Below, piece by piece: positions 1-64,000 of a DNA stretch of 64,000 bases; within the stretch, counting starts at the first letter, position 1, and each line of letters starts with the position of its first letter. Position numbers and translations under genes: made by a program. The stretch covers positions 434,001-498,000 of the forward strand of contig NZ_CP133111.1 of NCBI RefSeq assembly GCF_033001325.1, written 5' to 3'. This DNA is from Rhodopseudomonas sp. BAL398. Lineage in GTDB: Bacteria; Pseudomonadota; Alphaproteobacteria; Rhizobiales; Xanthobacteraceae. The notes beneath the pieces were generated by a model, which was not told the origin of the DNA, did not search any database, and worked only from the letters and a program-made list of their open reading frames with translations.

Positions 1-1200
1 GCGCTGGAGACGCTGTGGGAGGCGCGCCGCGCCGCCCGCGCCGTGCTCGAGTCGCATCGCGACGAGATGGAGCGCGCCGCCCGCGAGGCCGACTATCTGC
101 GCCACGCCGCCGACGAATTGAAGAAGCTGGCGCCGACCGACGGCGAGGAGACCGCTTTGGCCGAGCGCCGCAGCGCGATGATGCAGGGCGAGAAAATCGC
201 CGGCGATCTGCGCGACGCCCAGGACGCGGTCAGCGGCCATCATTCGCCGGTGGCGGCGCTGGCGGCGGCGGTGCGCCGGCTGGAACGCCGCGCCGGCACC
301 GCTCCGGCGCTGGTGGAGCCCGCCGTCAAGGCGATCGACGCCGCGATCAACGCGTTGGAGGAGGCCGACCAGCATCTGAGCGCGGCGCTGATCGCCGCCG
401 ATTTCGATCCGCTGGAACTGGAGCGCATCGAGGAGCGGCTGTTCGCGCTGCGCGCCGCGGCGCGGAAATATTCCACCCCGGTCGATGCGCTCGCCGCCCT
501 GGCTGCCAGATACGCCGCCGACGTCGCCTCGATCGAGGCCGGCGCCGAGCGTCTGCATGGGCTGGAGACCGCCGCGGCCGAAGCCGACGGCCGCTATGGC
601 GCCGCCGCGGCGAAACTGTCGCTGGCGCGCGGCAAATCGGCGGAGAAGCTCAACAAGGCGGTGCAGGGCGAATTGGCGCCGCTGAAGCTCGACCGCGCCA
701 AATTCATCACCCAGGTCGAGAGCGATCCGAGCTCGCCCGGGCCGCAGGGGTTTGATCGCGTCGAATTCTGGGTGCAGACCAATCCGGGCACAAGGCCGGG
801 GCCGCTGATGAAGGTGGCGTCGGGCGGCGAGCTGTCCCGGTTCCTGCTGGCGCTGAAAGTGGTGCTGTCGGATCGCGGCTCGGCGCCGACCTTGGTGTTC
901 GACGAGATCGACACCGGCGTCGGCGGCGCGGTGGCGGACGCAATCGGGGCGCGCCTGGCGCGGCTCGCCAGCCGGGTCCAGGTGATGGCGGTGACCCACG
1001 CCCCGCAGGTCGCCGCGCGCGCCGACCAGCATCTGCTGATCTCCAAGGACGCGCTCGACAAGGGCCGTCGCGTTGCCACCCGCGTCAACGCCCTGATCGA
1101 CGAGCACCGCCGCGAGGAAATCGCCCGCATGCTCGCCGGCGCCGAAATCACCGCCGAAGCCAGGGCCGCCGCCGACCGGCTGATCAAGGCGGCAGGGTAG
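1..1200 (+). CDS. recN: DNA repair protein RecN, C-terminal part
   Basis: This SMC-like ATPase acts in recombinational repair of double-strand breaks. The frame is open from base 1, so the Walker A and the first half of the coiled coil lie outside the window. A long Ala/Glu/Arg-rich coiled coil runs to about base 690. The C-terminal ATPase lobe follows, with the ABC signature ASGGELSRF near 820, Walker B TLVFDEID near 890 and the RecN-typical VTHAPQVAARAD near 990. The ORF stops with TAG at 1198-1200. Family and partial status are clear. No promoter is visible because the 5' end is missing. Confidence 0.95.
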   Translation, partial: ALETLWEARRAARAVLESHRDEMERAAREADYLRHAADELKKLAPTDGEETALAERRSAMMQGEKIAGDLRDAQDAVSGHHSPVAALAAAVRRLERRAGTAPALVEPAVKAIDAAINALEEADQHLSAALIAADFDPLELERIEERLFALRAAARKYSTPVDALAALAARYAADVASIEAGAERLHGLETAAAEADGRYGAAAAKLSLARGKSAEKLNKAVQGELAPLKLDRAKFITQVESDPSSPGPQGFDRVEFWVQTNPGTRPGPLMKVASGGELSRFLLALKVVLSDRGSAPTLVFDEIDTGVGGAVADAIGARLARLASRVQVMAVTHAPQVAARADQHLLISKDALDKGRRVATRVNALIDEHRREEIARMLAGAEITAEARAAADRLIKAAG

Positions 1201-1210
1201 GGCAGGCTGG

Positions 1211-1258
1211 TGTCCCTGGCGCGAAGCAGCACGAAGTGCTGCTCCGCTGAACCGGGAC
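1211..1258. repeat. Short palindromic repeat, GTGTCC...GGGACC family
   Basis: The two halves, gcagcacg and tgctgctc, can fold on each other and are flanked by tgtccctgg and accgggacc. A longer relative lies at 13741-13816. It is intergenic, just after recN, and no coding potential is evident. Confidence 0.45.
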
Positions 1259-1294
1259 CGCGACGAGGGCAGTAGAGGCCGCAACACACGCCGC

Positions 1295-1407
1295 GAGATT
1301 CCGGGTTCGCTCGCCCAAGGGCTCGCGCCCCGGAATGACAAAACAAAACTCTCAGCGCCCGTCATTCCGGGGCGCGAGCAGCGTCAGCTGCGAGCGAACC
1401 CGGAATC
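1295..1407. repeat. Two inverted copies of the GATTCCGGG...CCCGGAATGAC repeat
   Basis: One copy lies at 1295-1339 (gattccggg to ccggaatgac) and a second, opposite copy at 1361-1407. Each copy is itself an imperfect inverted repeat with a GC-rich middle. Related copies occur at 1748-1790, 5546-5602, 5661-5708, 17274-17349 and 17374-17421. Together with the previous repeat they fill the gap between recN and the GIY-YIG gene. Confidence 0.8.
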
Positions 1408-1438
1408 TTGCTCCGGGTGACGGCGACCTCGCCGCGAA

Positions 1439-1726
1439 CTACCGCGTGATGTCGTCATAGAGATCGCTCCAATCCGGGTTGTCCTTGACGATCAACGCGA
1501 CTTTCCAGTCCCGCCGCCATTTCTTGATCTCCTTCTCGCGCGCGATCGCCGAGAGCGGATCGTCATAGATTTCGAACCACACCAACTTGGTGATGTGGTA
1601 TCGCGACGTGAAACCGGGGACGGCCTTGGACCGGTGCTCGTACACACGGCGGACCAGGTCGTTGGTCACGCCAAGATAAAGCGGTCCATCTTTCCTGCCG
1701 GCCAGAAGATAGACATAATATGCCAT
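1439..1726 (-). CDS. GIY-YIG nuclease superfamily protein (UPF0213/YhbQ-like)
   Basis: This 95-residue protein is a single GIY-YIG domain. YYVYLLAGRKDG opens it, followed by LYLGVTNDLVRRVYEHR, which carries the YxG core and catalytic-type Arg, then REKEIKKWRR. Stand-alone proteins of this size are common in alphaproteobacteria. They are thought to be structure-specific nucleases, but their cellular role is poorly known. The gene is convergent with recN and is bracketed on both sides by the same palindromic repeat. Confidence 0.88.
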   Translation of the reverse strand: MAYYVYLLAGRKDGPLYLGVTNDLVRRVYEHRSKAVPGFTSRYHITKLVWFEIYDDPLSAIAREKEIKKWRRDWKVALIVKDNPDWSDLYDDITR

Positions 1727-1747
1727 TGCAAACGCCCGCCGCGCAGC

Positions 1748-1790
1748 GAGATTCCGGGTTCGCTCGCAAGTGCTCGCGCCCCGGAATGAC
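1748..1790. repeat. GATTCCGGG...CCCGGAATGAC repeat copy
   Basis: This is a third copy of the repeat seen at 1295-1407. It lies between the divergent GIY-YIG gene and ligA, ending only 18 bases before the ligA start, so it occupies most of the ligA upstream region. Confidence 0.75.
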
Positions 1791-1808
1791 CCGCGTATGA
1801 TTCATTAG

Positions 1809-3962
<2,154 letters not shown>

Positions 3963-3988
3963 GGCAAGCGTCGCGCCACCCCACAGCC

Positions 3989-4088
3989 GTCATTGCCCGG
4001 CTTGACCGTGCGACCCAGTATTGCAGAGCGTTTGATAGTTGAACTTTGCCGCTCTGGAATACTGGGTCCCCGCTTTCGCGGGGACGAC
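3989..4088. repeat. GTCATTGCCCGG...GCGGGGACGAC repeat
   Basis: This 100-bp intergenic element has long inverted arms: acccagtatt and aatactgggt pair, and the terminal ccgctttcgcgg is a hairpin. It separates ligA from the convergent transporter gene and could act as a bidirectional terminator. It is a different family from the CCGGAATGAC repeats. Confidence 0.7.
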
Positions 4089-4122
4089 AGGCTTTGGTGC
4101 CGCGCGCCCCACGCCCCACGCC

Positions 4123-5403
4123 CTACAGCAGCCCAGTCTCTTCCTGATCGGCTTTTTCCAGCAGGTCCTCGGTCGCCACCACGCCGCCACGCGGCACCAG
4201 GAAGATCATCGCCGAGGCGCAGGCGACCGTCAGGGCGACGATTGCGATGTTGAGCGGCAGCGGCGTGGTGAAATTGCCGCCCAGCCAGGCGCCGAATTGC
4301 GAGCACAGCGAGCCGAAGCCCATCTGCAGAAATCCCATCACCCCGGACGCGGTGCCGGCGGCCTGCGGCCGGATGCTGATGGCGCCGGCGGCCGAATTCG
4401 CCATCACGAAGGCATTGCCGACCATGATCACCATATGGGTGCCGAACAGCCAGGATGGCTGCTGATTATAGCCGAGCACGCCCCACAGCAGATTCAGCAG
4501 CGAGCCGGTGATCTGCAGCGCCAGGCCGAACCAGATCAGCCGCTCCAGCGTATGGCGCGGCGCGAAGCGCACGCACAGCAGATTGCCGACCAGATAGGCG
4601 AAGCCCGAGGTGGCGAACCAGGCGCCATATTCGGCGCTGGAGCGCCCCATCTGCGTCACCACCACATAGGGGCCGCCGCCCGCGAAGGTGAAGATGATCG
4701 ACGACGCCAGTACCTGGCACAGCACATAGCCGATGAAGGGACGGCTGTTGATCAGGCCCTTGAGGTCGCCGCGAAAGCCGGTGGCGCCGGGTTCGCCGCG
4801 GCGGCGGGTTTCCGGCAGCGCGACCGCGATCAGCAGCGCCACCAGGATCGACGCGGCGGTCATGACGTAGAACACGGCGCGCCAGCCGAATGTGGTTTCG
4901 ATCACGCCGCCGGCCAGCGGGCTCAGCATCTGGGCGATCATCATCACGGCGATCACCAGGCTGATCATGCCGCCGACGCGGTCGCGGCTGTAGAGGTCGC
5001 GGATGATGGCGCGGCTGATCACCATGCCGGAGGCGCCGCCCAGCGCCTGCAGGAACCGCGCGACGATCAGTTGCGGCAGGGTCTCGGCGAAGATGCAGCC
5101 GACGCTGGCCAGCGCCATCAGCGTCAGCCCGCCGAGCAGCACAGGGCGGCGGCCGAACCGGTCCGACAGCGGCCCCATGATGAGTTGCGAGCAGCCGAGC
5201 CCCACCATATAGAGCGACACCGTCATCTGCGCTATCGAGATGTCGCGGCCGAAATCGGTGGCGAGCATCGGCAAAGCCGGCACCAGCATATAAAGCGAGA
5301 TCGGCGCCACGCCGGTCATCACCACCAGCAGCAGCAGCAGCAGGCGCGCATTCGGCGGCGCTGAGCCGATCAATTTCGCCGCTTTGCCGGTCACGCCGTG
5401 CAT
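4123..5403 (-). CDS. Bcr/CflA-type multidrug efflux MFS transporter
   Basis: The 426-residue product is an inner-membrane drug/proton antiporter of the 12-TM Bcr/CflA family. It begins with MHGVTGKAAKL, and TM1 follows the LLLLLLVVMTGVAPISLYM stretch. The MFS motif A GPLSDRFGRRPVLLGG lies after TM2, and SGMVISRAIIRDLYSRD is typical of Bcr-like proteins. The frame stays open 67 codons further upstream, but that extension runs through a genomic repeat (5546-5602). The ATG at 5403, preceded by ggcgg, is therefore the likely start. The substrate cannot be told from sequence. Confidence 0.88.
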   Translation of the reverse strand: MHGVTGKAAKLIGSAPPNARLLLLLLVVMTGVAPISLYMLVPALPMLATDFGRDISIAQMTVSLYMVGLGCSQLIMGPLSDRFGRRPVLLGGLTLMALASVGCIFAETLPQLIVARFLQALGGASGMVISRAIIRDLYSRDRVGGMISLVIAVMMIAQMLSPLAGGVIETTFGWRAVFYVMTAASILVALLIAVALPETRRRGEPGATGFRGDLKGLINSRPFIGYVLCQVLASSIIFTFAGGGPYVVVTQMGRSSAEYGAWFATSGFAYLVGNLLCVRFAPRHTLERLIWFGLALQITGSLLNLLWGVLGYNQQPSWLFGTHMVIMVGNAFVMANSAAGAISIRPQAAGTASGVMGFLQMGFGSLCSQFGAWLGGNFTTPLPLNIAIVALTVACASAMIFLVPRGGVVATEDLLEKADQEETGLL

Positions 5404-5545
5404 CGATCCGCCAGTTCTGAATGGATTGCGTCGAACCGACTGTAGCGGCGTTCTGCCCCGCGAGCAGGGGCATTTCGGCATGCGGCTATGCCGTTTTCGG
5501 GACTCGCGCGGAATGGCTTGCGGGACCGCACATGACTTCACGTCT

Positions 5546-5708
5546 GTCATTCCGGGATGCGCGCCGGTCGGCGCAGCCGGCGGGCGCGCAGGCCCGGAAT
5601 CCATACGCCGCAGCGTCGCGTGTGGGTGCCGACGTCGATTTCATTCAGGCCAGGGGATATGGATTCCGGGCTCGCTCGCAGCTGTCGCTGCTCGCGCCCC
5701 GGAATGAC
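5546..5708. repeat. Pair of CCGGAAT repeats in the 345-bp gap
   Basis: Copies of the CCGGAATGAC repeat lie at 5546-5602 and 5661-5708 in a gap (5404-5748) with no credible gene. They lie upstream of the MFS gene and downstream of the aminopeptidase gene, both of which are read leftward. Confidence 0.75.
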
Positions 5709-5748
5709 AGCCATTGACGTGTTGAGCGTCAGGCCATTGCAGTATGCA

Positions 5749-7578
5749 TCATCGCGTCAGCGGCGCGGTGGCGGCGTCGAGCCAGATTTTTGTGGCCTCG
5801 TCGAGATGCGGCCGCACCTCGGCCCGTACCCGGGCATGATACTCATTGAGCCAGGCCAGTTCCTTGATGCTGATCATGGAAAGATCGATCAGCCGGCGGT
5901 CGATCGGCGCCAGCGTCAGCGTCTCGAAACCGTTGACCGGCTTTTCAGCGCCGGCGATATCGGCCGCCACCACCAGCTCGAGATTCTCGATCCGGATGCC
6001 GAAGGCGTCGGCCTTGTAGTAGCCGGGCTCGTTGGACAGGATCATGCCACGCTGCAGCGGCGTGGTGCCGAGCTTGGAGATCCGCGCCGGGCCTTCATGC
6101 ACCGACAGATAGGAGCCGACGCCATGGCCGGTGCCGTGCTCGAAATCGAGCCCGGCCTGCCACAGAAATTGCCGCGCCAGCGAATCCAGCTGCGCGCCGG
6201 TGGTGCCGTCGGGAAACACCGCCCGCGCAATCGCGATATGGCCGCGCAACACCCGGGTGAAGCGGTCGCGCATCTCGGCCGAAGGCTCGCCGATCGCGAT
6301 GGTGCGGGTGACGTCGGTGGTGCCGTCTTCATATTGCGCGCCGGAATCGATCAGCAGCAGGTCGCCCGGCGCGATCCGGCGATTGCTTTTGCGGGTGACG
6401 CGGTAATGCACGATGGCGCCGTTCGGCCCGGTGCCGGAGATGGTCGGGAACGAAACGTCCTTCAGCGCGCCGGTGTCGCGGCGGAAGGTCTCCAGCGCCT
6501 CGACGGCGTCGATCTCGGTCAGCGCGCCTTTCGGCGCCTCGCGATCGATGAAGGCCAGAAACCGCGCCAGCGCCACAGCGTCGCGGCGATGCGCGGTCTT
6601 TGTCCCTTCGATCTCGGTGTTGTTCTTCACCGCCTTGAGCAGCGCCACCGGATCATTGCCGCGCACCACCTTGCCGCCGGCGCCGCTGATCAGCCGCGCC
6701 AGCGCATCGGCCGCGGTGGCATTGTCGAGCGCGATCGCGGCGCCGCCCTTGGCCAGTGCGCTCAGCGCCGGCGTCAGCGCCTCGGGCTCGGCGACGTCGG
6801 CGGTCTGTTCGAGATGATCGCGCGCGCTGTTGGAGAGCTTGCGTCCGTCGATGAAGATGGTCGGCCGGCCGGTCTTCGGCACCAGCGCGTAAGACAGCGG
6901 CAGCGGCGTATGGCCGACATCGGCGCCGCGAATGTTGAAGCTCCAGGCCACCGCATGGGAATCCGACAGCACCAGCGCATCGGCCTTGAGCCGGCCGATC
7001 TCGTGGCGAATCCGCTCCAGCTTGGCGGCCTCAGATTCGCCGGAAAATTGCAGGCCATGGACGCTGACCGGGCCGAGCGGCGGCGCCGGCCGCCCGACCC
7101 ACACCGCGTCGATCGGGTTGCTGTCGAGCGGCACCAGCTCGGCACCGACCCTGGCGCAAAGCGCGGCCATTTTCTCGACTGCCGCAGAAGTGTGCAGCCA
7201 CGGGTCAAAGCCTAGGCAATCTCCGGCCGTCAAATGCTGTTCCAGCCAGGATTCCGGCGGCGGATCGACCAGCGGGGCGACGCGCCAGGCGCTGGCGTCG
7301 ATTTGTTGGGCCGCCTGGAGGGTGTAGCGGCCATCGACGAACAGCGCCGCCTCGCGGGCCAGCACGATCGCCATTCCGGCCGAACCGGTGAAGCCGGTGA
7401 GCCACGCCAGTCGCTCGTCAGACGGCGGCACATATTCGTTTTGTTGCTGATCCGCGCGCGGAACTATGAATCCGCTGAGCTTGCGTCGCAGCAATTCCTC
7501 GCGCAAGGCGGCCAGCCGCGCGCTCAGGGCGACGCCGCTTTCGGGTTCGTCGAAGGTCTGGAAGAGGGCTTCGAACAT
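5749..7578 (-). CDS. Aminopeptidase P family protein (Xaa-Pro aminopeptidase, M24)
   Basis: This 609-residue metallopeptidase is predicted to cleave N-terminal residues before proline. Two creatinase-type N-terminal domains come first, with RADQQQNEYVPPSDERLAWLTGF near residue 40. The pita-bread M24 domain then carries the dinuclear metal ligands: LLIDSGAQYEDGTTDVTRT (two Asp), HGTGHGVGSYLSVHEGP (His), NEPGYYK (Glu) and IRIENLELV (Glu). All are present, so it should be active. The length suits the three-domain APP1-like type rather than the 440-residue PepP. I chose the ATG at 7578 (MFEALFQTFDEP) over an upstream in-frame ATG, because family homology begins there. Confidence 0.92.
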   Translation of the reverse strand: MFEALFQTFDEPESGVALSARLAALREELLRRKLSGFIVPRADQQQNEYVPPSDERLAWLTGFTGSAGMAIVLAREAALFVDGRYTLQAAQQIDASAWRVAPLVDPPPESWLEQHLTAGDCLGFDPWLHTSAAVEKMAALCARVGAELVPLDSNPIDAVWVGRPAPPLGPVSVHGLQFSGESEAAKLERIRHEIGRLKADALVLSDSHAVAWSFNIRGADVGHTPLPLSYALVPKTGRPTIFIDGRKLSNSARDHLEQTADVAEPEALTPALSALAKGGAAIALDNATAADALARLISGAGGKVVRGNDPVALLKAVKNNTEIEGTKTAHRRDAVALARFLAFIDREAPKGALTEIDAVEALETFRRDTGALKDVSFPTISGTGPNGAIVHYRVTRKSNRRIAPGDLLLIDSGAQYEDGTTDVTRTIAIGEPSAEMRDRFTRVLRGHIAIARAVFPDGTTGAQLDSLARQFLWQAGLDFEHGTGHGVGSYLSVHEGPARISKLGTTPLQRGMILSNEPGYYKADAFGIRIENLELVVAADIAGAEKPVNGFETLTLAPIDRRLIDLSMISIKELAWLNEYHARVRAEVRPHLDEATKIWLDAATAPLTR

Positions 7579-7771
7579 CTGTCCACCATCCTGGAAGCGC
7601 CGGTCGGCGCCGGCAATCGGGGGAGATTCTCTACGTAGTGGCACGGGTTATGCTTGAATTATAATGCCTGCAACCCGCAGGGACGAACGATAGACGACCA
7701 AGCACGTTAACCTGATGCATCTGGGACAATCCCGGGAGTGTTTCAACTCAGCGACGAGGGGACAACACACC

Positions 7772-7969
7772 ATGCCAGCCTTTACGTTCGAAAAGATTTC
7801 ACCGCCGCCCCGCCGCGGCTCCCCTCCCACCGATGGCCCTGCGCCGAATCGCGAACCGAAAAAGCCCCGTGGCGTGATTGTCCAGATGCTGGACCGCTTC
7901 GTCGAGGCCCGCGTCAAACGCGCGATGCCAGACGGCATGTCGGCCCGGCGCGGCGCCAAGCCGAAATAG
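7772..7969 (+). CDS. Small basic hypothetical protein
   Basis: This 65-residue Pro/Arg-rich protein starts MPAFTFEKISPPPRRG. Its centre, RGVIVQMLDRFVEARVKRAM, could form an amphipathic helix. It has no signal peptide, no cysteines and no recognisable domain. A purine-rich ribosome site (gagggg) precedes the ATG by about 12 bases. It lies between the divergent aminopeptidase and the convergent prmA gene. I do not recognise it; the good ribosome site and high-GC codon pattern are the case for it being real. Confidence 0.6.
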   Translation: MPAFTFEKISPPPRRGSPPTDGPAPNREPKKPRGVIVQMLDRFVEARVKRAMPDGMSARRGAKPK

Positions 7970-7981
7970 CCGCCCGCCGGC

Positions 7982-8869
7982 TCAGCGCCGTTGCAGCAGC
8001 AGGCTGCTCCAGCCCTCGACGATCTGATGCCGGACCAGCACCAGGCCGCGGGCGCGATAGGCGGCGATCACGCCTTGCGCCTGCGGCGGCAACAGGCCGG
8101 ACAGCACCACCATCGCTGATGGCGCCAGATGTTGCGCCATCGGGCCCGCCAGCTGCCGCAGCGGATTGGCCAGGATATTCGCCAGCACCAGATCGAACGG
8201 CGCGCGCGCCGCAAAGGCCGGCGCGCCGAAGCCGATGGCGCAGACGCTCTCGACCAGATTGCCGACTCCATTGAGTCGGGCGTTCTCCCGGCACACCGCG
8301 ACCGCCTGCGGATCGATGTCGCTGGCCAGCACCCGGCAGCGCAGCGCCTTGGCCGCCGCGATCGCCAGCACGCCGGTCCCGGCGCCGAGATCGAGGATGC
8401 GGCGCGGCAGATAGGCGTGCAGCACCTCGTCGAGCAGCAGCAGGCAGCCCCTTGTGGTGCCGTGATGGCCGGTGCCGAACGCCAGCGCGGCTTCGATTTC
8501 GATGCCGAGCTGGTTTGGCTGCACCCTGTCGCGGTCATGCTGGCCATGCACCACGAAGCGGCCGGCCCGCACCGGCGCCAGCGCGTCGAGGCTCGACTTG
8601 ACCCAATCCTGCGGCGCCACGGTCTCGAATGCCACGGCCGCCGCCGCATCGTCGCCCGCCGCCAGCGCCACCAGCTCGCGCACCATCGCCTGGTCCGGCG
8701 GGTCGGCGAAATGCAGCGAAATCGCCCAGCGCCCATAGGCGCCCTCGAACGCCGTCACCGCGGCGGCGCCGTCGTCAAAACTCTCATTGAGCCGATCGAC
8801 CGCGATCCGCGCTGTGGCCTCGTCGCCGATCGCGAATTGCGCGACGCTGGTGGTGGGGGTGAGGGTCAT
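7982..8869 (-). CDS. prmA: Ribosomal protein L11 methyltransferase PrmA
   Basis: PrmA trimethylates lysines and the N-terminus of ribosomal protein L11 using SAM. The 295-residue protein has a small N-terminal substrate domain, then the PrmA-specific FGTGHHGTT (131-139), SAM motif I LDLGAGTG (159-166), acidic motif ASDIDP and the catalytic-loop motif NILANPL (231-237). Length and motif order match the family. It is convergent with the small gene just upstream in the window. Confidence 0.95.
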   Translation of the reverse strand: MTLTPTTSVAQFAIGDEATARIAVDRLNESFDDGAAAVTAFEGAYGRWAISLHFADPPDQAMVRELVALAAGDDAAAAVAFETVAPQDWVKSSLDALAPVRAGRFVVHGQHDRDRVQPNQLGIEIEAALAFGTGHHGTTRGCLLLLDEVLHAYLPRRILDLGAGTGVLAIAAAKALRCRVLASDIDPQAVAVCRENARLNGVGNLVESVCAIGFGAPAFAARAPFDLVLANILANPLRQLAGPMAQHLAPSAMVVLSGLLPPQAQGVIAAYRARGLVLVRHQIVEGWSSLLLQRR

Positions 8870-9003
8870 GGGGAATCCAGTTTTGTGATGAGGCGAGGGG
8901 CCGAAAGCTCGGCTTGAATGTCAGCCCCGAATGGAAAGCCGCGCGATCGTGTCGGCTGTGATCGAGCGGCTCGATCCGCAGCCGCGCCAGAAATGGCGGT
9001 CGA

Positions 9004-9159
9004 TCATTTTTGCGCCGCAACCTCTCTTTGCAGATGCATCAGATCGACCAGCCGATCGGTCGGCGTCGTGGCATCGAGGGCACGAAGAAGGGCGTCGTGG
9101 GCGGGCGCCGTCAGCCGGGTTTGCTCATAGTCGCGTAACGTCTCACGACTTCGGCGCAT
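9004..9159 (-). CDS. Small hypothetical protein, second gene of a coupled pair
   Basis: The 51-residue product starts MRRSRETLRDYEQTR and ends DLMHLQREVAAQK. It is helical and rich in Arg and Leu. Its ATG overlaps the stop codon of the preceding gene (TAATG), so the two are probably translated together. The region is slightly less GC-rich than its neighbours. A compact charged pair like this could be a toxin-antitoxin-like or regulatory unit, but I see no family motif. Confidence 0.45.
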   Translation of the reverse strand: MRRSRETLRDYEQTRLTAPAHDALLRALDATTPTDRLVDLMHLQREVAAQK

Positions 9160-9371
9160 TAGTTCGGTCCTGTCGGGAAATCTGGCAGATTCTCCATGCT
9201 CAAAATGGCGCTCTTGGCCATTTCGGCTGTCTGGTCGAGTTCTCGCTTTAACTCCGCGACGCAACTGTCGATTTCGGACGGAAGCTTACAGCGAACCGTA
9301 AGCCGCTCAGAGTTCGCAACTAGAGCGACGCCATTTGTAGGATCGGCGTCAATGTCGAACTTTGTCACCAT
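9159..9371 (-). CDS. Small hypothetical protein, first gene of a coupled pair
   Basis: The 70-residue product starts MVTKFDIDADPTNGVALV. An N-terminal beta-rich part is followed by a helix (CVAELKRELDQTAEMAKSAIL). A strong ribosome site, aggag, lies five bases before the ATG at 9371, which decides the start against an in-frame ATG ten codons upstream. A perfect 8-bp palindrome directly abuts the ribosome site. The stop overlaps the next gene's start. No domain is recognised. Confidence 0.5.
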   Translation of the reverse strand: MVTKFDIDADPTNGVALVANSERLTVRCKLPSEIDSCVAELKRELDQTAEMAKSAILSMENLPDFPTGPN

Positions 9372-9379
9372 GTAGCTCC

Positions 9380-9400
9380 TGCTATGCGTGTAGCATAGCA
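9380..9400. promoter_or_regulatory. Perfect inverted repeat upstream of the small gene pair
   Basis: The arms tgctatgc and gcatagca, 8 bp each, flank a 5-base centre (gtgta). The element touches the ribosome site of the gene starting at 9371. It could be an operator for self-repression or a translation-controlling hairpin. Confidence 0.5.
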
Positions 9401-9499
9401 TATGAGGGATGGCGGCAAAACCGGCCCAAATTTGTCAATTTTCCAAAACTGAGACACTGCCGGCTTTCCACCATTCACCCACCGCGTCTGCAGCCACTT

Positions 9500-9588
9500 T
9501 TCCGTGGCTTATCCGCAACTTACCCACAAGTTTATCCACAGCTTCTCCACCGCACCATTCAGCGCCCATCCCCAGCCTTATCCACGCC
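9500..9588. other. Cluster of DnaA-box-like 9-mers
   Basis: One perfect DnaA box, ttatccaca, lies at 9531-9539. Near-matches nearby are cttatccgc, cttacccaca and cttatccacg. They lie in the gap between the small gene pair and the oxidoreductase gene and run into its 3' end. The stretch is less GC-rich than its surroundings. This could be a DnaA-binding region or chance. Confidence 0.35.
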
Positions 9589-11188
9589 CCGTGAACAGGC
9601 TGCGGTGGTCGCTGAGGATCGCCCGGGCCGCGTTGTGGCCCGGGGCGCCGGTGACGCCGCCGCCGGGGTGGGCGCCAGAGCCGCAATGGTACAGGCCCTT
9701 CAGCGGGCCGCGGTAATCGGCATAGCCGAGCATCGGGCGGGCCGAGAACAGCTGGTTCAGGCTCAGCGCGCCGTGGAAAATGTCGCCGCCGAGCAGGCCG
9801 AAATCGCGTTCGAGGTCGAGCGGCGACAGCGCCTTGCGGCCGATCACGCTGGCTTTGAACCCCGGGGCGTAATTATCCACCGTGGCGATCATCAGATCGG
9901 CGACCTCGTCGCGGTGATCGTCCCACGACATCCCATGGGGCAGTTCGGGCGCGACGTGCTGGCAGAACAGGCTGGCGACGTGCTGGCCGGGCGGCGCCAG
10001 CGTATCGTCCAGCGTCGAGGGGATCAGCATCTCGACCACCGGGGCGCGGCTCCAGCCGTGCTGCTTGGCGTCGAGCCAGGCGCGGTCCATGTAGTCGAGG
10101 CTGGGGGCGATGATGATGCCGGCGGTGAGATGATCGCCGCTGCCGGGCAGCGCGGTGAAGGAGGGCAGGGCGGAGAGCGCCACATTGATCCGGAACGTGC
10201 CGGAGCCGTTGCGCCAGCGCCCGATCCGCTCGCGGAATTCGGCCGGCAGCGCGCCCTTCGGCATCAGCCTTGTGTAGAGCAGTTTCGGGTTGAGATTGGA
10301 GGCGACATATTTCGCCCTGATGGTTCGGCCGTCATCGAGCGTGACGCCGATGGCGCGGCCGCGCTCGACCAGCACCTCGCGCACGCCGGTCCCGAGCTCG
10401 ATCTCGGCGCCATGGCCGCGCGCTGCCGCCGCCATCGCCTGGGTGATCGCCCCCATGCCGCCGATAGCGTGACCCCAGACGCCCTTCTTGCCGTTCACCT
10501 CGCCGAAGGCGTGGTGCAGCATCACATAGGCGGAGCCGGCGGCGTAGGGGCTGGCATAATTGCCGACGATGGCGTCGAAGCCGAACAGCGCCTTGACCAG
10601 ATCATGGTCGAAGCGGTCGTCCAGCATCTCGCCGGCCGAGCAGGTGAACAGATCCAGCAGCATGCGCTGCTGCTGCAGCGACAGCGCGCGCAACATGTTG
10701 GCGGTGCCGAGCGCATTGATCGCCTCGCGGATGCCGCCGGCGCCAAAGCCCTCGACCAGGTTCGGCGGCGCCCGCAGCACGAATTGCCGCAGCACGTCGG
10801 CGATCGCTTCCAGCTCCTGGAAGAAGCCGTCGATCCGGCCGGCATCGCGTTTGCTCAGCTTGGCTACCGAGCGCGCGGTATGTTTGTCGCCGGTGATCAG
10901 ATATTTGCCGCTTGGCGCCGGCAGGAAATTCTGCACCCGGCGCTCGACGATTTTGAGCCCATGGTCGTGCAGCTTGAGGTCGGCAATGATCTTCGGATTG
11001 AGCAGGCTGACCGTATAGGCCGCCACCGAATTGCGAAAGCCGGGGTGGAACTCCTCGGTCACCGCGGCGCCGCCGACCACGGCGCGGCGCTCGACGACTT
11101 TGACCCGCAATCCGGCCATCGCCAGATAGGCCGCGCAGGTGAGGCCGTTATGGCCGGCGCCGATGATCAATATGTCGGGATCGGACAT
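9578..11188 (-). CDS. NAD(P)/FAD-dependent oxidoreductase, phytoene-desaturase/PYROXD2-like
   Basis: The 536-residue flavoprotein begins with the dinucleotide-binding motif ILIIGAGHNGLTCAAYLAMAG and the ERR...VGGAAVTEE segment typical of the COG1233 amine-oxidase/carotene-desaturase superfamily. Near the C-terminus, YHCGSGAHPGGGVTGAPGHNAA is the second FAD-binding signature. There is no carotenoid gene nearby, so a PYROXD2-like role on an unknown substrate is more likely than phytoene desaturation. It is transcribed alone, divergent from the membrane spermidine-synthase-like gene. Confidence 0.85.
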   Translation of the reverse strand: MSDPDILIIGAGHNGLTCAAYLAMAGLRVKVVERRAVVGGAAVTEEFHPGFRNSVAAYTVSLLNPKIIADLKLHDHGLKIVERRVQNFLPAPSGKYLITGDKHTARSVAKLSKRDAGRIDGFFQELEAIADVLRQFVLRAPPNLVEGFGAGGIREAINALGTANMLRALSLQQQRMLLDLFTCSAGEMLDDRFDHDLVKALFGFDAIVGNYASPYAAGSAYVMLHHAFGEVNGKKGVWGHAIGGMGAITQAMAAAARGHGAEIELGTGVREVLVERGRAIGVTLDDGRTIRAKYVASNLNPKLLYTRLMPKGALPAEFRERIGRWRNGSGTFRINVALSALPSFTALPGSGDHLTAGIIIAPSLDYMDRAWLDAKQHGWSRAPVVEMLIPSTLDDTLAPPGQHVASLFCQHVAPELPHGMSWDDHRDEVADLMIATVDNYAPGFKASVIGRKALSPLDLERDFGLLGGDIFHGALSLNQLFSARPMLGYADYRGPLKGLYHCGSGAHPGGGVTGAPGHNAARAILSDHRSLFTGRG

Positions 11189-11431
11189 CTCGCTCTCGGG
11201 TGATGCGGGCGCGGCGACGGCGGTAACGCAAGCCGGCCGGATCGGCGTTTATCGAAGACTTGGAGGGTCCGCGCAAGGCGCTCGTTTGCCGGAACGCGGC
11301 GCGCCGCACCAACGACGCATTGCGAGTTGAAAGGCGCGCGCGCTATCGTTGCAACCTTCATTGTGTTGTCGCGTCGTTCCGGTGTTGTTGGTCTGGCCGC
11401 GCCGGATTGGCCGGATCGAACTGGAGCTGTC

Positions 11432-13711
11432 ATGACCGAGACCTCGCTGAGGGATCAAAACTCCAAATCCCGCAACCGGCTGATCCTCGTGGTCTACACC
11501 GCGGCGATCTTTACCAGCGCGCTGCTGCTGTTCTCGGTGCAGCCGCTGTTCACCAAGATGGTGCTGCCGCGGCTCGGCGGCTCGCCGGCGGTGTGGTCGG
11601 TGGCGATGGTGTTCTTCCAGTCGCTGCTGCTCGGCGGCTATGCCTATGCGCATTATCTGACCCAGATCCGCAACCGCATGGTGCCGGTGGCGATCCATCT
11701 GGCGCTGCTGGTGGTGGCGCTGCTGGGCCTGCCGCTGTCGATCGCCGGTGGCTGGGGCACGCCGCCCGCCTCTGGCTATGCGTTCTGGCTGCTCGGACTG
11801 TTCGCGGTCTCGATCGGGCTGCCGTTCTTTGCGCTCGCCGCCAATAATCCGCTGCTGCAGGCCTGGTTCGTGCGCACCGGCCATCCGCAGGGGCCGGACC
11901 CGTATTTCCTCTATGCCTCATCCAATATCGGCAGCTTCCTGGCGCTGTTGTCCTATCCGGTGCTGCTGGAGCCGATGTTTTCGCTGCGCACCCAGAACCT
12001 GATCTGGACCGGCGGCTACGGATTGTTGATCCTGCTGATCGCTGGCTGCGGCTGGCTGCTGCTGCGCTCGCCGGTGATGGCGATTCCGCCGCCGCGCGCC
12101 GACGATACCGAGGCGCTGCCGCCGTCCTGGGCGACCATGGCGCGCTGGGTGTTTCTCGCCGCGGTGCCCTCCGGCCTGCTGATCGCGGTGACGGCGCATA
12201 TCTCCACCGACGTCGCCGCCGCGCCGCTGCTGTGGGTGCTGCCGCTGTCGCTGTATCTGCTGACCTGGGTGCTGGTGTTCCAGTCGCGGCCATTGCTGCC
12301 GCATAGATGGATGCTGGCGGCGCAGCCGGTGGCGATCGCGGTGGTGGCGGTGCTGCTCGCCCATGCCGGCCCGACCAATCTGCTGGTGATGCTGGGCGGC
12401 CATCTGCTGGCGTTCTTCGTGATCGCGATGGCCTGCCATGGCGAATTGGCGCGGACCCGTCCGGCGGCGCGCTATCTCACCGGCTTCTATGTGGCGCTGT
12501 CGTTCGGCGGCATGGTCGGCGGTCTGTTCGCCGGGCTGATCGCGCCCTATACGTTCTCCTGGATCGCCGAATATCCGATCCTGCTGGCGCTGGCGGTGCT
12601 GTGCCGGCCGACCGGCCGCGACAAGGTCCCGCAATGGAGCCGCTGGTACTGGGCCTTTCTGGCGGCGCTGGCGCTGGCGCTGATTGCGCCGTCATGGGCC
12701 GGCGGCAAATTATTCGGCTGGATCGTCGACAACCGGGTGCTGCTGACCGGCGACGTCGCCGTGCTGGCCGCTCTGGCGGCGCTGGTGCTTGGCGCCAATC
12801 GCTGGAAGGTGTTTGCGACGGTGGTGCTGGCTCTGGCGCTGGCCCGGATCTATCCGGCGGATGACGGCCGGGTCGATACCGTGCGCAGCTTCTTCGGCGT
12901 CCACAAGATCGTGGTGACGCCGAACGGCCAGTATCACGTGCTGATGCACGGCACCACGATCCACGGCGCCGAGAAGATGCGCAACGCCGACGGCTCGCCC
13001 GTGACCGGCCGGCCCGAGCTGTTGACCTATTACAACCAGGATGGCGGCATCGGACGCGGCATCGCGGCGATCCGCGAAAGAAAAGGCGGCCCGATCCGCG
13101 TCGCCGTGATCGGGCTCGGCTCCGGCACGCTGGCCTGCGCGGCGCAGCCCGGCGAGGACTGGAGATTCTTCGAAATCGACCAGTCGATGGTCGATACCGC
13201 GCGCGATCCGAAATATTTCAGCTATATCGCCAAATGCGCGCCGGATCTGCAGCCGGTGATGGGCGACGCGCGGCTGACCTTCGCCAAAGAGCCCGACGGC
13301 GTCTACGACCTGATCATCGTCGACGCCTATTCGTCGGATGCCATTCCGATTCATCTGGCGACCAAGGAGGCGATGGCGATCTACACGTCGAAGCTGGCGC
13401 CGCACGGCGCGGTGCTGATGCACGTCTCCAACCGGCATCTCGAACTGGCCAGCGTGGTGGTCGGCATCGCCGACGCCAATGATCTGCACAGCTGGGTCTA
13501 TTCGGAGGATTCCGGCCGCGACGCCGAATATATTTTCCCGACTTCGGCGGTGATCTCGGCGCGCGATCCCGCCGATGTCGGCGCCATCAACTCGGATGAG
13601 CTATGGACGCCGACCGAGGCCGAGTCGGAGGCCGATCAGCGGGTCTGGACCGACGATTATTCCAACGTGTTGGGCGCGGTGTGGCGCCGCTTACGCGACG
13701 GCGAGGATTGA
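11432..13711 (+). CDS. Membrane protein with C-terminal spermidine-synthase-like domain
   Basis: The 759-residue protein joins an N-terminal multi-spanning membrane domain (roughly residues 20-480, about a dozen hydrophobic segments) to a C-terminal Rossmann domain of the spermidine-synthase/SAM-methyltransferase type. That domain has VAVIGLGSGTLACAA, then FFEIDQ, then VMGDARLTF and LIIVDAYSSDAIPIHL. Such fusions are widespread in proteobacteria but their reaction is not established. A ggag site precedes the ATG at 11432. An upstream in-frame ATG at 11327 has no such site. The fusion lacks an obvious aminopropyl-transferase partner; the polyamine genes of this window are far away. Confidence 0.82.
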   Translation: MTETSLRDQNSKSRNRLILVVYTAAIFTSALLLFSVQPLFTKMVLPRLGGSPAVWSVAMVFFQSLLLGGYAYAHYLTQIRNRMVPVAIHLALLVVALLGLPLSIAGGWGTPPASGYAFWLLGLFAVSIGLPFFALAANNPLLQAWFVRTGHPQGPDPYFLYASSNIGSFLALLSYPVLLEPMFSLRTQNLIWTGGYGLLILLIAGCGWLLLRSPVMAIPPPRADDTEALPPSWATMARWVFLAAVPSGLLIAVTAHISTDVAAAPLLWVLPLSLYLLTWVLVFQSRPLLPHRWMLAAQPVAIAVVAVLLAHAGPTNLLVMLGGHLLAFFVIAMACHGELARTRPAARYLTGFYVALSFGGMVGGLFAGLIAPYTFSWIAEYPILLALAVLCRPTGRDKVPQWSRWYWAFLAALALALIAPSWAGGKLFGWIVDNRVLLTGDVAVLAALAALVLGANRWKVFATVVLALALARIYPADDGRVDTVRSFFGVHKIVVTPNGQYHVLMHGTTIHGAEKMRNADGSPVTGRPELLTYYNQDGGIGRGIAAIRERKGGPIRVAVIGLGSGTLACAAQPGEDWRFFEIDQSMVDTARDPKYFSYIAKCAPDLQPVMGDARLTFAKEPDGVYDLIIVDAYSSDAIPIHLATKEAMAIYTSKLAPHGAVLMHVSNRHLELASVVVGIADANDLHSWVYSEDSGRDAEYIFPTSAVISARDPADVGAINSDELWTPTEAESEADQRVWTDDYSNVLGAVWRRLRDGED

Positions 13712-13740
13712 GGGACGTGGGCTCCCAGCGAGAGCCTTCG

Positions 13741-13816
13741 TGTCCCGGGCGCGGTGCAGCGCACCCGGGTCCGCGCTTCGCGCGGCCCGAGTGCGCTGCT
13801 CCGCAGAACCGGGACC
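13741..13816. repeat. TGTCCCGGGCGCGG...CCGGGACC repeat
   Basis: This long imperfect palindrome (cgcggtgcagcgcac against gtgcgctgctccgc) lies in the gap between two convergent genes. A shorter relative lies at 1211-1258. The rest of the gap, 13817-13923, is GC-rich, also has repeat-like inverted arms and shows no gene. Confidence 0.65.
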
Positions 13817-13923
13817 CCGGTCGAAACCGCGCCCGCAGCGGGGCCCCGGTCTAGCAGCGCACCACACCGCAAGCCCGGCGCGTTGCGCGGCATCCGGGGC
13901 ACGCGGCGTCTCTGGATATACTC

Positions 13924-14712
13924 TCAGTAATCCGGATAGCTGCCGAACAAGCCACGCTGGCGATAGACCGGGCGCGGCGCGTAGACTTGCGGCGCATAGA
14001 CTTGCGGTGCGTAGCCGCTGTCGTCGTCGTCGTCATATTGCGGCTGGGCCTGCGCCTCATATTGGCGCCGATAGCCGCGCGGCGCCGGATAGCGCGCCGC
14101 CGACGAACTGCCGTCGGCCGGATAGATGTAGCCGTCGTCGGCGACCTGGGGCGGGCGGCGTGTGACGGGCGGCGCGAGTTCGACCGGCGCGCCGACGGCG
14201 TCATCGGTCGCCTCGCTGGCCGGGTCGCGGCTCGTCGCGGCGAGCTTCGTGCCCGATCGCGAGATGCGCGCCAGCGCCACCCGCGACGAGCCGGTCAGAT
14301 TGACGGTGGTGTTGAGCACGCCTTCGCGCTGGACCAGCGCATAGAGCGTCGAGGCATTGGCGCGCGACAGCCGCACGCAGCCATGTGACACCGGCACGCC
14401 GAGCTTGCCGGTGGAATCGGTGCCGTGAATGGCGTGGCCGCGCTTGGTGAAGAAAATCGAGTGCGGCATCGGCGCATCGTCGAATTCCTTGGAAAAGTGA
14501 TCGGCCTCCATCCGGAAGGTCTGGAAGCTGCCGTTCGGTGTCTCGTGGGACGGATTGCCGGTCGAGACCGGCCAGTGATAGCGCGGCACGCCATCGACCG
14601 CGACGGTCATCTGCTGGTTGTCCTTGTCGACGGTGATGGCGACCTTGGCCTGCGCCACGCCGGCTGCGCCGAGCATCATCAGGGCGGCGACGGGAACGAG
14701 ATAGAAACGCAT
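13924..14712 (-). CDS. L,D-transpeptidase (YkuD domain), exported
   Basis: The product cross-links peptidoglycan, or attaches proteins to it, in the periplasm. The 262-residue protein starts with a signal peptide (MRFYLVPVAALMMLGAAGVAQA). The YkuD domain follows, with HAIHG (about 93-97) and the catalytic SHGCVRL (Cys112). After it comes a low-complexity tail with Tyr, Asp and Pro-rich repeats (DDDD, QVYAPQVYAP). An aggagg site about 10 bases before 14712 selects this start; the frame extends upstream without a better one. Confidence 0.9.
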   Translation of the reverse strand: MRFYLVPVAALMMLGAAGVAQAKVAITVDKDNQQMTVAVDGVPRYHWPVSTGNPSHETPNGSFQTFRMEADHFSKEFDDAPMPHSIFFTKRGHAIHGTDSTGKLGVPVSHGCVRLSRANASTLYALVQREGVLNTTVNLTGSSRVALARISRSGTKLAATSRDPASEATDDAVGAPVELAPPVTRRPPQVADDGYIYPADGSSSAARYPAPRGYRRQYEAQAQPQYDDDDDSGYAPQVYAPQVYAPRPVYRQRGLFGSYPDY

Positions 14713-14873
14713 GTAACGCTGGCCTCCTGGCCTCATCGCAAACTGCCCGTCCCCATCGATATAAGCACGGCCACGCGCCTCGGTTCCAGAACGATTGCGT
14801 TGCATCGTTAACCACCGACATGGCGCAACCAAGGCTGCAGGCGGGTTGACGGAGACAGTTCGCCCACGGCGAT

Positions 14874-14898
14874 GGAACCCGAACCCTTCGAACGCGTT
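14874..14898 (+). promoter_or_regulatory. EcfG-type general stress promoter
   Basis: GGAAC at 14874-14878 and CGTT at 14895-14898 are separated by 16 bases. This matches the consensus for alphaproteobacterial sigma-EcfG (GGAAC-N16/17-CGTT). It points rightward, with the predicted start of transcription about 50 bases before the small secreted-protein gene at 14956. Confidence 0.65.
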
Positions 14899-14955
14899 GA
14901 CGCACGTAACAATCACGCGGCCGACACCCGGCCATCAGCCGATTAGGACATTCAG

Positions 14956-15294
14956 ATGAAAATCAAGGCCATCACCGCCCCCGCTCGCACCTCGCTGAAG
15001 CTCTATCTCGCCATGGCCGCAACCGCGCTGGCGCTGCTGGCAATGCCGGGAATTGGCCATGCCCAGGGCATCGTTCGCGGCGCCCATGAAGGCGCCCGTG
15101 AGGGCAACCGCGCGGCGGGTCCGGTCGGTGGCGTGGTGGGCGGCGCGATCGGCGCGGGGGTCGGCGGCGCAGTCGGCGCGGTCAACGGCGTGCTCGGGCT
15201 TCCGAATCACGGCATTCGTCGCGGTCGCTATCATCGCGGCTATAAGTGCCGTGGCTATTACGATCGCCGCCATCACTTCCACTGCTATCGCTGA
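14956..15294 (+). CDS. Small secreted glycine-rich protein
   Basis: The 112-residue product has a signal peptide ending about GIGHAQG, then a Gly/Ala-rich stretch (VGGVVGGAIGAGVGGAVGAV) resembling glycine-zipper membrane-inserting segments. Its tail is rich in Arg, Tyr and His (RRGRYHRGYKC ... HHFHCYR) with two cysteines. It is probably an envelope stress protein. An EcfG-type promoter lies upstream and a strong terminator downstream, so it is likely a single-gene stress unit. No named family is claimed. Confidence 0.72.
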   Translation: MKIKAITAPARTSLKLYLAMAATALALLAMPGIGHAQGIVRGAHEGAREGNRAAGPVGGVVGGAIGAGVGGAVGAVNGVLGLPNHGIRRGRYHRGYKCRGYYDRRHHFHCYR

Positions 15295-15320
15295 GGCGCG
15301 ATCGCAGGCGACGAGATCTG

Positions 15321-15350
15321 AAAGCGCGGCCCGATCGGGCCGCGCTTTTT
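15321..15350 (+). terminator. Rho-independent terminator
   Basis: A perfect 28-base palindrome (aaagcgcggcccga and its complement) is followed by a run of five T. It lies between the secreted-protein gene and the convergent ABC permease gene. Confidence 0.9.
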
Positions 15351-15401
15351 GCGTCGACGGTCAATGGTGTCGATCGACCATTGCAGCCCGGTTCGCGGCC
15401 G

Positions 15402-16163
15402 TCAGTTCTTGAGCTTGTAGCCGGTCTTGAAGATCCACCACACCATCGTCATGCAGAGCACCAGAAATCCCAGCGTGACGCCGATGCTGGTGCCGATGCT
15501 GACGTCGGAAATCTCGTAGAAGCTCCAGCGAAAGCCGCTGATCAGATAGACCACCGGATTGAACAGCGCGACGGTCTGCCAGCCGGGCGGCAACATGCTG
15601 ATCGAATAGAAGCTGCCGCCGAGGAATGTCAGTGGCGTGATCACCAGCAGCGGGATCACCTGCAGCTTTTCGAAGCCGTCGGCCCAGATCCCGATGATGA
15701 AGCCGAACAGGCTGAAGGTGACGGCGGTCAGCACCAGGAACGACAGCATCCAGATCGGATGCAGCACATGCAGCGGCACGAACAGCCCGGCGGTGGCCAG
15801 GATGATCAGGCCGAGCACGATCGACTTGGTCGCCGCGGCGCCGACATAGCCCAGCACCACTTCGAAAAACGACACCGGCGCCGACAATAATTCATAGATG
15901 GTGCCGGAAAATTTCGGGAAGTAGATCCCGAACGAGGCGTTGGAGACGCTCTGGGTCAGGATCGACAGCATGATCAGCCCGGGCACGATGAAGGTGCCGT
16001 AGCTGACGCCGTCGATCTGGGTGATGCGCGAGCCGATCGCGGCGCCGAACACCACGAAATACAGCGAGGTCGACAGCACCGGCGACACCACGCTTTGCAG
16101 CAGCGTGCGCATGGTGCGCGCCATTTCGAACAGATAGATCGCGCGGACGGCCCGGTAATTCAT
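15402..16163 (-). CDS. ABC-2 type transporter permease
   Basis: This 253-residue inner-membrane protein has six hydrophobic segments and the ABC-2 signature region around [26 protein letters not shown]. Its start overlaps the stop of the ATPase gene (ATGA), so the two form one exporter. The closest described type is the YadH/NodJ-like half of ABC-2 exporters. The cargo is unknown. Confidence 0.9.
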
Positions 16164-17086
16164 GCTGCTGTCCTCACCAGGCTGACGAAAATTTCTTCCA
16201 GCGAGCTCTGGCTGGTGTCGAGATCGTGAAACCGGATCCCGGTGGCGCGGACGTCGCTGAGCAGGCTGGTGATGCCGGTGCGCTCGCTCTTGGTGTCATA
16301 AGTGTAGACCAGCTGATGGCCGTCTTCGGCGAGCGACAGATCATAGGCGCCAAGCGCTTCCGGAATCGCATCGAGCCGGCCCGACAGATGCAGCTTCAGC
16401 CGCTTCTTGCCGAGCTTCTGCATCAGCGCGGTTTTCTCCTCGACCAGCAGGATCTCGCCATGGGTGATGACGCCGATCCGGTCGGCCATTTCCTCGGCCT
16501 CTTCGATATAATGCGTGGTCAGGATGATGGTGACGCCGGAGGTCTGCAGCGCCCGCACCACTTCCCACATCCCCTTGCGCAATTCGACGTCGACGCCGGC
16601 GGTCGGCTCGTCGAGAAACAGGATCTGCGGCTCGTGGCTGAGCGCCTTGGCGATCATCACCCGGCGCTTCATGCCGCCCGACAACGTGATGATCTTGCTG
16701 TCCTTGCGGTCCCACAGCGACAGATCGCGCAGCACCTTTTCGATATGCGCCGGATTCTTCGGCTTGCCGAACAGGCCGCGGCTGAAGGTCACCGTATCCC
16801 ACACCGATTCGAAGGCGTCGGTGTGCAATTCCTGCGGCACCAGCCCGATCAGCGAGCGCGCCGCGCGATAATCGGTGATGATATCGTGGCCGTCGACCGT
16901 GACGGTGCCGCCGCTGGCATTGGCGATGCCGCAGATCACGCTGATCAGCGTGGTCTTGCCGGCGCCGTTCGGCCCCAGCAGCGCGAAGATCTCGCCGCGC
17001 TGGATTTCGAGATTGATGCCGTTGAGCGCCTTGCGGCCGGAGCCGTAGGTCTTGGACAGATTAGCGATGGAAATGATGGGAGCCAT
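16160..17086 (-). CDS. ABC transporter ATP-binding protein
   Basis: The 308-residue ATPase is the partner of the permease overlapping its 3' end. It has Walker [12 protein letters not shown], signature LSGGMKRR, Walker [13 protein letters not shown] and the switch His in TTHYIEE. The C-terminal ~80 residues form an accessory domain typical of YadG/NodI-like ATPases. I place the start at [12 protein letters not shown]; an in-frame ATG 21 codons upstream precedes poorly conserved sequence. Confidence 0.92.
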
Positions 17087-17273
17087 GCGGAGCCGTTCGA
17101 AAGGGGGCAGCTGACGGGATTGCCGAACCACGGGGGCGGGCAGGGCCAAGCCGCGGACGCGGAATGGCTACATAGGAATGCTGCGAGCGATCCGCAACCG
17201 CAGCAGGCGCGCGATCGGGGTTAATGGCGAGGCTAATGGCGAGGCTGGAGGTGAAGACCTCATCAGGCGCTCG

Positions 17274-17421
17274 GTCATTCCGGGGCGCGAGCCCCGCAGC
17301 GCGTTCACGTGCGTATTCGACGCGCTATGGGGCGAGCGAACCCGGAATCTTGCGGCAAGGCAGACCTCCGAGCGAGATTCCGGGTTCGCTCGCAGCGAAG
17401 CTGCGCGCGCCCCGGAATGAC
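17274..17421. repeat. Two CCGGAATGAC repeats in the 345-bp gap
   Basis: An opposite-facing pair, 17274-17349 and 17374-17421, fills most of the gap between the ABC ATPase gene and the HicB gene. The rest of the gap (17087-17273) contains no recognisable gene. Confidence 0.75.
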
Positions 17422-17431
17422 CACTACTGGC

Positions 17432-17713
17432 CTAATGAATGGCGTCGGCGGCCAGCTCGATCACCACGACGATGGCGTCTTTCGCCGTTTCGACGAATTG
17501 CGGGTCGTCATTGAGCTGCTCAAGGCTGCGCGGCGCCGCGAGCGGCTCCGCGCCATCGGGGCCACCCTCGGCCGCGAAGCCGAGCGCATCCTCGGCCTCC
17601 TCGATCGCGTCCTCGATGCTGTCGCCGGCGGTGACCAGGCCGGGAATGTCGGGAAACGACACGGTGAAGCACCCCTCGTCGTCCTTGTGGATCAGGGCGA
17701 TGTAATCAGGCAT
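17432..17713 (-). CDS. HicB-family antitoxin-like protein, no HicA partner
   Basis: The 93-residue acidic protein has the HicB partial-RNase-H core: YIALIHKDDEGCFTVSFPDIPGLVTAGDS followed by an acidic helix. HicB normally neutralises the HicA mRNA interferase encoded next to it. Neither flank holds a HicA-like gene here: one side is the CCGGAAT repeat pair, the other another repeat and the helicase gene. No C-terminal DNA-binding domain is evident. It is probably a solitary HicB. Confidence 0.82.
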   Translation of the reverse strand: MPDYIALIHKDDEGCFTVSFPDIPGLVTAGDSIEDAIEEAEDALGFAAEGGPDGAEPLAAPRSLEQLNDDPQFVETAKDAIVVVIELAADAIH

Positions 17714-17805
17714 CGTGCTCTTTCTCTTCGTCGCCGGCTGCGTAGCACACCGTCATGCCACGGACATGACCGAAACAGCAGCCCTTAAATATGAGGCGCG
17801 ACCTC

Positions 17806-17911
17806 GTCATTGCGAGCCGAGGCCGGCGCGCAGCGCCGTCCGCAGGCGAAGCAATCCAGGTGTGCCAAGCACAGACTGGATTGCTTCGTCGCAACAGCTC
17901 CTCGCAATGAC
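17806..17911. repeat. GTCATTGCGAG...CTCGCAATGAC repeat
   Basis: This 106-bp element has perfect outer arms gtcattgcgag and ctcgcaatgac, and inner arms gaagcaatcca and tggattgcttc. It is intergenic here. A second copy lies in frame inside a coding sequence at 62725-62845, with the same inner and outer arms. Confidence 0.85.
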
Positions 17912-17957
17912 AGCCCCGAAGGCCCCTGATCAGATTGATCGCTCCTGAAGGGGAAAG

Positions 17958-20573
17958 CTAAACCCGCTCGACGAAACTATCGACCACCTTCTTCTCGCCG
18001 GCCTTTTCAAACGCGATGGTGAGTTTGTTGCCGTCGACTTTCACCACATGGCCGTAGCCGAATTTCTGGTGGAAGACCCGGTCCTTCAGGGAAAACTCCG
18101 AGGCCGCGCCGGTGGATTTCGCTACCAGCTCGCCTTCGATCGTCGTCGGGTTGCGGCGGGCGAAGCCGGCGTCGCTGCGTGAGCCGCCGAACGGCGATTG
18201 GCTTTCGTTGAAGCCGGAGCCGGCCTGGCCGCCATTGTTGCCGCCGCGGCGTTGCGCCTGGGCGCGCTGCCAGCCGGGCGTCGAGTAGCTCGAGCCGAAG
18301 GATTCGACATTGTCGAAGCGCGACGGGCCGTAGCCGCTCATGCCTCCCCAGCCGGAGCCGCCCTTGGATTCGGTGATCTCGACATTGTCGGCCGGCAATT
18401 CGTCGAGAAAGCGCGACGGCAGCGTCGTATTCCAGGTGCCGTGAATCCGCCGGTTGGTGGCGAAGTACAATTTCGCGCGTTTCCTTGCGCGGGTGATGCC
18501 GACATGGGCGAGGCGGCGTTCTTCCTCGAGCCCGGCGCGGCCCTGATCGTCGAGCGCGCGCTGATGCGGAAACAGACCTTCCTCCCAGCCCGGCAGGAAC
18601 ACGCTGTCGAACTCCAGCCCCTTGGCGGAATGCAGCGTCATCACGCTCACCGCGTCCTCGTCGACGCCGCCCTCGCGGTCCATCACCAGCGAGATGTGCT
18701 CGAGAAAGCCTTGCAGGTTTTCGAACTCTTCCATCGAGCGGACTAATTCCTTGAGGTTCTCAAGGCGGCCGGCGGCGTCGGCGGAGCGATCCTTCTGCCA
18801 CATCTCCGTATAGCCGCTCTCGTCGAGCACGATTTCGGCGAGCTCGGTATGCGACTTGACCTCGCGCTGCCCGCGCCAGCGCTCGAAGCTCAGCATCAGA
18901 TCGCGCAGGCTGCCGCGCGCCTTCGGCTTCAACTCGTCGGTGTCGACGACGGCGCGGGCGGCGTCGGACAGCGGGATCTTGCGCTTGCGGGCGTGGTCGT
19001 GCAGCAGCTGCACGGTGGCGTCGCCGAGGCCGCGCTTGGGCACATTGACGATGCGCTCGAAGGCCAGATCGTCGGCCGGCGAATTGATCACGCGTAAGTA
19101 AGCCAGCGCGTCGCGGATCTCGGCGCGCTCATAGAAGCGCGGCCCGCCGATCACCCGGTAGGGCAGGCCGAGCGTGACAAAGCGATCCTCGAATTCGCGC
19201 ATCTGGAACGAGGCGCGGACCAGAATCGCGATGTCGTTGAGCTTGTGGCCGTCGCGCTGCAGCTGCTCGATCTCCTCGCCGATCGCGCGGGCTTCCTCTT
19301 CCGAATCCCACGAGCCGGTGACGGTGACCTTCTCGCCGTCGACATCCTCGGTGCGCAGCGTCTTGCCGAGCCGGCTTTCATTATGCGCGATCAGATGCGA
19401 GGCGGCGGCGAGGATGTGGCCGGTGGAGCGATAATTGCGCTCCAGCCGGATCACCTTGGCGCCGGGAAAATCATGGTCGAAGCGCAGGATGTTATCGACC
19501 TCGGCGCCGCGCCAGCCATAGATCGACTGATCGTCGTCGCCGACGCAGCAGATGTTTTTCGGCGGCGCGGCGGAGGTCGCAGGCGGCGCGGCTTGCGTCA
19601 CCTCTCCCCGCCGGGGAGAGGTCGCCATGTCGCGCAGCGACGGGGCGGGTGAGGGGCTCTCGGAGTCGGATGTGGAAGGCGCCCCCTCACCCGGATTGCT
19701 GCGCAATCCGACCTCTCCCCGGTGGGGAGAGGTGAAGGAGGCGTCTGGCTTGGCGATTGTCGGCGCCTGCGCCAGCAGCCGCAGCCACAGATATTGCGCG
19801 ACGTTGGTGTCCTGATATTCGTCGACCAGGATGTATTTGAAGCGGTTCTGATATTGCCGCAGCACGTCGGGGTGCTCGCGGAACAGGCGGATGCCTTCGA
19901 GCAGCAGATCGCCGAAATCGGCGGCGTTGAGGATCTTCAGCCGCTCCTGATAGGCGGCGTAGAGCTTGCCGCCGCGGCCATTGCCGAACACCGCGGCCTC
20001 GCCGGCCGGCACCTGCGCCGGCGTCAGCCCGCGATTCTTCCAGCCGTCGATCAGCCCGGCCAGCATCCGCGCCGGCCAGCGCTTGTCGTCGATGTTGTCG
20101 GCGGCGAGCAATTGCTTGAGCAGCCGGATCTGGTCGTCGACATCGAGCACGGTGAAGTTGGATTTCAGCTGCACCAATTCGGCGTGATAGCGCAGGATGC
20201 GGCCGCCGATCGAATGAAAGGTGCCGAGCCAGGGCATGCCCTCGACCGCCTGGCCGAGCATCTGGCCGAGCCGCAGCTTCATCTCACGCGCCGCCTTGTT
20301 GGTGAAGGTGACGGAGAGGATTTCGCCGGGGCGGGCGCGGCCGGTGGAGAGGATATGGGCGATCCGCGAGGTCAGCACCCGGGTCTTGCCGGTGCCGGCG
20401 CCGGCCAGAACCAGCACCGGGCCTTCGAGCGTCTCGACCGCCTCGCGCTGCTCCGGATTGAGCCCCGACAGATATTGCGGCATCGCCTGGGCGCGCGCAC
20501 GCGCGGCGATCCCGCCGGCGGCGGGCTGATAGAAGGGCAGATCGTTGTCGGTGCGCTTGATCGGGTCAGTCAT
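17958..20573 (-). CDS. uvrD: UvrD/PcrA-type ATP-dependent DNA helicase with an in-frame repeat insertion
   Basis: This superfamily 1A 3'-5' helicase for repair and replication restart has 871 residues, longer than the usual 720-800. Motifs are in order: I GAGTGKT, Ia TFTNKAARE, II VDEYQDTN, III VGDDDQSIYGWRGA, IV LERNYRST, V TLHSAKGLEFD, VI GITRARKRA. A Gly-rich linker and a C-terminal Tudor-like domain (FHQKFGYGHVVKVDG) follow. Between motifs II and III, about residues 280-326 are encoded by a genomic inverted repeat (19598-19736), giving a Ser/Pro/Arg-rich loop. The frame is kept, so the protein is probably functional. Confidence 0.95.
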   Translation of the reverse strand: MTDPIKRTDNDLPFYQPAAGGIAARARAQAMPQYLSGLNPEQREAVETLEGPVLVLAGAGTGKTRVLTSRIAHILSTGRARPGEILSVTFTNKAAREMKLRLGQMLGQAVEGMPWLGTFHSIGGRILRYHAELVQLKSNFTVLDVDDQIRLLKQLLAADNIDDKRWPARMLAGLIDGWKNRGLTPAQVPAGEAAVFGNGRGGKLYAAYQERLKILNAADFGDLLLEGIRLFREHPDVLRQYQNRFKYILVDEYQDTNVAQYLWLRLLAQAPTIAKPDASFTSPHRGEVGLRSNPGEGAPSTSDSESPSPAPSLRDMATSPRRGEVTQAAPPATSAAPPKNICCVGDDDQSIYGWRGAEVDNILRFDHDFPGAKVIRLERNYRSTGHILAAASHLIAHNESRLGKTLRTEDVDGEKVTVTGSWDSEEEARAIGEEIEQLQRDGHKLNDIAILVRASFQMREFEDRFVTLGLPYRVIGGPRFYERAEIRDALAYLRVINSPADDLAFERIVNVPKRGLGDATVQLLHDHARKRKIPLSDAARAVVDTDELKPKARGSLRDLMLSFERWRGQREVKSHTELAEIVLDESGYTEMWQKDRSADAAGRLENLKELVRSMEEFENLQGFLEHISLVMDREGGVDEDAVSVMTLHSAKGLEFDSVFLPGWEEGLFPHQRALDDQGRAGLEEERRLAHVGITRARKRAKLYFATNRRIHGTWNTTLPSRFLDELPADNVEITESKGGSGWGGMSGYGPSRFDNVESFGSSYSTPGWQRAQAQRRGGNNGGQAGSGFNESQSPFGGSRSDAGFARRNPTTIEGELVAKSTGAASEFSLKDRVFHQKFGYGHVVKVDGNKLTIAFEKAGEKKVVDSFVERV
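19598..19736. repeat. ACCTCTCCCC...GGGGAGAGGT repeat inside the helicase gene
   Basis: Two self-complementary units, 19600-19622 and 19711-19733 (acctctcccc-N3-ggggagaggt), bound a 139-bp element with inner arms gtcgcgcagcga and cccctcacccg/gggtgagggg. Its translation is unlike helicase sequence and falls between motifs II and III. Confidence 0.85.
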
Positions 20574-20872
20574 GCGAATCGTCTTCCGTCCACGATGGCA
20601 CCGTGGGCCAGCAAAGAGGAGCCTTCTGGCAGGATTATCCAGCCATATAGGGGCTCGGGGGGCAAACTGACAGGTTTATCGGCCCGCCGCGAGCCGAGCT
20701 GCGCCGCCAGAACGCGATTTGGTTCCGCGATCCGCACTGCGCTTTGGCGGCAAGGCCGAGCCCGGAACCGGCCGGAACTTTCGTTGCAATGCTGGATTGA
20801 TTTCACAGACGGCGCGGCATTGCGGTCGCGCCGACGCGAAAATCAAGCTGACGCGAAAACGGAGGTCGGATC

Positions 20873-21046
20873 ATGTTGGGTTGGGTTATCACATTTCTGG
20901 TTGTTGCACTGATCGCCGGCATTCTCGGCTTTACCGGCATCGCGGGCGCCTCGATCGAAATCGCCAAGATCATCTTCTTCATCGCGGTGGTGCTGTTCCT
21001 GGTTTCCGCCGTGGTCGGATTGGTTCGCGGCAGAAGCCGAGTCTAG
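20873..21046 (+). CDS. DUF1328 small membrane protein
   Basis: The 57-residue protein is two transmembrane helices: MLGWVITFLVVALIAGILGFTG and EIAKIIFFIAVVLFLVSAVVGL. The pattern is that of DUF1328/YtjA proteins, which are common, often stress-linked and of unknown function. A ggagg site lies 8 bases upstream. Its stop codon overlaps the stop of the convergent thioesterase gene (ctag). Two gacgcgaaaa direct repeats lie just upstream of the ribosome site. Confidence 0.85.
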   Translation: MLGWVITFLVVALIAGILGFTGIAGASIEIAKIIFFIAVVLFLVSAVVGLVRGRSRV

Positions 21047-21573
21047 GCCAGTTGCGGCGCCCGCTTCGGAGGCATCGCGACGCTTCGTCCGATGCTCTCC
21101 GAACGCGGCACCGCGGCGTGCGCCCGCGCCAGCGTTTGAACCCGCTCGGCGATATCCGGCGGAAACGGCGCGGTCTTGCGGGCCGACATATCCATATGGA
21201 TCGTCATGTTCTCCGATGTGGCCGACAGCCAGCCCTCGGTGGCGTGGCGCAGTTCCTTGAAGGTGTGCAGTCGCTTGTCGTCGGCCGCCACCAGCAGGAT
21301 CGAGACCTGGGCCGGATCGCCGAGATGGATCTCGCGCAGATAGCGGACGTGGCATTCGGCGGTGAAGGTCGAGCCGCCGCGGGTGTTGAGATATTGCGGA
21401 CCGATTCCCAGCTGCAGCCACAGCTCGTCGATCGCGCGGTCGAACATCACATTGTAATAGGCCATGTTGAGATGGCCGTTGTAATCGATCCATGCCGGCT
21501 CGATCTGCATCACCGACGACAGGAACGGGGCGGGCAGCAGCGTCAGATCGGCGGCGGCCGTGGTCGCAATCAT
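21043..21573 (-). CDS. Hotdog-fold acyl-CoA thioesterase family protein
   Basis: This 176-residue protein has the 4-hydroxybenzoyl-CoA-thioesterase-like hotdog core: IEPAWIDYNGHLNMAYYNVMFDRAIDEL near the N-terminus, with the Asp-x-x-x-His active-site arrangement. The acyl-CoA substrate is unknown. A gaaggaga site six bases before the ATG at 21573 favours this start over one seven codons upstream. Confidence 0.85.
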   Translation of the reverse strand: MIATTAAADLTLLPAPFLSSVMQIEPAWIDYNGHLNMAYYNVMFDRAIDELWLQLGIGPQYLNTRGGSTFTAECHVRYLREIHLGDPAQVSILLVAADDKRLHTFKELRHATEGWLSATSENMTIHMDMSARKTAPFPPDIAERVQTLARAHAAVPRSESIGRSVAMPPKRAPQLA

Positions 21574-21658
21574 TTGGTCTCCTTCGAAAGTCAAAACATG
21601 CCTCCCTTGACCCCTGTGGGTTCCTTTGTCACGGTCGTTTCATACCGGAGGAATTCTC

Positions 21659-23077
21659 GTGGGTCTGACCATCACCAACATCCCGAAACATGCGGAACCG
21701 GAAGCGGTGGCCACCGCCATTGAAGCGCTTGCGGCACGGTTCGGCAACCGCCTGGTCACCTCGCAGGCGGTGCGCGAGCAGCATGGCCACACCACCACCT
21801 GGCTGCCGACCCAGCCGCCGGATGCCGTGGTGATGGCGCAGGAGACCGCCGACATCCAGGATGTGGTGCGGATCTGCGCCAAGAATAATGTGCCGGTGAT
21901 CGCCTTCGGCACCGGGACCTCGCTGGAAGGCCAGGTCAATGCGCCGGCCGGCGGCATCTGCATCGATCTGCGCGACATGAACAAGATTCTCGAAGTTCAT
22001 GCCGAGGATCTGGATTGCGTGATCCAGCCCGGCGTCACCCGCAAGGCGCTGAACGAAAATCTGCGCGACCAGGGCGTGTTCTTCCCGATCGATCCCGGCG
22101 CCGACGCCTCGATCGGCGGCATGGCCTCGACCCGGGCATCGGGCACCAATGCGGTGCGCTACGGCACAATGCGCGACAATGTGCTGGCGCTGAAAGTGGT
22201 CCGCGGCGACGGCGAGATCATCACCACCGGCACCAGGGCGAAGAAATCCTCGGCCGGCTACGACCTGACCCATCTGTTCGTCGGTGCCGAAGGCACGCTC
22301 GGCATTATCTCCGAACTCACCATCAAGCTGCGCGGCATCCCGGAAACCATCGCGGCGGCGGCGTGCTCGTTCGAGAGCGTGCAGGGCGCCTGCCAGGCCA
22401 CCATTCTGGCGATCCAGACCGGGATTCCGGTGGCGCGGATCGAGCTGTTGAGCGAAGGCCAGGTTCGCGCGGTCAATGCCTATTCGAAGCTGACGCTGCC
22501 GGAGACGCCGCTGCTGCTGCTCGAGTTCCACGGCAGCGAGATCGAGGTCGCCGAGCAGTCGAAGAATTTCCGCGACATCGCTGCCGATTGCGGCGGCGGC
22601 GACTTCACCTGGACCACTAGGCCGGAGGATCGCAGCAAGCTTTGGCAGGCGCGGCACGACGCCTATTGGTCGGTGAAAGCGCTGCGCCCCGGCGCCGGCG
22701 TGGTCGCCACCGACGTCTGCGTGCCGATCTCGCGGCTGGCCGATTGCGTGGTCGAGACCGAGCAGGATCTGAAGCGGCTCAATCTGTTGGCGCCGATCGT
22801 CGGCCATGTCGGTGACGGCAATTTCCATTGCTCGCTGCTGTGCGACGTCAACGACGCCGACGAGATGGCGCGCGGCGAGGAATTCATGCATCGGCTGGTC
22901 GAGCGCGCCCAGGCGATGGACGGCACCTGCACCGGCGAGCACGGCATCGGCCAGGGCAAGCAGAAATATCTGGCGGCCGAACTCGGCCTCGAGGCGCTCG
23001 CCGCAATGCGCGCGATCAAGCAGGCGCTTGATCCGCAGAACATCTTCAATCCCGGCAAGATCCTGCCGCAAGCCTAG
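21659..23077 (+). CDS. FAD-linked oxidase, D-lactate dehydrogenase (cytochrome)/GlcD-like
   Basis: The 472-residue flavoprotein oxidises a 2-hydroxy acid, probably D-lactate or glycolate, and passes electrons to a quinone or cytochrome. The FAD_binding_4 domain is marked by FGTGTSLEGQ and GADASIGGMASTRASGTNAVRYG. The C-terminal FAD-oxidase domain is marked by GHVGDGNFHCS (metal-binding His) and GEHGIGQGK. The start is GTG at 21659, with ggagg 7 bases upstream. It stands alone: no glcE or glcF follows, which favours the lactate-type enzyme. Confidence 0.88.
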   Translation: MGLTITNIPKHAEPEAVATAIEALAARFGNRLVTSQAVREQHGHTTTWLPTQPPDAVVMAQETADIQDVVRICAKNNVPVIAFGTGTSLEGQVNAPAGGICIDLRDMNKILEVHAEDLDCVIQPGVTRKALNENLRDQGVFFPIDPGADASIGGMASTRASGTNAVRYGTMRDNVLALKVVRGDGEIITTGTRAKKSSAGYDLTHLFVGAEGTLGIISELTIKLRGIPETIAAAACSFESVQGACQATILAIQTGIPVARIELLSEGQVRAVNAYSKLTLPETPLLLLEFHGSEIEVAEQSKNFRDIAADCGGGDFTWTTRPEDRSKLWQARHDAYWSVKALRPGAGVVATDVCVPISRLADCVVETEQDLKRLNLLAPIVGHVGDGNFHCSLLCDVNDADEMARGEEFMHRLVERAQAMDGTCTGEHGIGQGKQKYLAAELGLEALAAMRAIKQALDPQNIFNPGKILPQA

Positions 23078-23103
23078 GCGCCGTCATGGTTTATTGACGG
23101 CGC
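23078..23103 (+). terminator. Hairpin after the FAD oxidase gene
   Basis: The stem gcgccgtca/tgacggcgc (9 bp) has an 8-base loop. There is no T run, so termination would be weak or Rho-assisted. Confidence 0.45.
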
Positions 23104-23213
23104 GGCGACAGGCCGCAGTTACTGTGACGTCATCATAGTTCCGCTTTATGCATTGAAGCGTCTGCGTTATCTTCGAAACCGAGGGGCGGTTGTGCTGCCC
23201 GGGAGGAGACCGC

Positions 23214-26200
23214 TTGCAGACGACGCTACTCGGCCTGGCGATGGCGCTGATCCTGGCGCTGATCGCCGCCTTGGTGGGTCCGTATTTCATCGACTGGAAC
23301 CAGTTCCGCACGCAATTCGAGGCGGAGGCGACGCGGCTGGTCGGCGCGCCGGTTCGCGTCAGCGGCGCGCTTGATGCGCGGCTATTGCCAACGCCGAGCC
23401 TGCAGCTGCGCTCGGTCACGGTTGGCGGCGCCAATGATCCCGGCCGGCTGCGCGCCGACAAGCTCGACGTCGAATTCAGCCTTGGCGATCTGATGCGCGG
23501 GCAGTGGCGCGCCGACCGACTCACCCTCAACGGCTTTGCGCTGGATCTCGGGCTCGATGCCAAGGGCCGGCTCGATTGGCCGGCGTCGGGCCTGTCCAAT
23601 CTGGCCGGGCTGACGGTGGACCGTCTCGACCTCACCGGGCGGATTGCGCTGCATGACGCCGCCAGCCGCGCGACGCTGGAACTCAACGACATTGCCTTCA
23701 GCGGCGAGTTGCGGGCGCTGCTCGGCTCGTTGCGCGGCGACGGCAATTTCCTGATGGCGGGGACGCGGTATCCGTTCCGGCTGTCGCTTGGCCGGGTCGC
23801 CGACGGCAATGGCACGCGGCTGCATCTGACGGTCGATCCCGGCGCGCGGGCGCTGTCGGCCGATCTCGACGGGGTGCTGAGCTTCGCGGCGCGCTCGCCG
23901 CGTTTCGATGGCGCGGTGACGCTGGCGGCGCCGGCTCCAGCGGCGGGCAAGGATGCACCAAAGGCCGCGGACGCGCCGACGCCGTGGCGGGTCTCGGCGC
24001 GGGTCAAGGCCGATGCCGATGCCGCCCGGCTGGCGCAGCTCGAGGCCTCTTACGGCCCTGAGGACAGGGCGCTGAAACTGTCCGGCGCCGGCGAATTGCA
24101 ATTTGGCGCCCAGCCGCATCTGCAGGCGACGCTGGCGGCGCGCCAGCTCGATGCCGACCGGTTGCTGGCCGATGGCGGCGTCGTCGCGCCGGCGCACTGG
24201 CTGCGGCAGCTACGCGGCTTGGCGCAAGCCCTGCCGTCGCCGCCGCTGCCGAGCCGGATCGAGATCAGCGCCGATCAGATCATGCTGGGCGGCCGGCCGG
24301 TGCAGAACATCGCCGCGGATCTGCGCTCCGACAGCCAGGCCTGGATGCTGGAGCGACTCAGCCTGCGCGCGCCCGGCGGATCGGAGCTGGCGCTGCGCGG
24401 GGCTGCGTCCGACGCCAATGACAGTTTCAAGGGACAATTGAGCGTGGATTCGGCCGATCCGGATCTGCTGGCGGCCTGGCTGCAGGCGCGCGACGACACC
24501 CCCGGCCGGGTGCCGAGGCCGTTGCGCGCGCGGGCCGCGGTCAGCGTCGCCCCGGATGGCGTGGTGATCGATGCGCTCAAGGCCGAACTCGATGGCGGCA
24601 CGCTGCAGGGCCGGATCGCGCTGTCCGGCGCGGCGGGCGCGTCGCGGATCGAGGCCGCGCTGCAGGCGGATCGGATCGATCTCGACGGCGCCGCCAGCCT
24701 GCTGCGCTCGCTGGCGGGACCGCAGCCGGATTGGCCCGACGAGGCCAAGCTCTCGTTCGATTTCGCCCGGGCGACGGCGCGCGGGCAGGTCATGCAGCCG
24801 CTGGTGGCACGGTTGAATTACGGGCAGCGCATGCTGGCGCTGGAGCAATTGAAGATCGGCACCGCCGGCGGCGCGATGCTCGACGGCGATGGATCATTCG
24901 ATCGCAGCGACGCCACCGGCCATCTGCAGGTGAGCGCGAGGGCGCCGGCGCTGGGCCAGATCGCCGGCGCGATCGCGCCGCTGGCGCCGGCTGTCGCCGC
25001 GCGGCTGCAGGCGATGGGCGACGCAAGGGGAGCGGCACATGCGACGCTGTCGCTCACGGTGGCGCCGAGCAACAACCCGGCGAGCGCCAAGGGCAAAAAC
25101 AACAAGGCCAAAGCCGGACAGGCCGAGGCCCGCGCCGCGCTCACGATCGACGCGCCGCAGCTCAAGGGCCGTGTCAGCCTCACGGCGCGGCCGTCACTCG
25201 CCGAGCTGCGCGGCGCGGATGTCGAGGCGCTGTTGCGCAGCGAGGTGACGGCCGAAACCGATCTGTCCGCCACGCGCGGCGAGGCGCTGCTGGCCTTGCT
25301 CCGGCTTGATCGGGCGATCGCCGCGGGCGAGGGCGGCGCGCGGCTGCAGGCCTCGGCGACCGGAGCTTGGCAAGCGCCGCTGCGGCTGAAGGCGCATCTC
25401 ACCGGCGAAGCGCTTGACGTCGAGGCCGAGGGCAGCGCCAAGCCTTGGGCGAGCGAGCCGACGGCGACGCTGAATCTGAAGGCGCCACGCCTCAATTTGA
25501 CGCCGCTGCTGCGGCTGGACGCCGCCGATCCGAAATTGGCGACGATCAGTCTGACCTCGCGGCTCGGCGTCGCCGGCAGCAAATGGAGCTTCAACGATAT
25601 CGACGCCGGAATCGCCGGCGCCAAGCTGCGTGGCCGGATTGCGGTGACGCTCGGCGACGACAAAGACGGCAAAGACAATGCCAATGTGATCGAAGGCGAG
25701 GCCGGGATCGATACGCTGCAGCTGGCGCCGCTGTTCCGGCTGGCGGTCGGCGCCGGCGTCGATCAGACCGCCCCGCTGGGAAACGGATGGATGCAGGGCT
25801 GGCGCGGCCGGGTGACATTCCAGGCGCTGCGCGGGGTGTTGCCGGGCGGTGCCGAACTGCAACCGGTCAGCGGCGTGATCCGCGGCGACGGCCGCTCGCT
25901 GAGCGTCGACTCCAAGGGCAAGATCGGCGGCGGCGAGGCCGAGGTCGATGTTCATGCGCAGCCGTCGGACGCCGGCGTGGCGCTGAATCTGCGGCTGCAA
26001 CTCGCCGGGGTCGATGGGGCCGCGCTGCATTATCGCGCGCTGGCGATGCCGGCGGCGCGGGTGGCGCTGCAGATGACGCTGGATAGCTCCGGCCGCAGCG
26101 CGTCAGCGCTGGCCGGCGCCTTGTCGGGCGGCGGGTCGGTGACGCTGCAATCCGCGCAGATCCCCGGGCTCGATCCGAAGGCCTTCGCGGTCGCGATTCA

Positions 26201-27104
26201 TGCCGGCGAGGCCGGCGGGCCGATCGACGCCGACAATCTGGAACGCCTGATCGCGCCGGTGCTGGCGGCCGGCACCCTGCCGGTGGCCGAGACCCAATTT
26301 CCGCTCAGCCTGGCCAATGGCCAGCTCCGTGTCACCGCGACCACGCTGGACTCGCCGGCGGCACGGGCGGTGGTGTCCGGCGGCTACGATATCCCCGCCG
26401 ACCAGGTCGACATCCGCGCCAGCCTGACGCCGAAATCGACCGCCGCGGCGTTGCGGCCGGACATCACGATCTTCGTGACCGGTCCGCCCGATGCGCTGAC
26501 CCGCAGCGTCGACGTTGCGGCGCTGTCGTCCTGGCTCGCGGTTCAGCGGATCGACCGCGAAACCAAGAAGCTCGAATTGCTCGAGCGCGATGCCGCGCGG
26601 TCGGCGCCGCTGCCGGGCGCGATTGCGCCAAAGGCGGTCGCGCCGTCAAAGCCGAGCCCCGCAAAGCAGAATCCTCCCGCAGCGCCGAGTGCCGCGACGC
26701 CGGCTCCTGCACAGCCGTCGGCGGTCGAACGCCCCGCAGAGAGTTCGATCCCGACACCCGCTCAGCCATCATCGCCGACGCCCGACGCGGCGGGCGCCGG
26801 CGCGCCGAATCTGCCGTTGAATGTTCCGGTTCCGGGTCGCGATCCGCGCGATGCGACGTCGAGGCAGGGCACGTCGACGGACGGCGCATCGACGGACGGC
26901 GCGGCGCAGGAGCCTTCGCCGAAGCCGGAGGTCGAAAGGCCGCGCCGCACGGCGACGCCGCAGCCGTCACGGCCTGCCGCGCGCGAAAAGGCGGCGCCAT
27001 TGCCGCCGCCGATCGAAATTCGGCCCGCACCCGGCGATGGGCATCAGCCCAGGCGACGCGCGCCTTTGGTAATCACGCCGAATCCGCCACGCGCGCCATT
27101 CTGA
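23214..27104 (+). CDS. AsmA family protein, very large
   Basis: The 1296-residue protein is anchored by one N-terminal transmembrane helix (LLGLAMALILALIAALVGPYFIDW). The AsmA opening is FRTQFEAEATRLVGAPVRVSGALDARLLPTPSLQL. Many beta-rich repeats follow (AsmA/TamB-like), with the C-terminal conserved AsmA_2 segment near 1000-1150. The last 170 residues are Pro/Ala-rich and low in complexity. AsmA-like proteins are thought to carry phospholipid between membranes. The likely start is TTG at 23214, placed 6 bases after ggaggag. Confidence 0.88.
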   Translation: MQTTLLGLAMALILALIAALVGPYFIDWNQFRTQFEAEATRLVGAPVRVSGALDARLLPTPSLQLRSVTVGGANDPGRLRADKLDVEFSLGDLMRGQWRADRLTLNGFALDLGLDAKGRLDWPASGLSNLAGLTVDRLDLTGRIALHDAASRATLELNDIAFSGELRALLGSLRGDGNFLMAGTRYPFRLSLGRVADGNGTRLHLTVDPGARALSADLDGVLSFAARSPRFDGAVTLAAPAPAAGKDAPKAADAPTPWRVSARVKADADAARLAQLEASYGPEDRALKLSGAGELQFGAQPHLQATLAARQLDADRLLADGGVVAPAHWLRQLRGLAQALPSPPLPSRIEISADQIMLGGRPVQNIAADLRSDSQAWMLERLSLRAPGGSELALRGAASDANDSFKGQLSVDSADPDLLAAWLQARDDTPGRVPRPLRARAAVSVAPDGVVIDALKAELDGGTLQGRIALSGAAGASRIEAALQADRIDLDGAASLLRSLAGPQPDWPDEAKLSFDFARATARGQVMQPLVARLNYGQRMLALEQLKIGTAGGAMLDGDGSFDRSDATGHLQVSARAPALGQIAGAIAPLAPAVAARLQAMGDARGAAHATLSLTVAPSNNPASAKGKNNKAKAGQAEARAALTIDAPQLKGRVSLTARPSLAELRGADVEALLRSEVTAETDLSATRGEALLALLRLDRAIAAGEGGARLQASATGAWQAPLRLKAHLTGEALDVEAEGSAKPWASEPTATLNLKAPRLNLTPLLRLDAADPKLATISLTSRLGVAGSKWSFNDIDAGIAGAKLRGRIAVTLGDDKDGKDNANVIEGEAGIDTLQLAPLFRLAVGAGVDQTAPLGNGWMQGWRGRVTFQALRGVLPGGAELQPVSGVIRGDGRSLSVDSKGKIGGGEAEVDVHAQPSDAGVALNLRLQLAGVDGAALHYRALAMPAARVALQMTLDSSGRSASALAGALSGGGSVTLQSAQIPGLDPKAFAVAIHAGEAGGPIDADNLERLIAPVLAAGTLPVAETQFPLSLANGQLRVTATTLDSPAARAVVSGGYDIPADQVDIRASLTPKSTAAALRPDITIFVTGPPDALTRSVDVAALSSWLAVQRIDRETKKLELLERDAARSAPLPGAIAPKAVAPSKPSPAKQNPPAAPSAATPAPAQPSAVERPAESSIPTPAQPSSPTPDAAGAGAPNLPLNVPVPGRDPRDATSRQGTSTDGASTDGAAQEPSPKPEVERPRRTATPQPSRPAAREKAAPLPPPIEIRPAPGDGHQPRRRAPLVITPNPPRAPF

Positions 27105-27109
27105 GCAAT

Positions 27110-27134
27110 CCGGTTCTGATAGGATCAGAACCGG
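27110..27134 (+). terminator. Hairpin after the AsmA-like gene
   Basis: A perfect 11-bp stem, ccggttctgat/atcagaaccgg, has a 3-base loop. There is no T run directly after it; a gttttg stretch follows about 15 bases later. Confidence 0.5.
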
Positions 27135-27139
27135 AGCTC

Positions 27140-27205
27140 TGGATTCTTGTTTTGACGCGTTGTCTTCACGCGAACCGGTATCCACTTCGCTCGAAAACGC
27201 TCTAA
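27140..27205. repeat. CGAAGTGGATACCGGTTCGCGTGAAG-type repeat
   Basis: On the minus strand this reads gcgttttcgagcgaagtgg followed by ataccggttcgcgtgaagac. I recognise the style as a dispersed repeat seen beside many genes in Bradyrhizobium relatives. The rest of the gap to 27393 shows no credible gene. Confidence 0.4.
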
Positions 27206-27393
27206 CAGCTCCATCGCTTGCGCTTGCCGCGGTGGTCGATCAGCGCGATGCGCAACGGGCCTCGGCCGGTAGCTCCGCTTGTGCAAAACAGCCGCCAGGG
27301 CGGCGCGCCGACCACCGGCATGAGTGGCGAAGCCGTCGATGGTTGCACCGTCAAGCGCGGGCGGCGCTGATTGTTCGGCGACAGGTTGGCGCA

Positions 27394-28509
27394 TCAACCG
27401 GTCACGTGGTCGCGAACCAGCTCGTTGACGCGGCTGGCCTTCTCCATCTGGACCATGTGACCGGCGTCGGCGATCACTTCGGTCTTGGCGGTGTCGCCCA
27501 GTGCGGTCGCATGGGCCGCGGGAATCACCTGGTCGCTCTCGCCCCAGATCACCAGCACCGGCGTTGCGTTGTCCCGCAGCGCCTCGGCCAGCACCTGGCT
27601 CTGCCGCCCGGCCGCGAACAATGCGCCGCCGAGCGCGCGCAACGCCGCGTCGACGCCGTCGATTCGCTTGTACTTCAAAAGGTCGTCCACCAGCTGGCGG
27701 GTGACATTGGCCGGATCGTGGAACAGCTGCTCGAGCACCGGCTTCAGCTCGCGGCGTGAGTTCGCCGCGACGAAGCCGTCGGTGTAGCTGGCGTTGATCT
27801 CTTCGCCGAGCCCGGCCGAACCGATCAGCGTGATCGAGGCGACGCGGTCGGGCTGGTCGAGCGCGATGCGGGCCGCGACTGCCCCGCCCAGCGAATGGCC
27901 GACCAGATGGGCCTGTTCGATGCCGAGCGCCTGCATGAAGCCGAGCAAGGCGGCGGACAGCCCCGCAAGGCTGGGCTCCTGCACGGTCTTGGCCGATTGC
28001 CCGTGTCCCGGTAGATCCAGGGCATAGACGGTGCCCGTTTCGGCGAGCGCGTCGATGTTAAACAGCCAATTGTCGAGATCGCCGCCGAAACCGTGGATCA
28101 GGATGATGGTGCGATCGTGGTCGCCGCGCTTGGCATAGCGCAGCCGCCCGGCGGGGGTATCGACGAATTGATAGAGCGGGACTGTGGTCTCGCCATCCTC
28201 CGTCTCCGCCGCTTCGGCGGCATATCCGGCCACGAAGGCGTCGATCTCGGCATCCGGCACGTCGTCCTCCGCGATCACGCCGATCAGCGACTTCACCGGA
28301 TAGATGGTGTCCGGAACGCCGAGGAGGCGGCGCAGCGTGCCGGCGTCGCCGGCCTCCACCACGCCGGCGATCTTGTCGGTCTCCACCTCGACGATCTCGT
28401 CGCCCACCGCAATTTTGGTGCCGGCCGGCTTCAGCCAGCCGGTCAGCTTGCCCTCCGACATCGACAGTCCCCATTTGGGCATGACGATCGGTTTGATACG
28501 CGCGTTCAT
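27394..28509 (-). CDS. acoC: Acetoin dehydrogenase E2 (dihydrolipoamide acetyltransferase) with alpha/beta-hydrolase domain
   Basis: AcoC carries the lipoyl arm and transfers the acetyl group to CoA during acetoin cleavage. The 371-residue protein has an N-terminal lipoyl domain (VEVETDKIAGVVEA, lipoyl-Lys about residue 46). The usual catalytic domain is replaced by an alpha/beta-hydrolase fold: LIHGFGGDLDNW, nucleophile elbow GHSLGG and C-terminal GHMVQMEK His. This architecture is diagnostic for the short AcoC type. The start at 28509 follows aaggag. It is the last gene of the acoXABC operon, 11 bases after acoB. No E3 gene follows. Confidence 0.93.
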   Translation of the reverse strand: MNARIKPIVMPKWGLSMSEGKLTGWLKPAGTKIAVGDEIVEVETDKIAGVVEAGDAGTLRRLLGVPDTIYPVKSLIGVIAEDDVPDAEIDAFVAGYAAEAAETEDGETTVPLYQFVDTPAGRLRYAKRGDHDRTIILIHGFGGDLDNWLFNIDALAETGTVYALDLPGHGQSAKTVQEPSLAGLSAALLGFMQALGIEQAHLVGHSLGGAVAARIALDQPDRVASITLIGSAGLGEEINASYTDGFVAANSRRELKPVLEQLFHDPANVTRQLVDDLLKYKRIDGVDAALRALGGALFAAGRQSQVLAEALRDNATPVLVIWGESDQVIPAAHATALGDTAKTEVIADAGHMVQMEKASRVNELVRDHVTG

Positions 28510-28520
28510 CGGGGGCTCCT

Positions 28521-29540
28521 TCACGCAGCCAAGGCTTGGGCGGTGGTCTTGCTCACCGCGGCCGCGATGGCGTCGGCGGACGGGATGTAGAGGTCCTCCA
28601 GCGTCGGCGAGAACGGCACCGGCGTGTGAGGCGCGGTCACCATCTGGGGCGCCGCCTTCAGCGCCGTGAAGGCGTTTTGCGCCACATAGGCGGCGACGTC
28701 GGAGGCGATCGAGCAGCGCGGATTGGCCTCGTCCACCACCACCAGATGGCCGGTGCTCTCAACGCTCTCGATCACCGTGTCCCAATCAATCGGCGACAGC
28801 GTGCGCAGATCGATCACTTCGGCCTGCACGCCGGTCTTGGCGAGTTTCTCCGCCGCCTCCAAAGCGCGGTGCACGGTCAGCCCGTAACTGACGATGGTGA
28901 CGTCCTTGCCCTCGCGCAGGATATTGGCTTCGCCGAACGGGATGGCGTAGCTCTCCTCGGGAACCGGGCATTCCAGACCGTACAGCGCCTTGTGCTCGCA
29001 GAAGATCACCGGGTCGTCGTCGCGGATCGACTGGATCAGCAGCCCCTTGGCGTCATAGGCGTTGGAGGGGCAGACCACCTTCAACCCGGGCACGTGAGCG
29101 AACATCGGGGTCAGCATCTGCGAGTGTTGGGCGGCGGCGCGAAATCCGGCGCCCACCATGGCGCGGATCACCACCGGGGTCTTGGCCTTGCCGCCGAACA
29201 TGTATTTGAACTTGGCGGCCTGGTTCAGGATCTGGTCGAAGCATACGCCCATGAAGTCGAGGAACATCAGTTCCGCCACCGGCCGCATGCCGCAGGCGGC
29301 GGCCCCGATGGCGGCGCCGATATAGGCGCTCTCCGACAGCGGGGTGTCCAACAGTCGGCCGGGATATTTGCCGTGCAGCCCCTTGGTGACGCCGAGTACG
29401 CCGCCCCAGGCGTCGATCTCGCCCGGCGCACCGGAGCCGCCGACGATGTCCTCGCCCAAAAGGATGACGCTGGGGTCGCGGCGCATCTCCAACTCGAGCG
29501 CCTCGTTGATTGCCTGCTTATAGCTGATGTTGCGGGTCAT
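28521..29540 (-). CDS. acoB: Acetoin dehydrogenase E1 beta subunit
   Basis: This is the TPP-dependent E1 beta chain, 339 residues. It starts MTRNISYKQAINEALELEMRRDP, continues with GEDIVGGSGAPGE and LDTPLSESAYIGAAIGAA, and ends with the transketolase C-terminal domain (VIDLRTLSPIDWDTVIESV). With AcoA it forms the alpha2beta2 unit that cleaves acetoin to acetaldehyde and hydroxyethyl-TPP. A ggaggg site precedes 29540. The frame stays open far upstream, but the conserved N-terminus and ribosome site fix the start. Confidence 0.94.
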   Translation of the reverse strand: MTRNISYKQAINEALELEMRRDPSVILLGEDIVGGSGAPGEIDAWGGVLGVTKGLHGKYPGRLLDTPLSESAYIGAAIGAAACGMRPVAELMFLDFMGVCFDQILNQAAKFKYMFGGKAKTPVVIRAMVGAGFRAAAQHSQMLTPMFAHVPGLKVVCPSNAYDAKGLLIQSIRDDDPVIFCEHKALYGLECPVPEESYAIPFGEANILREGKDVTIVSYGLTVHRALEAAEKLAKTGVQAEVIDLRTLSPIDWDTVIESVESTGHLVVVDEANPRCSIASDVAAYVAQNAFTALKAAPQMVTAPHTPVPFSPTLEDLYIPSADAIAAAVSKTTAQALAA

Positions 29541-29569
29541 TGGGGTCCCTCCGATGTTGTTCTGACGGA

Positions 29570-30565
29570 TCAGTATGCGACGTAGACGTCGGTCAGTAGT
29601 TCGCGCGCGGTCGGCAGCGGCGCGTCCTTGGCACTTTCCACCGCCTGGTCGATGAGGGCGGCGACCTCGCGGTCGATCAATGCGATCTCGGCCTCGCTGA
29701 TCACGCCGGCCGAGGTCACGCGGCTGGCGAACAGCGTCAGACAATCGCGGTACTCGCGGTTGTAGTCGTTCTCGCCCTTGGCCTTGTAGGTCTGGGCGTC
29801 GCCCTCGAAATGGCCGAAGAAGCGGATGGTCTTGCATTCCAGCAGGGCCGGGCCGCCGCCCGTTCGCGCCCGGCGGATGATCTCGCCCGCCGCCTCGTAC
29901 ACGGCGAAAAAGTCGGTGCCGTCCACGGTGACGCCGGGCAGCCCAAAGCCCGAGGCCCGGTCGACATAGGATTCCACCGCGGTGGCATATTCCACCGAAG
30001 TCGCTTCCGCGTAGCCGTTGTTCTCCACCACGAAGATCACCGGCAGATTCCAGGCCGCCGCCAGATTCATGCTTTCCAACACGGTGCCCTGGTTGGAGGC
30101 GCCATCGCCGAAAAAGGTGATACCAACTCCGCCGTCGCCGCGGAATTTTGCGGCCAGCCCTGCACCGCAGATCAGCGGTGCGCCGGCGCCCAAAATGCCG
30201 TTGGCGCCCATCATGCCCTTGGACAGGTCGGCGATATGCATCGAGCCGCCCTTGCCACGGCACGAGCCGGTGGATCGGCCGTAGATCTCCGCCATCATCT
30301 CGTTCACGTCCACGCCCTTGGCGATGCAATGGCCGTGACCGCGATGGGTGGAGGCGATGCGGTCAATGTCGGTGAGGTGCATCATGATGCCGGCCGCGCA
30401 GGCCTCCTCGCCGGCATAGAGATGCACGAATCCCGGAATGTCGCCCTTGGCGAACTCGACATGCAGCCGCTCTTCGAAATCCCGGATGGTGCGCATGGTG
30501 CGATAGGCCGCCAGCAGCTGGTCCTTGGGCAGCGGGAACGGATTGTTGGATGCGGCGTGGGACAT
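29570..30565 (-). CDS. acoA: Acetoin dehydrogenase E1 alpha subunit
   Basis: The 331-residue TPP-binding chain has the motif GDGASNQGTVLESMNLAAAWNLPVIFVVENN, the GDG...NN thiamine-diphosphate signature. It also has HLYAGEEACAAGI and STHRGHGHCIAKG, all typical of E1 alpha. The start MSHAASNNPFPLP follows ggaggaa. It lies between acoX and acoB in an operon with small gaps. An acetoin rather than branched-chain substrate is inferred from the acoX/acoC/acoR context. Confidence 0.93.
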   Translation of the reverse strand: MSHAASNNPFPLPKDQLLAAYRTMRTIRDFEERLHVEFAKGDIPGFVHLYAGEEACAAGIMMHLTDIDRIASTHRGHGHCIAKGVDVNEMMAEIYGRSTGSCRGKGGSMHIADLSKGMMGANGILGAGAPLICGAGLAAKFRGDGGVGITFFGDGASNQGTVLESMNLAAAWNLPVIFVVENNGYAEATSVEYATAVESYVDRASGFGLPGVTVDGTDFFAVYEAAGEIIRRARTGGGPALLECKTIRFFGHFEGDAQTYKAKGENDYNREYRDCLTLFASRVTSAGVISEAEIALIDREVAALIDQAVESAKDAPLPTARELLTDVYVAY

Positions 30566-30587
30566 GGCGTCGGTTCCTCCGTGCTTG

Positions 30588-31631
30588 TTAGGGATGTACG
30601 TGGGCCAATGGCCGCTCCACGAGCAGGCCGTTGCGGGCGGCAAACTGCATCACCGCCGAGACGTCGACGGTGCGGAAGGCGCGGTCGATCAACACGATCG
30701 CGACCTCCTGATGCGGGTCGAAGTACAGCTCGCGCTCGCCATCGAGCGCGATGGATCCGGCGGCCAGGGCCGGGGAGAACACGCGGCCCGCCGGCATTCG
30801 CCGCCAGCTGTCGATGCCGATCATCTCCACCAGGCCGGGGGCGATCGGCGCACGCACCCGCAGGTCTGCGGGTGCGGCCGGGGCGAGAGTGAGCGCGAGG
30901 CCGCCCGGCTCCTTGCGCGTCACCGGCTCGACGAGGCCGGCGATCGCCGCCATGCCGATCACTTCCGGATCGGCGAAGGTGACAAACAGCTCGCGAAACG
31001 TCTCGGTGCGCCACAGCGCGCGGGCGCCGACGCAGCGGTCGGTGACGATCGCCACATCGACCAGCGCAATCTCCGGCGTACCACCATCGAGGCTGACCTC
31101 GATCTTCTTGTTGGCCGCAAAGGCGATGTCCGGCGGTACCCGGCCAATCGCGGCGAGGCCGGCGGCGAGCCCGGTGATGGTGGGCTCGCGATGCTCCGGA
31201 AAGGCATTGTTGGTGCCGGTGGAAATCCCGGCGATCGGCACCGCACCACATTCGCTGACCACCGCCCGATGGGTGCCGTCGCCGCCCAGCACGATGATGG
31301 CGGCTACGTCGCCCGCGGCCGCCATCATCCGGGCGGCGCATCGCGTATCCTCCACCGTGCCGGCCACCTTCATGTCGAGAAAGTCGAGGCGCGGAAACCG
31401 GCTTTCGCCCTGGTTCACCGCGCGCGCCATGCCGCGCAGCACATGTCCGGCGATGCCGCCGCGCTCCGGCATCATCACCACGTCCTCGATCCCGGCGGCG
31501 GCGAGCGCTGCCAGCGTCCGCAGCACGATATTGGCGCGGTCGGCGATCTGCACACTGTTGGCGCTGGCGACGACGCGGCGGATATCCCGCGCCGAAATCG
31601 GATTGGCTATAATGCCGACCTTCGGCGTCAT
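30588..31631 (-). CDS. acoX: AcoX, NAD-kinase-like acetoin operon protein
   Basis: The 347-residue protein of the acetoin operon resembles ATP-NAD kinases, with IIVLGGDGTHRAV (GGDGT nucleotide-binding motif, about residue 117) and GISTGTNNAFP. Its exact role in acetoin catabolism is not established. The start MTPKVGIIANPISARD at 31631 follows ggaaggaa. It is the first gene after the sigma-54 promoter, so it leads the acoXABC operon. Confidence 0.92.
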   Translation of the reverse strand: MTPKVGIIANPISARDIRRVVASANSVQIADRANIVLRTLAALAAAGIEDVVMMPERGGIAGHVLRGMARAVNQGESRFPRLDFLDMKVAGTVEDTRCAARMMAAAGDVAAIIVLGGDGTHRAVVSECGAVPIAGISTGTNNAFPEHREPTITGLAAGLAAIGRVPPDIAFAANKKIEVSLDGGTPEIALVDVAIVTDRCVGARALWRTETFRELFVTFADPEVIGMAAIAGLVEPVTRKEPGGLALTLAPAAPADLRVRAPIAPGLVEMIGIDSWRRMPAGRVFSPALAAGSIALDGERELYFDPHQEVAIVLIDRAFRTVDVSAVMQFAARNGLLVERPLAHVHP

Positions 31632-31665
31632 ACGATTCCTTCCCCACGGCATCTTGGTGGTGCCT

Positions 31666-31683
31666 CCGCAAGACACGGGCCAA
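31666..31683 (-). promoter_or_regulatory. Sigma-54 (-24/-12) promoter of the aco operon
   Basis: On the minus strand, ttggcccgtgtcttgcgg has GG and GC exactly 10 bases apart and matches the consensus TTGGCAC-N5-TTGCA at nearly every position. The predicted start lies about 25 bases before the acoX ATG. The neighbouring acoR encodes a sigma-54 activator, which supports the call. Confidence 0.8.
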
Positions 31684-31744
31684 TCTGCGTACTTCGCCAA
31701 GTTCTTGATTCTATTGAAATGGTACTTATGCGGCGGGTGCCGAC

Positions 31745-31792
31745 CTGTGGCACGACTGCCGCATCTGTGGCGCGGGCTGCAACAGCTGTGGC
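31745..31792. promoter_or_regulatory. Three phased ctgtggc repeats, candidate AcoR binding sites
   Basis: ctgtggc occurs at 31745, 31765 and 31786, spaced 20 and 21 bases (two helical turns). The first two are parts of imperfect dyads (tgtggc-N6/7-gc(c/a)(g/a)ca). They lie about 60-125 bases upstream of the sigma-54 promoter, a normal enhancer position. Confidence 0.6.
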
Positions 31793-31912
31793 GGTCGGGC
31801 TGGAGCGAGTGCGGCGGCTACGCTACGCACCGTCGTTGTGCTTGCGGGGGGCGTCGATCGGGGAGATACTCGCGCCAAAATAACAATCAGTTCAGCTCCC
31901 GGGAGGGTGCCC

Positions 31913-34027
31913 ATGCGACCTGATCAGGCTGCGCACATCGATGAGCTTGTGCGGGCGGCGAACGGCTATGCGACGCGACGCGACGTCATCATCAAGGACT
32001 CCTGGCGGCGCTGTGTCAGCGAACACAATCTTGATCCCGAAGTGCTGCGCGCGCCGTGCATCGTCACGCAGGCCCGGCTGCGCGAGCACCAGGAGGCGAT
32101 CGAGGAATTTCTCGACACCGCTCGGTTCGGAGCGGAGACGCTGTACCGCCAGATGGCCGGCCTTGGCTACGTGATGCTGCTGACCGATTCAAAGGGCATC
32201 ACCGTCGATTTCATCGGCGATCCGACCTTCGACAACAATCTGATGCGGGCCGGGTTGTACCTTGGCGCCAATTGGAACGAGCAGTACGCCGGCACCTGTG
32301 CGGTCGGTACCTGCATCGCCACTGGCGAGGCGCTGGTGGTTCATCAGACCGATCATTTCGACGCCACCCACATTCCGCTCACCTGCACGGCGGCGCCGGT
32401 GTTCGATCCGTTCGGACATCTCGCGGCGGTGCTGGATATCTCAGCGCTGCGCTCGCCGGAGCCGAAGGAGAGTCAATTCCTGGCGCTACATTGCGTGAGA
32501 TCCTTCGCGCACAAGATCGAGACCGCCCATCTCATCAACCGCTTCCGGCACGAATGGATCATCAAGCTGGCGGCCGCGCCGGAATTCGCCGATGTCGAGC
32601 CGGCTCATGTGCTGGCGCTGGACGGGGCCGGCCGCATCCTCGGCTTCAACAGCATGGCGCGGTCTCTGCTGATGCGCGGAGTCGGCGGCGGAGATCTCGA
32701 CGGCCGTCCGTTGCTCGGGCGGCCGGTGTCGGAGTTTTTCGATCTCACGGTCGACGATTTGCCGCGCTTTAGCCACTGCTACCCGGCGGCGCGGCGCATG
32801 GTGCGGTTGACGGTGAGCGGGACGCCGTTTTTCGCCCAGTCGATCGCGCCGCCGGACCGGCGCGGGACGCCGGTCGGCGACGTGGCGAGCGCGGCGTTGC
32901 CTGGTCCGCTGCAAGGATTGTTCTGCGACGAGCCGACCATGCATCGGGTGGCTTCCCGCGCAGCCAAGCTGGTCAACGCCCAGATCGGCCTGCTGATCTG
33001 TGGCGAGACCGGCAGCGGCAAGGAACATCTCGCCAAGGCGATCCATGCCTCCGGCGGTCGGGCCTCCAAGCCGTTCGTCGCGGTGAATTGCGCCGCGCTG
33101 CCCGAGCAACTGATCGAGGGCGAATTGTTCGGCTACGAGCCCGGTGCCTTCACGGGCGCCGCCGCCAAGGGCAAGAAAGGCCTCGTCATCGAGGCCGAGG
33201 GTGGCACGCTGTTCCTCGACGAGATCGGCGACATGCCGCTGACCTTGCAGACCCGGCTGCTGCGGATCCTGGCCGAGCGGGAGGTGACGCCGCTGGGGCG
33301 GTCGCGGCCGATCCCGGTGAACATCCGCGTCATTGCCGCGACCCATCGCGACCTTGTGGCCGAGGTCAGGGCCGGACATTTCCGCGAGGATCTGTATTTC
33401 CGCCTCAGCGGCGCAGTGCTGACCTTGCCACCATTGCGCCAGCGCACCGATCTGCGCTGGCTGGTGGATCGGCTGCTCACCGAGCGGATAGCACCTGGCG
33501 AAGCGCGCTTTGAAATCGCTGACGGAGCGATGCAGATGATATGCGCCTATAGCTGGCCCGGAAATGTCCGCGAACTCGCCAATGCGCTGGACTATGCTTG
33601 CGCGGTGGCTTGCGATGGCATCATCCGTCCGGAGGACCTGCCCGATATCGTGCGCAGATTGCCGGACAATGGCGCGCCACTTGCGGCCATCCTCCGCCTG
33701 CCGCCGGCGGCAGCGTCACCGACAAGCATCCGACCGCCGGCCGGCGGGTGGTGCGAGCGCGACGCCCTCATTGCCGCGCTCGCAACTCGGCAGTGGAATG
33801 TCTCCGCCGCGGCGCGGGATCTCGGCGTCGATCGGACCACCATCCACCGCCGCATGCGACGCTTCAGCATCACGCCACCCTGGCGAAGCGCCACGGTCCA
33901 GTGGGGCCCATTCGACTCGGCAAGGAGCGACCAGCCGCCCGAGCATTGGACCCGCGGGAGTTCTCGACGGCGGTTCGCGGCCGACGATGTGGCCGGGACC
34001 GGACACACCCCAGTGAGGCGCCCTTAA
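31913..34027 (+). CDS. acoR: Sigma-54-dependent acetoin operon activator AcoR
   Basis: The 704-residue enhancer-binding protein has an N-terminal sensory GAF-type region (about 1-220), a linker with PAS-like sequence (230-310) and an AAA+ domain. The AAA+ domain has Walker A GETGSGK (364-370), the sigma-54-contacting loop GAFTGA (411-416) and Walker B-type GGTLFLDEIGDM. A Fis-type helix-turn-helix (WNVSAAARDLGVDRTTIHRRMRRF) follows. About 60 residues after the HTH look disordered and are unusual for the family. The start follows gggaggg by five bases. Divergent from acoX. Confidence 0.94.
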   Translation: MRPDQAAHIDELVRAANGYATRRDVIIKDSWRRCVSEHNLDPEVLRAPCIVTQARLREHQEAIEEFLDTARFGAETLYRQMAGLGYVMLLTDSKGITVDFIGDPTFDNNLMRAGLYLGANWNEQYAGTCAVGTCIATGEALVVHQTDHFDATHIPLTCTAAPVFDPFGHLAAVLDISALRSPEPKESQFLALHCVRSFAHKIETAHLINRFRHEWIIKLAAAPEFADVEPAHVLALDGAGRILGFNSMARSLLMRGVGGGDLDGRPLLGRPVSEFFDLTVDDLPRFSHCYPAARRMVRLTVSGTPFFAQSIAPPDRRGTPVGDVASAALPGPLQGLFCDEPTMHRVASRAAKLVNAQIGLLICGETGSGKEHLAKAIHASGGRASKPFVAVNCAALPEQLIEGELFGYEPGAFTGAAAKGKKGLVIEAEGGTLFLDEIGDMPLTLQTRLLRILAEREVTPLGRSRPIPVNIRVIAATHRDLVAEVRAGHFREDLYFRLSGAVLTLPPLRQRTDLRWLVDRLLTERIAPGEARFEIADGAMQMICAYSWPGNVRELANALDYACAVACDGIIRPEDLPDIVRRLPDNGAPLAAILRLPPAAASPTSIRPPAGGWCERDALIAALATRQWNVSAAARDLGVDRTTIHRRMRRFSITPPWRSATVQWGPFDSARSDQPPEHWTRGSSRRRFAADDVAGTGHTPVRRP

Positions 34028-34306
34028 GTCGGAACACAGCGCAGTGTGGCTTGGCCGTGTGGCTTAGGTTTGTGGCTTGGCCGTGTGAACCAGAGCGTCG
34101 CCGGCGCCGGTGGGCGTCGTATAGAGCGTTCGCGCGCGGCGCTTGGAATAGCGATCCGGCGGTGGTTGCGGTTCCCCACGTTGAATGCTCAAGCGCGGAG
34201 GCGCCCCCGCTGCCGCGCTCGCGCGGTCCCGCGCCCGATGCGGGTCGTCTCACGCCAATCGCCGCGGCTGCGCGGGGCGAGCTTGCGGGCGCGTCCTGCC
34301 GGCAGG
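34028..34306. other. Intergenic stretch without a gene
   Basis: Between two convergent genes I see no gene and no clear terminator. The only structure is a direct repeat, gtggcttggccgtgtg, at 34044 and 34071. Confidence 0.5.
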
Positions 34307-34585
34307 TTAGTGTCCAGCGGTTCCGTGTGCGGGCTGGGCTTCGGACTTGGTCTCGGTGACCGGCTTCACCGCGCGGGTCCGGAAGTAGTCCAGCACGAAC
34401 AGGCGAATCGCGGAGGACAGATTGCCCTGCTGCCGATTGCCGTCGATCTCGCCGACCAGCTCGGACAGTGTCATGTCCCGCAGGCTGGAGATTTCCTTCA
34501 TGCCATTCCAGAACGCCTCTTCGAGGCTGACACTGGTCTTGTGGCCCGCGACCACGATGGAGCGTTTGACGACCGGCGATTTCAT
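34307..34585 (-). CDS. Ribbon-helix-helix domain protein
   Basis: The 92-residue protein opens with a predicted RHH DNA-binding fold: VKRSIVVAGHKTSVSLEEAFWNGMKEIS, a basic beta strand then two helices. The pattern is that of the alphaproteobacterial COG4321 group, predicted transcriptional regulators. Its ATG overlaps the stop of the DUF4169 gene (ATGA). It follows fumC and DUF4169, an order I know from other Rhizobiales. Regulatory target unknown. Confidence 0.82.
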   Translation of the reverse strand: MKSPVVKRSIVVAGHKTSVSLEEAFWNGMKEISSLRDMTLSELVGEIDGNRQQGNLSSAIRLFVLDYFRTRAVKPVTETKSEAQPAHGTAGH

Positions 34586-34782
34586 GATGCGTCCTCGCCC
34601 CCGAGCTTGTGTTGATTGAGTAAATCGTTTGCGCGGCTGTTGCGCTGTTCATCCAGCGCACGCTCGGATTTGGTGCGGCCGAAACGCGCACGGTTCGCAT
34701 CGGCAAGCAGCGCGGCCTGATCGCGCGCCGCTCGTTTCTTGAATCGCTTCAGATTGACCACGTCCGTCACGCTCGCCCCCAT
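34582..34782 (-). CDS. DUF4169 family protein
   Basis: This small, strongly basic protein (about 66 residues) has the family core VVNLKRFKKRAARDQ ... ANRARFGRTKSERALDEQR and ends NLLNQHKL-like (LLNQHKLGGEDAS). Its function is unknown. It is coupled to the RHH gene by a 4-base overlap. The start is uncertain: ATG at 34782 or 34785, or GTG at 34770, which would place the conserved core nearest the N-terminus. Confidence 0.78.
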   Translation of the reverse strand: MGASVTDVVNLKRFKKRAARDQAALLADANRARFGRTKSERALDEQRNSRANDLLNQHKLGGEDAS

Positions 34783-35034
34783 CATCCAATCGATCGGTAA
34801 CGCGCGACGTTTCCGGTTCGGGCTGAATTGCACGAAACCAACGGCGGCTCGATCATCATCAGAAGCAGTTCATCGTCTTTGCCGAGTTGCCGTCTGGAAC
34901 CGGGTCCGTCATCGGAGGCCCGAAGACCATGTTGCAACGCCGTGATGTAGTTGAGCAATCTGAACGAGCAAGGGATATGATTTACATCAAATTCCGCGAC
35001 GGCATTTTGGCGATAGAGGGCAGCAAAGCCCGAT

Positions 35035-36453
35035 TTATCCGGGATGCGTCATTTTGTCCGGGCGGACCAGGCGGTCGAATTCCACCTCGGTGACCAGGCC
35101 GAGCCGGACCGCTTCCTGTTTCAGGGTGGTGCCGCGCTGATGGGCGGCCTTGGCGAGTTTGGCGGCGTTGTCATAGCCGATCGTCGGCGCCAGCGCCGTC
35201 ACCAGCATCAAGGAGCGCTGCATCAGATCGTCGATGCGCGTTTCGTCGGCGCGGATGCCCTCGACGCAATGCGTGGTGAAGGAGCGCGCGACATCGGCGA
35301 GCAGCCCGATCGACTGCATCATCGCGTGGGCCATCACCGGCTTGTAGACATTGAGCTCGAAATGGCCCTGGCTGCCGGCCACCGTGATGGCGGTCTGGTT
35401 GCCGAACACCTGGCAGCAGACCATCGTCATCGCCTCGCACTGGGTCGGATTGACCTTGCCGGGCATGATCGAGGAACCGGGCTCGTTCTCCGGCAGGATC
35501 AATTCGCCCAGGCCGGAGCGCGGCCCGGAGCCGAGCAGCCTGATATCATTGGCGATCTTGAACAGGCCGGTGGCGACCGCATTGATCGCGCCATGGACGA
35601 AGACATAGGCGTCGTTGCTGGCGAGCGCCTCGAATTTGTTCGGCGCGGTGGTGAATGGCAGGCCGGTGATTGCCGCCGCGCGCTTGGCGAACAGCTTGGC
35701 GAATTTCGGTTTGGTGTTGAGGCCGGTGCCGACCGCGGTGCCGCCCTGGGCCAGCGGATAGAGGTCCTTCAGGGCGGTTTTCAGCCGGGCGATGCCGCTG
35801 TCGAGCTGGGCGGCGTAGCCGGAAAACTCCTGGCCCAGCGTCAGCGGGGTGGCATCCTGGGTATGGGTGCGGCCGATCTTGACGATGCCGGCGAAGGCCT
35901 TTTCCTTGGCGCGCAGCGCGCCGAGCAAAGTGGTCAGCGCCGGAATCAGATCGGCGGTGATGCCCTGCGCGGCGGCGATGTGCATCGCGGTCGGAAAGGA
36001 ATCGTTCGACGACTGACTCATATTGACGTGGTCGTTGGGGTGCACCGGCTTCTTGGCGCCGCGTTCGCCACCGAGCAGCTCATTGGCGCGGTTGGCAATC
36101 ACCTCGTTGAGGTTCATGTTGGTCTGGGTGCCGGAGCCGGTCTGCCACACCACCAGCGGAAAATGCTCGTCGAGCCCGCCGGCGATCACTTCGCGGGCGG
36201 CGCGGACGATGGCGCGGCTGCGGCGCTGATCGAGCAGGCCGAGGTCGTGATTGGTTTCGGCGGCGGCGAGTTTGACGATGCCGAGCGCGTGCACGATGCC
36301 GATCGGCATGCGGTCGTGGCCGATCTGGAAGTTCCGCCGCGACCGTTCGGTCTGGGCGCCCCAATAACGGTCGGCGGCGACGTCGATGGCGCCGAAACTA
36401 TCGGTTTCGCTGCGGGTCGCGGCCGGCGCGGGCGGTCGGGGGGAGCGGGCCAT
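35035..36453 (-). CDS. fumC: Class II fumarate hydratase
   Basis: FumC hydrates fumarate to L-malate in the TCA cycle and needs no iron-sulfur cluster. The 472-residue protein has the class II landmarks: [33 protein letters not shown], the active-site [15 protein letters not shown] and the superfamily signature [11 protein letters not shown]. The true start is the ATG at 36453 ([21 protein letters not shown]); a longer open frame upstream is not conserved. It lies about 100 bases after the sspB-like gene. Confidence 0.97.
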
Positions 36454-36551
36454 GAATGCGGTGTTCCGTGGTGCTGTCCGTCGGGCTGCGGCGCAGATGG
36501 CGTGGTCAGGTCGGCCACGCGGTCGACGGCGGATGGGGCGGCTGGCGCCGA

Positions 36552-37055
36552 TTATTTCTTGCGAAAGCGATCGAGCCGCACCACTTCGGCGCCCTCGCTC
36601 GGCTTTGCCGGCTGTTCGTCGGCCTCGGCCGGCTCCGGCGTGGCGGCTTCGCTGGCGGCCGGCACATTGGCGGCCGGGGCCTCGGCTTCCAGTGCTGCGT
36701 CGGAGGCTTCGAATTGCAGGCCGAACTGGACCGAGGGATCGAAGAAGCTCTTGATCGAGCTGAACGGCACCACCAGCCGCTCGGGAATGCCGCCGAACGA
36801 CAGGCCGACCTCGAAGCGGTCCTCGGTGACGACCAGATCCCAGAACTGATGCTGAAGAATCACGGTCATTTCTTCGGGATATTGCGCCAGCAGCCGCGGC
36901 GACAGCTTCACGCCGGGGGCGGTGGATACAAAGGTAATGAAGAAGTGGTGCTCGCCGGGCAGCCCGTTCGCGGCCGCATCGATCAGGACCTGGCGCAAGA
37001 CCCCGCGCAGCGCGTCGCGCGCGAGAACGTCGTATCGGATGTGATCGGTCGCCAT
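36552..37055 (-). CDS. sspB: SspB-type ClpXP adaptor protein
   Basis: SspB delivers ssrA-tagged proteins to ClpXP. The 167-residue protein has the alphaproteobacterial SspB fold ([39 protein letters not shown], then [29 protein letters not shown]). An acidic Pro/Ala-rich linker follows and the tail [13 protein letters not shown] is the ClpX-docking motif. All three parts are present. It heads the group with fumC, DUF4169 and the RHH gene. Confidence 0.93.
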
Positions 37056-37322
37056 GATGTTCGTTCCGTGCTCGCAAGGATGTGCTGATGGTCACCGACG
37101 TCAGTGGCCCGACTCGTGCCTGCGGTATGCTACCCCGGCAACCGGCCGAGGTCAGCAGGGATCGGCGCCCGCAGCCGCAATTGATTTGCCCAGTGCCGTA
37201 TTTTCGGGCAGCGGGACCCTGTTCATATGGGGTGCGGGGCGGGGGGCCGTAAGGTCGGCAAGCCGCCCTCATATGCGAAAATACCGATTGGCCGGCCGTG
37301 GCCTGCGCTCTAATTCTTGCGG

Positions 37323-37919
37323 ATGGTGCCAGATTCTCCTTCAACGGCCGTGCCTGTGACGGCGGCTGCGACGGCCGAGCCGCAATTGCTGGAATTGTTC
37401 GTGGCTTTTGCCAGGATGTCGCTGGCCGGGTTCGGCGGCGTGCTGGTTTGGGCGCGGCGGGCGATCGTCGAGCAACATCGCTGGATGACCGCGGAGGAGT
37501 TCAACGAGACCTTCGCGCTCTGTCATTTCCTGCCCGGCCCCAACATCGTCAACCTGTCGGTGGTGTTTGGATCGCGGTTTCGCGGCATCCCCGGTGCCAT
37601 CGCGGCGTTCGCCGGCCTGCTCGGGCCGCCGCTGCTGATCGTCACGACGATCGCGGCGCTGTATGCCCGCTACGGTGAGCTCGCGGTGTTGCGGCGGGCG
37701 CTGGCCGGGGTGTCCTGCGTCGCCATCGGCCTGCTGTTCTCCGTGGTTTTCAAGATGCTGACGCCACTGCTGAAAAAGCGCGATCCGGTGGCGCTGGCGC
37801 TGTTCGCCGGGGTGTTCGTCGCGGTCGGGCTGCTGCGCCAGCCGATGCCGGTGGTGCTGATGGTGGCGATCCCGCTCAGCATCGCGGTCAGTTTCGTGGC
37901 GCGGGGCAGGCGCGCATGA
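37323..37919 (+). CDS. Chromate transporter, N-terminal-type half
   Basis: This 198-residue membrane protein of the CHR family has the motif [27 protein letters not shown] and the LPGPN signature after it. Full-length ChrA contains two such halves in opposite orientation. Here they are separate genes whose ends overlap (ATGA at 37916). Export of chromate or another oxyanion is likely, but short CHR pairs may have other roles. Confidence 0.88.
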
Positions 37920-38449
37920 CCGGGGGCGGCAATCCGCTCGGAACGCTGGCCTGGAATTTCGGGCTGATGTCGCTGTTCGCCATTGGGGGCGCCGCCGCGG
38001 CGATTCCGGAAATTCACCGCGTTGCGGTGGAGCTGCAGCACTGGATGACCGATCTGCAATTCGCCGATGCGTTCGCCATCGCGCAATTGTCGCCGGGCCC
38101 CAATGTGCTGATCGTGACCCTGATCGGCTATCACGTCGCCGGCATCGCCGGCGCGCTGGTGGCGACGCTGGCCATGTGCGGCCCGACCGCGGCGCTGGCC
38201 TATGGCGTCAGCCGGCTGCTGACCAGATCCAGCCATTCGCGCTGGCCGGCGATCATTCAGGCGGCGCTGGTGCCGCTGTCGATCGGATTGATGAGCGCCA
38301 GCGGACTGATCCTGGCGTTGACCGCGGATCGGACGCTGACCGCGGCGATCATCACTGCGCTGGCCGCGCTGCTGGCCGCGACGACGCGGCTCAATCCGCT
38401 GTGGCTGTTGCTGGCGGGCGGGTGTTTGGGTATCGCCGGTTTCATCTGA
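37916..38449 (+). CDS. Chromate transporter, C-terminal-type half
   Basis: This 177-residue partner of the preceding CHR protein has FAIGGAAAAIPEIHRVAVE and the LSPGPN signature, with five to six hydrophobic segments. The 4-base overlap with the first half indicates coupled translation of the two subunits. No chrB-type regulator gene lies beside it. Confidence 0.88.
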   Translation: MTGGGNPLGTLAWNFGLMSLFAIGGAAAAIPEIHRVAVELQHWMTDLQFADAFAIAQLSPGPNVLIVTLIGYHVAGIAGALVATLAMCGPTAALAYGVSRLLTRSSHSRWPAIIQAALVPLSIGLMSASGLILALTADRTLTAAIITALAALLAATTRLNPLWLLLAGGCLGIAGFI

Positions 38450-38754
38450 CCATGACGTTTCGGTGCGCGCAGCATTGGCGCCCAGCGTTTAGAAGGTGTC
38501 GATGTTGATGCATCTTGACATCAAGGCCGGGACGCTTCGTTATGCTCCGACCTTGAGTATTATACTTAAAGCACCGCCGTTGTTTTCGACATTGCGTTAA
38601 TGTGGCCGCTTCGACGCTTCCTTGCGTTTCGAGGAATATTCCGCGCCGACATCGTCCCGATTCCCGATCGCAGCTTCCTACCGACTTCCAAGGCCGTGAG
38701 CAGCTGCATGATATCGCGGTGTGGTGGCGCACAATGACTTGATGGAGACCCGTT
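38450..38754. other. Intergenic region upstream of the Bug-type gene
   Basis: About 300 bases with no gene. TTGACA at 38515 with cgttat 17 bases later, or tatgct 20 bases later, could be a housekeeping promoter for the downstream gene. There is an AT-rich stretch around 38553-38571. Confidence 0.3.
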
Positions 38755-39738
38755 GTGTGGATGGTCGTTCGTATCATGGCAGTCTGCGCCGCCGCTGTTG
38801 CCGGCGTGATGGGGACGGTCGTTGCGGCACCGGCGCAGGACTATCCGTCGCGCAGCATCACGATGATCGTGCCGTTCGCCGAGCACGGTCCGACCGATGT
38901 GATCTCTCGGATCGTTACCGAACATATGGCGAAAACGCTGGGCCAGAGCATCGTGACCGAGAATGTCGTCGGGGCGGGCGGCACCATCGCCGCCACCCGC
39001 GTGGCGCGGGCGCCCAATGACGGCTACACGCTGATCACCGGGCACATGGGAACCCATGCGGCGGCGGTGTCGCTGTATCCCAATCTGCCCTATCGCCCCG
39101 ACACCGATTTCGAGCCGGTCGCGCTGCTGGCCGGCACGCCGATCCTGATCGTGGCGCGCAAGGACTTTCCGGCCAAGGATCTCAAGGAGTTCATCGCTTA
39201 CGTCCGGGCCAATACCGGGACGTTGAACACCGCGCATGCCGGCGTCGGTTCGGTTTCACATGTGTCCGGCCAATTGTTCAATCAGATCGTCAATATCAGG
39301 CCGACCGGCGTGCCCTTCAATGGCACCGCGCCGGCGCTGAAAGCGCTGGCTGCCGGTCAGATCGACTATCTGTGCGATCAGATCGTCAATGTCGTGCCGG
39401 CGATCAAGGCCGGCGCCATCAAGGCCTATGCGGTGGCGACGCCGGAGCGCAATCCGGCGCTGCCCGAGGTTCCGACCACCGCCGAGGCCGGATTGCCGGC
39501 ATTCCAGGCCCAGGCCTGGAACGCGATCTTTGCGCCCAAGGGAACTCCGGCACCGATCATCGCCAGGCTCAATGCGGCGGCCAGCAAGGCGTTGGACGAC
39601 CCCGAGGTGCGGCGGCGGCTGCTCGCGCTGGGCAGCGTGATTCCGTCGCCGGCCGAGCGCACGCCGCAGGCATTGGCCCAGCTGGTGAAAGTGGAGATCG
39701 ACAGATGGAAGCCGGTGCTGATGGCGGTCGCGCCCTGA
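38755..39738 (+). CDS. Bug/TctC family periplasmic substrate-binding protein
   Basis: The 327-residue protein has a signal peptide ending near [12 protein letters not shown]. Family motifs are [43 protein letters not shown] and [18 protein letters not shown]. Bug proteins bind carboxylates or other small organics in the periplasm. No TctAB membrane genes are nearby, as is common for orphan Bug proteins. The likely start is GTG at 38755, 7 bases after ggaga; an ATG two codons later is the alternative. Confidence 0.9.
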
Positions 39739-39889
39739 GCGGTGCCGACAAGACGCGGGAGAGCGGCGATCGGCTGCCGGCCGAGCTCTTGTCGGTTCTG
39801 GCCATGACGGGCATGTTGGGGCTATAGGTCCGATCCGCCGCCGAGTCCCAGCAGTCGGGGCCCAGTGCAATTGCGAGTCCGCCCCAGCC

Positions 39890-40684
39890 ATGAATCAATA
39901 TCACGACCTGCTTGCACGCATCCTCAGCGACGGCGCGGAAAAACACGACCGCACCGGCACCGGCACGCTGTCGGTGTTCGGGCATCAGATGCGGTTCGAT
40001 CTGGCGGCCGGATTTCCGATGCTGACCACCAAGCGCCTGCCGCTGAAGGCGATCGTGCACGAGCTGCTGTGGTTTCTCAAAGGCGACACCAATATCAAAT
40101 ATCTCAAGGACCATGGCGTCTCGATCTGGGACGAATGGGCCGACGCCAATGGCGACCTCGGTCCGGTCTATGGCTCGCAATGGCGTTCCTGGCCGGCTGC
40201 CGACGGCTCCGGCATCGACCAGATCGCCAATGTGGTCGAGATGATCAAGCGCAACCCGGATTCGCGCCGGCTGATCGTGACGGCGTGGAATCCGGCCGAA
40301 ATCGACCAGATGGCGCTGCCGCCGTGCCACTGCCTGTTCCAATTCTACGTGGCCCGCGGCAGGCTGTCGTGCCAGCTGTATCAGCGCTCTGCCGACGTGT
40401 TTCTCGGGGTGCCGTTCAACATCGCGTCCTACGCGCTGCTGACCATGATGGTGGCGCAGGTCACGGGCCTGGCGCCGGGCGATTTCGTCCACAGCCTCGG
40501 CGACGCGCATCTGTATTCCAACCATCTGGAGCAGGCGCGGCTGCAATTGACCCGGCCGACCCGCGCGCTGCCGGTGATGACGATCAACCCGGAGGTGACC
40601 GATATCTTCGGCTTCAAATACGAGGATTTTTCGCTGCAAGGCTACGACCCGCATCCGCATATCAAGGCCGCGGTCGCGGTGTGA
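39890..40684 (+). CDS. thyA: Thymidylate synthase ThyA
   Basis: ThyA methylates dUMP to dTMP with methylene-tetrahydrofolate. The 264-residue protein has the compact ThyA length, with the catalytic Cys146 in ALPPCHC, the dUMP-binding [10 protein letters not shown] and [18 protein letters not shown], and C-terminal AVAV. It starts a tight group with two unrelated small genes and folA. Confidence 0.98.
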
Positions 40685-40687
40685 GAG

Positions 40688-41101
40688 ATGGCGGAGATCC
40701 AGAAAGATCGTCTGGTCGCGCTTGCAGATGCCAAGTTGCAGGATGCCAAGCGCTTGCTGCAACTAGGCAGTGGCGGGAATGCCTACTATCTCGCCGGTTA
40801 TGCCGTTGAATTGATGCTCAAAGCGATCTTGTCGGGTCAATTCAAAGCCGATACGTTGCCCGACAAGTCCATGCTGGGCAGGGCTTTTACTCACAACTTC
40901 GGCGATCTGGTGAAGCTGTGCCATCTGGAGGAAGATCTTCAAGGCCGTCAAAAGACCGACGCAGAATTCGCTGGCCGCTGGCAAATTGCGTTGAGCTGGA
41001 AAGAGGCCAGTCGCTATGGCGAGTTCGGTCAAGATGAAGCTGCCGATCTCATAGAAGCCATCGAGAAAGGAATTCTGCCATGGTTGCGCAGCAAGCTTTA
41101 G
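40688..41101 (+). CDS. HEPN domain protein
   Basis: The 137-residue helical protein has the HEPN-type segment GNAYYLAGYAVELMLKAILS. HEPN proteins include RNase toxins and partners of nucleotidyltransferases. The strict RxxxxxH RNase motif is not obvious; the closest is RAFTHN. It begins 3 bases after the thyA stop and overlaps the next gene by 22 bases. Base composition is less GC-rich than thyA or folA, which suggests later insertion. Confidence 0.72.
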   Translation: MAEIQKDRLVALADAKLQDAKRLLQLGSGGNAYYLAGYAVELMLKAILSGQFKADTLPDKSMLGRAFTHNFGDLVKLCHLEEDLQGRQKTDAEFAGRWQIALSWKEASRYGEFGQDEAADLIEAIEKGILPWLRSKL

Positions 41102-41451
41102 TCGGTGAGTTCGAGACGGCGCGGCGGTTGCTGGATTTCCTCGAACAGGATGGCTTTTCGGTCGAGACCGCGATCTGGGTCGTCGATGATGAGGGGCGAG
41201 GCCGGCTTTATATCGTTCCCAGCGAGCGCGCCGACCGAGCGCTGCGACAGACCATTCGCGTAGCGCAGACAATCGTCGATCACAGCGATGAACTGCCTGG
41301 CCGGCACGATTTGTTGTATTCGGTCGTCAAGCCGGACAATCCGATTGTTCAAGCGGTCAGGTCGGTCTCGTCGCCGGATGGCCGTGTTCGTGGGGCGTAT
41401 AGCAACGGCACCTATGTTGACGAGGCCTACGTCCTGCGTCCCGCCGCATGA
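41080..41451 (+). CDS. Hypothetical protein, partner of the HEPN gene
   Basis: The 123-residue alpha/beta protein begins with a helical ARRLLDFLEQDGFSVETAIWVVDDEGRGRLYIVPSE segment. It has no known motif. The 22-base overlap with the HEPN gene and the 4-base overlap with folA imply coupled translation with both. It may be an antitoxin or partner for the HEPN protein, inferred from arrangement only. Confidence 0.65.
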   Translation: MVAQQALVGEFETARRLLDFLEQDGFSVETAIWVVDDEGRGRLYIVPSERADRALRQTIRVAQTIVDHSDELPGRHDLLYSVVKPDNPIVQAVRSVSSPDGRVRGAYSNGTYVDEAYVLRPAA

Positions 41452-41963
41452 TCCCCATCACCCTGATTGTCGCGGTTGCCGAGAACGGCGTGATCGGCTC
41501 GGCCGGCACGATGCCGTGGCGGCTGAAATCCGACCTGCAGCGGTTCAAGCGGCTGACGCTGAACAAGCCGGTGCTGATGGGGCGCAAGACGTTTCAGTCG
41601 ATCGGCAGGCCGCTGCCGGGGCGGACCAATATCGTGGTGACGCGCGACCCGGATTTCGCCGCGGCGGGCGTCGCGGTCGCGCATTCATTCGCCGCCGCCG
41701 AGGCGATTGCATTGGGCGACGCGCTGCGGCGATTTGCCACCGATATCGCGGTGATCGGCGGCGCCGAGATCTATGCGCATTGGATCGACAGCGCCGAGTG
41801 TATCGAATTGACCGAAGTGCATGCGCGGCCGGACGGCGACACCTGGTTTCCCGCGCTCGATCCCCAGCTCTGGGACGAAGTGGCGCGCAGCCGGCATGCC
41901 GCGGCGGCCGAGGACAGCGCCGATTTCTCCTATGTGACCTATCGCCGCCGAAGGCTGGGTTGA
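41448..41963 (+). CDS. folA: Dihydrofolate reductase
   Basis: FolA reduces dihydrofolate with NADPH to regenerate tetrahydrofolate used by ThyA. The 171-residue protein has LIVAVAENGVIGSAGTMPWRLKSDLQRFK (folate-site acidic residue region), MGRKTFQSIGRPLPGR and the NADPH loop AVIGGAEIY. Its ATG overlaps the stop of the preceding gene. The usual thyA-folA operon has been opened by two inserted genes. Confidence 0.96.
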   Translation: MIPITLIVAVAENGVIGSAGTMPWRLKSDLQRFKRLTLNKPVLMGRKTFQSIGRPLPGRTNIVVTRDPDFAAAGVAVAHSFAAAEAIALGDALRRFATDIAVIGGAEIYAHWIDSAECIELTEVHARPDGDTWFPALDPQLWDEVARSRHAAAAEDSADFSYVTYRRRRLG

Positions 41964-42117
41964 TCGGCCATTTGGCGCTATTTGCATTGACAAAGGCGGG
42001 TTCCGGCTTAGGTGGGGCGGGCGACCACCTGCGTTGTGCCAGCCGGGACTGTCCCCTATAACGCCGTGCAGATGTTACAAGCCGGCCCGGTTCTGGGCCG
42101 TGCGAAGGAGACTTTGA

Positions 42118-43269
42118 ATGCCGTGGAAGAATCAAGGCGGAGGCCCGTGGGGGTCTGGTCCGAAGGGGCCGTGGGGCTCGGGTCCGCAATCAACGGGGCC
42201 AAAACCACCCGATCTTGAGGATCTGCTGCGTCGCGGTCAGGACCGCCTGCAACAGCTGCTGCCGGGCGGCAATTTCAGCAGCATCGGCATCGCCGTGGCG
42301 CTGGTCGGCGCGCTGGCGATCTGGGGCCTGTCCGGTTTCTTCCGGGTGCAGTCCGAAGAGCTCGGCGTGGTGCTGCGGTTCGGCAAGCATGTGCGCACGG
42401 TGCAGCCGGGCCTGAACTATCATCTGCCCTATCCGATCGAGACCGTGCTGCTGCCGAAGGCGCTGCGCGTCTCGACCATCAGCATCGGCATGACCATCGT
42501 CAACGATCCGGCGCGGCGCGGCACGACGACGCGCGACGTTCCGGAAGAAAGCCTGATGCTGACCGGCGACGAGAATATCGTCGACGTCGACTTCACGGTG
42601 TTGTGGCGCATCAAGCCGGATGGCGTCGGCAACTATCTGTTCAACATCCAGAACCCCGAAGGCACCGTGAAGGCGGTGGCTGAAAGCGCGATGCGCGAAG
42701 TGATCGGCCGCTCCGACATTCAGCCGATCCTGACCGGCGCCCGCACCACGATCGAGGCCGGCGTGCAGGATCTGATGCAGAAGATCCTCGACGGCTACGG
42801 CGCCGGCATTCTGGTGCAGCAGGTGCAGATGCAGAAGGTCGATCCGCCGTCGCAGGTGATCGATTCGTTCCGCGACGTGCAGGCGGCCCGCGCCGATCTG
42901 GAGCGGCTGCAGAACGAAGCCCAGACCTACGCCAACCGCGTCATTCCCGACGCGAAGGGCCGGGCGGCGCAGATCGTGCAGGTTGCCGAAGGCTACAAGG
43001 GGCAGGCGGTCGCCGAGGCCAAGGGCCAGAGCGCGCGCTTCCTCGACGTCTATGACGAATACAAGAAGGCGCCCAACGTGACCCGGGAGCGGATCTATCT
43101 CGAGACCATGGAGCGCGTTCTCGGCGGCGCCCAGAAGCTGGTCTATGACGGCGGTGGCGCAGGCTCCCAGAGCGTCGTGCCCTATCTGCCGTTGAACGAA
43201 CTGACGCCGCAGAGTGCGGCGCCGGCCAAACCGGCGCAGCCGCAGCCGAAGAGCGGAGGTACCCGATGA
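42118..43269 (+). CDS. hflK: FtsH protease modulator HflK
   Basis: HflK is a stomatin/prohibitin-family protein that forms with HflC a large membrane cage around FtsH. The 383-residue protein has a Gly/Pro-rich N-terminus (PWKNQGGGPWGSGP), one TM helix (about 55-75), the PHB domain (ELGVVLRFGKHVRTVQPGLNYHLPYP) and a long Ala/Gln-rich helix. A gaaggag site precedes the ATG. hflC overlaps its stop by 4 bases. Confidence 0.96.
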   Translation: MPWKNQGGGPWGSGPKGPWGSGPQSTGPKPPDLEDLLRRGQDRLQQLLPGGNFSSIGIAVALVGALAIWGLSGFFRVQSEELGVVLRFGKHVRTVQPGLNYHLPYPIETVLLPKALRVSTISIGMTIVNDPARRGTTTRDVPEESLMLTGDENIVDVDFTVLWRIKPDGVGNYLFNIQNPEGTVKAVAESAMREVIGRSDIQPILTGARTTIEAGVQDLMQKILDGYGAGILVQQVQMQKVDPPSQVIDSFRDVQAARADLERLQNEAQTYANRVIPDAKGRAAQIVQVAEGYKGQAVAEAKGQSARFLDVYDEYKKAPNVTRERIYLETMERVLGGAQKLVYDGGGAGSQSVVPYLPLNELTPQSAAPAKPAQPQPKSGGTR

Positions 43270-44267
43270 GGACCGGAATCACAGGGATCGTCGCGCTGAT
43301 CGTCTTGTTCGTCGCGATCGTCGTCGGCTGGGCTTCGGTGTTCACCGTGTCTCAAACCGAACAGGTGCTGCTGGTGCGGCTCGGCGAGCCGGTTGGCGTC
43401 GTCACCGAACCGGGGCTGCATTTCAAGGCGCCGTTCATCGACACCGTGATCAGCATCGACAAGCGGATTCTCGATCTCGAAAATCCGTCGCAGGAAGTGA
43501 TCGCGTCCGATCAGAAGCGGCTCGTGGTCGATGCCTTCGCGCGCTATCGCATCAAGAACGCGCTGAAGTTCTATCAGAGCATCGGCTCGATCCCGGCCGC
43601 CAACATCCAGCTGACGACGCTGCTCAATGCGTCGCTGCGCCGGGTGCTCGGCGAGGTCACCTTCATCGATGTGGTGCGTGATCAGCGCGAAGCCTTGATG
43701 AACAAGATCCGCGATCAGCTCGACAAGGAAGCCGGCGGCTACGGCATCCAGGTGGTCGACGTCCGGATCCGGCGCGCCGATCTGCCTGAGCAGAACAGTC
43801 AGGCGGTGTATCAGCGGATGCAGACCGAGCGGCAACGCGAAGCCGCCGAGTTCCGCGCCCAGGGCGGACAGAAGGCCCAGGAAATCCGCTCCAAGGCCGA
43901 CCGTCAGGCTACCGTGATCGTCGCGGAAGCCAATTCGCAGGCCGAGCAGATCAGGGGTACGGGCGACGCCGAGCGCAACCGGCTGTTCGCCGAAGCCTAT
44001 GGCAAGGACCCGGACTTCTTTGCGTTCTATCGGTCGATGACGGCCTATGAGAACGGACTGAAGAACAACGACACCCGTTTCCTGCTGCGGCCGGATTCGA
44101 ACTTCTTCAGGTTCTTCGGCAATCCGTCGGGCAGCCAGCCGGGCCAGCCGGCGGCCGCAACGGCCGCTCCGGCCACCCCAGCCGCTTCGTCGGCCGCAAA
44201 GGGCGCTTCGGCCACCCCTGTTGCTCCGGCGGTTCCGGCCGAGGCCAGCGCGGCCCCAAGGCCCTGA
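43266..44267 (+). CDS. hflC: FtsH protease modulator HflC
   Basis: This is the 333-residue partner of HflK. It has an N-terminal TM helix (GIVALIVLFVAIVVGWASVF), the PHB domain (TEQVLLVRLGEPVGVVTEPGLHFKAPF) and a coiled helix with IRSKADRQATVIVAEANSQAEQ. The C-terminal ~50 residues are Ala/Pro-rich and not part of the core family. It is coupled to hflK by an ATGA overlap and followed by a strong hairpin. Confidence 0.96.
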   Translation: MRTGITGIVALIVLFVAIVVGWASVFTVSQTEQVLLVRLGEPVGVVTEPGLHFKAPFIDTVISIDKRILDLENPSQEVIASDQKRLVVDAFARYRIKNALKFYQSIGSIPAANIQLTTLLNASLRRVLGEVTFIDVVRDQREALMNKIRDQLDKEAGGYGIQVVDVRIRRADLPEQNSQAVYQRMQTERQREAAEFRAQGGQKAQEIRSKADRQATVIVAEANSQAEQIRGTGDAERNRLFAEAYGKDPDFFAFYRSMTAYENGLKNNDTRFLLRPDSNFFRFFGNPSGSQPGQPAAATAAPATPAASSAAKGASATPVAPAVPAEASAAPRP

Positions 44268-44285
44268 TCGCAAGCGTGTTGCGGT

Positions 44286-44320
44286 GCGGTGCGGAACGCT
44301 GATTTTGCGTTCCGCACCGC
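44286..44320 (+). terminator. Hairpin terminator after hflC
   Basis: A perfect 14-bp stem, gcggtgcggaacgc/gcgttccgcaccgc, has a 7-base loop and is followed by tctgcttt. It separates hflKC from the DUF2065 gene. Confidence 0.75.
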
Positions 44321-44441
44321 TCTGCTTTAGAACCCCCACGAGACATCGCTTCGGCCAGCGAGAGCGGTCGACAGGACCGGTCAAATACAGCCGTTCGATC
44401 ACGTCGCGGCGGGTCGCTCGCCGTGGAGAGGAATCAATTGC

Positions 44442-44642
44442 ATGAGGTCCTTTGCGTTCGCCGACCTCCTCATCGGCATTGGTATTCTGTTCGTTCTCGA
44501 AGGGCTGATGTTCGCGGCACTGCCGTCGTGGATGCGGCGGGCGATGAAAAGCGCGCTGGCCACCCCTGACAATATTCTCCGGCTCTCCGGCATCGGCTCC
44601 GCCGTCGCCGGCCTGATCCTGATCTGGGTTGTGCGGCACTGA
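44442..44642 (+). CDS. DUF2065 family small membrane protein
   Basis: The 66-residue protein has two TM helices: FADLLIGIGILFVLEGLMFAALP and LSGIGSAVAGLILIWVV. It matches the YjeT/DUF2065 pattern, which is encoded beside hflKC in many proteobacteria. Its function is unknown. A gagagga site precedes the ATG. Confidence 0.85.
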   Translation: MRSFAFADLLIGIGILFVLEGLMFAALPSWMRRAMKSALATPDNILRLSGIGSAVAGLILIWVVRH

Positions 44643-45011
44643 CCGCCGCCGCGCCCTGCGCGGGGCGGCCGAGGTCGTCGGCGCCGAAGCGGGCGGAAGC
44701 TCGAACGCCGCCAGCTTCAAACGCCATCGTGAGCGACCGCGTCGGCTTTTTGCCGTAATGATCCGGCGGATGGTGAGGCAGGCGTGAGGACCGGTTCCGC
44801 GATGCCGTCCGCCCCTCCCGTCGGCGTCGGAACACTATGAAATCAGTATGGTTTGCTGCTGAATCGGCTTAAAGGATGAGCTCGGCTATTGCCGGTCGTG
44901 CCTGCGCCGCGAGGACCACCCGATGCTTGCGCCGATCCCCGGATCGGGCGCAGAGTTTGCTGTCGATCGTTCGCCAAGCGTTTCGTCCCGTTCCCAGGAG
45001 AGATTTCCGCC

Positions 45012-46502
45012 ATGTCCGCTGCGACCCCCGCCTTCCGCCGTCACCTGCGTCCGCTGCTGGCGGCGCTCTGCCTTGGCGCCGCCGTGGCGACGATCGCGGC
45101 GCCGGCGCGCGCGCGCGGCCCCGAGGGCATCGCCGATGTCGCCGAGAAGGTGATCGACGCGGTGGTCAACATCTCGACCAGTCAGACCATCGAAGCCAAG
45201 GTCGCTCCGAGCGAGCGGGGCGCAACGCCGCAGCTGCCGCCCGGTTCGCCCTTCGAAGAGTTTTTCGACGATTTCTTCAAGAACCGCCGCGGCGGCGACA
45301 AGTCCGGTCCGCGCAAGACCAGCTCGCTCGGCTCCGGCTTCATCGTCGATACCTCGGGCATCGTGGTGACCAACAATCACGTCATCGCCGATGCCGACGA
45401 GATCAACGTCATCATGAACGACGGCACCAAAATCAAGGCGGAGCTGGTCGGCGTCGACAAGAAGACCGATCTGGCCGTGCTGAAGTTCAAGCCGCCGGCC
45501 GGCAAGCCGCTGGTGGCGGTGAAGTTCGGCGATTCCGACAAGCTGCGGCTCGGCGAATGGGTGGTGGCGATCGGCAATCCGTTCTCGCTCGGCGGCACCG
45601 TCACCGCCGGCATCGTCTCGGCGCGCAACCGCGACATCAACAACGGCCCCTATGACAGCTACATCCAGACCGACGCCGCGATCAATCGCGGCAATTCCGG
45701 CGGTCCGTTGTTCAATCTCGACGGCGAGGTGATCGGCGTCAACACCTTGATCATCTCGCCCTCCGGCGGCTCGATCGGGATCGGCTTTGCGGTGCCGTCG
45801 AAGACCGTGATCGGCGTGGTCGATTCGCTGCGCAAATATGGCGAGCTGCGCCGCGGCTGGCTCGGGGTGCGGATCCAGCAGGTCACCGACGAAATCGCCG
45901 AAAGCCTGAACATCAAGCCGGCGCGCGGCGCGCTGATCGCCGGCGTCGAGGACAAGGGACCGGCCAAGCCGGCCGGGATCGAGCCCGGCGACGTCGTGGT
46001 CAAGTTCGACGGCAAGGACATCAAGGAGCCGAAGGATCTGTCGCGCGTGGTCGCCGATACCGCCGTCGGCAAGACGGTCGAGCTGGTGATCATCCGCAAG
46101 GGCAAGGAAGAAACCAAGACGGTGACGCTCGGCCGCCTCGATGACGGCGACAAGGCGCAACCGGCCTCGGTCAAGACCCAGCCGGAAGTCGAAAAGCCGG
46201 CGACCCAGAAGGCGCTCGGCCTCGATCTTGCCGGGCTTAGCAAGAGCCTGCGCAGCCAGTACAAGATCAAGGACAGCGTCAAGGGCGTGCTGGTGACCGG
46301 TGTCGAGGACGGCTCGGATGCCGCCGAGAAGCGGCTCAGCGCCGGCGACGTCATCGTCGAAGTGGCGCAGGAAGCCGTCAGCAACGCCGCCGACATCAAG
46401 AAGCGCGTCGAGCTGATCAAGAAGTCCGGCAAGAAGTCGGTGCTGCTGCTGGTCTCCAACGGCAATGGCGAGCTGCGCTTCGTGGCGCTCAGCGTGCAAT
46501 AG
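45012..46502 (+). CDS. degP: Do-like periplasmic serine protease/chaperone (DegP/DegQ)
   Basis: The 496-residue HtrA-family protease has a signal peptide (LRPLLAALCLGAAVATIAAPARA). The trypsin-like domain has the triad His123 (TNNHVIADAD), Asp153 (KKTDLAVLKF) and Ser229 (RGNSGGP). Two PDZ domains follow, about 290-385 and 400-490. The start at 45012 follows ccaggaga; the frame is open 41 codons upstream. Its position after hflKC is conserved in related bacteria. Confidence 0.95.
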   Translation: MSAATPAFRRHLRPLLAALCLGAAVATIAAPARARGPEGIADVAEKVIDAVVNISTSQTIEAKVAPSERGATPQLPPGSPFEEFFDDFFKNRRGGDKSGPRKTSSLGSGFIVDTSGIVVTNNHVIADADEINVIMNDGTKIKAELVGVDKKTDLAVLKFKPPAGKPLVAVKFGDSDKLRLGEWVVAIGNPFSLGGTVTAGIVSARNRDINNGPYDSYIQTDAAINRGNSGGPLFNLDGEVIGVNTLIISPSGGSIGIGFAVPSKTVIGVVDSLRKYGELRRGWLGVRIQQVTDEIAESLNIKPARGALIAGVEDKGPAKPAGIEPGDVVVKFDGKDIKEPKDLSRVVADTAVGKTVELVIIRKGKEETKTVTLGRLDDGDKAQPASVKTQPEVEKPATQKALGLDLAGLSKSLRSQYKIKDSVKGVLVTGVEDGSDAAEKRLSAGDVIVEVAQEAVSNAADIKKRVELIKKSGKKSVLLLVSNGNGELRFVALSVQ

Positions 46503-46507
46503 GCGAC

Positions 46508-47161
46508 ATGGCCAAGGCGGAGCCGCCCGAACTCGCCGTCGATTTTGTCGGCGGCGCGGTCGGCTACCGGCTGCGCTCCCATGCGGCGCGCAGCCACGCG
46601 CTGCTCAAGGCGACCGGCGTCTCCGGCGCCCAGCCGTTGCATGTGATCGACGCCACCGCGGGCCTCGGCCGCGATTCCTTCCTGATGGCGTCGATGGGCG
46701 CCACGGTGACGATGATCGAGCGTGCGCCCGGCGTGCATGCGCTGCTCGCCGCAGGCCTGGCGCGCGCGCGCGGCGACAGCGCCGAACTGGCCGCCATCGT
46801 CTCCCGCATGACGTTGCTTCACGGTGACGCCAAGGCGCTGCTGCCGGGCCTCACAGCCGACGTGGTGCTGGTCGATCCGATGCACCCCGAGCGCAAGAAG
46901 ACCGCGCTGGTCAAGCAGGAGATGCGGCTGCTGCGGCAATTGGTCGGCGCCGATCCCGACGTCGCCGATTTGATGCAGGCGGCGCTGGCGTGCCGCTGCA
47001 AGCGCGTGGTGCTGAAATGGCCGCTGCGCGCCGAGCCGATGCCGGGTTTGCGCAAGCCGTCCTACCACTTCGCCGGCAAGACGGTGCGCTACGACGTGTT
47101 CGTGCTGGCGTCCGCGACGGCCGAACCCGACGACGTCGCGGACGCCTCGCTCAATCCTTGA
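46508..47161 (+). CDS. rsmJ: 16S rRNA (guanine1516-N2)-methyltransferase RsmJ-like
   Basis: This 217-residue SAM methyltransferase of the RsmJ/YhiQ family has VDATAGLGRDSFLMASMGATVTMIER (SAM motif I), the catalytic-type VLVDPMHPERKKTALVKQEMRLL and KRVVLKWPL. All are characteristic of the family. It begins five bases after the degP stop and overlaps the convergent GNAT gene by 11 bases. Confidence 0.92.
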   Translation: MAKAEPPELAVDFVGGAVGYRLRSHAARSHALLKATGVSGAQPLHVIDATAGLGRDSFLMASMGATVTMIERAPGVHALLAAGLARARGDSAELAAIVSRMTLLHGDAKALLPGLTADVVLVDPMHPERKKTALVKQEMRLLRQLVGADPDVADLMQAALACRCKRVVLKWPLRAEPMPGLRKPSYHFAGKTVRYDVFVLASATAEPDDVADASLNP

Positions 47162-47621
47162 GGTTCTTTTCCAGATAGATCTGGGTCGGCACGAAGCCGA
47201 CCCGCGCCAGCACCGCCTTCATCGGCTCGTTGGTCGCGCGGGTGCGGAACACGACGTGATCGAGCTTCTTCTCGCGGCACCAGTCGAACACCGCGTCGGC
47301 CAGCCGGTTGGCCAGTCCGCTGCCGCGCTGCGACGGATCGATATAGATGCTGTGATAATCGCCGTAAGCCTGCTTGGTGATGAAGTTGCGGCGGATGCTG
47401 ACATTGGACCAGCCGACCACCGTGCCGTCGTCCAGTTCGGCGACGAAGGTGGCGGCGTTGTCGTCGTCGATCAGCTTCTCCAGCTTCTTCGCGTAGAAGC
47501 CGAGATCGGTGATCGGATCGTCCGGAAACGACACCTTGGCGATCTCGCTTTCGAAAAACGCGATCCGCTCGAAATCGTCGCGTCGCAGCGGCCGCAGCCG
47601 GGCCTGTGGTTTCTCACTCAT
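47151..47621 (-). CDS. GNAT family N-acetyltransferase
   Basis: The 156-residue acetyltransferase has the acetyl-CoA-binding core YIDPSQRGSGLANRLADAVFDW and the C-terminal TNEPMKAVLARVGF. The substrate is unknown. A ttggag site 7 bases before 47621 fixes the start at MSEKPQARLRPL over an upstream in-frame codon. Confidence 0.88.
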   Translation of the reverse strand: MSEKPQARLRPLRRDDFERIAFFESEIAKVSFPDDPITDLGFYAKKLEKLIDDDNAATFVAELDDGTVVGWSNVSIRRNFITKQAYGDYHSIYIDPSQRGSGLANRLADAVFDWCREKKLDHVVFRTRATNEPMKAVLARVGFVPTQIYLEKNLKD

Positions 47622-47699
47622 CGATCGACTCCAAGAATTTGAGACACCGGCTTCACCACCTTCGGTGCGCGCCGGCAATTGCGCATTATGCGTAACGAC

Positions 47700-48854
47700 T
47701 CATGGCTTTTGCGACTGGCGCCGGAACACGGTGCCGCCGCAGCTGGCGCAGCCCTTTGCCTTCAGCGCCTCGACGGTGTCGGGCGCGCCGTCGCGGCCCA
47801 GCACGATCTCGGCGCCGCATTGCGCGCATTGATAGGCGCGCAGCCGCGGATTGACCTGCGCCGTATAGAGCGGCCCGTCCCATGTGGGCAATTCGGCGCC
47901 GGACGGGTTGACGGCGATCAGTTCGATCAGCTGGCCGACATTGCCGAGCACGGTGGCGCCGGCATAATGATTGAAGCCGGGCCGCATCGTCTGCACCGCG
48001 AGGCCGAGGTCGCAGAACACCTGCTGCAATTGCAGCATCTGCGGCGCCGGCCATTGGGCGAAGGAGAACAGGCATTGGCCGCCGGCGGCCAGCGCCTCGC
48101 AACCGCGGGTGAGAAACAGCCGCGCGCCGTCCAGCGTATAGGGCGGGTCGGTCTCGAACACGTCGAAGCCGCGCTTGAGCGCCTCGGGCAGCGGCTGCCG
48201 CAGATCGTGCAGCACGGTCTGCAGCGCGATTCCCCCCTGCTCGGCGCTGTGGCGCAGAAACGCCAGCCGCCGCTCGTCGGCGTCGACCACGGTGACGCCG
48301 CGGGTGAGGTCGCGGCCGCCTTGCGCCTGGCCGAGCAGGCCGATTGCGAGCGACACCGAATCATCGTCGCCGAGCAGCAGCACCCGGCGGCCTTCCAGCG
48401 CGCCATTTTGCAGCATCAGCAGGGCGCGGCGCATCGCGGTGTCGGGCGTGCAGGGCGCCTGATCCAGCGTGACGTCGACCGACGGCGCCTGCGCGACGAT
48501 CGCCGCCAGCCGCTCCACCAGCGGACGGAATTTGTCCGGGATCACGATGCCATGGCCGGCGCAGGTCGGGCAGGCGAGGTCGATCTTGCTGCCGAGGCCG
48601 AGGTCGCGCTCGACGAAGTCGCGGCCCTCCGGGCTCAGCGACAGGCCCTGCTTGCGCTCCAGCAGCCCGGCCTTTTCGAGTTCGCGGCGGATCGCGCTGG
48701 CCACCGGCATCGGCAAACGCGCCTCGCGGGCGGCATCCTGCAGCCGCAGTGAGCCGGCGCGATAGACGGCGCGCAGGATCGCTGCTACGCCCTCCGGGCC
48801 TTCGCGCAACCGCGTCGCCGTGGCGACCGCCTGCAGGATCGAGGGCTCAGTCAT
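47700..48854 (-). CDS. Branched-polyamine-synthase (BpsA)-like aminopropyltransferase
   Basis: The 384-residue protein resembles N4-bis(aminopropyl)spermidine synthase, which adds aminopropyl groups from decarboxylated SAM. It has an N-terminal winged-helix-like part (about 20-80), a CPTCAGHG knuckle and a Rossmann core. The core has the family motifs GDDD (162-165) and DPPYTLDG (from 236), which replace the GGGDG/GDD of ordinary spermidine synthases. A C-terminal zinc ribbon (CAQCGAEI ... CASCGGTV) is an addition I do not associate with archaeal BpsA. It is divergent from an AdoMet-decarboxylase-like gene. The start is ATG 48854 or TTG 48857. Confidence 0.85.
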   Translation of the reverse strand: MTEPSILQAVATATRLREGPEGVAAILRAVYRAGSLRLQDAAREARLPMPVASAIRRELEKAGLLERKQGLSLSPEGRDFVERDLGLGSKIDLACPTCAGHGIVIPDKFRPLVERLAAIVAQAPSVDVTLDQAPCTPDTAMRRALLMLQNGALEGRRVLLLGDDDSVSLAIGLLGQAQGGRDLTRGVTVVDADERRLAFLRHSAEQGGIALQTVLHDLRQPLPEALKRGFDVFETDPPYTLDGARLFLTRGCEALAAGGQCLFSFAQWPAPQMLQLQQVFCDLGLAVQTMRPGFNHYAGATVLGNVGQLIELIAVNPSGAELPTWDGPLYTAQVNPRLRAYQCAQCGAEIVLGRDGAPDTVEALKAKGCASCGGTVFRRQSQKP

Positions 48855-48953
48855 CAACGTGCGTTCTCCACGCGGCTAGGGGCGGCACCAGTTGGCCGGC
48901 GGCACCATCCGTGCCAAAGAGCTTCGAATTCGAAAACCACCATTGCGGGATCA

Positions 48954-49310
48954 GTGCCGATGTTGATGACCCATGCCCTCGCGGAAATGTACGATTGCCT
49001 GCCGGTCATCGAGGATGAAGCGGCCTTAGTAGCGGCGGCGCGCGCGGCGGTCCAGTCGGTGGGGGCGACAATCATCGGCGAATATGAAGTTCGCTATGTT
49101 CCGCACGGCCTGACCGTGGCGCTGTTTCTCGCCGAGTCCCATATCGTGCTCACCACCTGGCCTGAACACAAGCTGCTGCTGCTCGACGTGCTGTTGTGCA
49201 ACCCGCAGATGGATTTCCACCGCGTCGTCGCCGAGGTCAAGCAACGGGTCTGCCCCGATGGGGCGATCGCGGTGCACGAAGTCGGCCGCAAGATCGCCGC
49301 GCAGCTCTGA
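48954..49310 (+). CDS. S-adenosylmethionine-decarboxylase-like pyruvoyl enzyme
   Basis: The 118-residue protein has the self-cleavage site LAESHI, with Ser62 as the pyruvoyl precursor, then TTWPEH and LLCN. Canonical bacterial SpeD/SpeH carries a His five residues after the pyruvoyl Ser (SHxxxHT) and a Ser eight before it. Here these positions are Thr67 and Thr54. The Cys82 proton donor is kept. Some SpeD relatives decarboxylate ornithine or arginine, so substrate is open. The start is GTG 48954 or ATG 48960. The divergent BpsA-like gene argues for dcSAM supply. Confidence 0.82.
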   Translation: MPMLMTHALAEMYDCLPVIEDEAALVAAARAAVQSVGATIIGEYEVRYVPHGLTVALFLAESHIVLTTWPEHKLLLLDVLLCNPQMDFHRVVAEVKQRVCPDGAIAVHEVGRKIAAQL

Positions 49311-49424
49311 GCCTTCGAATCTGACAGCAGGTTTCGACCCAACGACCGCGCCCGCGGCGCGGCGACGGATTGCGTGTGCCTGCCTCACATTGCACTTTTC
49401 AATTGCATGTAACTCCTGTATACA

Positions 49425-49435
49425 CGTATAAGTTG
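49425..49435 (+). promoter_or_regulatory. CGTATAAGTTG box at the left end of the cluster
   Basis: This 11-bp word recurs as an inverted pair at 60561-60571 and 60594-60604. Here it lies 45 bases before a small gene and overlaps the dyad tatac-ac-gtata. TTGCAT lies 18 bases before tataag, so the box may also contain the -10 element. Confidence 0.55.
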
Positions 49436-49480
49436 CGCATCGGCATTGCACAGCGCGACTCAACTGAACAGGAGAGAGCA

Positions 49481-49663
49481 ATGGTTGGCAGTTCGGAAGG
49501 CGATGTTCCGGTCGCACGATCCAAGGAGCACTTGGAGGGTCTGCAGCAATTTCATTCCGCGCTCGAGAAGTTTCACACGGCGGAAGCGGAGCTAGCCAAA
49601 GTCCGGGCCGGTCTGGCCGGCAAGGGACTCGATCTCGACGTCCGCGACGAGTTGCACTGGTAG
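49481..49663 (+). CDS. Small acidic helical protein at the head of the cluster
   Basis: The 60-residue protein starts MVGSSEGDVPVARSKEHL, continues as a helix (QQFHSALEKFHTAEAELAKVRAGLAG) and ends LDVRDELHW. It has no cysteine and no signal peptide. A gagag/ggaga ribosome site lies 4-8 bases upstream. The shared CGTATAAGTTG box lies in its upstream region, so I count it with the cluster. It could be a carrier-like, regulatory or precursor peptide; no family is recognised. Confidence 0.6.
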   Translation: MVGSSEGDVPVARSKEHLEGLQQFHSALEKFHTAEAELAKVRAGLAGKGLDLDVRDELHW

Positions 49664-49851
49664 GGCCAGGCTTCGGGGTCGCGAATCCGGAGTTCGTCTT
49701 CCGGCAAGGTTGGCGAATTCCGGGTTTCGACGCTCAAACCGGCTGTCTGCCGCGCAAGGGCTGGGCGTGACGGGTTTTGTCATGACCGGCCGCGGCTGGC
49801 GTGATCTCCAACATTTGTGAAACGACGCGGTGAGCGAAGGCGGTAAGCGCG

Positions 49852-50739
49852 ATGCCCGTCATGCAAAACATCAGCGGATCTGCTGGCTTGCGATCGACAC
49901 TCAAGATCGCCGTCTATCTCGGCACCATCCTGGTTCTCCTGATGCTTGTCGCGCGCTTTCCGCAATGGCCGGTCGGCGTCGCCGCGGCGCTGCTGCTCGG
50001 CCTGGCCTATGCGCATGGGCTGGAATTGCAGCACGAGGCGCTGCACGCGATCCTGCTGCCGACGCCGCGCGGCAATCGTCTGGTCGGCGCGCTGCTCGGC
50101 CTGCCGATGCTGACCACCTACACCGACACCAGGCTGCGGCATCTGCATCATCACCGCTTCGTCGGCACCACGCGCGACATCTATGATCGCAGCTGTCGCG
50201 ACTTCGCCAGCAGCGGCGCCGTGATCGCCCATGTGCTGAGCGCCGGCCGGCTGCGCGATTTCATCACCACGCTCGGCGCCCTGGCGGCCAACCGCGCCGA
50301 CCCGATCCTGAAAGGGCGCGCCTACGCATTGGCGCGCAACGAATTTGTCATAACGGCAATCGTGATGGCCGCGCTGCTGGCGTTCGCCGCCGCGATCGAT
50401 CTCCGGCTCGTGCTGTGGGGCTGGCTGGTGCCGGCGCTTCTGGTCGCGCCCGTGATCCACTTCCTGATGACCTCGCCGGAACATGTCGGGCGCGAACGCG
50501 CCTCGCGCGATCCGGCGCGGAATTCCCGAACCTATCCGGCATCGCCGCTGTGGAACTACCTGATCAATTACGACAATTACCACATCGAACATCATCTGCG
50601 TCCGACCCTGCCGTTTTGGCAATTGCCGGCCTTGCATGCCGCGCGCTGCCGCGCCGGCGCGCCATCCTGTCCGAACTATGTCCAGGCGATGCGCGAGGTG
50701 TTTCGCGGCATCGGTGCTTGTCTGCAATCGCGTGGCTGA
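49852..50739 (+). CDS. Membrane fatty-acid-desaturase-family protein
   Basis: The 295-residue diiron membrane enzyme has three His boxes: HEALH (about residues 62-66), HLHHH (about 96-100) and HIEHH (about 248). Four hydrophobic segments surround them. Family members desaturate or hydroxylate acyl chains, carotenoids or small molecules; Bradyrhizobium RtxC acts on dihydrorhizobitoxine. The C-terminal SCPNYVQAMREVF resembles such small-molecule or lipid desaturases. It lies upstream of the amidotransferase gene by 41 bases in the same direction, so it is probably part of the cluster. Confidence 0.85.
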   Translation: MPVMQNISGSAGLRSTLKIAVYLGTILVLLMLVARFPQWPVGVAAALLLGLAYAHGLELQHEALHAILLPTPRGNRLVGALLGLPMLTTYTDTRLRHLHHHRFVGTTRDIYDRSCRDFASSGAVIAHVLSAGRLRDFITTLGALAANRADPILKGRAYALARNEFVITAIVMAALLAFAAAIDLRLVLWGWLVPALLVAPVIHFLMTSPEHVGRERASRDPARNSRTYPASPLWNYLINYDNYHIEHHLRPTLPFWQLPALHAARCRAGAPSCPNYVQAMREVFRGIGACLQSRG

Positions 50740-50780
50740 GGCGGCCTGACCGTTCTCGGCATTGACCAGCGGAGGCCGCC

Positions 50781-52535
50781 ATGTGTGCGATCGCAGGAAT
50801 CCTGACGCTGTCCGGCTCCCCGGAGGTCCGCCCGATGCTCGACGCGCTGCGTCACCGCGGGCCCGACCAGATCGGGGTGACGCGGCTTGGCCCCTGCGAG
50901 ATCGGCGCGGCGCGGCTGGCCATCGTCGATCCCCACAATGGCGCGCAGCCGATGCGCGACCAGCGCGCCAACACCGCCGTCGTGTTCAACGGCGAAATCT
51001 ACAATGCCGACGAGCTGCGCGACGCGCTGATCGCGCTCGGCCATGTGTTTACCAGCCGCTGCGATACCGAGATGGTGCTGCGCGGCTGGATCGAATGGGG
51101 GCTCGATCTGCCGCAGCGCCTGCGCGGCATGTTCGCGATCGCGGTGCTCGAGCCCGATCGGCTCATTTTGCTGCGCGATCCGCTCGGCATCAAACCGCTG
51201 CGGTTTACCAGCCGCGGCGGCGAATTCCGCTTTGCCTCGGAGGCGAAAGCCTTGCTGGGTCATCTCGGCGCGACGCCGTCGCTCGACGACACCGCCTTTG
51301 CGGATTTCGTCGCACTCGGCTATCCGACCGGCGGCCGCACCTTCTTCGCCGGCATCTCGACGCTGCCGCCGGGGCACTATCTGACGGTGGACTGGGCGAA
51401 GGGGCTGCATGTCGGCGAGCCGCGGCCCTATCAGCTGCGCACGCCGCCGCCGCTTCCATCATGTCGCGAGCAGGCCGAGCAGCAATTCACCGAGGCGCTG
51501 CTGGCGGCGACCCGCAGCCATCTGCGCGCCGATGTCGAAGTCGCCGCGGTGCTGTCGGGCGGCATCGATTCGGCGATGCTGGCCTTCATGGCGGCCGAAC
51601 ACAGCGCCAAGCCGCTGCGCACCTTCACGGTCGCCGACGCGCCCGATCATCCCGACGCCGTCGCCGCGCAACGCGTCGCCTCGGCGATCGGCGCCGATCA
51701 CACGCTGTTGACCTTCGACTTCGACGATTATCTCGCGGCGATCCCCGCCACCATCGCGGCGGTCGAAGCGCCCGATCTGCATGCCGGGCCGTTCTTCCAT
51801 CTGATGTGCCGGCAGATCGGCCGCAGCGCCAAGGCCTGCATCAATGGCGAAGGCGCCGACGAAACCCTTGGCGGCTATTACGATCCCGACGAGACCGTGG
51901 CGACGCTGAATGCCGGATTCCGCCGCGCCGAAGCCGCGGGCCTGCAGCCCAGCGGCCGCGCCTTCGCGATCCGCGATGCGCTGATCACCGCCGCCGCGCA
52001 AGGCGCGCGGGGGCTGCGTGCGACGCTGGATATTTCCTTGCAAGACTTGCTCGAGCGCGCCCAGCTCGATCCGGTCGACGCGATCGCGATGGCCTCTGGC
52101 GTCGAGATGCGGGTGCCCTATCTCGATCCCGAGGTTCAGGCCGTGGTGCGCGGCCTGCCGCCCGATGACATCGTCGATGGCACGCTCGGCATCACCAAGC
52201 GGGTGCTGCGTCGCGCGGCGCTGCGCCGCTACGGCACGGCGATCTTCGACAGCGCGATGCGCCCGAAGATGATGATGCCGCATGCGCCGCGCGGCCATGC
52301 CAGCCGGTTCGCGCGGCTGTGCGAGCGCGCGGTGCCGCTCGCGGTCGTGCGACGCTCGGCATTCGGCCGCTGCTTTGCCAGCAGCAGCGATTTCGTGCTG
52401 TTCGAATTGTTTCGGCGAATCCATCTGTCGGGCGCGAGCCAAGCATTCACGATGACCGATTTGCTCGCCGATCTCGCAAGGGATTCACGCGGCGTGCCCC
52501 GCGCGATGGCGCCGGCAGAGGCGGTGGCGCCATGA
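50781..52535 (+). CDS. Asparagine-synthetase-B-like glutamine amidotransferase
   Basis: The 584-residue protein has an N-terminal class II glutaminase domain with nucleophile Cys2 (MCAIAGI), RLAIVD and FNGEIYN. The C-terminal ATP-dependent synthetase domain has the PP-loop SGGIDS (259-264) and GEGADE (356-361), then VEMRVPYLD and ITKRVLRRA. Glutamine-derived ammonia is used to amidate a carboxylate activated as an acyl-AMP. In a biosynthetic operon such enzymes often build amides other than Asn. A ggagg site precedes it. It opens an eight-gene unit; its stop overlaps the next start (ATGA). Confidence 0.92.
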   Translation: MCAIAGILTLSGSPEVRPMLDALRHRGPDQIGVTRLGPCEIGAARLAIVDPHNGAQPMRDQRANTAVVFNGEIYNADELRDALIALGHVFTSRCDTEMVLRGWIEWGLDLPQRLRGMFAIAVLEPDRLILLRDPLGIKPLRFTSRGGEFRFASEAKALLGHLGATPSLDDTAFADFVALGYPTGGRTFFAGISTLPPGHYLTVDWAKGLHVGEPRPYQLRTPPPLPSCREQAEQQFTEALLAATRSHLRADVEVAAVLSGGIDSAMLAFMAAEHSAKPLRTFTVADAPDHPDAVAAQRVASAIGADHTLLTFDFDDYLAAIPATIAAVEAPDLHAGPFFHLMCRQIGRSAKACINGEGADETLGGYYDPDETVATLNAGFRRAEAAGLQPSGRAFAIRDALITAAAQGARGLRATLDISLQDLLERAQLDPVDAIAMASGVEMRVPYLDPEVQAVVRGLPPDDIVDGTLGITKRVLRRAALRRYGTAIFDSAMRPKMMMPHAPRGHASRFARLCERAVPLAVVRRSAFGRCFASSSDFVLFELFRRIHLSGASQAFTMTDLLADLARDSRGVPRAMAPAEAVAP

Positions 52536-53173
52536 GTGCGATCCTGTTCGATCTCGACGGCGTGCTGATCGACAGCTGGGAAGCGGTCGAGTCCGCGTTC
52601 CTGGCGGCGTCGACCGAGCTCAGCGTCGACGGCGCGGCGCGGCTCGGCGATTTCCGCGCGCGGATGGGCATGCCGCTCGAAGCCATCGTCGATCAGTTCG
52701 GCTTTCCGCAGGCATTCCCGGCCTGCTTTCGCCACCATGCCCGCGCCCATGATCACAAGACCCGGGCATTTCCCGGCGTGGCGGCGATGCTGCACGCCAT
52801 CCGGCAATCGGCCAGGATCGGCGTCGTCACCGGCAAGGACCGGCCGCGCACGCTGATGCTGCTCGAGTCCACCGGACTGGCCCGATATGTCGACGCCGTG
52901 GTCAGCGCCAGCGACGCGCCCGGCAAGCCGCGGCCCGAGGGACTTTGGCTGTGCGAGCAGCGGCTCGGCGCCGCGGCGCTGGCCTTCATCGGCGACACCG
53001 CGATCGACCTGCTGGCCGCCCACAATGCCGGGCGGACCGCGGTGCTGGCGAGCTGGGGCGGCGGACCGCCGGTGTCCGCGCGGCCCGGTGTGATCGAGAT
53101 AGCTGCACCCGGCGACGTCGTAGCGTTGCTGCGCGCGCTGGACGGCGAGCCGCAGCGTCAGGCGGCGCCATGA
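52532..53173 (+). CDS. HAD-superfamily sugar phosphatase, RifM-like
   Basis: The 213-residue haloacid-dehalogenase-type phosphatase has the nucleophile/acid pair FDLDGV (Asp7, Asp9), motif II VVTGK, a motif III Lys in GKPRPEG and motif IV GDTAIDLLAAHNAG. It belongs to the beta-phosphoglucomutase-like subgroup. In rifamycin biosynthesis, RifM releases kanosamine from its UDP form; the adjacent RifL-, RifN- and RifK-like genes support an equivalent role here. Both ends overlap neighbours by 4 bases (ATGA). Confidence 0.85.
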   Translation: MSAILFDLDGVLIDSWEAVESAFLAASTELSVDGAARLGDFRARMGMPLEAIVDQFGFPQAFPACFRHHARAHDHKTRAFPGVAAMLHAIRQSARIGVVTGKDRPRTLMLLESTGLARYVDAVVSASDAPGKPRPEGLWLCEQRLGAAALAFIGDTAIDLLAAHNAGRTAVLASWGGGPPVSARPGVIEIAAPGDVVALLRALDGEPQRQAAP

Positions 53174-54237
53174 TGACCGCGTCGGCGCCTCGATTGGGCC
53201 TCGGGATCTGCGGCTGCGGCTGGGTGGTGCGTAGCTGCTATCGGCCGGCGCTGGCGCAATGCGAGGCGCTGTTTGCGGTCGTCGCGGTGTATGATCCACA
53301 GCCCGAGGCGTTGCGCTTTGCGGCGCAAGCCTGGCCCGCGGCAAAACTCTGCGCCAGCCGCGACGCACTGCTGGCGCAGCGCCTGGATGCGGTGCTGGTG
53401 GCGTCGCCGAATGCGCGGCACCTCGATGATGCGGTGGCGGCGCTCGACGCCGGGATCTCCTGCCTGGTGGAAAAGCCGGTGGTACGCGGTGTTCACGACG
53501 CCGCGCGGCTGCGCGCCGCGACGCGGCCGTCGGCCCGGCTGGTCAGCGGCGTCGCCTGCCGGTTCCGCGATGACACACAGCTGTGGCTCGACCATGTCGG
53601 GCAGATCGGCGCGCTGCGCGAACTCGATCTGCTGTGGAGCCGCGAGCACGGCGTGCCGGCGGCGAATTGGCATCTCAAACGCGATCACGGCTGGACCGGG
53701 GTGTTCGCCGATCTCGGCTATCACCTGCTCGATATCGCCGGCGCCGCTTTGCATTGGCGGCTGGCTCCGCTCGAATTGCTCGAGGCCAGTCGCACGTCGC
53801 GGCGCAGCGGCGGCGGCGCCGGCTGGTACAAGCGGCAAGGCGAGGCCGAACTCGTTCAATATGACACCGACGACCATTTTGACGCGACGCTGCGGCTGGG
53901 CGATTGCCGGATCCGGTTGCGGGTCAGCTGGATCGACGATCAGCCCGGCGATCTGGTGCGGCTGGCGGCGCGCGGGCCGTCCGGCGAGGCGGTGCTCAGC
54001 GGGCTGTTCGGATTCTCCGACAACCGGCGCGACCCCGATCAGCAGGTGATGCTGCGACGCGACGGTGAGCCGTTCCGGCGCGCCGACTTTGCGCCGGGGC
54101 CCGGATTGCAGCTGACGGCATTCGAACATCTGCTGGGGCATTTTCATCGCAGCGTGATGGGGCAGATCGCCGACCAGAGCGATGAGCTGCTGTTCGTCGC
54201 CACGCTGGCCGGCGCGATGCAGGCGGGGGCGTCATGA
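53170..54237 (+). CDS. Gfo/Idh/MocA-family sugar dehydrogenase, RifL-like
   Basis: The 355-residue NAD(P)-dependent oxidoreductase has the dinucleotide motif LGLGICGCGWVV, the signature EKPV (about residue 105) with its catalytic Lys, and DLGYHLLDIAG with the catalytic-type Asp/His. The family oxidises sugar hydroxyls. RifL oxidises C3 of UDP-glucose to give the substrate for the aminotransferase; the 3-keto sugar route is inferred from the neighbours. Start and stop both overlap neighbouring genes by 4 bases. Confidence 0.87.
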   Translation: MMTASAPRLGLGICGCGWVVRSCYRPALAQCEALFAVVAVYDPQPEALRFAAQAWPAAKLCASRDALLAQRLDAVLVASPNARHLDDAVAALDAGISCLVEKPVVRGVHDAARLRAATRPSARLVSGVACRFRDDTQLWLDHVGQIGALRELDLLWSREHGVPAANWHLKRDHGWTGVFADLGYHLLDIAGAALHWRLAPLELLEASRTSRRSGGGAGWYKRQGEAELVQYDTDDHFDATLRLGDCRIRLRVSWIDDQPGDLVRLAARGPSGEAVLSGLFGFSDNRRDPDQQVMLRRDGEPFRRADFAPGPGLQLTAFEHLLGHFHRSVMGQIADQSDELLFVATLAGAMQAGAS

Positions 54238-55118
54238 CCGAAGCGATTTTCGCGGTCGATCTCGGCGCCACCTGGCTGCGCAGCGCGCTGGTCGATCCGG
54301 CGCGGCGGCTGGCGATGAAAGCGGTGGCGGCCACGCCGGATCGCGCGGCTGATGCGTGCGCGATCATCGACGCCGCCTGGCGCCGCGCCGGATGCCCGCG
54401 CGCCGTGGCGCTGGCGAGCGCGCCGGAATTGACCGCCGATGCAATGGTGCGACGCTGGCCGAACCGGCGCGCTTATGAGGGCGGAAGCCTGCTCAGCACC
54501 ACGATCCGCGACGCCGCTGTCGTGGCGATGGTAGATGACGCCGCTGCGGCGGCGATCGCCGCGCATCCGTTCGAGCGGCGCGATGCGGGGCCGACGATCT
54601 GTATCAGCATCGGCAGCGGCATCGGCGGCGGCGCGGTGATCGATGGCGTGCCGCTGACCGGCGCCAATGGCGCGGCGATGGATCTCGGCCACATGCCGGT
54701 GCCGTCCGCCACGGGGCTGCGCTGTTCATGCGGCCGCGTCGGCTGCCTGCAGGCGGCCGCATCGGGCTTCGCCCTGCGAGACCTGGTGGCCGCGTCGCCC
54801 GACGCGCTGCTTCAGAGTCCGGATGTGGCGTCCGCGCTGCAACGCGCGAGCGCGGCGCTGGGCGAGGCGATCGTCATCGTGAACGCGGTGTTCGATCCGG
54901 CCCGCATTGCGATCGCGGGCGGCCTGGGGCTGTCGCCGCTGTTCGACCAGATCGAAGCCGAATTGATCGCGCGGCACATCACGGTCTCGATCGCACGCCA
55001 CCGCTGCGGCGACGATGCCGGGCTGGTCGGCGCGGCGATCGGCTTTGGGCTGAACAGGACGGCGCCCGGACGGGTCGGGCACGACAATCAGGAGCGGGTG
55101 GTCTCTCATGCAGACTGA
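54234..55118 (+). CDS. ROK-family sugar kinase, RifN (kanosamine kinase)-like
   Basis: The 294-residue kinase has the ATP motif VDLGATWLRSAL, a catalytic-type Asp at 101/102 in VDDAAAAA, a zinc site His153 plus CSCGRVGC (Cys164, 166, 171) and GSGIGGGAVIDG. The usual EIGH is DLGH here. RifN phosphorylates kanosamine at O6, and this gene occupies the matching place in the set. The stop lies 11 bases inside the next gene. Confidence 0.87.
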   Translation: MTEAIFAVDLGATWLRSALVDPARRLAMKAVAATPDRAADACAIIDAAWRRAGCPRAVALASAPELTADAMVRRWPNRRAYEGGSLLSTTIRDAAVVAMVDDAAAAAIAAHPFERRDAGPTICISIGSGIGGGAVIDGVPLTGANGAAMDLGHMPVPSATGLRCSCGRVGCLQAAASGFALRDLVAASPDALLQSPDVASALQRASAALGEAIVIVNAVFDPARIAIAGGLGLSPLFDQIEAELIARHITVSIARHRCGDDAGLVGAAIGFGLNRTAPGRVGHDNQERVVSHAD

Positions 55119-56325
55119 TTTTTCCAATCGAATTCCATCATGGCCGCGCTTCGACGATGCGGACGCCGATGATCTCAACGCCGTGCTGCAATCGCGCCAT
55201 TGGTGGCGCGGCAATGGCGGCGTCGGCGACGCCTTCGAGGCGGCGTTCGCCGCCGCGATCGGTGTCGATCACGTCCGCGTCGTGGCCAACGGCACGCTGG
55301 CGCTGGAATTGGCGCTCGAGACGCTCGGCGTCGTTCCCGGCGACGAGGTGATCGTGCCGGCATGCACGTTCATTTCGACCGCCTCCGCGGTGCTGCGGCT
55401 CGGCGCCTGGCCGATCCCGGTCGATGTCGAGCGCGACACCCTGAATATCGACATCGCCGCCGTCGCCGCGGCGATCACGCCGCGCACGAGCTGCATCATT
55501 CCGGTGCATATGGCGGGCCATGCCGTCGATATGCCGGCACTGCTGGCGCTGGCGCGGCCGCGCGGCATTGCGGTGCTGGAAGACGCCGCGCATGGCCATG
55601 GCGGGCGCGCCTTCGGCCAGGCGCTCGGCGCGCTCGGCGATGCGGCGATCTTCAGCTTCCAGTCCGGCAAGCTGATGACCTGCGGCGAGGGCGGCGCGGT
55701 GGCGACCAGCCGCCCCGACATCGCCGCGCAGACCTTCGCGCGGCATTCCTGCGGGCGGCCGCAGGGCGATACCGAGTATCGGCACCTGATGCCGGCGACC
55801 AATATGCGGCTGAGCGAATTCCAATCGGCCTTGCTCAATGGCCAGCTGCGTCGGTTGCCGGCGCAAGCCGCGCAGCGCGAACGGATGGGGCCGTTGTTCG
55901 AGGCCCATCTGCGCGATGTCGGCCTCGCGCCGCTGCGACGCCGGGACTATGTCGAGCGCCATGGCCGTTACATGACGATGGCGTGGTTCGATCCGGACGA
56001 ATTCGGCGGCCGCGATGCCGGCGCGCTGGCGGCGGCGTTGCGGGCGATCGGAATTCCCGCTTATCGCTGTTTTCCGGAAGTGCATCGCACCGGCATGTTC
56101 GCCGCGCCGGCCTTGCATCGGCGATCGATCGCACCGATTCCCGATTACGAACGCATCGCGACGCCGGTAGCCGCCGCCGCGGCGCGCGCCGTGCTGTGGT
56201 TTCCCCATCCGCTGCTGCTCGGCGACGAGGCATTGCTGGCCGATATCGCGGGCGCGATCGGCGCATTGCGCAGCGCCAGGCGAACCGCCGTCACGGCGCA
56301 ACAATTCGGGCGCGAAACCGCATGA
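55108..56325 (+). CDS. DegT/DnrJ/EryC1 aminotransferase, AHBA-synthase (RifK)-like
   Basis: The 405-residue PLP enzyme matches AHBA synthase along its length as I recall it: a WPRFDD-type start, WWRGNGG, VANGTLALELAL, VPACTFIS, PVHMAGHAVDM, Asp159 in EDAAHGHG, PLP Lys188 in FSFQSGKLMTCGEGG, then RHSCGRP and NMRLSEFQ. RifK has two roles: forming the aromatic ring of AHBA and transaminating UDP-3-ketoglucose to UDP-kanosamine. No aminoDHQ pathway gene is seen here, so the sugar aminotransferase role is favoured. It overlaps both neighbours. Confidence 0.9.
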   Translation: MQTDFSNRIPSWPRFDDADADDLNAVLQSRHWWRGNGGVGDAFEAAFAAAIGVDHVRVVANGTLALELALETLGVVPGDEVIVPACTFISTASAVLRLGAWPIPVDVERDTLNIDIAAVAAAITPRTSCIIPVHMAGHAVDMPALLALARPRGIAVLEDAAHGHGGRAFGQALGALGDAAIFSFQSGKLMTCGEGGAVATSRPDIAAQTFARHSCGRPQGDTEYRHLMPATNMRLSEFQSALLNGQLRRLPAQAAQRERMGPLFEAHLRDVGLAPLRRRDYVERHGRYMTMAWFDPDEFGGRDAGALAAALRAIGIPAYRCFPEVHRTGMFAAPALHRRSIAPIPDYERIATPVAAAAARAVLWFPHPLLLGDEALLADIAGAIGALRSARRTAVTAQQFGRETA

Positions 56326-57680
56326 GCGGGCCGCATCAGCTCGTCGCGGCGATCGCGGCTGGGCGGTTGCTGCTGCCGTCCGGCGATGAGACATCGATTG
56401 CCAAAATGTGGGACGACACCGCCGCCGATTCCGGGCCGTGGCGGCCGGGCGACCGCGTGGTGATCGACCAGGCGGGCGGGGCGGCACTGCTCGGCGCGAC
56501 GCTGGCGCTGTGGCGATCCGGCGCCGTGCCGGTGCTCGGCGCGGGTGCCGAGGTCGGCGACTGGCCGGCCGATGTCGCGGTGTGGCGCTGGTCCGACCGC
56601 GCGCAGCTACGTCGCGCGTCGTCGGTCGATCCTTCGCCACCGGCGCTGATCCATGCCTCGTCGGGTTCGACCGGCCCGCCGAAACTGGCGCGGCGGTCGT
56701 TCGAAAGCCTGCGCGTCGAGGCGCGGCGCTACGTCGCCTGCTACGGATTCGCCGCCGGCCAGCGCGGCTGCGTGGCGGCGCCGATCGACCATTCCTTCGC
56801 GTTCGGCGCGATGCTGGGTCTGCTCGCGGCGGGCGCGTCGGTGGGGCTGCTGCCGAGCCTGCATCCACGCGCATTGGCGCGCGCGCTGCGCGACGACGAC
56901 ACCGACATCGTCATCCTGACGCCCGCGATGGCGCGGCTGGCGATCGAGGCGGCGGGTCGCGACGCGGCTCCCGCCACGCCGACATCGCGTCTGGTGATCG
57001 CCGGCGCCGGCGCGGTGCCGGACGCGCTCGACGCTGATTTTCGTAGCGCCTTCGGCTGCGGGTTGGCGCGCAATTACGGCTGTTCGGAAACCGGCGCGAC
57101 CTTCGGCTCGCGCATGTCGTTGCCGGAATTTTGTCTCGGCTTTGCCTTCGACGGCGTGACCATCGTCTCGCCGCAGTCCGGCACCGGCGAATTGGTGCTC
57201 GATCTCGGCCACGCCATCGCGGGGATCGAGGGGCAGCCGCGCGCGCGTGAGCTCCGCAACGGAATCTGGCGCAGCGGCGATTTCGCCTTCCGTACCACCG
57301 ACGGCAGCGTCGCGCTGCGCGGGCGGATCGACGACCGAGTCAAGATCAACGGCCATCTGATTGATTGCGGCCAACTCGCGGCACGGGCCCGCACCATCGC
57401 CGGTGTCGTCGATGCGGTGGCGCTCGCGCAGCCGCGTCCGGGGCGCGCGGAAATCCAGGATCTGATTCTGTTTTGCGAGGCGGCCGACGGCTCCGGACCG
57501 CAAATCGCCGCCGCCGTCGCGCCGATCGCCGGCGCGGTTCCTGTCGTGGTGCTGACGCTGCCGGAATTGCCGCGCACGCCGGCGGGCAAGCCGGATCACG
57601 ACGGCCTTCGGCGGTTGGCGCGTGCGCGGCTGGGTCGCAGGCCCATCGCTGCTCGGCGGTTGCAGGGGCAATCGCCATGA
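56322..57680 (+). CDS. AMP-forming acyl/aryl ligase
   Basis: The 452-residue adenylate-forming enzyme has the P-loop SSGSTGPPK (113-121), NYGCSETGATFG, RSGDFAFRTTDGS, GRIDDRVKINGHLID and a C-terminal TPAGKPD Lys. It is shorter than typical 520-residue acyl-CoA ligases, because the N-terminal subdomain is trimmed. A stand-alone ACP is encoded 3 kb downstream, so loading an acid onto that ACP is a reasonable role. Start and stop overlap neighbours by 4 bases. Confidence 0.87.
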   Translation: MSGPHQLVAAIAAGRLLLPSGDETSIAKMWDDTAADSGPWRPGDRVVIDQAGGAALLGATLALWRSGAVPVLGAGAEVGDWPADVAVWRWSDRAQLRRASSVDPSPPALIHASSGSTGPPKLARRSFESLRVEARRYVACYGFAAGQRGCVAAPIDHSFAFGAMLGLLAAGASVGLLPSLHPRALARALRDDDTDIVILTPAMARLAIEAAGRDAAPATPTSRLVIAGAGAVPDALDADFRSAFGCGLARNYGCSETGATFGSRMSLPEFCLGFAFDGVTIVSPQSGTGELVLDLGHAIAGIEGQPRARELRNGIWRSGDFAFRTTDGSVALRGRIDDRVKINGHLIDCGQLAARARTIAGVVDAVALAQPRPGRAEIQDLILFCEAADGSGPQIAAAVAPIAGAVPVVVLTLPELPRTPAGKPDHDGLRRLARARLGRRPIAARRLQGQSP

Positions 57681-58684
57681 CCGACGAGGCGGCTTGCATC
57701 GCGGATCGGGCCGGCAACGCGGCGCTGCTGCCGCATTTCGCACCGCATCCGCAAGGTTTGCAAACCGCCGGCGGTCGCGTCGTCGCGCTCGACGACAATG
57801 AACGTGAGTTGATCGGTCGTTGCGCTGAAGCGGAGTGCCACGTCGATGCGGTTTCGGACGCCGAGCGGGCGTCGCTGCAACGGCTGGTCGAGGCAGGTTA
57901 TCTACTGCTGCTGCCGCCACCCGCCGCGGTGCCGACCGCCCCGGTCGATGTGGTGCTGTCGCCGCATATCGACGACGCCGCCTTGTCGCTCGGCGGCGCG
58001 ATCGCGTTGCGCGGCGGCGTGGCGCGCACACTGGTGCTCAACATCTTCTCGTCGCAATCCTATCAGACCGGCCTGCGGGTGCCGGCCGAGCGGCTCGACG
58101 CCATCGCGCTGGCCGAGGACCGGCTGGCCGGGCGCTTGCTGGGCTATCATGGCCATTGCCTCGGCCTGCGCGGCGCCCAGGATCGCCATCGGCTCGGCGT
58201 CGCGTCGGTGATGGGCTGGAGCGCCGCCGCCGTGCTGGCGCAATCACAGCTACGCGACGACATCGAACTGGTGACGGGGCAGGCCGCGGCGGCGATCGGC
58301 GCCGCGCTGGGTCGTGCGCCGATTGCCGATCTGTTCGCGCCGGCGGCGATCGGCGGGCACCTCGATCATGTCATCGTCGCGCTGGCAGCGCCGCACATCG
58401 CCGCGCGGCTCGGCGTGCCGGCCGAGCGCATCGTGCTCTATGAGGACCTGCCTTACGCCGCGGCGGATCTCGGCGGCGGCGTCGCGCTGCATGGCCGCGT
58501 CGCTCGCCTCGCCGATATCACCGCCACCGCGGCGATCAAGCGCTCCGCTTTGACGGTGTTCAAAACCCGGCTGCGGGCGCCGCAGATCGCGCTGTGCATG
58601 GCACATGCCGGCCGCGCGGCGAAGGCCGGCGCTGCCGAGCGGCGCTTCGTCACGCCGGGGGTTTTCGACATGGAGCAGCCATGA
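57677..58684 (+). CDS. PIG-L/LmbE-family deacetylase with an N-terminal extension
   Basis: The 335-residue protein has a zinc deacetylase domain with SPHIDDAALSLGG (96-100) and GHLDHVIV, the standard zinc ligands. Family members deacetylate N-acyl aminosugars (for example GlcNAc-PI, GlcNAc-malate). Before it lie about 85 residues (VVALDDNERELIGRC ... LVEAGYLLLLPP) with the length and strand/helix pattern of a PqqD-like or winged-helix domain; this part is tentative. The aminosugar genes alongside make an N-acyl aminosugar substrate plausible. It overlaps both neighbours by 4 bases. Confidence 0.85.
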   Translation: MTDEAACIADRAGNAALLPHFAPHPQGLQTAGGRVVALDDNERELIGRCAEAECHVDAVSDAERASLQRLVEAGYLLLLPPPAAVPTAPVDVVLSPHIDDAALSLGGAIALRGGVARTLVLNIFSSQSYQTGLRVPAERLDAIALAEDRLAGRLLGYHGHCLGLRGAQDRHRLGVASVMGWSAAAVLAQSQLRDDIELVTGQAAAAIGAALGRAPIADLFAPAAIGGHLDHVIVALAAPHIAARLGVPAERIVLYEDLPYAAADLGGGVALHGRVARLADITATAAIKRSALTVFKTRLRAPQIALCMAHAGRAAKAGAAERRFVTPGVFDMEQP

Positions 58685-59832
58685 AGTATTTCCTCTATCA
58701 CGACCTGATCATCGCCGGAAATTGGTGCAATCTGAAATGCAGCTATTGCACCTCGGTCGCCGATGCCGATGATTTCGGCATTGAGACCTCGGCATCGCGG
58801 CGCGGCAAGGGCGCCAGTATCGCGGTCGCCGATGTGCTGGCGATGCTGGATGGCCTCGCTACTCATGTCGACGCGCCGGTGATCAAGGTCAGCGGCGGCG
58901 AATTATTCCTGCTCGCCAATGCGACCGAGCTGATCGACGAGCTGGCGCGGCGCTACGCCCATGTCCAGGTGCTCACCAATGGCACCGAGCTCGACGCCGC
59001 CACCGTGCGCCGCATCGCCGCGCTGGGCAATGTCAGCTTCAATCTGTCGCTCGACGGCCACGCGCCGCAGATGAACGCGATGCGCTGGCGCTCGGCGCGG
59101 ATCGGCGAGCGGGTGATGGCGGCATTCGCCGCGATGGTGGCGCAGGGCACGGTGCTGGAAATCACCAGCGTGATCAGCGACGCGAATGCGGCCGCGTTTC
59201 CGGCCTTTCTCGAATTTCTGCGGAAGCAGCCGTGCCGCATCATCGTGGTGCCGATCCCGGTGCGCGGTGTCCATGCGGCATCGCTGTTCGCGCCGGCGTC
59301 GCGCGCGGGCTTTGCCGCCGCGCTGCCCGGCATCGCGCGCGATTATCGCGAGGTGCTGGGGCCGCCGGCCTATTATCACGCGCTGGCCGATTTCCTCGCC
59401 GTCGACCAGGGCCGGCGCCGCGCCCGCTGCCATTTGGCGAAGGCCGCGGTGCAAATCTTCGACACCGGCGCGGTGACGCCGTGCCCGGTCGGCTGGACGC
59501 TGGAGATCGGCAATCTCAAGCGCGACGGCGTGGTCGCGGTGGCCGGGCAGATCGGCACCCACAAGATGTATGAGCTGTTGACCCGCGATCGCCCGCGCGT
59601 GCCGGTGTGCCGGACCTGCTTCAGCCAGGCCGATATTCTCAACCTCTATCTCGACGGCGCGATCGGGCTCGACGACATCGCCATGATGCCGCTGTATCAC
59701 TCCGCAGCCGCGCGGCGCAGGCTGGTGGCGCTGCGTGGCGCCATCAGCCGGCCGGCGGCGTCGATGGTGTCGCAGCTCGGCAGCAGCGAGATCAGCAGCA
59801 GATCGGCCAGAGCAGGCGGATCGTCGAACTGA
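58681..59832 (+). CDS. Radical SAM enzyme with SPASM-like C-terminus
   Basis: The 383-residue protein has the [4Fe-4S] motif C16-x3-C20-x2-C23 (NWCNLKCSYC), the SAM-binding KVSGGELFL and LTNGTELD, and extra C-terminal cysteines (RCHLAKAAVQIFDTGAVTPCPV and VPVCRTCF) suggesting an auxiliary cluster. It resembles SPASM/twitch enzymes that act on peptides or sugars. Last gene of the eight-gene unit. Its final 136 bases overlap the 3' end of a gene on the other strand. Confidence 0.86.
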   Translation: MKYFLYHDLIIAGNWCNLKCSYCTSVADADDFGIETSASRRGKGASIAVADVLAMLDGLATHVDAPVIKVSGGELFLLANATELIDELARRYAHVQVLTNGTELDAATVRRIAALGNVSFNLSLDGHAPQMNAMRWRSARIGERVMAAFAAMVAQGTVLEITSVISDANAAAFPAFLEFLRKQPCRIIVVPIPVRGVHAASLFAPASRAGFAAALPGIARDYREVLGPPAYYHALADFLAVDQGRRRARCHLAKAAVQIFDTGAVTPCPVGWTLEIGNLKRDGVVAVAGQIGTHKMYELLTRDRPRVPVCRTCFSQADILNLYLDGAIGLDDIAMMPLYHSAAARRRLVALRGAISRPAASMVSQLGSSEISSRSARAGGSSN

Positions 59833-60542
59833 TCGCCGGGCGCGATTCCGGCCTGCACGGCGCAGCGCCGCGCCAGCGCCTCGGCGCCGGACCAGTCCTG
59901 CGCAGCGCAGCAGCGCAACGCGTCGGACAGCATCGCGACATGGCCGAGCCAGGCCTCGGCCGCAGCCGCGAGCCGGCGCAGCCGATCGGTGCTGTCCCGA
60001 GCGCAAAGCTCGGAGGCCTCCGCCACGGGAGCATTATGGCGCAGCACGGCCGCGGCCGCGGTGCAGGCCACCAGCGCGCGCAGCGTCCTGGTCTTCATCA
60101 GATGCTCGGCCAGGAACAGCCTCGTGCGCACCGTTAGTGCTGCTTGCGGGTCGATCGCCGCGGCGATCTGCTTTTGCGTGGCGCCATGCACCACATGGAC
60201 CGCGAAGGCATCGACCAGCCGGAACGGCAGATAGGCCAGCGCCAGCGCCATGCCGGCCTGTTCGGTGCTCATCGTGCCGGCGGCCTCGCGCATCAGCCGC
60301 GCGGCGTCGTCGTCATCGCCCTCGAACCGCAAGATGGCGGCAAAGCGATCGCCGTCGCTTTGCCCGCAGGCGATCGCCCGCGCCGCATCGACCAGCGCGC
60401 GCAACTGCCGCAAATCCTCGAGGGCGATCGTGTCGCTGAACATATGCGTCAGCGGCACCAGCTGCTGCTTGGCGGCGAATTCCAGCACCAAGCAGCGCCC
60501 CCAGGTCCGCATGCTGCGCCTGTGATGCTGGGCGATCGTCAT
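59697..60542 (-). CDS. Helical protein of unknown function in the cluster
   Basis: The 281-residue, all-helical, Ala/Leu/Arg-rich protein starts MTIAQHHRRSMRTW. It has six scattered cysteines and the stretch HLMKTRTLRALVACTAAAAVL. No catalytic motif or membrane span is convincing. A ggagga site 6 bases upstream fixes the start. A CGTATAAGTTG box lies just upstream of that site on the same strand, so it is divergently transcribed from the ACP gene under a shared control region. I do not recognise the family. Confidence 0.65.
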   Translation of the reverse strand: MTIAQHHRRSMRTWGRCLVLEFAAKQQLVPLTHMFSDTIALEDLRQLRALVDAARAIACGQSDGDRFAAILRFEGDDDDAARLMREAAGTMSTEQAGMALALAYLPFRLVDAFAVHVVHGATQKQIAAAIDPQAALTVRTRLFLAEHLMKTRTLRALVACTAAAAVLRHNAPVAEASELCARDSTDRLRRLAAAAEAWLGHVAMLSDALRCCAAQDWSGAEALARRCAVQAGIAPGDQFDDPPALADLLLISLLPSCDTIDAAGRLMAPRSATSLRRAAAE

Positions 60543-60560
60543 TGCATGTCCTCCGCATTT

Positions 60561-60604
60561 CAACTTATACGAGATTTCCAGATTGACGACTATCGTATAA
60601 GTTG
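60561..60604. promoter_or_regulatory. Inverted pair of CGTATAAGTTG boxes in the divergent control region
   Basis: caacttatacg at 60561-60571 and cgtataagttg at 60594-60604 are exact reverse complements separated by 22 bases. One faces the unknown gene, the other the ACP gene. The same word lies at 49425-49435. Confidence 0.65.
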
Positions 60605-60674
60605 TAAATTGCGCCGATCACCCTGTGAGCGGCGCACAGCCGTTCAGCACTCGTCAGCGCTGGAGCAGCTTGCG

Positions 60675-60995
60675 ATGGAGCACCCGACAGATCCCGGCAC
60701 GACTGAGCAAAATGCGGCGTTGACGCGCAGGCTCAGCGCCATCCTGGCGGAGATCATGGCGGTCAAGGGCGGGCTGCCGGAGCCGCTCGATCTGCGGACC
60801 AGTTTCACCGCGCTGGATTTCAGCTCGGTCGACTATCTGGAATTCGTCCTCAACGTCGAAGCCGATCTCAATATCGACATTCCCGATGAGGCGCTGCTCG
60901 ACCCGGCGCTGTGTTCGGTGGCGACCTGGGCGGATTGGCTGGCCGACAATGCCGCCGCCTTACGGACCCCGGCGATCGGAACAAGCAGCGCATGA
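60675..60995 (+). CDS. Acyl carrier protein
   Basis: The 106-residue acidic four-helix carrier matches E. coli ACP around its prosthetic-group site: FSSVDYLEFVLNVEADLNIDIPDEAL aligns with [24 protein letters not shown]. The phosphopantetheine Ser is Ser51; the usual preceding Asp is Ser50. About 35 extra residues precede the core. The start at 60675 follows ggag by 9 bases. Its stop overlaps the next gene (ATGA), so carrier and radical SAM/GT protein are translated together. The AMP ligase of the cluster is its likely loader. Confidence 0.85.
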   Translation: MEHPTDPGTTEQNAALTRRLSAILAEIMAVKGGLPEPLDLRTSFTALDFSSVDYLEFVLNVEADLNIDIPDEALLDPALCSVATWADWLADNAAALRTPAIGTSSA

Positions 60996-63766
60996 CCGCC
61001 GCGCCGCACCGGGTCGCGTTGGTCGGGCCGCGCGAAGCGCCGTTCGCCGGCGACCCCGACATCGAACATCGCGAGACCATGCTGCGCGACTATCAGGAGA
61101 TCTGCGGCAGCATCGCCACCTTCGGCTCCGACTACACGCTGTCGCGCGAATTCCTCGGCATCGAATATCTGGCGGCCAGCTTGCGCCGTGACGGCTGCGA
61201 GGTTCGGCTGATCTGCGCCAGCAATGAGGGCTTGGGCGACGACGCCTTGCTGGCCGAATTGCTCGGCTTCGCGCCGCGCGTGGTCGGCATCTCGGTCCTG
61301 TATGATTTGCAGCTGGCCAATGCGATCGTGCTGGCGCGGCGGCTGAAGGCGGCGCGGCCTGATCTGACCATCGTGTTCGGCGGCCCGCTCGCCAGCGCGC
61401 TCGCCGACCTGCTGCTGACGAATTTTGCCTTCATCGACTACGTGATCGCCGGCGAGGGCGAGGAGGCGCTGCGCCGATTGGTGCGCGCGGTGGCGGGTCA
61501 GGATCTGGCCGCCGTGCCGGCGCTGCTGCGGCGCGGCGAGAGCGGCGTGCTGCGCCATCCGCGCGGCGAACCGCTCGAACTCGATTCGCTGCCGCATCCG
61601 TCGCGCGACGTCATCGCCTCGATCAAGGCCCGCGGGCTGCCGGTGCCGAGCGCCTATCTCACCACCTCGCGCGGCTGCAAGGCGTTCTGCACCTTCTGCA
61701 CCGTGCCCAATACGGTGCGCGGCATGACATCGGGCGTGTACCGGATGCGCGATCCGGTCGACGTCGTCGACGAGATGGCGGCGCTGGTGCGCGACCACGG
61801 CGTCAGCCGCTTCTACATGGCCGACGATAATTTCCTCGGCTATGGCGAAGACAGCAATGCGCGGATGCTGGCCTTCGCCGACGAACTGATCCGGCGCAAT
61901 CTGGGGATTCACTTTCACGCCGAATGCCGGGTCGACTCGCTGGTGCCGGAGACGCTGCTGCGGCTGCGCGCCGCCGGCTTCGACCAGATCCTGTTCGGCC
62001 TGGAATCCGGTTCGCCGCGCACGCTGAAGCGCTGGGCCAAGGGCCAGACCGTGGCGCAGAACGAGGCCGCGATCGCGCTGGCGCGGCGGCTGGGGATCGA
62101 GATGATGCCGAGCATCATTCTGCTCGATTGGGAATCCGAACTGTCCGAGGTCGAGGAGACGGTCGGCTTTATCGAACGCAACCGGCTTTATGGCGGCGTG
62201 CAGCCGCTATGGCTGGTCAACAAGCTCAAAGTCCATTGCGGCACCGCCGCGGCGCGGCGCTATGACAAGGTCCATGGCCGGCCGGTGCTGCCGGCGATCG
62301 GTGACGAGGCCGGCATTCATCGCTGGTGCGCGGCCGCGACCTATCAGGGCGTGGCGATCGACAATCCCTATGTGGCGTCGTTCTGGCGCGCGCTCAACGG
62401 CGCGGCCAATCGCTGGTCGCTGCTGCTCGACGAAGTGCTGCCGCCGTTCCTGAAGAACGTGCGCGCCATCGCCCGCCATAGCGACAAGTCCCACCATCTC
62501 GATCTGGTGCGGCAGCTGGCGCTGTTCCGCCGCGCGATCGGCCCGTCGCTCGCCGAACTGATGCGTCTGCTGATCGATCAGGCGATGGAGCTGGAGCGCG
62601 CGCGGGCGCCGCGGCCGGAGCAGCGCGCCGCCGCGCTGGATTTCGTCACGGCCTGCGAGCGACGCTTCTTCCCCGACGGCCTGGCGGAAGCGCTGCGCGA
62701 CCACGGCCGCCACCGTCGCGCCTCGTCATTGCGAGCGGAGGACGGCGCGCCGCGCCGTCCGATCGGCGAAGCAATCCAGGGGCCCCAAATTCAGACGTCG
62801 CGTGACACCCTGGATTGCTTCGTCGCAAGGGCTCCTCGCAATGACGACGTTGAGCGTCAGATCAAGCCCCCGGCGTCGCCCGCGATCTCGGTGATCATTC
62901 CGACCTGCAACAAGCCGGAACGGCTGCTGCTGACGCTGCACGCGCTGTTGCGGCAGAGCGCCGGCGGCGGCTTCGAGGTGTTGGTGGTCGCCGATGGCGG
63001 CGGCGTCGCGACGCGGGATGCGGTTGGCGCCATCGGCGATAGGCTCCACATCAGTCTGATCGAGACGCCGCGGATCGGGCAGGCGGCGGCGCGCAATCGC
63101 GGCGCGGCGCGGGCGCGCGGAGAGGTCATCCTGTTCGTCGATGACGACGTATTGCTGTCGCCCGGTTATCTCGAGACCTGCGCGAAGCTGTACCAAGGCG
63201 ATGGCGTGGTGGTGCGTGCGCCGGTCTATCAGCTGCGCTATCTCGCCGCGTTCCGCGATCCGGAGCGGGGCCTGCTGTATGACGACGATGGCGCGCGGCG
63301 GGCCGGCTCCAGGCTCGGCGACCAGCGCATCAGCCGCGCCATGATCGTCAATGACTGGCCCAGCATTGCGCGCAAATGCCAGCACCGCAATCGCTTCGAG
63401 CGGCTGGTATCGCAGACCCTGCAATCCGCCGATCCGCGTTTCCCATGGCTCGGCCTTTCGGGCTCGGGCGTCGCACTGAAGCGCCCGCTCTTTCAACAGA
63501 GCGGCGGCTATGACGAGGCGTTCGGGCTGCGCTGGGGCGCGGAATCGATCGAGCTCGGCTACCGGCTGTGGCGGGCCGGTGCGCGCTTCGTCGAGGCCGA
63601 TTCGATTTACTCCGCGCATATGGACCATCCGCGCGGCGGCTCGCTCGACAGTTTCGAGGCGAGCTTCGAATTGTTTTTCGCCAAGCATCGCGATCCGGCG
63701 ATCCGCGAGGTGCAGGCCCTGATCCTGGCCGATGATCGCCGCCCGCGCGCCTCAGCGGCCGGGTGA
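60992..63766 (+). CDS. B12-binding-type radical SAM protein fused to a family-2 glycosyltransferase
   Basis: The 924-residue protein has three parts. An N-terminal Rossmann domain (about 1-165) has the fold layout of B12-binding domains, without a clear DxHxxG cobalt-ligating motif. A radical SAM domain has C229-x3-C233-x2-C236 (RGCKAFCTFC), MADDNF and FGLESGS. A GT-A glycosyltransferase domain runs from about 630: ISVIIPTCNKPERLL, ARNRGAARARG and the DDD motif FVDDDVL. Residues 578-618, joining the last two, are the translation of a genomic repeat. Class-B-like radical SAM enzymes methylate or rearrange unactivated carbons. Confidence 0.85.
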   Translation: MTAAPHRVALVGPREAPFAGDPDIEHRETMLRDYQEICGSIATFGSDYTLSREFLGIEYLAASLRRDGCEVRLICASNEGLGDDALLAELLGFAPRVVGISVLYDLQLANAIVLARRLKAARPDLTIVFGGPLASALADLLLTNFAFIDYVIAGEGEEALRRLVRAVAGQDLAAVPALLRRGESGVLRHPRGEPLELDSLPHPSRDVIASIKARGLPVPSAYLTTSRGCKAFCTFCTVPNTVRGMTSGVYRMRDPVDVVDEMAALVRDHGVSRFYMADDNFLGYGEDSNARMLAFADELIRRNLGIHFHAECRVDSLVPETLLRLRAAGFDQILFGLESGSPRTLKRWAKGQTVAQNEAAIALARRLGIEMMPSIILLDWESELSEVEETVGFIERNRLYGGVQPLWLVNKLKVHCGTAAARRYDKVHGRPVLPAIGDEAGIHRWCAAATYQGVAIDNPYVASFWRALNGAANRWSLLLDEVLPPFLKNVRAIARHSDKSHHLDLVRQLALFRRAIGPSLAELMRLLIDQAMELERARAPRPEQRAAALDFVTACERRFFPDGLAEALRDHGRHRRASSLRAEDGAPRRPIGEAIQGPQIQTSRDTLDCFVARAPRNDDVERQIKPPASPAISVIIPTCNKPERLLLTLHALLRQSAGGGFEVLVVADGGGVATRDAVGAIGDRLHISLIETPRIGQAAARNRGAARARGEVILFVDDDVLLSPGYLETCAKLYQGDGVVVRAPVYQLRYLAAFRDPERGLLYDDDGARRAGSRLGDQRISRAMIVNDWPSIARKCQHRNRFERLVSQTLQSADPRFPWLGLSGSGVALKRPLFQQSGGYDEAFGLRWGAESIELGYRLWRAGARFVEADSIYSAHMDHPRGGSLDSFEASFELFFAKHRDPAIREVQALILADDRRPRASAAG
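62725..62845. repeat. GTCATTGCGAG...CTCGCAATGAC repeat inside a coding sequence
   Basis: This second copy of the 17806-17911 element has outer arms gtcattgcgag and ctcgcaatgac and inner arms gaagcaatcca and tggattgcttc conserved. It lies in frame between the radical SAM and glycosyltransferase domains, encoding about 40 residues. Confidence 0.88.
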
Positions 63767-64000
63767 CGCGGTGTCGAGGAAGGCGGCCAGTTGCTCGGTG
63801 CCGCGGGCGAAGATTGCGGGATCGACCGCGCAAGAGACGCGGACCCAGAAACGATCGCAGGAGGCGTCGTCGTGATCGGCAAACACCGTCTCGGTGTAGA
63901 AATCGGTGCCGGCCTGGTCGAAGGCGGCGGCGACGAAGTCCCATTCGGTGAGGCCGGTGTGGAGCCGGACGCAATGATTGAAGCCGGATTGCAGTGCGAT
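63752..64000 (-). CDS. C-terminal fragment, possibly of a fold-type I PLP aminotransferase
   Basis: The open frame on the minus strand runs from the window edge to a TGA at 63752-63754, giving 82 residues. GFNHCVRLHTGLTEWDFVAAA, TDFYTETVFAD and RFWVRVSCAVDPAIFARG resemble the small C-terminal domain of class I/II aminotransferases, but the active-site Lys lies outside. It overlaps the end of the radical SAM/GT gene by 15 bases. The family call is tentative. Confidence 0.5.
   Translation of the reverse strand: MALQSGFNHCVRLHTGLTEWDFVAAAFDQAGTDFYTETVFADHDDASCDRFWVRVSCAVDPAIFARGTEQLAAFLDTASPGR

Follow-up and report, generated by a model that had tools for sequence, protein, structure and literature searches.

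The window analyzed here is a stretch of 64,000 nucleotides (C1:434001-498000, on genome contig C1) from Rhodopseudomonas sp. BAL398 (G000). Four plus-strand open reading frames with mutual overlaps lie at 52532-56325 and encode proteins of the HAD, Gfo/Idh, ROK and DegT-type aminotransferase families. The first-pass annotation had set its limits at these four genes. The genes are real, but the limits are too narrow, as the overlapping run spans 50781-59832, beginning with an asparagine-synthetase-like gene, and the conserved cluster extends about 4.3 kb beyond the window end. The genes are listed below with profile scores and with identities to related clusters of four other alphaproteobacteria (G107, G067, G095 and G339).

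49852..50739, plus: oxygenase of the fatty-acid-desaturase type, with which the conserved cluster starts (PF00487, 131 bits; identity 60% G107, 53% G067)
50781..52535, plus: asparagine-synthetase-like amidotransferase, overlapping the HAD gene (TIGR01536, 331 bits, above cut-off; 71% G107, 65% G067)
52532..53173, plus: HAD phosphatase, RifM-like (HAD_2, 93 bits; 69% G107, 62% G067, 44-46% G095/G339)
53170..54237, plus: Gfo/Idh dehydrogenase, RifL/MitG-like (PF01408, GFO_IDH_MocA, 56 bits; 62% G107; missing in the G067 cluster)
54234..55118, plus: ROK sugar kinase, RifN-like (PF00480, 99 bits; 59% G107, 57% G067)
55108..56325, plus: AHBA-synthase-like PLP aminotransferase, RifK/MitA-like (DegT, 286 bits; 1b9i/1b9h, 271 bits)
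56322..57680, plus: AMP-forming ligase, MitE-like (PF00501, 74 bits; mitomycin-type model, 124 bits; altered motif)
57677..58684, plus: de-N-acetylase of the PIG-L type, resembling MitC in position and motifs (PF02585, 21.8 bits, cut-off 28.2)
58681..59832, plus: MitD-like radical SAM protein carrying additional cysteines (mitomycin-type model, 256 bits; best NCBIfam, 50)
59697..60563, minus: conserved protein of unknown family (no Pfam match; 58% G107, 54% G067)
60675..60995, plus: acyl carrier protein (ACP), MmcB-like role (PF00550, 25 bits)
60992..63766, plus: B12-binding radical SAM fused to a GT2 glycosyltransferase, the latter MitB-like (PF02310, 72; PF04055, 70; PF00535, 73 bits)
63752..64000, minus: end of a class I aminotransferase gene that continues past the window (L009:752-2191; PF00155, 66 bits; 75% G107, 67% G067)

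The open reading frames and profile scores bear out the earlier description of four adjacent, coupled genes, and support assigning their predicted products to the RifM, RifL, RifN and RifK families. The top NCBIfam model of the HAD protein is TIGR01454 (AHBA_synth_RP, 89 bits, below its cut-off of 246.65). The Gfo/Idh protein scores 154 bits against a model built from four mitomycin-type rows, and its top NCBIfam models are of a generic kind (inositol dehydrogenase, 46 bits). The HAD, ROK and Gfo/Idh families are all large, and named models give the HAD and Gfo proteins modest scores, as would be expected of common sugar genes that share no pathway. Such a chance neighborhood is nevertheless extremely improbable, because the four genes recur in the same order in G107 (59-77% identity) and three of them in G067 (57-72%, Gfo/Idh gene missing); the frames overlap, and related sets occur in G095, G339 and six Streptomyces-order genomes. 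The G095 and G339 clusters are more mitomycin-like than those of G107 and G067. Weaker ROK relatives (33-38%) lie in the G339 cluster and at a distance of about 3 kb from the cluster genes of G095. A ROK gene, and likewise a HAD gene, is kept within or next to each of the five alphaproteobacterial clusters. In the anchor contig of the Streptomyces order, G888, the gene order is AHBA synthase-GT2-PIG-L-rSAM-ligase, with MmcR (612 bits) and a mitomycin-binding protein (253 bits).

When genome contigs were scanned with an aminotransferase alignment of four rows, the matches listed were mostly generic DegT proteins, the close relatives not being among them. At E 1e-6 only L035 (Streptomyces bobili) carried a related set among 80 loci kept from the matches listed. 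The radical SAM model found its own genome only in 385 genomes of the class and 398 of the phylum, with few first-look candidates scored per genome and known carriers possibly not drawn. No plasmid match was obtained at E 1e-10.

The aminotransferase has AHBA synthase as its top solved structure, followed by 2-deoxy-scyllo-inosose aminotransferase (181 bits), and reaches only 87 bits with NtdA; NtdA-type kanosamine synthesis was rejected on this comparison. The AHBA-synthase motifs pointed out in the first-pass annotation are present (FSFQSGKLMT and RHSCGRP), and Lys188 is invariant across the window protein and three relatives. The protein scores 343 bits with a mitomycin-type model compared with 182 for the best NCBIfam model, and is 40-44% identical to 23 AHBA-locus rows, but its identity with other DegT rows also reaches 41%. 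It keeps 20 of 65 AHBA-diagnostic residues, compared with 38-51 for mitomycin-type rows. These positions may mirror descent as much as function, because all 23 AHBA-locus rows on which they were picked come from the Streptomyces order; the outgroup used included L178, L188 and L189 (25-27 of 65), which the tree later placed inside the actinobacterial clade. Arg365 is lost in the proteins of the window, G107 and G067, and retained by G095, G339 and the AHBA synthases.

Placement rests on a careful tree built from 41 selected rows, replacing a quick tree of 101 rows that had 21 weak forks and omitted L158, L195, L030 and L022 (stop codons). The first-pass annotation would have been refuted by an aminotransferase clearly outside the AHBA-synthase clade, and the outcome is intermediate: the protein joins the branch of AHBA and mitomycin-type rows (97/89) as sister to the AHBA synthases, on a long stem (1.32), but lies outside the actinobacterial clade that contains them (100/99). 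Monophyly of the five alphaproteobacterial aminotransferases was neither supported nor rejected (p-AU 0.456).

The operon continues with the MitE-like ligase, PIG-L-type deacetylase and MitD-like radical SAM genes, followed by the ACP and the B12-radical-SAM/MitB-like glycosyltransferase. Kinship with mitomycin-type genes shows in matches to mitomycin-type models that exceed those to NCBIfam: radical SAM 256, GT2 181, Gfo 154 and ligase 124 bits, against 50, 101, 46 and 74.5 for the best NCBIfam models, although these scores are favored because the four Streptomyces-order rows of the models were themselves retrieved with window proteins. At E 1e-5 among 13,961 open reading frames, the radical SAM model matched only within cluster-bearing stretches, and 45 columns are invariant in a 10-row alignment of this protein. 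In the GT2 model the next non-cluster protein scored 51 bits. The ligase and Gfo models are unspecific (38 and 108 matches), and 18 long open reading frames at AHBA loci score above the window ligase in the ligase model. The ligase reads HSFAFGA where MitE-type proteins, G095 and G339 have HAYALGW. The PIG-L-type enzyme retains PHxDD and GGHxDH in comparison with the G888 protein, its position fits MitC, and its nearest solved structure is teicoplanin pseudoaglycone deacetylase (25 bits). A serine stands at the expected attachment site in six aligned ACPs. MitA-, MitB-, MitD- and MitE-like enzymes and an ACP thus stand together in the cluster, the ligase match being the least specific, and published work has MitE, MmcB, MitB, MitC, MitF and MitD acting on ACP-bound AHBA. 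In 98 kb of G000 (96 kb distinct), tblastn at E 1e-8 gave no match for the MitF-position SDR, RifJ, RifG, carbamoyltransferase, MmcR or mitomycin-binding protein. The SDR, carbamoyltransferase, MmcR and mitomycin-binding protein likewise had no match in 53 kb of G107 and 41.6 kb of G067, but G095 and G339 do carry the SDR.

The first-pass annotation had noted no aminoDAHP synthase, aminoDHQ synthase or aminoDHQ dehydratase in the window. The same now applies to the whole genome and four other carriers, as searched for class II DAHP synthase, DHQ synthase and type II DHQ dehydratase: dedicated RifG, RifH or RifJ relatives were found neither in the window nor in the next 32 kb, of which the first 20 kb had been suggested for such a search, nor elsewhere in the genome. 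The genome has a single class II DAHP synthase (PF01474, C1:4463737), DHQ synthase (PF01761, C1:2069928) and type II DHQ dehydratase (PF01220, C1:780128), all far from the cluster. No second class II DAHP synthase or DHQ synthase was found in the five alphaproteobacterial carriers (G067 is 66% complete), and four of the five have only single shikimate enzymes, G339 having a second type II DHQ dehydratase unlinked to its cluster. The missing dedicated genes alone do not exclude AHBA, because Streptomyces-order cluster members also lack some. A second class II DAHP synthase is missing from both the S. bobili draft and G674, and G674 has no second DHQ synthase above cut-off either; both clusters nonetheless keep a RifJ-like gene. 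Borrowing of primary enzymes may therefore extend beyond this genome. We know of no evidence that alphaproteobacterial shikimate enzymes accept amino analogues. According to a review, native E. coli enzymes convert imino-E4P as far as aminoshikimate when strains are supplied with rifI, aroE, tktA and glk (PMC8788734). In the rif pathway, the kinase product leads on to imino-E4P.

We tentatively favor a reading in which the four genes provide the sugar branch of a cluster that is a diverged, alphaproteobacterial member of the mitomycin (mit/mmc) family, with an AHBA-type route running on borrowed shikimate enzymes. In its favor are the downstream mitomycin-type matches, the ROK gene at all five clusters together with the role of the kinase product in the rif pathway, the E. 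coli example and the branching of the aminotransferase with AHBA synthases. The Gfo/Idh enzyme and aminotransferase would convert UDP-glucose to UDP-kanosamine, the HAD enzyme would release kanosamine and the ROK kinase would form kanosamine 6-phosphate. A putative isomerase, then the host transketolase, class II DAHP synthase, DHQ synthase and DHQ dehydratase, could carry the amino group into aminodehydroshikimate, from which the same aminotransferase may give AHBA or a closely similar amino-aryl acid. This acid would be loaded onto the ACP by the MitE-like ligase, the GT2 domain would attach an N-acetylated aminosugar, the PIG-L enzyme would remove the acetyl group, and the MitD-like radical SAM enzyme would rearrange the ACP-bound glycoside. 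The analysis itself establishes the gene families, the operon, its conservation, its kinship with mitomycin-type genes and the negative search for dedicated aminoshikimate genes; each substrate and reaction, any recruitment of primary shikimate enzymes and the final product are predictions. Against an AHBA route stand the few diagnostic residues, the similar identity to other DegT rows, the position outside the actinobacterial clade, the lost Arg365, the changed ligase motif, the lack of a MitF relative in the searched sequence and the single shikimate enzymes in four of the five carriers.

The diagnostic residues, the tree position, the ligase motif and the lack of a MitF relative in the searched sequence also lend some plausibility to a kanosamine branch without AHBA, in which UDP-kanosamine or kanosamine provides the sugar, while a different acyl unit is handled by the mitomycin-type ligase, ACP, GT2, deacetylase and radical SAM enzymes. 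The cluster GT2 domain could take UDP-kanosamine; no dedicated aminoshikimate genes were found in the genome, and all five carriers have single class II DAHP and DHQ synthases. However, a UDP-kanosamine donor needs no HAD or ROK enzyme, yet both are kept at all five clusters; the presence of a PIG-L-type enzyme points to a donor that is N-acetylated, like that of mitomycin, and no alternative acid source for the ligase is evident in the cluster. The first-pass annotation had proposed kanosamine, UDP-kanosamine or a close aminosugar as the likely intermediate instead of AHBA. The sugar families and missing aminoshikimate genes agree with this, but it overlooked the downstream matches to mitomycin AHBA-handling genes, with which AHBA remains a candidate. 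It is rather doubtful, though conceivable, that an alphaproteobacterial lineage diverted the mitomycin line from AHBA, with kanosamine itself entering an ACP-bound aminoglycoside and the ligase, glycosyltransferase, deacetylase and two radical SAM enzymes leading to a new class of amino-sugar metabolites.

It is quite improbable that the Gfo/Idh enzyme and aminotransferase act on another keto group (C3 of an ACP-bound glucosaminyl glycoside, as in pactamycin, or an inosose) while HAD and ROK serve another phosphosugar. The generic matches of the Gfo protein, the gene content of pactamycin clusters and the second solved relative of the aminotransferase, which uses scyllo-inosose, would fit. On the other side, the AHBA synthase score is well above that of the inosose enzyme (271 and 181 bits), the aminotransferase branches with AHBA synthases, and no DOI-synthase-type gene was found, the sole DHQ-synthase-fold gene of the genome being far from the cluster. 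This single gene also led us to reject a DOI- or valiolone-type aminocyclitol. GnnA/GnnB-type UDP-diaminosugar synthesis was considered as well, by its general description.

Returning to the favored mitomycin-family reading, the locus appears to be a rare, new variant of the mitomycin-type cluster in an alphaproteobacterium. To our knowledge mitomycin-type chemistry is known from Streptomyces only, and an open-literature search showed no report of it in alphaproteobacteria among the papers listed. Since no dedicated aminoshikimate genes were found, the product is probably an undescribed compound related to these amino-sugar antibiotics. If the compact set runs on primary shikimate enzymes only, whether such enzymes can feed a natural aminoshikimate pathway becomes testable. 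The role of the mitomycin radical SAM enzyme becomes testable too, because relatives with a changed ligase motif and without a MitF-like gene allow comparison. If kanosamine is used directly, the product class would be new.

Among known systems, pactamycin (ptm/pct) biosynthesis involves a ligase, ACP, glycosyltransferase, deacetylase, radical SAM enzyme and sugar oxidation and transamination, a likeness by description and not by sequence; we know of no AHBA-synthase-like aminotransferase or HAD/ROK pair there. One source lists radical SAM, glycosyltransferase, PKS-type and sugar-modifying genes in pactamycin clusters (PMC13402214).

In ntdABC/kabABC of Bacillus, NtdC belongs to the Gfo/Idh family and NtdB to the HAD family. 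A dehydrogenase, PLP aminotransferase and phosphatase would likewise yield kanosamine here, as in the pathway given in PMC8788734, but the window aminotransferase is much nearer to AHBA synthase than to NtdA (271 versus 87 bits), and a ROK kinase and mitomycin-type genes are added. With the rifamycin-type AHBA operon the cluster shares the RifK, RifL, RifM and RifN families within one operon, whereas no dedicated RifG, RifH or RifJ was found in its genome, its aminotransferase is sister to the AHBA clade, and no polyketide synthase gene was seen by eye in the lists of open reading frames. Compared with the mitomycin cluster of Streptomyces, the window cluster showed no RifG- or RifJ-like gene, MitF-position SDR, carbamoyltransferase, MmcR or mitomycin-binding protein within 98 kb, and its ligase motif is changed. 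Both share the AHBA-synthase-like aminotransferase, Gfo/Idh, HAD, GT2, PIG-L-type, radical SAM, AMP ligase and ACP genes and B12-radical-SAM relatives; in the cluster studied here the B12-radical-SAM domain is fused to GT2, and an AsnB, a desaturase, a class I aminotransferase and a PLP decarboxylase are added.

Judged from sequence comparison, the gene cluster as a whole probably encodes a mitomycin-type front end that acts on an ACP and is fed by a kanosamine branch. The first-pass annotation had described four adjacent coupled genes at 52532-56325, which was borne out: all four are on the plus strand, and the ends overlap between successive genes of the HAD-Gfo/Idh-ROK-aminotransferase set. 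Profile searches also gave the four families that it had named. The genes of the cluster are as follows.

50781-52535, asparagine-synthetase-like gene, the first gene of the overlapping run
52532-53173, plus strand, HAD protein gene (profile searches)
53170-54237, plus strand, Gfo/Idh gene (profile searches)
54234-55118, plus strand, ROK gene (profile searches)
55108-56325, plus strand, aminotransferase gene (profile searches)
56322-57680, AMP-forming ligase, in the run after the aminotransferase
57677-58684, PIG-L-type protein, in the run after the ligase
58681-59832, radical SAM protein, in the run after the PIG-L-type protein
59697-60563, minus strand, conserved protein without Pfam match, within the cluster on the opposite strand, overlapping the end of the radical SAM gene
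60675-60995, ACP, downstream of the radical SAM protein
60992-63766, B12-radical-SAM/GT2 fusion, after the ACP
L009:2266-4080 (stretch past the window end), conserved protein of 604 residues without Pfam match, part of the cluster beyond the window, differently positioned in the relative G067

Besides this protein, the L009 stretch encodes a class I aminotransferase and a PLP decarboxylase. The block common to the own genome (G000) and the close relative G107 runs from a desaturase gene to the PLP decarboxylase and ends after it. All 15 cluster proteins searched were matched within one region of G107 (51-79% identity), and 14 of the 15 were matched in the close relative G067 (30-72% identity, order partly rearranged). 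The minus-strand protein at 59697-60563 has 54-58% identity in two relatives. The Gfo/Idh gene is missing between the HAD and ROK genes of G067 (L019:14982-15053), which keeps the other operon genes; the best match elsewhere in this genome, only 66% complete, was weak. A single reading frame carries the B12-radical-SAM and GT2 parts in G000; G107 and G067 have them in separate overlapping frames. The fusion linker (window 62700-62880) contains 14-mers that occur two or three times within about 97 kb, and it resembles a short interspersed repeat through which the two genes became joined.

Counting the own genome, 4 of 198 family genomes had an aminotransferase match at E 1e-60 or better, and 2 of 397 order genomes had a radical SAM match at E 1e-40 or better. 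The radical SAM model (E 1e-30 or better) found only the own genome among 385 of the class and among 398 of the phylum, and no match was found among 72,556 plasmid records. The window-type cluster is rare and scattered in the genome samples examined. Among the open papers listed in literature searches, none reported an AHBA or mitomycin cluster from Gram-negative bacteria, including proteobacteria and alphaproteobacteria.

Relatives of the window aminotransferase (E 1e-55 or better) occupy 56 places in 51 of 391 Streptomyces-order genomes, and the stretch around each was compared, some ending at contig ends. Relatives of the aminotransferase, Gfo, HAD, radical SAM, ligase and GT2 proteins occur together in G580 (Streptomyces bobili), G729, G962, G888, G674 and G596; in G888 and G596 they are spread over neighbouring stretches of one contig, and in the other four they share a single stretch. 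The G888 contig encodes MmcR (612 bits to 3gwz) and a mitomycin-binding protein (253 bits to 1kmz), and was therefore taken as a mitomycin-type cluster; G596 has a relative of the mitomycin-binding protein (71%). The order in G888, AHBA synthase-GT2-PIG-L-radical SAM-ligase and then an SDR and the Gfo gene, corresponds to mitA-B-C-D-E-F-G. In S. bobili (L035, L181), a RifG-like and a RifJ-like gene stand alongside mitomycin-type enzymes in one cluster, in which carbamoyltransferase, Rieske oxygenase and shikimate-dehydrogenase-like genes were assigned by eye, without a profile. Near copies exist in G729 and G962. The functions of MitB, MitC, MitD, MitE, MitF and MmcB were taken from PMC8621148 and PMC9570651.

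Models built from four mitomycin-type rows each (G888, G674, G729, G580) scored the window proteins above the best NCBIfam models: 343 versus 182 bits for the aminotransferase (Pfam DegT, 286), 256 versus 50 for radical SAM, 181 versus 101 for GT2, 154 versus 46 for Gfo and 124 versus 74.5 for the ligase. Some bias remains in these scores, because the model rows were found with the window proteins. Among 13,961 ORFs from 230 sources, all 16 matches of the radical SAM model at E 1e-5 fell in cluster-bearing stretches, the GT2 model scored cluster members down to 115 bits and others from 51 bits downward, and the Gfo model gave 108 matches. The ligase model discriminated less well: at AHBA loci, 17 long ORFs reached 150-180 bits and another 135, all above the window ligase; these may be ansamycin synthase loading modules.

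No dedicated aminoshikimate genes were found in the window, as had been stated from the first reading. The sole class II DAHP synthase (C1:2069928), DHQ synthase (C1:4463737) and type II DHQ dehydratase (C1:780128) of the 99.99% complete genome lie outside the window, which spans C1:434001-498000; the search covered these three enzyme families. All five alphaproteobacterial carriers (G000, G107, G067 and the more mitomycin-like G095 and G339) have a single DHQ synthase and a single class II DAHP synthase. Four have one type II DHQ dehydratase, and the second copy of G339 (C1:4403947) is distant from its cluster.

The acid loaded by the ligase may be AHBA or a close amino-aryl acid formed with borrowed shikimate enzymes, which we propose tentatively. 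According to PMC8788734, the kinase product of the rif pathway, kanosamine 6-phosphate, is converted through an isomerase and a transketolase to imino-E4P, and in E. coli supplied with rifI, aroE, tktA and glk the native enzymes reportedly process imino-E4P further, as far as aminoshikimate. A ROK gene lies in or beside all five alphaproteobacterial clusters, and the downstream enzymes resemble AHBA-handling ones; both argue for AHBA. Such borrowing may have parallels in S. bobili, whose draft genome has one class II DAHP synthase yet carries RifG-like and RifJ-like genes in the cluster, and in G674, where a single DHQ synthase passes the family cut-off, the class II DAHP synthase is likewise single and a RifJ-like gene adjoins the HAD gene. 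The best NCBIfam model for the window HAD protein is TIGR01454, an AHBA-associated phosphatase (89 bits, under the cut-off of 246.65). E-x-G-H is the sugar-binding motif of ROK kinases. The ROK proteins of the window, G107 and G067 have D-x-G-H instead, which may reflect a changed sugar preference.

Only slightly less likely is that another unit is loaded and kanosamine itself is used directly. The ligase motif HAYALGW, which we take to line the substrate pocket, is found in two MitE proteins, G674, S. bobili, G095 and G339 (HAYPLGW in G729), and HSFAFGA at this position in G000, G107 and G067 counts against AHBA, as does the failure to find relatives of the SDR and late mitomycin genes in 98 kb of the own genome. 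The aminotransferase has all the motifs claimed for it (FSFQxGKLMT, RHSCGRP and Lys188), and scored 271 bits to the rifamycin AHBA synthase among solved structures, 181 to the inosose aminotransferase BtrS and 87 to NtdA. Its expected place in the AHBA-synthase clade held in part: a careful tree of 41 rows attached it to the AHBA branch (97/89) by a long stem and kept it out of the actinobacterial clade (100/99), which speaks against the AHBA reading. Residues were compared at 65 diagnostic positions, chosen as typical of 23 AHBA-locus rows but rare in a further 52; the loci of the 23 rows have a RifG-like DHQ synthase nearby in the stretch, lack the radical SAM set and were taken as ordinary AHBA loci. 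The window protein keeps 20 of 65, other alphaproteobacterial rows 19-21, five mitomycin-type rows 38-51, PDB 1B9H 63, three outgroup rows 25-27 and the remaining outgroup at most 13. In plain identity it matches the 23 rows at 40-44% and outgroup rows at up to 41%.

The clusters of G095 (L022, L205) and G339 (L105, L106) contain MitA-, MitB-, MitD-, MitE- and MitF-like genes, with a ROK gene in or beside them; a PIG-L gene was found in the G339 cluster and not identified in G095. They scored above the window type with the radical SAM model (475 and 469 bits) and the ligase model (336 and 314 bits). Both carry a relative of the SDR sited between ligase and Gfo in G888, and the G095 protein has 55% identity in G339 and 46% in G888. 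A type I phosphodiesterase/nucleotide pyrophosphatase (PF01663) is encoded in G095 (L022:6884-8551) and on the mitomycin-type contig (L177:7061-8623); a search of the window region gave no relative. Cleavage of UDP-kanosamine by this protein could yield kanosamine 1-phosphate, on which the HAD enzyme would act as an ordinary phosphatase. The G095 and G339 clusters are intermediate between the Streptomyces clusters and the window type, nearer to mitomycin than the latter.
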